Origin: Lachnospiraceae bacterium
GTDB lineage: Bacteria > Bacillota > Clostridia > Lachnospirales > Lachnospiraceae
DNA length: 35,719 bases
Direction of reading: 5' to 3'
NCBI GenBank assembly: GCA_024687655.1
Contig: JAILEN010000077.1
Coordinates: 1-35,719 of the forward strand
A program made the position numbers and the translations under genes. Position 1 is the stretch's first letter. Every line of letters begins with the position of its first letter. Positions 1 to 35,719 of the stretch are shown here, piece after piece. The notes under the pieces were generated by a model that worked only from the letters and a program-made list of their open reading frames with translations, was not told the origin of the DNA and did not search any database.

Positions 1-155
1 TACTGAGATGCGCGACATGTCCAGCCGAGGATCAGCGAGGCGAACACTAAGCTTAGACGCGGAGCTCATGAGTGGCAACACATACTGTCAGTTACTCGAA
101 GCCGCCCGGAGTAAATTGCGGAACTAAATAGTAATTAAAAAAACGGTACGGAGTG

Positions 156-184
156 TTGACAAATGCGTTTCCGGGGTCTATAAT
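156..184 (+). promoter_or_regulatory. Sigma-A-type promoter, TTGACA-N17-TATAAT
   Basis: TTGACA at 156-161 and TATAAT at 179-184 with a 17-nt spacer, upstream of the 257 ORF. Confidence 0.9.
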
Positions 185-194
185 ATGCATTGTT

Positions 195-221
195 GGTAAC
201 AAATTGTAACAATAATGTAAC
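195..221 (+). promoter_or_regulatory. Direct-repeat operator resembling a WalR box (TGTAAC-N5-TGTAAC plus a third degenerate GGTAAC)
   Basis: GGTAAC 195-200, TGTAAC 205-210, TGTAAC 216-221; matches the known WalR consensus TGTWAH-N5-TGTWAH, upstream of a cell-wall hydrolase gene. Confidence 0.5.
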
Positions 222-256
222 ATTTTTGATATAGACATTTAAAGAGGTGTTTTTAC

Positions 257-1504
257 ATGAATCGTAATCGTAAGGTTAGATTAGCAGCAACGATCCTTAC
301 AGCAGGTCTTACAATCACATCCACAGGACTTACCGCATTTGCCAATCCCATCGCAGGAGCTACGGCGATGCTTTCCACAGACGTTTCAATCACACAGACA
401 GCTAACAGTTACACCACACTTTCAGGTATCAATCTGGCCATGGCCAACATGCTTTCTTCAGCCAATGCGGCAGCCAATGCTCCCACAGAGACAGAGGAAA
501 AGGAGACTGACGTGGTGGCGACCTCCAGCAGGCCGGTCAATGATTATTCCAATATCGCCATTGCAAAGGTCAATGATTTTGTCAATGTACGTGCACATGC
601 ATCGGAGGATTCCGAGGTTGTGGGCAAGCTCTACAGCAACGGTGCAGGCACTGTTTTAAAGAAAAAGGGCAGCTGGGTCAAGATCGAGTCCGGCAGCGTT
701 GTCGGATATGTTAAGTCTAAGTATGTAGTAATAGGCGACGAAAAGGCAGTTAAAAAGGCATCCCGCCGTGTGGCCAAGGTTAAGGCCGATACACTTTATG
801 TTCGCGAAAAGGCTACAAAAAAGGCCGATATCATCGGCATGGTTCCCAGGGACGAGGATCTGACCGTTACCAGTGAGAAGAAGTTCGATGACGGCTGGGT
901 CAAGGTTTCTGTTGAGGAGGGTGACGGATACGTATCCACAAAATATGTGGATCTTTCTACAGAATATACATATGCTGAGTCCAAGGCAGAGGAGCAGGCC
1001 AGGTTGGCAGCAGAGGCAGCAGCCCGTGCCGAGGCAGAGAGGGCAGCAGCTGCGGCAGCGGCAGCTCAGGCTCAGAGAGCAGCAGCCACATCTTCTACTC
1101 CCCAGGCAGCACCTTCCGGTGGCGCGAATACACAGCAGCCTTCATATACCGCTCCTTCAGGCGGATCAGGCAGCTCGGTTGTCAACTATGCATCACAGTT
1201 CGTAGGCAACCCTTACGTGTATGGCGGATCATCACTGACCAATGGTACTGACTGCTCAGGCTTTGTGATGAGCGTATACTCCGCATTCGGCGTATCACTT
1301 CCCCACAGCTCTTCGGGAGACCGCAGTGTGGGATATGCAGTGAGCACCAGCGACATGCAGCCCGGTGACATCGTATGCTACAGCGGCCATGTTGCCATCT
1401 ATGCAGGCAACGGCACCATCGTTCATGCCAGCAACCCCCGCACGGGTATCACCTATGGCAACGTTAATTACCGTCAGATTCTGGCAGTGAGACGAGTACT
1501 TTAA
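257..1504 (+). CDS. Secreted SH3-domain NlpC/P60 cell-wall endopeptidase
   Basis: Signal peptide; two SH3b-like segments (VNVRAHASEDSEVVGKL, LYVREKATKKADIIGMV); Ala-rich linker; C-terminal NlpC/P60 motif (GTDCSGFVMSVY, GHVAIYAGNGTIVHAS). Confidence 0.93.
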   Translation: MNRNRKVRLAATILTAGLTITSTGLTAFANPIAGATAMLSTDVSITQTANSYTTLSGINLAMANMLSSANAAANAPTETEEKETDVVATSSRPVNDYSNIAIAKVNDFVNVRAHASEDSEVVGKLYSNGAGTVLKKKGSWVKIESGSVVGYVKSKYVVIGDEKAVKKASRRVAKVKADTLYVREKATKKADIIGMVPRDEDLTVTSEKKFDDGWVKVSVEEGDGYVSTKYVDLSTEYTYAESKAEEQARLAAEAAARAEAERAAAAAAAAQAQRAAATSSTPQAAPSGGANTQQPSYTAPSGGSGSSVVNYASQFVGNPYVYGGSSLTNGTDCSGFVMSVYSAFGVSLPHSSSGDRSVGYAVSTSDMQPGDIVCYSGHVAIYAGNGTIVHASNPRTGITYGNVNYRQILAVRRVL

Positions 1505-1518
1505 AATGGAATTAATCG

Positions 1519-1552
1519 GGGAGACAGGGGAAGCCCTCTGTCTCCTTTTTTT
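1519..1552 (+). terminator. Rho-independent terminator
   Basis: GGAGACAGGGG-aag-CCCTCTGTCTCC-type stem followed by T7. Confidence 0.88.
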
Positions 1553-1679
1553 ATACAAAAAATATCCTAAAATACTCTTCCATTTTTTAGTGATTTAGTA
1601 TATGATAAGGGCGTATGCTTGGCAACAATGCTATAATTTGGCGCAGGGTTTTTGTAGATTTTGTATAGAGGGGTTTATT

Positions 1680-2768
1680 ATGATATCTAATCAGATTCTG
1701 CAGAGAGCTGTTGATGGTCTGACCCAGATCACAGGGAGGAAGTGCTGCATATTCGATACCGACGGCAATGCTCTTGCCGGTACTGTGGAGAATGCAAAGG
1801 ATTATTCCGACACGGCCCTGAAGCTGGTCAGCTCCGGCTCTAACAAGAAAAAGACAGGGGGCTGTTATTATTACAAGGTCTTTGACGGGGAGGGGCTGAA
1901 GTTCGTTATCGTTGTTGAGGGCGATGATGACGCAGCGTCCACAGCGGGACAGTTTTTATGCCAGGAGCTTGCCGAGCTTTCCGTGGCATACAGGGATCGT
2001 TTCGACAGAGAGTCCTTTATTAAGAACCTGCTGCTGGACAACCTGCTTCTGGTGGACATTTATAACCGAGCCAAAAAGCTCCACGTTGACGTCGAGGCCC
2101 GCAGGGTCGTGATGGTGGTGGAGATAGGCGAGGAAAAGAGCGGAGACGAGCTGGATCGGGTACGGAGCGTATTCGGCACCCATGCACCTGATTTTGTAAC
2201 AGCCGTTGATGAGAGAAATATCATCGTAGTCAAGCACCTGGGGGAGGATGGCAGCTACGAGGACGTGGAAAAGACCGCCAGAGTCATCCTGGATGCGTTC
2301 AGGGACTATAAAAAGAGTGATGTGAGGATCGCTTACGGTACCATCGTAGGCGAGATCCGCGAGGTGTCCAGATCCTACAAGGAGGCTATGATGGCCTTCG
2401 ATGTGGGCAAGATATTCTTCAAGGACAGAGACGTGATAGCTTATTCGGTTTTAGGTATTGGCAGACTCATTTATCAGCTGCCCCTGCCCCTTTGCCGCAT
2501 GTTCATCAACGAGATATTCGCGGACAAAAAGCCGGATCAGTTTGACGAGGAGACGCTGACCACCATCAGCAAGTTTTTCGAGAACAGCCTCAACGTATCC
2601 GAGACATCCAGGCAGCTGTACATTCACCGCAACACTCTGGTATACAGACTGGACAAGCTGCAAAAGAGCACGGGTCTTGACCTGAGGGTATTTGAGGATG
2701 CCATCACCTTCAAGATCGCTCTGATGGTTGTAGAATATATGCGTTTTATGGAGGGACAGGATTTCTAA
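1680..2768 (+). CDS. CdaR/PucR-family transcriptional regulator (C-terminal PucR HTH)
   Basis: C-terminal 'ENSLNVSETSRQLYIHRNTLVYRLDKLQKSTGLDLRVFEDAITFKIALMV' is typical of PucR_2 HTH; start moved to MISNQILQ (ORF opens at 1602). Confidence 0.85.
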   Translation: MISNQILQRAVDGLTQITGRKCCIFDTDGNALAGTVENAKDYSDTALKLVSSGSNKKKTGGCYYYKVFDGEGLKFVIVVEGDDDAASTAGQFLCQELAELSVAYRDRFDRESFIKNLLLDNLLLVDIYNRAKKLHVDVEARRVVMVVEIGEEKSGDELDRVRSVFGTHAPDFVTAVDERNIIVVKHLGEDGSYEDVEKTARVILDAFRDYKKSDVRIAYGTIVGEIREVSRSYKEAMMAFDVGKIFFKDRDVIAYSVLGIGRLIYQLPLPLCRMFINEIFADKKPDQFDEETLTTISKFFENSLNVSETSRQLYIHRNTLVYRLDKLQKSTGLDLRVFEDAITFKIALMVVEYMRFMEGQDF

Positions 2769-3454
2769 TGATCAAATTAGAACATGTCAGCAAGACATAT
2801 GAGGCAGGAGTGCAGGCCATCACCGATGTGAACCTGCATATCAGGCCGGGGGAGTTTGTGTTTATCATAGGTGCTACCGGTTCCGGTAAGTCCACGATAA
2901 TCAAGCTGTTGCAAAAGGAGCTCACCCCCACCCACGGCAAGATCATCGTCAACGGCAGGGATATCGCAAAGATCACCAGAAAGCAGATCCCGAAGTTCAG
3001 ACGTAACATCGGCGTGGTGTTCCAGAACTTCAGGCTTTTGCCTGACCGTAATGTATATGAAAACGTGGCCTTTGCCATGAGAGTTGTGGAGGCACCCAAG
3101 CGCGAGATCAAAAAGCGTGTGCCTCAGATGTTGTCACTGGTGGGACTTGCCCACAAGTATCGTTCACTGCCCAAGCAGCTTTCCGGCGGCGAGCAGCAGC
3201 GTGTGGCCATAGCCAGGGCACTGGTCAACGAGCCCAAGATCCTTTTGGCAGACGAGCCCACGGGTAATCTGGACAACCAGCATGCCTGGGAGATCATGCG
3301 TCTGTTGGAGGAGATCAACGAGCGTGGTACCACAGTAGTGGTGGTCACTCACAACATGGACTTTGTGAGACAGATGAACAAGCGTGTTATTACCATTAAA
3401 AAGGGCGTGATAGTCAGCGACGAGCAGGTAGAGGAGGAGACCGATGCGGATTAG
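2768..3454 (+). CDS. ftsE: Cell-division ABC transporter ATP-binding protein FtsE
   Basis: Walker [10 protein letters not shown], signature LSGGEQQR, Walker [13 protein letters not shown]; directly followed by ftsX. Confidence 0.95.
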
Positions 3455-4352
3455 TACATTTTTATATAATGTTCGCCAGGGCTTTGCCAATATCTGGCGC
3501 AACAAGATGTTTTCGCTGGCATCCATAGCTACCATGACGGCCTGCATATTTTTGTTCGGGGTGTTTTATTCACTGGGAGTGAACTTCGGTTCCATGGTCC
3601 GCTCCGCTGAGGAAAATGTGGCGGTTACGGTTTTCTTTGACGAGGGTCTTTCCGATTCCGAGATCGATTCCATAGGAAAGGAGATCAGATCCCGTGAGGA
3701 GGTGGATCACATCAAATATGTTTCCGCCGAGGAGGCCTGGGACTATATGAAGCAGGACTTTTTCGGGGGCAATGAGGAGCTGGCAGAGAGTTTTGCCGAT
3801 GATAACCCCATGAAAAACTCCGACAACTATGAGGTATACCTTAAGGACGTTTCCCGACAGGAGGCTCTGGTCACATATATCAAGGGCATACCCGGAGTCC
3901 GCAAGGTGAACCAGTCGGAGATGGCGGCGAATATATTGACCGATTTTAACAGGCTTATCATATATATATTTGTAGGCATCATTGCCATATTGCTGGCTGT
4001 TGCGGCTTTCCTTATCAGCAACACCATCACCGTGGGTATCTCGGTCCGCAGGGAGGAGATAGCCATCATGAAGCTCATCGGAGCCAAGGACACATTTGTC
4101 AGGCAGCCCTTTATAGTGGAGGGTATCGCCATCGGCCTCATCGGTTCCATAGTACCGCTGCTGCTTTTGCACCTGGTCTATGGCGGCATCGTCAGGTATG
4201 TTTCCGAGAACTTCAATCTGCTTAGTTCGATGATGGATTTCGTGCCTGTCAACGATGTTTTTTCCGTACTGGTTCCCGTGTCCCTGATACTGGGAGTGGG
4301 TATCGGTTTTGTGGGCAGCCGCTTCACGCTTAAGAGACATTTGAAGGTATAG
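3444..4352 (+). CDS. ftsX: Cell-division ABC transporter permease FtsX
   Basis: FtsX topology and motif (ISVRREEIAIMKLIGAKDTFVRQPFIVEG); overlaps ftsE. Confidence 0.95.
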   Translation: MRISTFLYNVRQGFANIWRNKMFSLASIATMTACIFLFGVFYSLGVNFGSMVRSAEENVAVTVFFDEGLSDSEIDSIGKEIRSREEVDHIKYVSAEEAWDYMKQDFFGGNEELAESFADDNPMKNSDNYEVYLKDVSRQEALVTYIKGIPGVRKVNQSEMAANILTDFNRLIIYIFVGIIAILLAVAAFLISNTITVGISVRREEIAIMKLIGAKDTFVRQPFIVEGIAIGLIGSIVPLLLLHLVYGGIVRYVSENFNLLSSMMDFVPVNDVFSVLVPVSLILGVGIGFVGSRFTLKRHLKV

Positions 4353-4357
4353 TTTTA

Positions 4358-5617
4358 ATGGATAACGGACAATTCGAAGAGAGCAAGGATCTATCCCGTT
4401 ACGAGGCAGATGAAAAGCCGGGTAACGGGAAAAGTCTGTTTATTAAGGGTATTATCATAGGCATCCTGCTGAGTGCGGCCTTTGTGCTGGGCTTTTTGGT
4501 GGTCAGGAGTCATTTCGTAAAAAAGGAGATCCAGTCTGTTTTGAGTGATGAGACTGAGGTCAGGCTCGCCACACTGCGGGGGCTCATTGACACCTATTAC
4601 TACAAGGACGTGGATGACGCCAAGCTGGCCGAGGGCGTACTCAAGGGCATGGTAGACGGTCTGGAGGATCCTTACTCGGAATATTATACCAAAGAGGAAT
4701 ATGAGCAGGTCAAGATAAACACTACGGGAAACTACGACGGTATAGGTGCCGTGCTTTCCCAAAACAGGGACAGCGGCCTGGTTTCCATTGTTAGGATATA
4801 TGAGGATTCTCCGGCTGAAAAGGCAGGGATTAAGATCGGTGACGAGATCATCTCCGCTGACGGATATCAGGCTTCGGGATCGGAGCTTTCAGATTTTGTA
4901 AAGCATGTCAGAGGCAGAAAAGGGACCAAGGTGCTTCTGGTGATACAGCGGGGCGCTGAGAGGATCACCATGGAGGTGGAAAGGGATGATGTAAATATCC
5001 CCTCCGTGGCACACCACATGCTGGACGATGAGATAGGATATATCATCATTGGCGATTTCTCCAGCAATACCTGCAATGAGTTCGAAGAGGCTCTGGAGGA
5101 TCTCAGGTCCCAGGGCGCGAAGGCCATCGTATACGATGTTCGCAGTAACCCCGGCGGTCTGGTGAAGAGTACCACGGATATCCTGGATATCCTGTTACCG
5201 GAGGGCAATCTGGTATACATGATGGATAAGAAGGGAAAAAAGATCGACTACAACTCCCAGGAGAGTTCCAGGGTGGATATGCCGGCGGCGGTGCTGATAA
5301 ACGGTGATTCGGCATCGGCTTCGGAGATCTTTGCGGGAGCCCTCAGAGATTATGATTATGCCACTTTGATCGGTACCAGGACCTACGGAAAGGGAGTTGT
5401 CCAGAATACCCTTCCTCTCATAGACGGGAGTGCGCTAAAGCTTACTACGGCCACCTACTACACCTCCAAGGGAGAGTGCATCAACGAAAAGGGGATCGAG
5501 CCTGATATAGAGCTGGAATATGAATACACCGGCGAGGGATCGGGGGAGGATTATGAATATGACAAGGACAACCAGGTCCAAAAAGCCCTGGAGGTCCTGA
5601 AGAAGGAATTAAAGTAG
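4358..5617 (+). CDS. S41-family C-terminal processing peptidase with PDZ domain
   Basis: PDZ region (AEKAGIKIGDEIISADGY); S41 motifs (YDVRSNPGGL, GDSASASEIFAGAL, GTRTYGKGVVQ). Confidence 0.95.
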   Translation: MDNGQFEESKDLSRYEADEKPGNGKSLFIKGIIIGILLSAAFVLGFLVVRSHFVKKEIQSVLSDETEVRLATLRGLIDTYYYKDVDDAKLAEGVLKGMVDGLEDPYSEYYTKEEYEQVKINTTGNYDGIGAVLSQNRDSGLVSIVRIYEDSPAEKAGIKIGDEIISADGYQASGSELSDFVKHVRGRKGTKVLLVIQRGAERITMEVERDDVNIPSVAHHMLDDEIGYIIIGDFSSNTCNEFEEALEDLRSQGAKAIVYDVRSNPGGLVKSTTDILDILLPEGNLVYMMDKKGKKIDYNSQESSRVDMPAAVLINGDSASASEIFAGALRDYDYATLIGTRTYGKGVVQNTLPLIDGSALKLTTATYYTSKGECINEKGIEPDIELEYEYTGEGSGEDYEYDKDNQVQKALEVLKKELK

Positions 5618-5658
5618 GACCGCCTGTCATTATGAGTGTGGTGTAAAGAGATTTCCGT

Positions 5659-5684
5659 GTCATTCTGAGGGTCGCGAAGAATCT
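5659..5684 (+). repeat. Short form of dispersed palindromic repeat (gtcattctgagggtcgcgaagaatct)
   Basis: Matches copies at 26529 and (reverse) 12186; a degenerate copy (gtcattatgagtgtggtg...) begins near 5626. Confidence 0.8.
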
Positions 5685-5699
5685 TTATAGGAGTAACTG

Positions 5700-6836
5700 A
5701 TGATAGAATTAGACAATCTGAAACAGGAACTGGCTGCATACGAAAAGCCTCTGGCGGAGCTGGCCACATCCCTTGATCTGGAGGGCAAGGCTCACCGCAT
5801 AGAGGAACTGGAGCGTGAGATGGAGTCTCCCGATTTCTGGAACGATGCGGCTGCCTCCACCGAAAAGTCAAAGGAGCTTAAGAGCCTCAAGGACGACGTG
5901 GCCATAGTAAACGATCTGAAGCAGCAGTACGAGGACATCGAGGCCTATATTGAGATGGGCAACGAGGAGGATGATGCCGAGATCGCAGCGGAGGCTCAGA
6001 CAGAGTTTGATGATTTCGTAAATAAATACGATTCCATCAGGATGAAGACTCTGCTTTCGGGAGAGTATGACAGCGAGTCGGCCATAGTCACACTCCACTC
6101 CGGTGCCGGCGGTACCGAGGCCTGTGACTGGGTGTCCATGCTCTATCGTATGTATACACGCTGGGCAGAGAGACATGGATTTTCACTGGAGGTTTTGGAC
6201 TATCTGGATGGAGACGAGGCGGGTATCAAGTCCGTCACCTTTGAGGTCCACGGTGAGAATGCTTTCGGTTTCATGAAGTCGGAAAAGGGTATCCACAGAC
6301 TGGTGCGCATATCCCCCTTCAATGCTCAGGGCAAGCGTCAGACATCATTTGCATCCTGTGATATCATGCCTGATATCGAAAAGGATATTGATATAGAGAT
6401 AAAGGATGAGGACATCCGCATAGATACCTATCGTTCCTCGGGAGCCGGCGGACAGCACATCAACAAGACGTCCTCCGCCATCCGTATCACCCACTTCCCC
6501 AGCGGCATCGTGGTACAATGCCAGAATGAGCGTTCCCAGCATATGAACAAGGACAAGGCCATGCAGATGCTGAAGGCAAAGCTGCTTATATTGAAGCAGG
6601 AGGAGGACGCCAAAAAGGATGCGGAGATCCGCGGTGAGGTAGCCGATATAGGCTGGGGCTCACAGATCAGATCCTATGTCATGCAGCCCTATACCATGGT
6701 CAAGGACCTGCGTACAGGAGAGGAGACCGGTAATGTGGACGCCGTTATGGACGGGGCGCTGGATCCCTTCATGAATGCTTATCTCAAATGGCTTTCGCTG
6801 GGATGCCCCAAGCGCAACACACAGGATGCAGAATAG
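5700..6836 (+). CDS. prfB: Peptide chain release factor 2
   Basis: GGQ motif region (RSSGAGGQHINKTSSAIRITHFPSGIVVQCQNERSQ); single uninterrupted frame. Confidence 0.96.
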   Translation: MIELDNLKQELAAYEKPLAELATSLDLEGKAHRIEELEREMESPDFWNDAAASTEKSKELKSLKDDVAIVNDLKQQYEDIEAYIEMGNEEDDAEIAAEAQTEFDDFVNKYDSIRMKTLLSGEYDSESAIVTLHSGAGGTEACDWVSMLYRMYTRWAERHGFSLEVLDYLDGDEAGIKSVTFEVHGENAFGFMKSEKGIHRLVRISPFNAQGKRQTSFASCDIMPDIEKDIDIEIKDEDIRIDTYRSSGAGGQHINKTSSAIRITHFPSGIVVQCQNERSQHMNKDKAMQMLKAKLLILKQEEDAKKDAEIRGEVADIGWGSQIRSYVMQPYTMVKDLRTGEETGNVDAVMDGALDPFMNAYLKWLSLGCPKRNTQDAE

Positions 6837-6905
6837 TTTGCATTTTTTGATGTGATGTGTTAAAGTATCGTAGAATTTTTTGTACCCTAAGGAGTAATAT
6901 ATATT

Positions 6906-8102
6906 ATGAAAGCAGCAGTAATGGGATATGGTACCATCGGTTCCGGAGTAGTGACCGTTTTGGAGACCAACAGAGATGTTATCGCTTCCCGCGTGGGAGA
7001 GGTCATCGAGGTATCCAAGGTATTGGATCTGCGTGACTTTCCCGGAGATCCCATAGAAAAGAAACTGGTCCGTGATTATATGGACATCGTTAATGATCCC
7101 GAGATCAGGATAGTGGTGGAGACCATGGGCGGTGTGGAGCCTGCATATACCTTTGTAAAGGCCATGCTGAAATCAGGCAAGCACGTGACCACCTCCAACA
7201 AGGCCCTGGTAGCCGACAAGGGTGCAGAGCTTATCAGGATCGCCAGAGAGCATAATGTCAACTTCATGTTTGAGGCATCCGTAGGCGGAGGCATACCCAT
7301 TATCAGGCCTATTTTAAAATGTCTGACCGGTGACGTGATCGAGGGAATATATGGTATCGTAAACGGCACCACCAATTATATGCTTACGAAAATGGCAGCC
7401 GAGGGCTCGGACTTTGATGATGTATTAAAGGAGGCCCAGGATCATGGCTATGCCGAAAAGGATCCCACGGCTGATATCGAGGGACATGATGCCCAGCGCA
7501 AGATCGCCATCCTCACATCCCTGGTGGCCGGTCGTCAGATAGATTATCAGGACATCCCCACAGAGGGTATCACGAAAATATCTGCTACAGACATGAAGTA
7601 TGCAGAGGCTATGAAGAGAGTCATCAAGCTGGTGGCTGCCTCCAGAAAGATCGGTGATACATTCAGTGCCAGGGTAGCGCCCCTGATGCTTCCGGAGGGA
7701 CATCCTCTCTATCACGTGGATGATGTGTTCAACGCCATCATGCTCCACGGCAATATGCTGGGAGACGGTATGTTTTACGGATCCGGTGCAGGATCGCTTC
7801 CCACTGCCAGCGCAGTGGTGGGTGACATCGTGGATATGGCTCGTCATATTGATAAAAATGTTTTCATCGGTTGGGATGATAATAAGCTCATACTGGCTGA
7901 TCCCGCCGCAGATACATACAGGTTCTTTATCAGGACAGCTGATGACAGATCTGCCGTGGAGGCAGCCTTCGGATCAGTGGAGTATGTGGATGCAGGCATA
8001 TCCGGTGAGGTTGGTTTTGTGACAGGCGAGATGAAGCAGGGCGACCTGGATGACAAAGTGCAAAGCCTGTCTGATGTCAGGAGCTGCATCAGACTCGCGT
8101 GA
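6906..8102 (+). CDS. hom: Homoserine dehydrogenase
   Basis: GYGTIGSGV Rossmann motif; GGGIPIIRPI; NGTTNYMLTKM; adjacent to aspartate kinase. Confidence 0.95.
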   Translation: MKAAVMGYGTIGSGVVTVLETNRDVIASRVGEVIEVSKVLDLRDFPGDPIEKKLVRDYMDIVNDPEIRIVVETMGGVEPAYTFVKAMLKSGKHVTTSNKALVADKGAELIRIAREHNVNFMFEASVGGGIPIIRPILKCLTGDVIEGIYGIVNGTTNYMLTKMAAEGSDFDDVLKEAQDHGYAEKDPTADIEGHDAQRKIAILTSLVAGRQIDYQDIPTEGITKISATDMKYAEAMKRVIKLVAASRKIGDTFSARVAPLMLPEGHPLYHVDDVFNAIMLHGNMLGDGMFYGSGAGSLPTASAVVGDIVDMARHIDKNVFIGWDDNKLILADPAADTYRFFIRTADDRSAVEAAFGSVEYVDAGISGEVGFVTGEMKQGDLDDKVQSLSDVRSCIRLA

Positions 8103-8107
8103 GAAAA

Positions 8108-8130
8108 GATCCTTCGCTGCTTGGGATGAC
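8108..8130 (-). repeat. Short form of dispersed repeat, reverse orientation
   Basis: Reverse complement reads gtcatcccaagcagcgaaggatc. Confidence 0.65.
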
Positions 8131-8190
8131 AGAGCGAAGAGAGGTAGTTAATACCGGCAGATACAGCCGTTATAATAGAAGGGAGATACC

Positions 8191-9396
8191 ATGCTGATCG
8201 TAAAAAAGTTCGGCGGTAGCTCGGTGGCAAACAAGGAACGCATCGAGAATGTGGCCAGACGCGTCGCCGAGGATTACAAAAACGGAAACAAGGTGGTGGT
8301 CGTCCTGTCCGCTATGGGCGATACCACGGATGAACTACTGGAAAAGGCGTACGAGATCAATCCCGATGCGCCCAAGAGAGAGATTGATATGCTGCTTGCT
8401 TGCGGCGAGCAGACCTCTGTGGCACTCATGGCCATGGCACTTTCAAAGATGGGCCTGCCTGCCATTTCTCTCAATGCATTCCAGGTGGCCATGCATACCA
8501 CTTCAAAGTATGGTAATGCACGTTTCAAGAGGATCGATTCTGAGAGGATCACAAACGAGCTGGAGTCTGGCAAGATCGTTATCGTTACGGGTTTCCAGGG
8601 AGTGAACAAGTACGACGACATCACTACCCTGGGCAGAGGAGGATCCGATACCACGGCGGTGGCGCTGGCTGCTGCTCTTCGTGCGGATGCCTGTGAGATA
8701 TATACAGATGTTGAGGGAGTATATACAGCAGATCCCAGGATGGTGGACAAGGCTCACAAGATGAAGGAGATCTCATACGACGAGATGCTTGAGCTTGCCA
8801 CTCTTGGAGCAAAGGTACTTCACAACAGATCAGTTGAATTGGCAAAGAAATATGGTGTTCAGTTGGTGGTACGTTCCAGCCTTACAGAGGCAGAGGGTAC
8901 TATCGTAAAGGAGGTGACAAAGGTGGAAGGAATGTTGGTCAGCGGTGTAGCGGTAGACAAGGAGGCGGTCCGTATAGCTCTTGTCGGAGTCGAGAACAAG
9001 CCCGGTATCGCTTTCAAGATATTTGATCTTCTGGCAAAGCATAATGTTAATGTTGACGTTATCCTACAGTCCATAGGACGTGATGATACCAAGGACATTT
9101 CCTTTACCGTTGATCAGACCCAGGCAAAGGAAGCCATGGCACTTTTGAGAGAAAACCAGGAGCGTCTTACCATCCAGAAGATCGAGGAAGAGGTGAACGT
9201 GGCCAAGCTTTCTGTTGTGGGTGCAGGCATGCAGACCCATGCCGGAGTCGCAGCAAAGATGTTTGAGGCACTTTATGATGTGGGCGTAAATATCCGTATG
9301 ATCGCCACATCAGAGATCCGCATCACGGTGCTTATCGACCTTGAGGATGTTCAGGTTGCTACCAAGGCAGTACACGCCAAGTTCCTTGAGGACTAA
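8191..9396 (+). CDS. lysC: Aspartate kinase with ACT domains
   Basis: VKKFGGSSVAN motif; TLGRGGSDTTAVALAAAL; C-terminal ACT repeats (NVNVDVILQSIG, GVNIRMIATSEIRITVLI). Confidence 0.95.
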   Translation: MLIVKKFGGSSVANKERIENVARRVAEDYKNGNKVVVVLSAMGDTTDELLEKAYEINPDAPKREIDMLLACGEQTSVALMAMALSKMGLPAISLNAFQVAMHTTSKYGNARFKRIDSERITNELESGKIVIVTGFQGVNKYDDITTLGRGGSDTTAVALAAALRADACEIYTDVEGVYTADPRMVDKAHKMKEISYDEMLELATLGAKVLHNRSVELAKKYGVQLVVRSSLTEAEGTIVKEVTKVEGMLVSGVAVDKEAVRIALVGVENKPGIAFKIFDLLAKHNVNVDVILQSIGRDDTKDISFTVDQTQAKEAMALLRENQERLTIQKIEEEVNVAKLSVVGAGMQTHAGVAAKMFEALYDVGVNIRMIATSEIRITVLIDLEDVQVATKAVHAKFLED

Positions 9397-9452
9397 GGGT
9401 CGTTGGTAAAAACTAACGAAAATGATTGCGAAAAAACTTGCGAAATTCTTAC

Positions 9453-9481
9453 TTGAAAAATACAAACCATTGGTTTATATT
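9453..9481 (+). promoter_or_regulatory. Putative promoter TTGAAA-N17-TATATT preceded by TTGCGAAA direct repeats
   Basis: TTGAAA 9453-9458, TATATT 9476-9481; TTGCGAAA at 9426-9433 and 9438-9445 (12-bp period). Confidence 0.6.
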
Positions 9482-9517
9482 TAATCTAAATAAGCGGACA
9501 GAATACGAGGTGGCTTT

Positions 9518-9856
9518 ATGGATAGTGCCGGATCGGTTCAGAGAGACCTTTTTTCAAAGTTTATAATGGCTTTCAACAGAGCTGAGCGTGAGACATACAA
9601 GGTTGACAGACTGATCCCCGGCCCCGATGAACTGGCTGAGCGCGAAAAGTGCAGGCGTATACCCACCATGACAGGACGCAAGAGACTGTCCAGGGGTATT
9701 ATCGAGGAGCAGCTTACCGAGGTGGAGGGTATCATAGATCATCTGGGTACTCTTACGGAGAATGTTGATGATGCCAGTCAGTTTGCGCAGATGCTAGCAG
9801 ACTCGGAGCCTGTTGAGGGAGCTGAGGAGATTGACATTAAGAGCATCATTGGATAA
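9518..9856 (+). CDS. Uncharacterised 112-aa protein
   Basis: ORF with upstream promoter-like sequence and downstream hairpin; no family recognised. Confidence 0.75.
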   Translation: MDSAGSVQRDLFSKFIMAFNRAERETYKVDRLIPGPDELAEREKCRRIPTMTGRKRLSRGIIEEQLTEVEGIIDHLGTLTENVDDASQFAQMLADSEPVEGAEEIDIKSIIG

Positions 9857-9883
9857 AATACGCATAGATAGTTTAGGACGAGC

Positions 9884-9921
9884 AGAGGGATTTTCATTTA
9901 TATGAGAATTCCTCTTTTGTT
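9884..9921 (+). terminator. Terminator-like hairpin
   Basis: AGAGGGATTTTCAT / ATGAGAATTCCTCT 14-bp stem (two G-U wobbles in RNA) followed by TTTTGTT. Confidence 0.7.
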
Positions 9922-9938
9922 CTCTAAAAGGAAGCCCC

Positions 9939-10805
9939 ATGCAGAGTATCACAAAGGATCAAAACTGCAGATATTCGTTGTTTTTGCATGAGCCCTCCGT
10001 GGACGCAGAGGGCAGACACTACTGTCGTGCCATGAATTTATGTATCGACGATGATTTTGCCCATTGTGATTCATGCCCTTTGTGCGTCAGGGATGATGAG
10101 GGTTCTGTGGGCTGCCAGTATTATGATGTTTCTGCCGGCTACAGTAACGGCCTCGGTCCTGATGAGACCATGAAGCGTGTGGCGGGACTTATAGAGTCCG
10201 GTATGACGGGTGAGTTTCCCGAATACATGCCTGCCGGCACCGATCCTAAGTTTCTGGTTGAGGAGCAGGCTATCAGATATGCTGCTCAGGCACACAGGGG
10301 TACATTCAGAAAGGGCAGCGGCCTGCCTTATATAGTGCATCCCATGGAGGTCATGATGATATGCAAGAACTTAAGCGATGATCCCGATGTCATTGCGGCA
10401 GCAGCTCTTCATGATGTGGTGGAGGATACCCCCCATACCCTCAGGGACTTAGAGGAGGCCTTTGGTACCAGGATAGCCGCCCTGGTGGGACTGGAGTCGG
10501 AGAACAAGCGTGAGGATCAGCCAAAGTCCGATACCTGGAAGATCCGCAAGCATGAGAATCTGGAGAGGGAGAGGACGGCTCCCATTGAGGCTAAAATGAT
10601 AATGCTGGCGGACAAGGTTTCCAATATGCGGGCCACTGTTTCCGACTACCTGGAAGGAACCGGAGATATCTGGTCCAAGTTCAATATGAAGGATCCAGGG
10701 GAGCAGGAATGGTATTACCGCAGTGTGGCCCAGGTGCTTTCCGATCTGTCGGATACGCCGGAGTATGCCGAATATGTCAGAATGCTGGACATGGTATTTA
10801 AATAG
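9939..10805 (+). CDS. Cys-rich N-terminal domain fused to RelA/SpoT-type (MESH1-like) HD hydrolase domain
   Basis: AAQAHRGTFRKGSGLPYIVHP...AAALHDVVEDTPHT...ADKVSNMRA are (p)ppGpp hydrolase HD-domain signatures; N-terminus C-x-C pattern HYCRAMNLCIDDDFAHCDSCPLCV. Confidence 0.85.
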   Translation: MQSITKDQNCRYSLFLHEPSVDAEGRHYCRAMNLCIDDDFAHCDSCPLCVRDDEGSVGCQYYDVSAGYSNGLGPDETMKRVAGLIESGMTGEFPEYMPAGTDPKFLVEEQAIRYAAQAHRGTFRKGSGLPYIVHPMEVMMICKNLSDDPDVIAAAALHDVVEDTPHTLRDLEEAFGTRIAALVGLESENKREDQPKSDTWKIRKHENLERERTAPIEAKMIMLADKVSNMRATVSDYLEGTGDIWSKFNMKDPGEQEWYYRSVAQVLSDLSDTPEYAEYVRMLDMVFK

Positions 10806-10820
10806 TCTGACAATTTATTA

Positions 10821-10849
10821 TTGAATTTTTCCCTTTTTTGGTGTATGAT
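10821..10849 (+). promoter_or_regulatory. Putative promoter TTGAAT-N17-TATGAT
   Basis: TTGAAT 10821-10826, TATGAT 10844-10849, upstream of 10972 ORF. Confidence 0.6.
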
Positions 10850-10866
10850 GTATGTACCGTTAGTGG

Positions 10867-10947
10867 GTGGATTGGCAGGTTTTATGCGATCCACGGAGTG
10901 CGATGTCCGTACAGGGCACGCACTGAAACAAGGATGTTATATACATC
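10867..10947 (+). promoter_or_regulatory. Structured 5' leader with three hairpins
   Basis: GTGGAT/ATCCAC (10867-10894); AGTGCGaTGTCC/GGGCACGCACT (10897-10924); GATGT/ACATC (10933-10947), then RBS-like ggagaggaaagaaggg. Confidence 0.5.
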
Positions 10948-10971
10948 GGAGAGGAAAGAAGGGATTTTTTT

Positions 10972-11802
10972 ATGGCAGGATTACAGATCACACCGGTTAC
11001 ACCGGGCATATCCACGCCGACAGCTCCGACCACACGGACCGGGGGCCCCGCAGCAGAGGGCACCACAGTTGATACCGTCAAAAACAGTGCTACAGAGATC
11101 CGCACTCCTGCCCAGCGTGAGGAAAGTGCAGTAGATCGCGCCATCACAGAAAATACCGAGAAGGAACGTACCGACAGGACCAGAGAGACTGAGCAGCAGC
11201 GCAGAGAGGATGCTCTTGAAAATGTAGTTTCGGTTTCTGATGACGGAGACACTGTTCAGGTCAGTGATGAGGGAGCACAGGAGCTTTCGGAGAGCACATC
11301 AGGTGCTGTTATTTCACAGAGACAGTCAGAGGCAGAGGCACTCCGTGATGAGGAGGACATTGAGATCGAGCCTGTAGAGGCGCCGGAGATCGAGCCTATC
11401 GAGGCACCGGAGATTACTCCCGTTACGACGGATACAGACGATGAAAAGAGGGAGATCACCAGCTTTGTCGGATACACGGACCAGCAGGTTGAGCAGATGT
11501 ATCTCAAGGGCGAGATCTCTCAGAACGATTACAACAATGAGATTGCCCGCAGAGAGGAGTTAGAGGCTTCCGACCGGGCTGACAAAGAGCAGTTCAACCG
11601 CGATATGGGCAGGCTCGAGGAGGCAGACTCCCGTACAGAGAGAGCGGACTTTGCCATCGAGAACGCCATTGAAAACGGCAACGAAAGGATCGGACTTGAC
11701 CAGCGTATGCAGGCTGTTGACGATCTGTTCGAGGGCAGGCAGAATGAGGCTCGCCGTCAGGAAGAGGCAGGTAGATTATGGGATTATCAGCTGCAAGTAT
11801 GA
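10972..11802 (+). CDS. Uncharacterised, highly charged, probably disordered protein with internal octapeptide repeat
   Basis: ORF with promoter and leader; EIEPVEAP-EIEPIEAP repeat; overlaps the next ORF start. Confidence 0.8.
   Translation: MAGLQITPVTPGISTPTAPTTRTGGPAAEGTTVDTVKNSATEIRTPAQREESAVDRAITENTEKERTDRTRETEQQRREDALENVVSVSDDGDTVQVSDEGAQELSESTSGAVISQRQSEAEALRDEEDIEIEPVEAPEIEPIEAPEITPVTTDTDDEKREITSFVGYTDQQVEQMYLKGEISQNDYNNEIARREELEASDRADKEQFNRDMGRLEEADSRTERADFAIENAIENGNERIGLDQRMQAVDDLFEGRQNEARRQEEAGRLWDYQLQV
11362..11409 (+). repeat. 24-bp in-frame tandem repeat (2 copies plus a partial)
   Basis: gagatcgagcctgtagaggcgccg / gagatcgagcctatcgaggcaccg / gagattactccc. Confidence 0.85.
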
Positions 11803-12125
11803 ACCCCATCCAGGGAGTATCCTACAGGAGTCGTGTAGCTCAGGCGTATACCCTTGACAACAAGGCAGACTTTTCGGATGCTTTTGTGGAGTCGGTTAAA
11901 AAGCTTCCTTCCGCTGATGCGGTTGAGTCTGTTGCGCCGGTGGTCTATCCCACGGCACAGATCATGACCCGCAGGATAGGGCAGATACAGGATTCCCAGC
12001 GTGTCAATCAGGGACTCAATTCCATTGCATCGGGTTTTGAGGGTGTCACCACAGGATACGGCAGCAGTGGTGATGGCTCCCGGGGTTATGGGATGACAGG
12101 CTCCCGGATAGATCTTTTCGCTTGA
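11778..12125 (+). CDS. Uncharacterised 115-aa protein
   Basis: ORF overlapping the end of 10972-11802 and followed by a terminator; no family recognised. Confidence 0.75.
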   Translation: MGLSAASMNPIQGVSYRSRVAQAYTLDNKADFSDAFVESVKKLPSADAVESVAPVVYPTAQIMTRRIGQIQDSQRVNQGLNSIASGFEGVTTGYGSSGDGSRGYGMTGSRIDLFA

Positions 12126-12149
12126 CATTATTTTTGGTGGATATATAAT
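12122..12149 (+). promoter_or_regulatory. Consensus promoter TTGACA-N16-TATAAT
   Basis: TTGACA 12122-12127 (overlapping a stop codon), TATAAT 12144-12149. Confidence 0.7.
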
Positions 12150-12150
12150 T

Positions 12151-12184
12151 ATCAGGCAGTCAGAATCGGCTGCCTGATTTTTTT
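12151..12184 (+). terminator. Rho-independent terminator
   Basis: ATCAGGCAG / CTGCCTGAT 9-bp stem followed by a T-run. Confidence 0.88.
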
Positions 12185-12185
12185 A

Positions 12186-12211
12186 AGATTCTTCGCTACG
12201 CTCAGAATGAC
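12186..12211 (-). repeat. Short form of dispersed repeat, reverse orientation
   Basis: Reverse complement gtcattctgagcgtagcgaagaatct. Confidence 0.8.
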
Positions 12212-12261
12212 ACGGCCACATCAAGGCTTCGATGTGAGCGCAAGTGAATAAAAGCAGGTAT

Positions 12262-13440
12262 ATGAATAAGACATTTGAGATATGTGTGCCCTGTCATTTC
12301 GGTATAGAGGCAGTTTTAAAAAAAGAGATATACGATCTGGGATATGAGATCACCAGGGTTGATGACGGCAGGGTTTGTTTTACGGGAGACGCCGAGGCGG
12401 TGGTCCGTGCCAATATGTGCCTGCGCACCGGGGAACGGGTCCTCATGGTGGTGGGCAGATTTTTTGCCACCACCTTTGAGGAGCTTTTCGACGGCATTTC
12501 AGATCTTCCCATAGAGGACTATGTGACCTCGGACGGCAGGTTCTGGGTGACCAAGGCCACCTCCGTAAAAAGCCAGCTTTTTGCCACCTCCTCCATTCAG
12601 TCCATTGTAAAAAAGGCCATGGTGGAGAGGATGAAAAAGGCTACGGGAAAGCCCACATTTTCCGAGACCGGAGAGGACTTCCCTTTTCGGATATTTTTGT
12701 ACAAGGACGAGGTGCTTTTTACCCTGGATACCACCGGTGCATCCCTGCATAAAAGGGGATACCGGACCTGGACCTGGTCGGCGCCCCTTTCCGAGACGCT
12801 GGCGGCGGCATTGATACAGCTCACACCATGGCATCCCGACAGGATCCTGCTGGATCCATTTTGTGGAAGTGGTACATTTCTCATAGAGGCAGCTCTCATG
12901 GCCTGTCATATTGCTCCGGGAGTCAGCCGGGAGTTTACCGCCCAAAACTGGGGACATATTGTGGATCCGACGCTCTGGGACGAGGTCAGGCAGGAGCTTC
13001 GGGCAGAGGAGGACAGGGATATCGAGACCCATCTGTATGGCTACGATATCAGTCCTGAGGCCATAGATATAGCCAGAAAAAATGCCAAAAATGCAGGGGT
13101 TGACCATCTGATCCATTTTCAGGTGAGAGACGTGGCTGAGCTTTCCCATTCGAAAAAATACGGTTTCATCCTGACAAATCCGCCCTACGGCGAGAGGCTG
13201 TCAAAGGACGAGGATGTGGCAGGGCTATACGCCACACTGGGGGAGGCCTACGGCAGACTGGACAGCTGGTCCATGTATGTGATAACATCATTTGAAAAGG
13301 CCTGTGAAGCCATCGGCAAAAGGCCGGACAAAAACCGCAAGATATATAACGGCATGATAAAAACCTATTTTTATCAATTTCTCGGCCCCAAGCCTCCGAA
13401 ACGTAAAAAAGTGACATCCGACGCCATGTCAAAGGAATAG
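12262..13440 (+). CDS. THUMP-domain class I SAM-dependent RNA methyltransferase (RlmL/YpsC-like)
   Basis: N-terminal THUMP-like region; LLDPFCGSGTFLIEAALMA; FILTNPPYGERL. Confidence 0.92.
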   Translation: MNKTFEICVPCHFGIEAVLKKEIYDLGYEITRVDDGRVCFTGDAEAVVRANMCLRTGERVLMVVGRFFATTFEELFDGISDLPIEDYVTSDGRFWVTKATSVKSQLFATSSIQSIVKKAMVERMKKATGKPTFSETGEDFPFRIFLYKDEVLFTLDTTGASLHKRGYRTWTWSAPLSETLAAALIQLTPWHPDRILLDPFCGSGTFLIEAALMACHIAPGVSREFTAQNWGHIVDPTLWDEVRQELRAEEDRDIETHLYGYDISPEAIDIARKNAKNAGVDHLIHFQVRDVAELSHSKKYGFILTNPPYGERLSKDEDVAGLYATLGEAYGRLDSWSMYVITSFEKACEAIGKRPDKNRKIYNGMIKTYFYQFLGPKPPKRKKVTSDAMSKE

Positions 13441-13444
13441 AATA

Positions 13445-15091
13445 ATGTTGAGTGTGTCCAAAAGATATATGGTGCTTTTTGCACTGATAATCCTTTTGGG
13501 TGGGTTTAAGGCCCTGACCCTTGGCGACGATCTGTCGGAGGTGGAGGCCTTCAGGGGAGCGCAGCTTGAGAACAGCGTTTTCTACCCGCTCATCGCCAGG
13601 AGTATCAATAATGAGGGGATACTGACCGCATCCTTTAATGAAAAGCCTGTCATCCTCCGTGAGAAGGAGCTTTTAGTGGGAGAGGATATGGAGATCCTCG
13701 CCTCACTTCCTTTTATCAGGGAGGAGCTTTCCTGCAGCGCCAGACAGACTGATGACGGCATAGTGCTTTTGGAACACAGTGGCCGTACTGCCACCATCAT
13801 GTCGGAAATGGGATATGTACCACTGCGTCAGGTCTGCGATGAGTTTGGCTTTGATTACAGTTTTAATGCAAAAAATACGAAGCTGTCCCTTTATTCCACC
13901 AGGGAGTCTGAGTTTACCCTTCCCATCAGCTATGATCTGAGGGACAGGGACAGAGTGTCCGCCATCAGGGATCAGGGCAGCTCTTCCACCTGCTGGGCCT
14001 ATGCATCGGTGGGTGCCATGGAATCCTCTCTTTTACCTGAGGAGGAGGTCACATTTTCTCCTGACGCCATGGTTGCGGATCGACCCTTTGACAGAGAGGG
14101 CATCGATGGAGGGGACTACGCCATGGCCCTGGCGAATTTGCTGTCATGGAAGGGGCCGGTCACCGAGGGATCCGGTGAGATCTCAAAGCATGTGTCAGAG
14201 GTCCATCTTTTTACCGAGGATGATATAGACGATATAAAAAAGGCCATCTTTTTGTATGGCGGGGTATCCACTTCCATCTATGCGGACGTGGATGAAAAGG
14301 GACTTTCCGGCTCGCAGTATTACAGCACGGAGAATAATGCCTACTGTTATATGGGCAATGAGGATCCGAACCATGATGTGGTCATCATAGGCTGGAACGA
14401 CAGTTATCCCGCCTCCAGCTTTTTAAACTATGTCCCGGGGGACGGGGCCTTTATCTGCCAGAACAGCTGGGGCAGCTCCTTTGGAGAAAGCGGTGTTTTT
14501 TATGTATCATATTATGACACCCATATAGGTAACCAGACCGTATCCTATGTGAGGCTGGAGGAGGCCCGGGAGTCGGATCGGATCTATCAGGAGGATCTGT
14601 GCGGGTGGACCGGACAGATAGGATATGAGCAGGACAGTGCCTGGGGCGCTGCGCTCTATACAGTGGATGAGGACGTGGATATCACCTCTGCCGGCTTTTA
14701 TACCCTGGGACGTGACAGCCGCTACCAGCTCTATGTGGCGCGGCATTGTTCGGGGCCCCAGGATCTGGCCAACAGGGTCAGGGTCGCAGAGGGAGAGCTT
14801 TCCGACAGCGGTTTTTATACCATACGTTTTTCCAGTCCCATGAGCCTGAAAAAGGGTGAGAGCTTTGCGGTGATACTCTATATCAGCACTCCGGATGTGG
14901 GACACCCCCTGGCCATTGAGATGCAGGCGGCCTCCATTGAGGAGGGGGATGTGGATATCAGCGACGGTCAAAGCTTTAGCAGTAAGAGCGGACTGTCATG
15001 GGACAGCGTGGAAGAAGGAGCAGGCGGGAATCTGTGCCTGAAGGCATACGGCAGGATCCCCGATTCGGATACAGATGCAAAAAAGGATTGA
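13445..15091 (+). CDS. Membrane/secreted C1-family (papain-like) cysteine protease with lectin-like C-terminal domain
   Basis: Catalytic Cys context DQGSSSTCWAYASVGAMES; His context NHDVVIIGWNDSY; Asn context ICQNSWGSSFGESGVFYVSYYD. Confidence 0.9.
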   Translation: MLSVSKRYMVLFALIILLGGFKALTLGDDLSEVEAFRGAQLENSVFYPLIARSINNEGILTASFNEKPVILREKELLVGEDMEILASLPFIREELSCSARQTDDGIVLLEHSGRTATIMSEMGYVPLRQVCDEFGFDYSFNAKNTKLSLYSTRESEFTLPISYDLRDRDRVSAIRDQGSSSTCWAYASVGAMESSLLPEEEVTFSPDAMVADRPFDREGIDGGDYAMALANLLSWKGPVTEGSGEISKHVSEVHLFTEDDIDDIKKAIFLYGGVSTSIYADVDEKGLSGSQYYSTENNAYCYMGNEDPNHDVVIIGWNDSYPASSFLNYVPGDGAFICQNSWGSSFGESGVFYVSYYDTHIGNQTVSYVRLEEARESDRIYQEDLCGWTGQIGYEQDSAWGAALYTVDEDVDITSAGFYTLGRDSRYQLYVARHCSGPQDLANRVRVAEGELSDSGFYTIRFSSPMSLKKGESFAVILYISTPDVGHPLAIEMQAASIEEGDVDISDGQSFSSKSGLSWDSVEEGAGGNLCLKAYGRIPDSDTDAKKD

Positions 15092-16169
15092 AAAAAGACT
15101 GACTTATCTATTGGGCACCATCATGGCAGCGGTGACACTGCTGTTTTGGTATGTGCCTGATATACACAGGGTATCTCTGGCTCCCGACACCAGTGGTGTG
15201 GCCACATATTCCGTTATGGATCTTTTGCGTTCCGGGGATGAGGTATACAAGGTAGATACGACTCAGACACCGGAGGAGCACCAGCTCAGGCTGACTCTGC
15301 CCAGGGATGTGGATGGCAGCGCCATCACTTATACGCAGGATGCCATGACAAAAAGCTTTGAGCTTACCATTCCGGGGGTGGACGGATCCTATTTCTATGA
15401 TTATCCCATGGTGGGATCCTCTGACGGGATCAGGGAGCTGACTTTTGCCCATGCAGGAGGTAAGGGTATCCTGGATATCACCACCACAAAGATCAGGATA
15501 CTCAAGCTGACCGTTGAGGACAGCTATGTCTATCTGGATTTTGAGGATCCCCATGATGTATTTGACTCCATCGTGGTGGTGGATGCCGGCCATGGCGGCA
15601 AGGACGTGGGAGCTAACAGAGAGAACATTTTTGAAAAGGATATCAATCTCTCCATCAGCTACAAGTTGTGGTCGTATTTTGCAAAAAGTGACTATAATAT
15701 CGGAGTCTACTATACCAGGGTAGATGACAGCTTTATCAGCTTAGAGGACAGAGTGGCTCTGGCCAATGATCTGAAGGCTGACCTTTTCCTCAGTATCCAC
15801 AACAATTCCACTGCTTCCGGCAGGATGTCAGGTATCAACGGTGCGGAGGTGATGTATCGTGTCAGTGATGAGTCGGGACGTTCCAGGGAATTCGCCGAGA
15901 CCTGTCTGAATGAGCTTTTGGAGGAGCTGGGCTGTAACAGCAAGGGTGTTGTGGCAGGTGATAATATTTACATCATCCGCACATCCGAGGTGCCTGTAGC
16001 CCTGGCGGAGATAGGCTTTTTGACAAACAAAGAGGAGCTTAATGATCTCAGTGATGAAAACTACCAGGACAGGGCGGCTCATGCGCTGTACAAGGGAGTG
16101 ATAAAGACACTTAAAAATAACGGCGTGGATCTGGAAAAGAAGGTCCATCAGGCTGAGACTGCAGAGTGA
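15075..16169 (+). CDS. N-acetylmuramoyl-L-alanine amidase (Amidase_3)
   Basis: VVDAGHGGKDVGANRENIFEKDINLSIS; LFLSIHNNS; VPVALAEIGFLTNKEE. Confidence 0.93.
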   Translation: MQKRIEKRLTYLLGTIMAAVTLLFWYVPDIHRVSLAPDTSGVATYSVMDLLRSGDEVYKVDTTQTPEEHQLRLTLPRDVDGSAITYTQDAMTKSFELTIPGVDGSYFYDYPMVGSSDGIRELTFAHAGGKGILDITTTKIRILKLTVEDSYVYLDFEDPHDVFDSIVVVDAGHGGKDVGANRENIFEKDINLSISYKLWSYFAKSDYNIGVYYTRVDDSFISLEDRVALANDLKADLFLSIHNNSTASGRMSGINGAEVMYRVSDESGRSREFAETCLNELLEELGCNSKGVVAGDNIYIIRTSEVPVALAEIGFLTNKEELNDLSDENYQDRAAHALYKGVIKTLKNNGVDLEKKVHQAETAE

Positions 16170-16210
16170 CACCACGGACAGTTTGGCGAAGGATCCCACA
16201 AGGAGGATGT

Positions 16211-16795
16211 ATGAAGATCATTTTTGCAACCGGAAATGAAAACAAGATGCGTGAGATAAGGGAGATCTACGGCGACCTGGATTACGAGATCCTTTCCATG
16301 AAGGAAGCCGGTATAGATACGGATATTGTGGAGGACGGCGACACCTTTGAGGCAAATGCTCTCATCAAGGCCCGTGCCGTGGCCGACGCCTATGAGGGAG
16401 AGGCAGTGGTGCTGGCGGACGACAGCGGTCTGGAGGTGGATGCCCTGGGTGGTGAGCCCGGCGTTTATTCCGCCAGATACATGGGTGAGGATACTCCCTA
16501 TTCGGAGAAAAATGCAAAGATAATAGAGCGGCTGGAGGGCGTATCCAAGGAGGATAGGACCGCCAGATTTGTCTGTGCCATAGCAGCGGTTTTCCCCGAT
16601 GGTCATACCGCAGTAAAGCGCGGCACCATAGAGGGTTATATCGGTTGGGAGCCTGCTGGAGAAAACGGATTCGGCTACGATCCCATTTTTTACGTGGATG
16701 AGTATGGCTGCTCCACGGCTCAGATGACTCCCGAGCAGAAGAACGCCATCTCCCACAGGGGCAATGCTCTGCGCATGATGAAGGAGGAGCTTTGA
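16211..16795 (+). CDS. rdgB: XTP/dITP diphosphatase (RdgB/HAM1)
   Basis: IIFATGNENKMREI; LADDSGLEVDALGGEPGVYSARYMGE; start set at ATG after AGGAGG. Confidence 0.95.
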   Translation: MKIIFATGNENKMREIREIYGDLDYEILSMKEAGIDTDIVEDGDTFEANALIKARAVADAYEGEAVVLADDSGLEVDALGGEPGVYSARYMGEDTPYSEKNAKIIERLEGVSKEDRTARFVCAIAAVFPDGHTAVKRGTIEGYIGWEPAGENGFGYDPIFYVDEYGCSTAQMTPEQKNAISHRGNALRMMKEEL

Positions 16796-17286
16796 AGATA
16801 TTAGTGGTAAGTGATACCCATGGCAGTGCGGATGGGTTTTCAAAGGCTGTGGAGGCGGAGCATCCCGACCAGGTCTTTCATCTGGGGGATATCATGGGAC
16901 AGAAGGAACTCTTTGAAGAGATAGCGGGGGTCCCCGTCTATGCGGTAAAGGGCAACTGCGATTCCTTTTTCTCGGACCTGCCTGAGGATCTGTGCATCGA
17001 CATAGGCAGACACAGAGCTTATCTGGCCCACGGCCACAGGCATGACGTACGTTATTCCATGGACATCCTGGTGACGGACGCTCAGGCCAATATTGCGGAT
17101 GTGGCCATCTACGGACACACTCATGTGCCTCAGAATACACCCTCCTACAACGGAGTGACCATAATCAATCCCGGCAGCCTGACCTACCCCCGGCAGCCCG
17201 CAGGACAGCGGACCTATGCGGTGATCGAGGTGGACGATCGCGGCGAGCTTCGGGTTGATATGAAAACTATTGACCAGGGACATTAA
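16792..17286 (+). CDS. YfcE-family metallophosphoesterase
   Basis: VVSDTHGS; HLGDI; KGNCD; AHGHRHDV; IYGHTHVP; TTG start overlapping rdgB stop. Confidence 0.92.
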   Translation: MKILVVSDTHGSADGFSKAVEAEHPDQVFHLGDIMGQKELFEEIAGVPVYAVKGNCDSFFSDLPEDLCIDIGRHRAYLAHGHRHDVRYSMDILVTDAQANIADVAIYGHTHVPQNTPSYNGVTIINPGSLTYPRQPAGQRTYAVIEVDDRGELRVDMKTIDQGH

Positions 17287-19679
17287 TGAATAAAAAGGTT
17301 TTAAAAACATTAGAATATGACAAGATAGTCAAGCGGCTTTCCGCCCTTGCCACCAGCGACATGGGCAGGAATTTTTGCGAAAAGATATCTCCCCAAAAGC
17401 GTCTTTCCGATGTGACACGTTTTCTGACACAGACGGATGACGCTCTTTCCCGTGTAATAAAATACGGATCATTGAGTTTTTCCGGCGCCCGGGACATAAC
17501 TGAGTATGCCAGGCGGCTGGAGATCGGCGGCACCCTGGGGATGGCGGAGCTATTGCATGTGGCAGGTCTTTTAAACGTGGCGGATCGTGCCAAAAAATAC
17601 GGTATCGGTGATGAGAGAGGCAACGAGATATCCGACAGCCTGTCGGGCTTTTTTGAGGAGCTGGTGACCCTGGATGCCATTAAAAAGGAGATATCCCGGG
17701 TGATACTATCCGAGGATGAGATGGCCGACGATGCATCACCGGAGCTTTTATCCATCAGGAGGAGCCTGTCAAAGGCAGGGGACAGGATACGCTCGGTTTT
17801 AAATGAGATGCTGTCGAAGCAGAGCATCCGTGACGGACTGACGGAGGCGGTGATCACCACCAGAAACGGGAGATACTGTCTGCCCGTGCGCTCGGACTAC
17901 AAGTCCCAGATCCCCGGAATGGTCCATGACCAGTCCTCCTCCGGCATGACACTTTTCATCGAGCCCCAGGCGGTGGTAAACCTCAACAACGAGGTCCGTG
18001 AACTGGAGCTTAAGGAAAAGGAGGAACTCGGCAGGATATTGGCGGAGCTTTCCGCCCGGGTGGCAGAGCATACAGATGAGCTTAAAAACGACCTCACCCT
18101 TTTATCCAGGCTGGACTTCATATTTGCCAAGGCAGCCCTGGCTCTGGAGATGAATGCTGTCAGACCTGAGATGGCCAATGGTGGAGTGCTGGTCCTTAAA
18201 AAGGCCAGGCATCCCCTTCTGGACCAAAAGACGGTGGTCCCCATAGATGTGACCCTGGGAGAGGATTTCCATCAGCTCATCATCACAGGACCCAACACCG
18301 GCGGCAAGACCGTAGCACTTAAGACAGTGGGACTTTTATCCCTTATGGGGCAGTCGGGGCTTTTGATCCCCACGGCCTCAGGCTCCAGGCTGCCGTTTTT
18401 TGACGAGATATATGCGGACATAGGAGACGAGCAGAGTATCGAGCAGTCCCTGTCCACCTTTTCATCACATATGACCAATATCGTAAGTATATTAAAGGGC
18501 CTGGATAAGTCCGAGAAGGGCAGCAGTCTGGTGCTATTTGACGAGTTGTGCTCAGGCACTGACCCCACCGAGGGAGCGGCCCTGGCGGTGGCGATTTTGG
18601 ATCGGGTGAGGAACTGCGGGGCGCTTTCCATGGCCACTACCCACTATGCACAGCTCAAGCTCTACGCACTTTCCACAGAGGATGTGGAAAACGGCAGCTG
18701 TGAATTTGACGTTAAAAGCCTGATGCCCACCTACCGGCTTTTGGTGGGAGTGCCCGGCAAGAGTAATGCCTTTGCCATATCAAAGAGGCTGGGCCTGCCC
18801 AGGGAGATCATCACTGCGGCAGAGGGCACCATGAATGAGGAGGACAGGTCCTTTGAGGATATCCTGACGGACATCGAGATCAGTCGTGCCAATATCGAGA
18901 GGGATCGCAGGCGCATCCAGAGCGAGCGCGCCGAGATAGAAAACCTGAAAAAGAACGCCAAAGACAAGCAGGAAAAAATGGAGGCCCGCCGGGATAAGAT
19001 AATCGCAGAGGCCAACGAAAAGGCGGCCAATATTTTGCGTGACGCCAAGGAGCAGGCTGACGCAGCCATCAGGAATATCCACAAATACGGCGAAGCCAAT
19101 CCCGACATGTCAAAAATGGAGCAGGAGAGGCAGAAGCTGGGTAAAAAGCTAAGCTCTGCCACGGAAAAGTCCATGGAGAAAAAGGGTGGCGGCAAGCACG
19201 TACCTCCCAAAGCATCCGATCTTCATGTGGGAGATATGGTCCGGGTGGTTTCCATGGGACTGACGGGTACGGTGCATACTCTTCCCGACTCCAGGGATGA
19301 GGTGGATGTACAGATGGGGATCATGCATTCCAAGGTAAAGCTCTCCGACCTGGAACTCATACCCGAGGAGGGTGCTGCAAAGAAAAAGAACAGCGGAAAG
19401 GTTGCTCGTGGTGCAGGAGCTTTTTCCAAGGCTGCCAGCATCTCGCCGGAGCTCATGCTCATCGGCATGACGGTAGATGAGGCGGTGATGAAGCTGGAAA
19501 AATATATAGACGATGCCTGCCTTTCTCATCTGACACAGGTACGCATTGTCCACGGCAAGGGCACCGGAGCCCTGAGGAATGCGGTGCATGACAGTTTAAA
19601 GAGAAACAGGCTCGTCACATCCTACAGGCTGGGAGAGTTCGGTGAGGGAGATGCGGGTGTTACCATAGTGGAGCTGTAG
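17286..19679 (+). CDS. mutS2: MutS2 family protein
   Basis: GPNTGGKTVALKTVGLL Walker A; FDELCSGTDPTEGAALA; C-terminal Smr domain with VHGKGTGALR. Confidence 0.95.
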   Translation: MNKKVLKTLEYDKIVKRLSALATSDMGRNFCEKISPQKRLSDVTRFLTQTDDALSRVIKYGSLSFSGARDITEYARRLEIGGTLGMAELLHVAGLLNVADRAKKYGIGDERGNEISDSLSGFFEELVTLDAIKKEISRVILSEDEMADDASPELLSIRRSLSKAGDRIRSVLNEMLSKQSIRDGLTEAVITTRNGRYCLPVRSDYKSQIPGMVHDQSSSGMTLFIEPQAVVNLNNEVRELELKEKEELGRILAELSARVAEHTDELKNDLTLLSRLDFIFAKAALALEMNAVRPEMANGGVLVLKKARHPLLDQKTVVPIDVTLGEDFHQLIITGPNTGGKTVALKTVGLLSLMGQSGLLIPTASGSRLPFFDEIYADIGDEQSIEQSLSTFSSHMTNIVSILKGLDKSEKGSSLVLFDELCSGTDPTEGAALAVAILDRVRNCGALSMATTHYAQLKLYALSTEDVENGSCEFDVKSLMPTYRLLVGVPGKSNAFAISKRLGLPREIITAAEGTMNEEDRSFEDILTDIEISRANIERDRRRIQSERAEIENLKKNAKDKQEKMEARRDKIIAEANEKAANILRDAKEQADAAIRNIHKYGEANPDMSKMEQERQKLGKKLSSATEKSMEKKGGGKHVPPKASDLHVGDMVRVVSMGLTGTVHTLPDSRDEVDVQMGIMHSKVKLSDLELIPEEGAAKKKNSGKVARGAGAFSKAASISPELMLIGMTVDEAVMKLEKYIDDACLSHLTQVRIVHGKGTGALRNAVHDSLKRNRLVTSYRLGEFGEGDAGVTIVEL

Positions 19680-19689
19680 GTTATTCAAA

Positions 19690-20307
19690 ATGAAGGTTAT
19701 TTTTATAAACGAGGAAAAGAGGGATCTGACAGAATATATAGAGGCTGTCAGGAAGGTTGACGAGAGCGCCATGGTCAGGGGCTTTCACGTGGCAGACATG
19801 TACAGGAGGATCGTGGCCAAGGAGATCGCCAACCTAAGCTACCCTGTTTTGGTGGAGGACAAGCGTATCCATGTCAAGACCTTCGGCAATTTTGAAGTAT
19901 TTATAGACGGCGTTCCCATCACCTCCAAGTATAACAAGACCAGGGAGCTTTTCGCCTTTCTCATCGACAAAAACGGAGCGTTGGCGGATCTTCATGAGAT
20001 CGAAACTGCCCTGTGGGAGGGGGACACCGGCGATCATATTTCTTATCTTAAAAACATACGGTCGGATATGATAAACACTTTAAGATCCTTTGGGGTGGAA
20101 GATGTGGTGATCCGACAGCGGGGCAGGATAGGCATCATCCCGGACACCATAGAGAGCGATTATTTTGATATGCTGGCGGGCAAGGATTTTGCCATAAGAA
20201 ACTATAACGGTGAGTATATGTGCCAGTACAGCTGGGCAGAGTTTACCAACGGTATCCTCATGGGTATCAAGGAAGAGTATATGACGCATCAGGGGGACAA
20301 GAACTAA
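19690..20307 (+). CDS. SARP/BTAD-type winged-helix regulator with truncated receiver-like N-terminus
   Basis: RIHVKTFGNFEVFIDGVPITSKYNKTRELFAFLIDKNGALADLHEIETALWE; C-terminal YNGEYMCQYSWAEF. Confidence 0.8.
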   Translation: MKVIFINEEKRDLTEYIEAVRKVDESAMVRGFHVADMYRRIVAKEIANLSYPVLVEDKRIHVKTFGNFEVFIDGVPITSKYNKTRELFAFLIDKNGALADLHEIETALWEGDTGDHISYLKNIRSDMINTLRSFGVEDVVIRQRGRIGIIPDTIESDYFDMLAGKDFAIRNYNGEYMCQYSWAEFTNGILMGIKEEYMTHQGDKN

Positions 20308-20927
20308 TGGCATTTCCTTTTTTGACATTTTTTATAGCCTTCATTATCGCCCTGGCATTGCGCTACGCCTGGCTGGATAAAAAGCGAAAGGCTGTGGAGG
20401 ACGAGTTCTGGGAAAGGGAGGAGCAGGCCAAGCATGTTCCGAAAAAGGACCTAAGTGAGCTGGATTATATCAAGGTCCCTCTGGAGGAATTTCCCATAGG
20501 AAAATACCAGGAGGATGAGGTGGTGTCATTGGAGGATGCCATTACGGCTCTTTCCAAAAAACGTCTCATCAACATCACGGGCATGACCAACACCGAGGTG
20601 AAGCTGGCCTACGGTACCGACAATCTGGAGGTCCTGTCCGGAATGGAGGAGGACTACAATGAGCTTACGGTTTTGCTGGTGGATTATGCCAAGGCACTTA
20701 TGGAGCATGAGGATTTTGAGGCGGCAAAAAAAGTGCTTTCCTTTGGTGTGGAGACCGGCACGGACGTGAGTACCAACTATGAACTTTTGGGGGACTGCTG
20801 TCTCGCCCTGGATCAAAAAAAAGAGATAGAAGACCTAAAGCAGAAAGTGCTGGAACGACACCTTTTGCTGGAGAGCAAGATCCTCTTTTACCTGGACGAT
20901 CTGCTTGGTCAAAATGAAACAAAATGA
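20307..20927 (+). CDS. Membrane-anchored protein of unknown function (possibly TPR-like)
   Basis: N-terminal hydrophobic helix MAFPFLTFFIAFIIALAL; TAATG coupling with the upstream gene. Confidence 0.7.
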   Translation: MAFPFLTFFIAFIIALALRYAWLDKKRKAVEDEFWEREEQAKHVPKKDLSELDYIKVPLEEFPIGKYQEDEVVSLEDAITALSKKRLINITGMTNTEVKLAYGTDNLEVLSGMEEDYNELTVLLVDYAKALMEHEDFEAAKKVLSFGVETGTDVSTNYELLGDCCLALDQKKEIEDLKQKVLERHLLLESKILFYLDDLLGQNETK

Positions 20928-20928
20928 A

Positions 20929-20973
20929 AGCCCGTTTTTCCGAAATCTTCGTGACAAAATGGGCTTATTTTTT
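20929..20973 (+). terminator. Rho-independent terminator
   Basis: AAGCCCGTTTT ... AAAATGGGCTT stem followed by a T-run. Confidence 0.8.
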
Positions 20974-21030
20974 CGGGTGATCTGTGGTATATTCTATGGG
21001 ATGATAAGTTGGATTTGAAAAGAGGTTAAA

Positions 21031-22626
21031 ATGAAGTTTAACAGAGGATTCTTAGTTGCGGCTGCCGCAGTGACGGCATCGGTTTTATTTTTCGGTCATC
21101 ATAGTATCATGGCCAAGGATGCCGACGTCATCCCCAATGGTATCACCATCGACGGTCATGATGTATCGGGTATGACTGAGGCTCAGGCAGAGGCAGTTTT
21201 GGATGACATCCTCTCACAGTATACCGGGACCACTTTTACACTGAAGGCTGAGGATCGGACAGTGGAGGTTACCAGTACGGATCTGGGTATCAGACCCAAG
21301 AGTGACGACGTGGTAGCCAAGGCATTAAGCTACGGCAAAGAGGGCAATCTGATAGAGAGGTTCGTAGCCAAAAGCGAGCTGGCCGGCGGACAGACCAAGG
21401 ACTTTGATCTCACCCTTACCGCTGATGTGGGTCAGGTGAGCGAGCTTTTGGAGAACAGGAGCGAAGAACTTGACACCAAGGCAAAAAACTACGGACTGAA
21501 GCGTGAGAACGGACAGTTTGTTATTACCGAGGGTCAGAACGGAGTGGAGGTCAAAATTGACGAGTCAGCTCTGGCCATTGCGGATTATATAAGTGATACA
21601 TGGACCGGCGGCGACGCTACCATCGATCTGGTGACAGAGGTGGAGGAGCCCAGGGGTAAAAAAGAGGACCTTGAGCAGGTGAAGGATGTGCTGGGCACAT
21701 ACAACACCGACTTTTCCACATCATCGGCTGCCAGGGCCAACAATGTCAGCAACGGCACCAGGCTGATCAACGGTTCGGTGCTCTATCCCGGAGATGAGTT
21801 TTCCGTGGCGGCACATCTCAATCCCATGACAGCCGAGAACGGATATCAGCCCGCTCCCTCCTACGAGAATGGAGCTACGGTAGAGACCTACGGAGGCGGC
21901 ATCTGCCAGGTATCATCCACCCTGTACAATGCAGTGATGCGCGCAGAGCTGGAGATAGTCACTCGTTCTGCACATTCCATGATAGTCTCCTATGTGGAGC
22001 CCTCCATGGATGCAGCCATTGCAGGAGACGCCAAGGACTTTGTGTTTAAAAACAACAAGGAATTCCCTGTTTACATAGACGGTTATACCTCAGGCGGCAG
22101 GATCTACTTTACTGTATACGGAAAGGAGACCAGGGACCCTAACCGCACGGTTGAGTTTGAGAGCGAGGTCATCGAGCAGATCGATCCCATCAGCACCTAC
22201 TCTGCCTCAGAGGAGCTCCCCGTGGGCACCATCACCAGGACCTCCGGTTCCGCACATACAGGTTATACCGCCCGCCTCTGGAAGATAGTCAAGGAAAACG
22301 GCAAGGAAGTCAGCCGTGATATATACAACAATTCCAAATACCGCGTCACCAACAATACCTACGTGGTAGGGGTGGCATCGGACAACCCCAAGGCAGTGGC
22401 AGCCATGAATGAGGCCATCGCCACCCAGGATACGGAGACCATCAACGCTGCTGCGGCAAAGTGGGCAGATGGGGCACAGACCGGAGAGGCGGAGGATAAG
22501 ACGGATAAAAAGACCGAGGATAAAAAGAAAAAGGACACGGTCTCCGAGGATACTCCAAGCGAGAGCGTGGAGACTGATGTGGAGGATGACACAGAGGAGG
22601 TCGACACCTCAGATGAGGAGGAATGA
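21031..22626 (+). CDS. VanW family protein with peptidoglycan-binding-like N-terminal domain and charged C-tail
   Basis: NNVSNGTRLINGSVLYPGDEFSV...GGGICQVSSTLYNAVMRAELEIVTRSAHS VanW motif. Confidence 0.93.
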   Translation: MKFNRGFLVAAAAVTASVLFFGHHSIMAKDADVIPNGITIDGHDVSGMTEAQAEAVLDDILSQYTGTTFTLKAEDRTVEVTSTDLGIRPKSDDVVAKALSYGKEGNLIERFVAKSELAGGQTKDFDLTLTADVGQVSELLENRSEELDTKAKNYGLKRENGQFVITEGQNGVEVKIDESALAIADYISDTWTGGDATIDLVTEVEEPRGKKEDLEQVKDVLGTYNTDFSTSSAARANNVSNGTRLINGSVLYPGDEFSVAAHLNPMTAENGYQPAPSYENGATVETYGGGICQVSSTLYNAVMRAELEIVTRSAHSMIVSYVEPSMDAAIAGDAKDFVFKNNKEFPVYIDGYTSGGRIYFTVYGKETRDPNRTVEFESEVIEQIDPISTYSASEELPVGTITRTSGSAHTGYTARLWKIVKENGKEVSRDIYNNSKYRVTNNTYVVGVASDNPKAVAAMNEAIATQDTETINAAAAKWADGAQTGEAEDKTDKKTEDKKKKDTVSEDTPSESVETDVEDDTEEVDTSDEEE

Positions 22627-23167
22627 TCGATTCAGCCTGGCAGAGGTTACCGGCACGGCACGGTGCGGTATGAGCCTGGTGCTCACCCGGTGGGTTGCCC
22701 TGTCCGGCACGGTACAGCTTTTGAATGAGCATGGGGAGGTTTTGCGGCAGGCTCTGCCGCAGACCCTGATAGACCAGGCATTTTCCTTTTCGGAAATATT
22801 GTCTGATTTTAGTGATACTGAGGTGGCCGTCAGATGCGGGGTCGCCTCATTTTGCGAATCCGGACCGGGTGGTATCTACCATGCACTTTGGGATCTGGCG
22901 GCTGCATCCGGTGTGGGTGTGGAGGCATATATGGACGCGATCCCCATCAGGCAGGAGACGGTGGAGATCTGTGAGGTGCTGGATATGGACCCTTACAAGC
23001 TGGACTCCCGGGGCTGCCTTTTGATGGCATGCCAGGATCCGGAGCCGGTATGTGAGGCGTTTTTTGCAAAAGGGATCGAAGCATCTGTCATCGGATGCGT
23101 GACAGAAGGCAAGGATAGAGTTATAATAACCGGTGGCACAAAGAGATTTATTTCACCAAGGGAATAG
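22613..23167 (+). CDS. AIRS/HypE-like C-terminal domain protein lacking the N-terminal AIRS domain
   Basis: SLVLTRWVALSGT, ESGPGGIYHALWDLAAASGVG, IPIRQETVEICEVLDMDPYKLDSRGCLLMA resemble hydrogenase-maturation/AIR synthase-related C domains. Confidence 0.65.
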   Translation: MRRNDRFSLAEVTGTARCGMSLVLTRWVALSGTVQLLNEHGEVLRQALPQTLIDQAFSFSEILSDFSDTEVAVRCGVASFCESGPGGIYHALWDLAAASGVGVEAYMDAIPIRQETVEICEVLDMDPYKLDSRGCLLMACQDPEPVCEAFFAKGIEASVIGCVTEGKDRVIITGGTKRFISPRE

Positions 23168-23170
23168 GGT

Positions 23171-23190
23171 GTCGCGAAGCGAAGAATCTT
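23171..23190 (+). repeat. Partial short form of dispersed repeat
   Basis: gtcgcgaagcgaagaatctt directly upstream of aaaaggag. Confidence 0.65.
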
Positions 23191-23204
23191 AAAAGGAGTT
23201 ACAT

Positions 23205-23687
23205 ATGAGGGAAAAGATTTTACATTACATCGAAAAGAATGCAAGGATAGATCTGAAGGATCTGGCAGTGATGCTGGAGACGGACGAGGCAGCAGTTTTA
23301 AATGAGCTGGAGGCCATGGAGTCTGAGCACATCATCTGCGGCTACAATTCTCTCATAGACTGGGACAGGGCCGGTATAGAAAAGGTCATGGCCATGATCG
23401 AGGTGAGAGTCACACCCCAGAGAGGCATGGGTTTTGACAAGGTTGCTTCCCGCATATACAACTACCCCGAGGTCCGCTCCGTATATCTGATATCCGGCGG
23501 TTTTGATTTCATGGTCATTTTAGAGGGCAAGACACTCCGTGAGGTGGCCGAGTTTGTTTCCAATAAGCTCTCCACCCTGGAATCGGTGCTTTCCACCAAG
23601 ACCAATTTCATTCTTAAAAAATACAAGGACTATGGCACCATCATGGTTGAACAGCCTACTGACGAAAGGATGAAGGTGTCACTATGA
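23205..23687 (+). CDS. Lrp/AsnC family transcriptional regulator
   Basis: HTH (ARIDLKDLAVMLETDEAAVLNELEAMESEHIICGYNSLIDW) plus C-terminal effector domain (EVRSVYLISGGFDFMVILEG). Confidence 0.9.
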   Translation: MREKILHYIEKNARIDLKDLAVMLETDEAAVLNELEAMESEHIICGYNSLIDWDRAGIEKVMAMIEVRVTPQRGMGFDKVASRIYNYPEVRSVYLISGGFDFMVILEGKTLREVAEFVSNKLSTLESVLSTKTNFILKKYKDYGTIMVEQPTDERMKVSL

Positions 23688-24844
23688 GAGATCCCCTGTC
23701 AAAGACCATAGTAGGGATTGAGCCCTCAGGCATCAGAAAGTTTTTTGATGTAGTAAGCGAGATGCCCGATGCCATATCACTGGGCGTGGGCGAGCCTGAT
23801 TTCGACACTCCCTGGAGGGTGAGGGATGAGGCTATCTATTCGTTGGAGCAGGGCCGTACCTTTTATACCTCCAACTCCGGTCTCAAGGAGTTAAAGGAGG
23901 AGATATCCAATTACCTGGAGCGCAAGTACGGGCTTTCCTATGATCCTTATTCGGAGATCTTTGTCACCGTGGGCGGATCCGAGGCCATCGACGTGGGACT
24001 TCGGACCATGCTGGATCCCGGGGATGAGGTTTTGATCCCCGAGCCTTCCTATGTTTCCTACAAGCCCTGCGCCATACTTACCGGTGGAGTTCCGGTGCCC
24101 ATTCCCCTTAGGGCTGAAAATGAGTTCAGACTTACGGGAGCTGAGCTTTTGGAGCATATCACGGACAGGACCAAGATCCTCATTTTACCCTTCCCCAACA
24201 ATCCCACGGGAGCCATCATGGAGAGGCACAACCTGGAGGAGATAGTGGATATCGTCATAGAGCATGACCTTTTTGTCATGACCGATGAGATCTATGCAGA
24301 GCTCACCTATGGGGATGCGGGTCATGTGTCCATCGCTTCCTTCCCCGGGATGAAGGAGCGCACCATATATATCAACGGTTTTTCCAAGGCCTTTGCCATG
24401 ACGGGATGGAGGCTGGGCTATGCCTGCGGTCCCAGGGCCATCATAGAGCAGATGCTGAAAATACACCAGTACGCCATCATGTGCGCACCCACCACCAGCC
24501 AGTATGCTGCTGTGGAGGCACTGCGTTCCTGTGATGATGACGTGCAGGCCATGAGGGAGGAGTATGACGACAGACGTCGCTATCTGATCCACAGATTACG
24601 TGAGATGGGGATGGATTGCTTCGAGCCCTTTGGCGCCTTTTATGCCTTCCCTTCCATACAGGGGTTTGGCATGAGTTCCGAGGAGTTTGCCGAGCGTCTC
24701 CTTCGGGAGAAAAAGGTGGCGGTGGTTCCCGGTACGGCCTTTGGCGACTGTGGAGAGGGCTTTATCCGTATTTCCTATGCATATTCTCTGGAGAGTCTCA
24801 AGACAGCTCTTGATCGTATAGAGGAGTTTGTAAAATCGCTATGA
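23684..24844 (+). CDS. Pyridoxal phosphate-dependent aminotransferase, class I/II
   Basis: LPFPNNPTGAIM; DEIYAELTY; NGFSKAFAMTGWRLGYACGP. Confidence 0.95.
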   Translation: MRDPLSKTIVGIEPSGIRKFFDVVSEMPDAISLGVGEPDFDTPWRVRDEAIYSLEQGRTFYTSNSGLKELKEEISNYLERKYGLSYDPYSEIFVTVGGSEAIDVGLRTMLDPGDEVLIPEPSYVSYKPCAILTGGVPVPIPLRAENEFRLTGAELLEHITDRTKILILPFPNNPTGAIMERHNLEEIVDIVIEHDLFVMTDEIYAELTYGDAGHVSIASFPGMKERTIYINGFSKAFAMTGWRLGYACGPRAIIEQMLKIHQYAIMCAPTTSQYAAVEALRSCDDDVQAMREEYDDRRRYLIHRLREMGMDCFEPFGAFYAFPSIQGFGMSSEEFAERLLREKKVAVVPGTAFGDCGEGFIRISYAYSLESLKTALDRIEEFVKSL

Positions 24845-25695
24845 GATCCATGATCAACGCCAAACAACTTACACACGAGTTTTTTCGACGTGACGAGGAG
24901 GGCAATGTAGAGGGCATATCCGTTGCATTGGATCACGTGGATCTGGATGTGGAGCCGGGGCAGTTTATCGCCATCCTGGGACACAACGGCTCAGGCAAGT
25001 CCACCCTGGCAAAGCATATCAATGCGCTTTTGACCCCTTCGGAGGGGACCCTCATAGTGGATGGTAAGGACGTGTCCGATCCTGCCAATACTCTTGATAT
25101 CCGTGAGACTGCGGGGATGGTCTTTCAGAACCCCGACAATCAGATCATAGCTACAGTAGTAGAGGAGGACGTGGGCTTCGGACCGGAGAATCTGGGAGTA
25201 CCCACGGATGAGATATGGCAGCGTGTGGAGGCCGCCCTCAGGGGAGTGGGCATGTGGGAGTACCGCAGTCACAGCCCCAACCGACTGTCCGGCGGACAAA
25301 AGCAGAGGGTTGCCATAGCGGGAGTCATGGCCATGGAGCCCAAGTGCATCATTTTGGATGAGCCTACAGCCATGCTGGATCCTGATGGCAGAGCCGAGGT
25401 GATACGTGTGGCCCATGAGCTCAACGAGAAAAAGGGTATCACAGTGATCCTCATCACTCACTATATGGAAGAGGTGGTGGGAGCTGATTATGTATACGTT
25501 ATGGAAAAGGGGCATATCATCATGGACGGTACGCCCACCGAGATCTTTTCCAGGGTGGATGAGCTGATAGCTCACAGACTTACAGTACCCCAGATAACTC
25601 TTTTGGCTCACAAGCTGAAAATGGCAGGGATGGACATTCCCGATGGTATCCTGACACGGGAGGAATTGATAAGAGTTTTATGTCGATTATCTTAG
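24841..25695 (+). CDS. ecfA1: ECF transporter ATPase EcfA1
   Basis: GHNGSGKSTLAKHINALL; VFQNPDNQI; LSGGQKQRVAIAG; ILDEPTAMLD. Confidence 0.93.
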   Translation: MRSMINAKQLTHEFFRRDEEGNVEGISVALDHVDLDVEPGQFIAILGHNGSGKSTLAKHINALLTPSEGTLIVDGKDVSDPANTLDIRETAGMVFQNPDNQIIATVVEEDVGFGPENLGVPTDEIWQRVEAALRGVGMWEYRSHSPNRLSGGQKQRVAIAGVMAMEPKCIILDEPTAMLDPDGRAEVIRVAHELNEKKGITVILITHYMEEVVGADYVYVMEKGHIIMDGTPTEIFSRVDELIAHRLTVPQITLLAHKLKMAGMDIPDGILTREELIRVLCRLS

Positions 25696-26525
25696 ATCAC
25701 GTTACATATACATACAGTGTAGGTACGGCTTATGAGGTCAGGGCCCTGGATGATGTGAGCCTCAAGCTGGATGACGGTGAGTTTATCGGTATCATCGGAC
25801 ATACGGGTTCCGGAAAGTCTACCCTCATTCAGCATTTTAATGGGCTTTTAAAGGCTACTTCCGGTGCCATATATTACAATGGCCAGGATATATATGACAG
25901 GGATTTCGATCTCAAGGGTCTCCGTACGCAGGTGGGTATGGTGTTTCAGTATCCTGAGCATCAGCTATTTGAGACTACGGTTTTTGAGGATGTGAAGTAC
26001 GGACCGAAAAACCAGGGACTGACCGACAAGGAGGCCACCAATCGGGCGTTTGATGCCCTTTCTGCGGTCAATTTTCCCGACGAGTATTTTGACCAGTCAC
26101 CCTTTGAACTTTCCGGGGGACAGAAACGCCGGGCGGCCATAGCGGGAGTGCTGGCCATGGAGCCTGCAGTACTGGTACTGGATGAGCCTACGGCGGGCCT
26201 GGATCCCAAGGGGCAGAGGGACCTTTTGACCCTCATCAAAAGGATGCACAAGGAGACAAACCGGACCATCATCCTGGTATCCCACAGTATGGAGGATGTG
26301 GCGGAGTATGTGGACCGCATCATAGTGATGGACGAGGGCAGGGTATTTTTGGACGGTACTCCGGAAGAGGTTTTTTCACATGTGAAGGAACTGGAGGAAA
26401 GAGGGCTGGCCGTGCCACAGGTGACATATCTCATGGAGGAACTCAGGGCCCGGGGCATCCCGGTGGAGGGACACGCCACCACACTGGAGTCCGCCAAGGA
26501 AGAGATATTGAGATTGTTTAATTAA
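25680..26525 (+). CDS. ecfA2: ECF transporter ATPase EcfA2
   Basis: GHTGSGKSTLIQHFNGLL; VFQYPEHQLFE; LSGGQKRRAAIAG; LDEPTAGLDPKGQ. Confidence 0.93.
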   Translation: MSIILDHVTYTYSVGTAYEVRALDDVSLKLDDGEFIGIIGHTGSGKSTLIQHFNGLLKATSGAIYYNGQDIYDRDFDLKGLRTQVGMVFQYPEHQLFETTVFEDVKYGPKNQGLTDKEATNRAFDALSAVNFPDEYFDQSPFELSGGQKRRAAIAGVLAMEPAVLVLDEPTAGLDPKGQRDLLTLIKRMHKETNRTIILVSHSMEDVAEYVDRIIVMDEGRVFLDGTPEEVFSHVKELEERGLAVPQVTYLMEELRARGIPVEGHATTLESAKEEILRLFN

Positions 26526-26528
26526 TTT

Positions 26529-26554
26529 GTCCTTCTGAGGGTCGCGAAGAATCC
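26529..26554 (+). repeat. Short form of dispersed repeat
   Basis: gtccttctgagggtcgcgaagaatcc. Confidence 0.8.
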
Positions 26555-26555
26555 T

Positions 26556-26643
26556 TTAAAGATCCTTCGCTAGGTTGAAGTCATCTCCGATGACTTCTTC
26601 AGGCTTCTGGCTCTGACAGAAGCTTCACCATGCTCAGGATGAC
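26556..26643 (-). repeat. Long form of dispersed repeat, reverse orientation
   Basis: Exact reverse complement of 27487-27574 over 88 bp. Confidence 0.95.
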
Positions 26644-26657
26644 AGAGGAGTGTATAG

Positions 26658-27458
26658 TTGTTCAGAGAGATCACATTAGGACAATATTATCCCGCAGACT
26701 CGATTTTGCATCGGCTGGATCCCAGGGTCAAGCTTTTCGGGACGCTCATCTACATCATAGTATTATTTGTGGCGTCCGAGCCCATATCCTTTGGAGTGAT
26801 AACTGCGGCTTTGATCTGTATCATCGTCATTTCAAAGGTACCCTTTTCCTATATGACAAAGGGACTTTCGGGCATAGTCATGCTTTTGGTGATCGCGGGA
26901 GTTTTTAATCTGTTCTTGACGCCGGGTATCCCCATTTTCAAACTGGGGCCCCTGACCATATCGGATATCGGACTTAAGAATGCGGCCATCATGGTCATCC
27001 GCATGGTGTACCTCATCGTGGGTACCTCACTTATGACACTGACTACCACCCCCAACCAGCTTACGGACGGGCTGGAGAGGAGCATGCGGCCCATGTCAAA
27101 GATCGGGCTGCCGGTACACGAGATCGCCATGATGATGTCCATTGCGCTTCGATTCATCCCTATTCTGGTGGAGGAGACGGACAAGATCATGAAGGCGCAG
27201 ATGGCCCGGGGTGCCGATTTTGAAACCGGAGGGATCATAAAAAGGGCCAAGGCCATGGTGCCCATCCTGGTGCCGCTTTTTGTATCGGCCTTCCGCAGGG
27301 CGTCGGATCTGGCCATGGCCATGGAGGCCCGGTGCTATCACGGAGGTGAGGGCAGGACCAAGATGAAGCCCCTCACATACACGGCTGCGGATCGTGTGGC
27401 GTATCTTATCATACTTTTATTTTTGGCAGGGATAGTAGCATTGTCGATTTTACTTTAG
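26658..27458 (+). CDS. ecfT: ECF transporter transmembrane protein EcfT
   Basis: Directly follows ecfA1A2; YYPADSILHRLDPRVKL; KAQMARGADFETG and MEARCYHGGEGRTKM coupling motifs; TTG start with GAGGAG RBS. Confidence 0.93.
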   Translation: MFREITLGQYYPADSILHRLDPRVKLFGTLIYIIVLFVASEPISFGVITAALICIIVISKVPFSYMTKGLSGIVMLLVIAGVFNLFLTPGIPIFKLGPLTISDIGLKNAAIMVIRMVYLIVGTSLMTLTTTPNQLTDGLERSMRPMSKIGLPVHEIAMMMSIALRFIPILVEETDKIMKAQMARGADFETGGIIKRAKAMVPILVPLFVSAFRRASDLAMAMEARCYHGGEGRTKMKPLTYTAADRVAYLIILLFLAGIVALSILL

Positions 27459-27486
27459 CAGGGGTCTTTGGTCGATATACCACCAT

Positions 27487-27574
27487 GTCATCCTGAGCAT
27501 GGTGAAGCTTCTGTCAGAGCCAGAAGCCTGAAGAAGTCATCGGAGATGACTTCAACCTAGCGAAGGATCTTTAA
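27487..27574 (+). repeat. Long form of dispersed repeat, forward orientation
   Basis: gtcatcctgagcatggtgaagcttctgtcagagccagaagcctgaagaagtcatcggagatgacttcaacctagcgaaggatctttaa; abuts the RBS of the 27583 ORF. Confidence 0.95.
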
Positions 27575-27582
27575 GGAGTTTT

Positions 27583-28287
27583 ATGTACGAAGTAAAAAGC
27601 AGAGTGGGACTGGATGCGGTAGGCCCGAGCGGACTCATAGGAGCTGATGCGATCCTGCGGGAGATGGTCAACTGTGCCGTCTACCAGACCCAGGACTGTG
27701 TTTATGATATCAATGAGATGGCAAAAAAGCACCGTGGGTGGTTTGTGATCTCATGGCAGGTGAGGATACATGGCCGGATGAAGCTGGCAGACGCCCTTAC
27801 GATTCAGACCTTTCCCTATGACTTTATGGGGTTTACCGGAAAGAGGCATTTTAAGATCCTGTCCGATTCCGGAGAGCTTCTGGTGAGCGCCAATTCCCTT
27901 TGGACCTGGATGGATATAGAAAAGGTACGGCCGGTCCGTATACCGGCAGACTTTCTGGATCTTTTTGGACAGGACGGGCCGCCTGAGGAGGAGTGGCCGG
28001 GACGGAAGCTTATGATCCCCGAGGATATGACGGAAAGATACCGCTTTACGGTATCCCCCATGTTTTTGGATACCAATGGTCATATGAACAATTCCTATTA
28101 TGTCAGTGCGGCGCAAAAGTGTCTGCCTGACGGGATGGATCCCAGGGCCTTTTATGTGGAGTACAGGAAGCAGGCCCTGCCGGATGCTGAGGTGGTGGCC
28201 TGTTCATCTGCACCCGGTGATGAGATGACGGTGGTCATGTACGATACGGATGGGGAAGTATATTCAGTGGTGAGATTTGAATGTTAG
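27583..28287 (+). CDS. Acyl-ACP thioesterase-like protein
   Basis: Hotdog-fold sequence; WVISW-type strand, FLDTNGHMNNSYYVSAAQ motif. Confidence 0.88.
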   Translation: MYEVKSRVGLDAVGPSGLIGADAILREMVNCAVYQTQDCVYDINEMAKKHRGWFVISWQVRIHGRMKLADALTIQTFPYDFMGFTGKRHFKILSDSGELLVSANSLWTWMDIEKVRPVRIPADFLDLFGQDGPPEEEWPGRKLMIPEDMTERYRFTVSPMFLDTNGHMNNSYYVSAAQKCLPDGMDPRAFYVEYRKQALPDAEVVACSSAPGDEMTVVMYDTDGEVYSVVRFEC

Positions 28288-29120
28288 AAGTCGGAAGATA
28301 TAAAAACTTAACGGTCGAAAAAAAGGTGGAGTTCGGAGTTTATCTGAATGAGTCCGGGGCCAAAGGTGAGGAGCATGTGCTTCTTCCTGCGGCACAGGTG
28401 CCCGAGGGCGTGGGGCCCGGTGATGAGATCAGAGTCTTTATCTACAGGGATTCCAGGGACAGGCTCATCGCCACCACCAACAAGCCGGCGATTTCCATGG
28501 GAGAGGTGGCACCCCTTAAGGTAAAGGAGGTCACCAAGGTGGGAGGCTTTTTGGACTGGGGACTGGAAAAGGATCTTTTTTTACCCTATGCTGAGATGAC
28601 AAAAAAGCCGAAAGCCGGTGATACCATACTTGTGCGGATGTATGCAGACAAGAGCGACAGGCTCTGCGCCAGCATGAAGCATGTCTACGAGGAGCTTTCT
28701 ACCAGATCTCCCTACAATGCAGGAGATGAGGTGACGGGCAGGATATATGAGTTCGGACATGATTTCGGAACCTTTGTGGCAGTGGATGATAAGTTCTCCG
28801 CCATGATCCCCAGACATGAGAATGTGGAGAACCTGAGGATCGGAGATGTGATAAATGCCAGAGTCACACGGGTTTTGGAGGATGGAAAACTGGATCTTTC
28901 TCTCAGGGAAAAATCCTACATACAGATGGAGGACGATGCTGAGGCAGTCATGTCTCTCATCGAGGCCTATGCCGGAGTGCTGCCTTTTTCCGAGAAGGCT
29001 TCTCCGGAGGTGATAATGCGTGAGACAGGATTGTCAAAGGCAGCGTTTAAACGCGCCGTCGGGCGGCTGTACAAGGAGCGCCGCATTGATCTTTCCGATG
29101 GGAGAATTCGCAAGATATAA
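28281..29120 (+). CDS. cvfB: CvfB-like S1 RNA-binding protein
   Basis: S1 repeats (GGFLDWGLEKDLFLPYAEM, FGTFVAVDDKFSAMIPRHE) and C-terminal winged helix (ETGLSKAAFKRAVGRLYKERRI). Confidence 0.88.
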   Translation: MLEVGRYKNLTVEKKVEFGVYLNESGAKGEEHVLLPAAQVPEGVGPGDEIRVFIYRDSRDRLIATTNKPAISMGEVAPLKVKEVTKVGGFLDWGLEKDLFLPYAEMTKKPKAGDTILVRMYADKSDRLCASMKHVYEELSTRSPYNAGDEVTGRIYEFGHDFGTFVAVDDKFSAMIPRHENVENLRIGDVINARVTRVLEDGKLDLSLREKSYIQMEDDAEAVMSLIEAYAGVLPFSEKASPEVIMRETGLSKAAFKRAVGRLYKERRIDLSDGRIRKI

Positions 29121-29162
29121 CCCGGTCGGAGTATTCCCCGTTGCTCTGTGGCGGACTTGATT

Positions 29163-29246
29163 GTCATCCTGAGCGTGGTGAAGCTTCTGTCAGAGCCAGA
29201 AGCCTGAAGAAGTCATCGGAGATGACTTCAACCTAGCGAAGGATCT
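29163..29246 (+). repeat. Long form of dispersed repeat, forward orientation
   Basis: Same 84-bp core as 27487-27570 with one visible substitution (gagcGtgg vs gagcAtgg); upstream of ridA RBS. Confidence 0.95.
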
Positions 29247-29266
29247 TATATAAGGAGGAAAACAAA

Positions 29267-29659
29267 ATGAAACAGATAATCTCTACAGACAAGGCACCCG
29301 CAGCCATCGGCCCCTACAGTCAGGCTGCAGTAGTAAACGGATTTTTGTACACATCAGGAGTGATCCCCGTGGATCCTGCTACAGGCAATATCCCCGAGGG
29401 CAGCGTGGCTCAGGCCGAGCAGGCTTTTACTAACATCAAAAATCTCATTGAGGCCGGCGGATCATCCATGGACAAGGTGATAAAGACCACTGTCTTCATT
29501 AAGGAGATGAATGACTTTGCCGCCATCAATGAGGTATATGGCAGATACTTTGTGGAGCCCTACCCCTGCCGCAGCTGCGTCGAGGTGGCCCGCCTGCCCA
29601 AGGACGTGATGCTGGAGATCGAGGCTATAGCTGAGATGAACGATCATCCGGTGGATTAA
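29267..29659 (+). CDS. ridA: RidA family reactive intermediate/imine deaminase
   Basis: IGPYSQAAVVNGFLYTSGVIPVDPATG; PYPCRSCVEVARLPKDVMLEIEAIA. Confidence 0.96.
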   Translation: MKQIISTDKAPAAIGPYSQAAVVNGFLYTSGVIPVDPATGNIPEGSVAQAEQAFTNIKNLIEAGGSSMDKVIKTTVFIKEMNDFAAINEVYGRYFVEPYPCRSCVEVARLPKDVMLEIEAIAEMNDHPVD

Positions 29660-29672
29660 TGAATGCATAAAA

Positions 29673-29714
29673 AGATCCCCCACACCGCTAAAAAGGTGAG
29701 GGGGATTATTTTTT
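29673..29714. terminator. Bidirectional terminator between ridA and yjfB
   Basis: ATCCCCC-aCACC / GGTG-aGGGGGAT stem flanked by T-rich tails on both strands. Confidence 0.85.
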
Positions 29715-29730
29715 GGTTTTCCTGAAATCT

Positions 29731-29922
29731 CTACACAGAGACATCGATATTGCCACCGATATTGGGATCAACGGACGGCACGGTGGAGATAAGCTGTGCC
29801 ACCTCGGCGCCCTCCATTTTCATATCGTCCATCTGCATGTCCATGACTGCATATCCGATCTCTGTCAGAGCCTTGCCCTGGGCCATCAATGTCGCCATAT
29901 TTGCTACGCTTGTTACATCCAT
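29731..29922 (-). CDS. yjfB: YjfB family putative motility protein
   Basis: MDVTSVANMATLMAQGKALTEIGYAVMDMQMDDMKMEGAEVAQLI; RBS aaggag on the minus strand. Confidence 0.85.
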   Translation of the reverse strand: MDVTSVANMATLMAQGKALTEIGYAVMDMQMDDMKMEGAEVAQLISTVPSVDPNIGGNIDVSV

Positions 29923-30042
29923 GTTATATCTCCTTATCACATATCTGAAATCTGCTACTACCTATGCGATATGGATAAAAATCCATTTCTATAAATCATA
30001 TCGGATGCATTAGGTTTTTTCTTAACCCCTGAAGTATGAAAA

Positions 30043-31215
30043 TTATATCCCGTACTCCTTTAATACGTCAAGCATTTCCGAAATTCTGATGTTATAGGTG
30101 TGATACTTTTCTGTTTTGGCACGGCCCGAAGCGGCTATACGCTGACGCTGATCATCATGATCTGCATAGTACAGTGCCTTTTCCACCATATCTTCCCTGC
30201 TGAAAAATGAGACCAGATCCTCTCCCTCCTTAAAGTACATGGGAGTCTCTGCCTGGAAATTGGTCAGAAGAAAACCTCCGCTTCCCAGGACATCCCATAC
30301 CCGAAGGGGCAGGCCGCTTTTGATATTGGGAATAGTAAAGTTGAGATTGATATCGGATCCGGCGAATACCAGGGGCATCTCACTCCAATAATCCACTCCC
30401 CCCCGGTAGGTAACATGCAAAAGCTCCGAGGTGTCGCTTCCGGTGTAGATCGTGACCGGGAGCTTTTTTGAGAGCATGGTAAGCCCGCGTTTTCTCTCTA
30501 TCTGAGCGATCTTGTAGCCCAGGGTTGTGGTGGAAAAGATGAGTCCCAGATCGGAAAAGGAGCCGGGTGATTTTTCCAGGGTAAAGTATTCTGAAAGCTC
30601 CGCTAAGATATCTGGTGTGAGGGAGTCCTCCACTACGGAGCTGCCATAGAGATCACTCTGTATCTCCATCACCGCTTCAAAGTATCCTCGCAGATGATCG
30701 GAAAGCTTTGATTCTATCCTGTCATAGGAGTTTCGCTCGTAGAGGCTGCCTACAAAACTGACCTTATTTACGTATGGCCTGATATCCTGGGCAGAGAGTA
30801 CGGCGTCGATCCTGGTGGTATCTACACAAAGAGGCAGATAGTGGATGTTTTTTACACCCATCCCGGAAAATTCGCGGTAGTTGGTCTGGTCAAAGGTAAA
30901 GATGATATTGGTATCGTAGAATACGGACTCATGGTGCATGGATATCAGAGGGTTGTCGCAGCTCCAGGATACATAGGGAATGGACAGGTCGTGACAGACC
31001 TCGGCGATCACTGCGAAGTAATTGACGGTAAAGACGAAATCATATTTTTTTGCACGAAGGGCGGATGATAGCTTCTCGGCAAATTCGGGTGCGATGTCAT
31101 AGCTGTCCAGATGCTGCCAGACTTCATCCACCTCATAGCCCATGGATGTAAAAGTGGCTTTTATGTCTTTGTAGTTGTACGCCCTCCAGCGGTACATGTA
31201 GATCCTTTTTTCCAT
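30043..31215 (-). CDS. CgeB-family glycosyltransferase
   Basis: FVFTVNYFAVIAEVCHDLSIPYVSWSCDNPL; LPLCVDTTRID; C-terminal NLNFTIPNIKSGLPLRVWDVLGSGGFLLTN. Confidence 0.88.
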   Translation of the reverse strand: MEKRIYMYRWRAYNYKDIKATFTSMGYEVDEVWQHLDSYDIAPEFAEKLSSALRAKKYDFVFTVNYFAVIAEVCHDLSIPYVSWSCDNPLISMHHESVFYDTNIIFTFDQTNYREFSGMGVKNIHYLPLCVDTTRIDAVLSAQDIRPYVNKVSFVGSLYERNSYDRIESKLSDHLRGYFEAVMEIQSDLYGSSVVEDSLTPDILAELSEYFTLEKSPGSFSDLGLIFSTTTLGYKIAQIERKRGLTMLSKKLPVTIYTGSDTSELLHVTYRGGVDYWSEMPLVFAGSDINLNFTIPNIKSGLPLRVWDVLGSGGFLLTNFQAETPMYFKEGEDLVSFFSREDMVEKALYYADHDDQRQRIAASGRAKTEKYHTYNIRISEMLDVLKEYGI

Positions 31216-31231
31216 GAGCCTATAATATCAT

Positions 31232-31260
31232 ATTATGTGAGAAGTTATAAAAACAAACAA
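31232..31260 (-). promoter_or_regulatory. Putative promoter for the glycosyltransferase (TTGTTT-N17-CATAAT on minus strand)
   Basis: Spacing and hexamers read on the reverse complement. Confidence 0.45.
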
Positions 31261-31303
31261 TACCTACTATTATTATCGGCATTTTTTATGTATTCTTTAT
31301 CAG

Positions 31304-31332
31304 TTGAAGTTTTGAGCATTTTCTACTATACT
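31304..31332 (+). promoter_or_regulatory. Putative promoter for the patatin-like gene (TTGAAG-N17-TATACT)
   Basis: TTGAAG 31304-31309, TATACT 31327-31332. Confidence 0.6.
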
Positions 31333-31361
31333 TAACACTTGTATAAAGAAAGAGGCATAAG

Positions 31362-32240
31362 ATGAAAACTGGACTGATAGTAGAGGGCGGCGGCATGAAA
31401 TGCGCCTATTCAGCCGGAGTGCTGGATGCATTTTTAGACAATGATATAGGCTTTGACTATTGCATAGGTGTGTCAGCGGGAGCCGCCAATGCGGTAAGCT
31501 TCCTGGCCGGCCAGCGGGAGAGGAATCTCAGGTTTTATACAGAGTATTCCAAGTCACCAAAATACTTCGGTGTCAGGAGTTTCATACATACGGGCAATCT
31601 CTTCGGGCTGGACTATATCTACGGAGATCTCTCCGAGGAGGGAGGCTTGGATCCCGTGGACTTTGATGCAGTGATGGCGAACCCCTGCTATTTTGAATGT
31701 GCTGCGACAGATGCCGGGACCGGGAGCCCTCACTACTTTTCAAAGGATGATATGGCGCCGGATGATTTTTCGATAATAAAGGCCACATGTGCGCTTCCTG
31801 TGGCGTCAAAGCCGGTGGAGGTGCAGGGCAGTTTTTATTTTGACGGAGGCGTCTCGGACTCCATACCCATATTCAGGGCAGAGGAGATGGGGTGCGACAG
31901 AGTGGTGGTGCTTTTGTCAAAGCCGAAGGGATTTCGCATGACGCCCCAGGCTCACAAGCCCATTTACAAGAGGTGGCTCAGGGATTACCCCTCTGTGGTG
32001 CATATCCTAAACCACAGGCATGAGAGATATAATGCCCAGATGGATGAGATACTCAAATGGGAGGATGAGGGCAGGTCAATGATCTTTTACACTCCCGACA
32101 TGGAGGACATGGGAACCTATTCAACCGATCCTAAGATAGCCATGATGCTGTACAAGAGCGGGCTGTATGACGGCGGTGAGAGAATCGATGAGATAAAGGA
32201 GTTTTTGAGTAAATGTATAACAGAAGAAGCGGTTTTTTAA
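31362..32240 (+). CDS. Patatin-like phospholipase family protein
   Basis: VEGGGMKCAYSAGVLDAFLD; GVSAGAANA (GxSxG); DGGVSDSIPI (catalytic Asp motif). Confidence 0.93.
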   Translation: MKTGLIVEGGGMKCAYSAGVLDAFLDNDIGFDYCIGVSAGAANAVSFLAGQRERNLRFYTEYSKSPKYFGVRSFIHTGNLFGLDYIYGDLSEEGGLDPVDFDAVMANPCYFECAATDAGTGSPHYFSKDDMAPDDFSIIKATCALPVASKPVEVQGSFYFDGGVSDSIPIFRAEEMGCDRVVVLLSKPKGFRMTPQAHKPIYKRWLRDYPSVVHILNHRHERYNAQMDEILKWEDEGRSMIFYTPDMEDMGTYSTDPKIAMMLYKSGLYDGGERIDEIKEFLSKCITEEAVF

Positions 32241-33130
32241 TGTGTTTGGCGGCACCCTTTTTTGCTTTTTTGGTCCAGCAGGGCCTGTCCATAATGTGGA
32301 TGGAGATCTATATGGGATATTCCCTTTCCCACTATGACGGCGGCGATTATATGGAGTATATGCAAAAGATGTCGGAGGGGATGATGAATGCGGATGCCCT
32401 TGCCATTGTATCCATGATATACGCCATTATCTGTATTGTGTGGTTTGGAGTCTGGTACTACAGGCTGAAATACAATATGCCCCATGATACGGTTACGGGG
32501 CCTGCCATCGTAAAGGATAAGGCTTATGAAGTTATGGATAAGCAGCGGGGGCTTTTCGAGGGCTATTCCTGGACCATCATTCCCGGACTGATACTTCTGG
32601 CTCTGGGGGGACAGGTTGTTTGCAGCTTTTTCATGGAGTTCGTCGGCTCTCTCAGGCCCTCATGGTATGAGTTTTATGAGGAGCTTATGAAAAGCATGGG
32701 CATGGAATCGGACAAGCTGGGTGTGCCTATCATACTTTATGCCCTTATTCTGGGACCTGTCTGTGAGGAGCTTACCTTCAGGGGCCTCAGCTACAACTAT
32801 GCCCGCAGGTCTTTGGGCTTCTGGGCTACCAACATTATCACTGCACTGCTTTTCGGTCTCATGCATATGAATCCCCTGCAGGGGAGCATGGCGGCCCTGA
32901 TCGGACTGGTATTTGGTGCTTTATACGAAAAGAGCAGGAATATCTTTGTGCCCATGGCATTGCATATTTTGTTCAATACGGCGGGTTTACTCGGAGGCCA
33001 GTTTGTCACGCTGGGAGATACGCCCTTTAAGTTCTTTGCCATTTTGCTTGTGAGCCTTTTGGTAAGCTATGTGGGCTATGAGCTGGTCATCAGGGCCATA
33101 CCTCAGAGGATCGATATTGAGATAAGGTAA
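32213..33130 (+). CDS. CPBP family intramembrane metalloprotease
   Basis: GPVCEELTFRGL (EExxxR), ALLFGLMHMN (FxxxH), VPMALHILFNTAG. Confidence 0.9.
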   Translation: MYNRRSGFLMCLAAPFFAFLVQQGLSIMWMEIYMGYSLSHYDGGDYMEYMQKMSEGMMNADALAIVSMIYAIICIVWFGVWYYRLKYNMPHDTVTGPAIVKDKAYEVMDKQRGLFEGYSWTIIPGLILLALGGQVVCSFFMEFVGSLRPSWYEFYEELMKSMGMESDKLGVPIILYALILGPVCEELTFRGLSYNYARRSLGFWATNIITALLFGLMHMNPLQGSMAALIGLVFGALYEKSRNIFVPMALHILFNTAGLLGGQFVTLGDTPFKFFAILLVSLLVSYVGYELVIRAIPQRIDIEIR

Positions 33131-33164
33131 TATTGCAGGATCTTTTGAGGAGGTATCAGACAAC

Positions 33165-33944
33165 ATGAAAAAGTCTCTTAGAATATGTGCATTTTTGACA
33201 GTATTGTCCCTGGCCCTGTCATCCGGTTTTTTCATGGATGCTCAGGCGGCAAAGGGGCCGGCAAAAGGGGATGAAAGCCTGGCATATATCTGCTTTTTTA
33301 ATACCACCGGGACGGATCAGACATATCTGTATATTTCCGATCATATGAAGGATATCCAGACTCAGCAGGGAGTCACTCCCAATGTCGGCAAGGTGAAGGG
33401 CGCCACCTACGATGAAAAGACCAATACGCTGACGCTGGATGGTTATAATGGGCATGCCATGTACATATCTGCCAATATGATGGGAGACAATTTCAAGATC
33501 CTGCTCAAAGGGGATAACAGCGTCCGTAATCTCGCTGTATATGCGGACGGATATGGCGGCAGTGTCACCATCAAGGGCAGGGGCACTCTTACCTGCAACA
33601 AGGATAAAAAGGCGGCTGCATCCGTGTATGGATCGGGGATCCTTTTGGGCGCGGAGGGGACAAAGGCTGCTATTACCATAGCCGATACCTGTACGGTCAC
33701 TTCCTTCGGGAACTCCTATACCGGATATGCTCCGAATGAAAAGAGGGAGTATCCTGGGAAAATGAAGGGGCGCCCGGTTTATGTATACGGCGATCTTTCA
33801 GACAAGGCTGAAGAGGTGATAAAGGCCGGTGGCAAGCTCACCGGTGCAAAGTACAAGACCGTCGCCCGGGAGGGTGAGTTGTATGACATTTATTCCACCG
33901 CCGGCAGATTTGTCAGCAAGGCAGTGAAGAAGGGGAAGAAGTAG
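33165..33944 (+). CDS. Secreted protein of unknown function, beta-repeat-like
   Basis: Signal peptide MKKSLRICAFLTVLSLALSSGFFMDAQA; repeated short beta-strand-like segments (NTLTLDGYNG, NFKILLKGDN, SVTIKGRGTLTC, AAITIADTCTVTS). Confidence 0.8.
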   Translation: MKKSLRICAFLTVLSLALSSGFFMDAQAAKGPAKGDESLAYICFFNTTGTDQTYLYISDHMKDIQTQQGVTPNVGKVKGATYDEKTNTLTLDGYNGHAMYISANMMGDNFKILLKGDNSVRNLAVYADGYGGSVTIKGRGTLTCNKDKKAAASVYGSGILLGAEGTKAAITIADTCTVTSFGNSYTGYAPNEKREYPGKMKGRPVYVYGDLSDKAEEVIKAGGKLTGAKYKTVAREGELYDIYSTAGRFVSKAVKKGKK

Positions 33945-34021
33945 GGTGGTAAGCCACTTCGATTTCATGTATAATATTGATGGGAGATAATCACCTGGCA
34001 ATCAATAGGAGTATCGCAAAT

Positions 34022-34294
34022 ATGGTTAATATTATCTATAATCAAAAAATGGGTTGTATTACCTATAGTAGGGACAATTATACGATATCTACCATGCTTG
34101 TAAGCTACGATGATGCGGTAAAAATAGTGAACTTTGAAGGTGGACTGTTAACTATCCTGATGAAGAAGAATGACAGGAATGAAGAGGAATATGTGGACTT
34201 TGCCCATGCTCTTTCTTCACTTTATATGTCGAAAATGTCAAAACAGTATTTTGACGGGATTAAATTGGAAGATATAAAGCTTATCAGGAGATGA
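34022..34294 (+). CDS. Small uncharacterised protein, coupled to a DUF4160-like gene
   Basis: RBS aggag upstream of ATG 34022; ATGA overlap with the next ORF. Confidence 0.65.
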   Translation: MVNIIYNQKMGCITYSRDNYTISTMLVSYDDAVKIVNFEGGLLTILMKKNDRNEEEYVDFAHALSSLYMSKMSKQYFDGIKLEDIKLIRR

Positions 34295-34491
34295 AGATTT
34301 ATCTATATTTTACAAGTGCTTGCATTGTAGAAGCCTTTCATGTTCATGCAAGCGATAAGAAGCTTTCTGAATCCGGATCTGCAAAGTTTTATGTTCGTAA
34401 AGACGGAAGTTGTGAGGTCCAGAAGAGAGGGAGACTTAACGATCGGGAAGTCTCTGCAATAGAAGACTTCATCTTTCAGCATAAAGATTAA
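34291..34491 (+). CDS. DUF4160-like small protein
   Basis: MKIYLYFTSACIVEAFHVHASDKKLSESGSAKFYVRKDGSCEVQKRGRLNDREVSAIEDFI resembles DUF4160 proteins. Confidence 0.7.
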   Translation: MKIYLYFTSACIVEAFHVHASDKKLSESGSAKFYVRKDGSCEVQKRGRLNDREVSAIEDFIFQHKD

Positions 34492-34508
34492 ATGTATGAA
34501 AAATGGAT

Positions 34509-34536
34509 CTCCGGGCAAGGGAAACCGGAGTTTTTT
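34509..34536 (+). terminator. Rho-independent terminator
   Basis: CTCCGG ... CCGGAG stem followed by T6. Confidence 0.8.
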
Positions 34537-34697
34537 GGCATCAATTCCAAGTCATAATTAGTCATAACATTCCGGCATTCAAACCATCACCCTCACCTGC
34601 CCCGCCTTACAATACCATAAGAAAACCAACGAGTTTTTTAGTTTCTTTGGGGAACTATTTTTGTTGCATATAATCCATTTATTAGTACAATAATAAC

Positions 34698-35719
34698 ATG
34701 GATAAAACAAAAGGGAAAATCAAACAATTCTTAACCAGAGACATTTCACCCGACATAAAAGAAGTGTTCCGTGACTCCAATATGGAACGCATGGCGTTTT
34801 TCGTCATGCTGTTTTTCGCTATTATTCCTTCGATCATATCCATCTACGCAATGATAATCCCTGACTTTGAAAGAATCCTGTCTGTATATTATGCGTTGCT
34901 AAAATCAATTACTTTCAAGATGGTATTAGTGGTTGCATTAATTGTAATGATTCATTCTTTGATATCAAGAAAAAAAGATATCATTCTGCCGACCACATTG
35001 CTTTTTTTCGCAATGATAGTCTGGATGGTATTATCTCATATTTATCAAAAATGCCATGGATGGGAGTGGTATCTGAGCCCATATCTAAACGAGTCCATAT
35101 GGACGCAGATCCTGTATGTGACCGGCTTTTATTTTTTGGCGATCCAAATCAACAGAGAAAACATGAAAATATGGATATGCCGCGTATCAATCATAGTCAG
35201 TGATGTGGTTGCGGTAGCGGCTTTCTATCTGTGGCAGCATATGACGTTCCCGGTGTATTTGGGAGATTATACTATAGGTTTCGCCGGGATCTTTACTAAT
35301 ATAAACTATTATGGCTATTTTTTAACAGTATGTATTATGCTCAGTGCCGGGTCTTTCGTTTCAGAGTCATCAGATGCATGGCGTAAAGTATCGTTAGCCT
35401 CCCTTATATTAAACTCTGTCGCTTTGGGTCTTAACGATACTCTTGGGGCGTGGATTGCCTGTGGGGTTGGGTGTGTTTTTTTAATCATCGTTTATTACAT
35501 AAAGGACGGTCATATTGATCGATCATCAATAATTGCCACCATTGCCTTTGGAGTATCTCTGATTCTTTCAAGTTTATTTGGAGGCACTATCGTTAATAAT
35601 CTAAATTCCATTGGAACAGATATCGAAATGATAATATCTCAGGATGAAATGATGGGGAGAGCCGGATCCGGACGACTGCAAATTTGGATAAAAACACTGG
35701 AATTAATAAATAATAATCC
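34698..35719 (+). CDS. O-antigen ligase/polymerase-like polytopic membrane protein, 3' truncated by window edge
   Basis: Own translation: MDKTKGKIKQFLTRDISPDIKEVFRDSNMERMAFFVMLFFAIIPSIISIYAM...ending GRAGSGRLQIWIKTLELINNN; open to the edge, many TM helices, GR-SGR-x-W motif typical of Wzy_C. Confidence 0.8.
   Translation, partial: MDKTKGKIKQFLTRDISPDIKEVFRDSNMERMAFFVMLFFAIIPSIISIYAMIIPDFERILSVYYALLKSITFKMVLVVALIVMIHSLISRKKDIILPTTLLFFAMIVWMVLSHIYQKCHGWEWYLSPYLNESIWTQILYVTGFYFLAIQINRENMKIWICRVSIIVSDVVAVAAFYLWQHMTFPVYLGDYTIGFAGIFTNINYYGYFLTVCIMLSAGSFVSESSDAWRKVSLASLILNSVALGLNDTLGAWIACGVGCVFLIIVYYIKDGHIDRSSIIATIAFGVSLILSSLFGGTIVNNLNSIGTDIEMIISQDEMMGRAGSGRLQIWIKTLELINNN

Follow-up and report, generated by a model that had tools for sequence, protein, structure and literature searches.

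The inverted repeat around ecfT in a Lachnospiraceae genome: a probable pair of insertions of a dispersed REP-like hairpin element

We examined an 88-base inverted repeat that encloses ecfT, the gene for the T component of an ECF transporter, in a Lachnospiraceae bacterium. The repeat very probably (roughly nine chances in ten) represents two independent, oppositely oriented insertions of a single dispersed REP-type hairpin, which happen to flank this gene. Because the element is scattered by dozens through the genome and its core is identical in many phyla, we read the repeat as a chance pair of insertions and not as a device of ecfT. Two repeat insertions account for the arrangement and remove the supposed ecfT switch, so that the finding as originally posed comes down to an ordinary side effect of a repeat family. 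What is of moderate interest is the family, chiefly for its long form and for the identity of its core across phyla.

The inverted repeat and its neighborhood

The window, the whole stretch of DNA analyzed here, is a contig of 35,719 nucleotides. Direct comparison of the sequence upheld the preliminary description of the repeat: positions 26556-26643 are the exact reverse complement of 27487-27574 over 88 bases, ecfT is the single gene between them (TTG start at 26658, stop at 27458, with a CbiQ match), and its start region, AGAGGAG/TTG, adjoins one of the arms. A match of 88 bases cannot be chance sequence. A repeat finder reports the arms as 100 nt long at 95% identity, and they form the sole inverted repeat of at least 20 nt within 25.5-28.7 kb. 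The genes of the neighborhood were confirmed as ecfA1, ecfA2, ecfT, and genes for an acyl-ACP thioesterase, a CvfB-like protein and a RidA-family protein. The window contains eight members of the repeat family, degenerate ones included (Table 1), and one of these, immediately beside the first arm, was absent from the preliminary description.

Table 1. Repeat elements and neighboring genes in the window
Feature	Position	Strand	Remarks
Short-form element	5658..5685	+	
Short-form element	8106..8131	-	2 mismatches in tag half; directly past stop codon
Short-form element	12185..12212	-	exact 25-mer core
Degenerate element	23173..23190	+	tail half alone, beside AAAAGGAG
ecfA2	25680..26525	+	last codons unlike those of congeners at insertion point
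Degenerate short-form element GTCCTTCTGAGGGTCGCGAAGAATCC	26529..26554	+	tail-to-tail with 26556 arm; 7 congeners without it at ecfA2/ecfT
Long-form element, first arm	26556..26644	-	tag TGTC beside ecfT Shine-Dalgarno sequence
ecfT (ECF transporter T component)	26658..27458	+	Pfam CbiQ, 2.2e-51; TTG start, ATG in congeners
Long-form element, second arm	27486..27574	+	tail runs into AAGGAG of thioesterase gene
Acyl-ACP thioesterase-like gene	27583..28287	+	gene identity confirmed by analysis
Third long-form element	29162..29247	+	99% identity, 1.6 kb downstream; CvfB-like/RidA-family junction; tail into AAGGAGG

A dispersed family in the same genome

The genome that holds the window (G000; 2.65 Mb in 216 contigs, 82% complete) contains many further copies of the arm. 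With the 88-nt arm as query, at least 40 scored matches from 175 candidates were obtained at 91-100% identity, and the matches to the long copy are spread over both strands and many contigs; one falls at 29163-29247 of the window. A short form has the same ends and an exact 25-mer core, TCATYCTGAGCGNAGCGAAGRATCT, of which there are about 120 exact copies in this genome. The family copies described below were read from 38 genome stretches chosen around known copies.

The perfect identity of the two arms needs no special cause, because 13 other identical pairs occur among the sampled copies, each with its members on different contigs, and copies on the same contig are no more alike than others. 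Local gene conversion was considered as a source of the 100% identity and rejected; identity is 0.920 for same-contig copies versus 0.914 for the others, a value reached in 500 of 2000 permutations. Enclosure of one gene by oppositely oriented members is likewise found elsewhere, with 10 other single genes so enclosed in 163 kb of sampled sequence, two of them by long forms on both sides (L021 and L030). The proposal that the repeat is a device belonging to ecfT was thus not borne out: the unit stands at dozens of other junctions, encloses these 10 other genes, and has arms that fold alone.

Structure of the element

The element consists of two constant ends, TGTCATYCTGAG and CGAAGRATCTT, separated in the 38 genome stretches by 5 to approximately 63 nt, and its members fall mainly into length classes of 28, 32-34 and 86 nt. 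The short form is a 27-nt hairpin, TGTCATYCTGAGCGNAGCGAAGRATCT, with the layout TGTC-AT(Y)CT-GA-GC-GNA-GC-GA-AG(R)AT-CT. Its stem starts with AT/AT, has standard pairs at seven of nine positions and G-A/A-G at the remaining two, and is closed by a GNA loop of 3 nt. In the long form the loop carries an insert of about 60 nt with two further hairpins, so that the fold comprises an outer stem with the G-A/A-G double mismatch and two inner hairpins. The local folds of the two ecfT arms have energies of -31.6 and -32.6 kcal/mol (z -3.2 and -3.7).

The stem shows covariation. Pairing is kept in 95.9% of cells among 38 distinct copies, and changes on both sides of a pair occur in 19 cells compared with 4.5 in shuffles; three pairs are compensated. 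This signal is lost when the partner is slid by 1-3 columns. Across phyla the variable Y-R pair of the core is T-A in 70 cases, C-G in 64 and another combination in three. When the two strands of the short unit are folded with DNA parameters, under an energy model that does not treat paired G-A mismatches specially, they differ by just 0.2 kcal/mol.

The borders are sharp. On the tag side, across phyla, position -1 is G in 131 of 133 sequences and position -2 is T (109) or C (19) in 128 of 133, followed by TC. The tail is CT, followed by C in 62 of 133 sequences across phyla, and is CTT in this genome. Past these borders no conservation was found among the 133 sequences, and the flanks are unrelated.

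Placement relative to genes

The element lies between genes: of 50 long copies, three overlap a predicted gene by more than 20 nt and the other 47 do not. On the tail side, a same-strand start codon mostly follows at 9-25 nt, with a Shine-Dalgarno-like sequence in 24 of 31 cases, or else an opposing gene has its stop codon mostly at -4 to +4 nt. The distance from genes on the tag side is variable. Among adjacent members, 19 pairs are head-to-head and one is tail-to-tail; three head-to-tail cases are overlapping detections. A further tail-to-tail pair, formed by the degenerate member at 26529-26554 and the arm before ecfT, falls outside this stricter count. The sample behind these dimer and position counts was selected around long copies, and its genes were called by a simple script.

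Corresponding sites in congeners

No long form was found in 40 relatives, including seven congeners. The nearest congener (G006) contains at least 55 exact short cores, and none were found in the six other congeners. At the ecfA2/ecfT junction all seven congeners are free of the element, and the two genes overlap or nearly abut; in G006 they overlap (ATGTTTAG). The next junction differs. Between ecfT and the thioesterase gene, G006 carries a head-to-head pair of short elements, the forward member of which matches the long element of the window in position and direction, and another congener (G007) has no element there. The third long element of the window is also missing from the corresponding junction of G007, which is about 54 nt long. 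As the congener sites differ between the ecfA2/ecfT junction and the next one, the two arms therefore probably arrived by separate events.

The end of ecfA2 is altered in the window and ecfT starts with TTG where the congeners have ATG, and therefore the insertion changed this junction. It ended the tight ecfA2-ecfT junction seen in the congeners, and a comparison with G007 suggests that the Shine-Dalgarno sequence beside the arm is the old one. The gene 3' of ecfT is truA, by translation, in four congeners (G001-G004) and the acyl-ACP thioesterase gene in the window, G006 and G007.

Distribution of the core across bacteria

The exact 25-mer TCATYCTGAGCGNAGCGAAGRATCT was identified in named genomes of approximately 18 phyla (L047-L163, L172 onward), with up to 188 copies per genome, the latter in a Desulfatirhabdium assembly. 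Isolates that carry it include Calothrix sp. PCC 7103 (84 copies), Legionella massiliensis (82), Mucilaginibacter sp. L196 (79), Helicobacter marmotae (44), Silvibacterium bohemicum (13) and Lachnospiraceae bacterium AD3010 (141). A reversed control pattern has no copies in the counted genomes. Viral contigs contain the 25-mer too, in 116 stretches.

The distribution is patchy across genera, and the 25-mer is absent from most close relatives. In the bacterial family to which the window belongs, two of 299 genomes are loaded with the element, four have one copy and 293 have none. A genome from another genus of the same family (G074) has 87 exact cores. Papers searched by sequence on both strands for descriptions of the unit gave only unrelated primer matches, which does not prove that no description exists.

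Comparison with known repeats

The closest known kind is the CGTC-tagged REPs, as far as the published description of these extends (Di Nocera et al. 2013, PMC3733652). According to that description, they have an unpaired (C/T)GTC tag, a stem of 8-9 bp starting with AT, a loop of 4-5 nt and a short tail that is mostly CCA; they are intergenic, occur in many copies and are patchy among species, their head-to-head dimers predominate while tail-to-tail dimers are rare and head-to-tail ones negligible, and they have no dedicated transposase. Going by these features, our element resembles them in its unpaired (T/C)GTC tag at one end (133 sequences), the intergenic location, the many copies, the patchy occurrence among species and the predominance of head-to-head dimers (19 to 1). 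For the stem and the transposase the agreement is less clear-cut: the AT start is present, but seven of the nine stem positions are standard pairs, and PF01797, the one transposase family tested here, shows no consistent association. However, set against the same description, it differs in the G-A/A-G double mismatch of its stem, in a loop that is either 3 nt (short form) or an insert of about 60 nt (long form), in a tail of CT(C/T), in the length of some members (86-88 nt) and in a range of phyla much wider than the five given for CGTC-tagged REPs. Because loop length and tail differ in this comparison by description, we do not claim membership.

GTAG REPs, REPINs and their RAYTs (PMC3116915, PMC2817692) share with the element the character of short palindromes in inverted pairs that are non-autonomous and abundant between genes, but the tag here is (T/C)GTC and not GTAG. 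Unlike the REPIN-RAYT system, there is no consistent Y1 transposase, and no RAYT (PF01797) match was found in G000, a genome that is 82% complete. PF01797 is absent from seven of 22 loaded genomes (G000 and six others) and present in three of six unloaded congeners; a Y1 transposase as driver was rejected for want of a consistent association with the element. MITEs are similar in being small, dispersed, non-coding, structured and missing from the same site in relatives, but a single unit of our element does not end in long terminal inverted repeats; as to target-site duplication, the congener junctions are too diverged to define a target or any such duplication.

The tip of the short form, GC-GNA-GC, corresponds to GCGNAGC, the GNA generalization of the GCGAAGC DNA mini-hairpin. 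That mini-hairpin is unusually stable and is used in DNA aptamers (PMC4686876), but it is a laboratory motif and not a genomic repeat family.

Alternative explanations

The preliminary description had held that the arms could form an 88-bp duplex in mRNA with ecfT in its loop. Such a duplex is computable: all 88 bases of the arms are paired in the minimum-energy fold of 26500-27640, which has -482.7 kcal/mol compared with -353.8 kcal/mol when pairs span at most 150 nt, and the arm-arm duplex alone has -180 kcal/mol. With the Shine-Dalgarno sequence adjoining the arm, one could picture RNase III cutting the duplex and so setting the ratio of EcfT to EcfA. However, each arm folds strongly by itself, and these local folds compete with the duplex; the first arm would presumably have been synthesized and have adopted its fold by the time the second is transcribed. 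At dozens of sites the same unit stands with no identical partner nearby, and no congener has an element at the ecfA2/ecfT junction, so we consider this regulation very unlikely. A reversible inversion of ecfT, for which 88 bp of perfect inverted identity could in general serve homologous recombination, found no support and is extremely improbable. The orientation of ecfT relative to ecfA2 is the same in seven of seven congeners, the analysis found no recombinase associated with the family, and inversion would silence a needed subunit. Nor does the identity of the arms point to a switch, because identical copies exist on other contigs too.

The elements might instead be selected RNA elements, such as leader hairpins, attenuators or mRNA stabilizers, retained ahead of Shine-Dalgarno sequences and behind stop codons because they influence expression. 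In most copies the tail is flush with one or the other, the structure is conserved with compensatory changes, and the fixed place of the tail at Shine-Dalgarno sequences could reflect a selected role in RNA leaders. Yet orthologous junctions in congeners lack the element, which lies beside unrelated genes in both orientations and is patchy across genera. A scan for terminator-like sites, for which a GC-rich hairpin followed by a T run is expected, called none at 26529-26644, 27486-27574 or 29162-29247, and no Rfam covariance model matched within 25-29 kb at E up to 1. Selection of this kind is quite unlikely in our view. That a short-read assembler created or equalized the arms has hardly any likelihood: the assembly is fragmented (216 contigs), identical repeats resist resolution, and tandem forms sit at contig ends or close to them, but the two arms are flanked by different sequences, copies at dozens of other loci carry substitutions of their own, and the gene order agrees with that of the congeners.

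Spread of the element

If the repeat is a pair of independent insertions, the element may spread as a single-stranded DNA hairpin moved by an enzyme acting in trans, and it would be tolerated only between genes. It would then be a passenger, and its effects on ecfT (the end of the tight ecfA2-ecfT junction, a structured leader and the TTG start) would be incidental. More tentatively, and with considerable doubt, TGTCATYCTGAGCGNAGCGAAGRATCT can be pictured as one horizontally spreading DNA parasite of unchanged sequence across phyla. It would multiply in bursts within individual lineages and depend for its movement on some common function of host or phage, not on its own transposase, and the two-hairpin long form would have grown in this genome.

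An exact 25-mer with a covarying pair thus recurs tens to hundreds of times per genome in many phyla and is missing from near relatives, which bears on how short CGTC-type repeats keep their identity and multiply without their own transposase. Comparison of G000 and G006 with the element-free congeners makes the question of multiplication testable.

Two further arrangements were observed among the copies. Tandem repetition of the long form's inner part, with a 58-nt period, occurs at L029:2709-2869 (2.8 copies) and L019:26-142 (2 copies), at or near contig ends. Several head-to-head pairs (L030:1610-1690, L030:2690-2730, L042:3590-3635 and L046:1568-1610) have the same spacer, which contains another hairpin, ATCTCATTGTTTTTATYCTAAAAACAATGAG, and gives the impression that a composite unit was copied.
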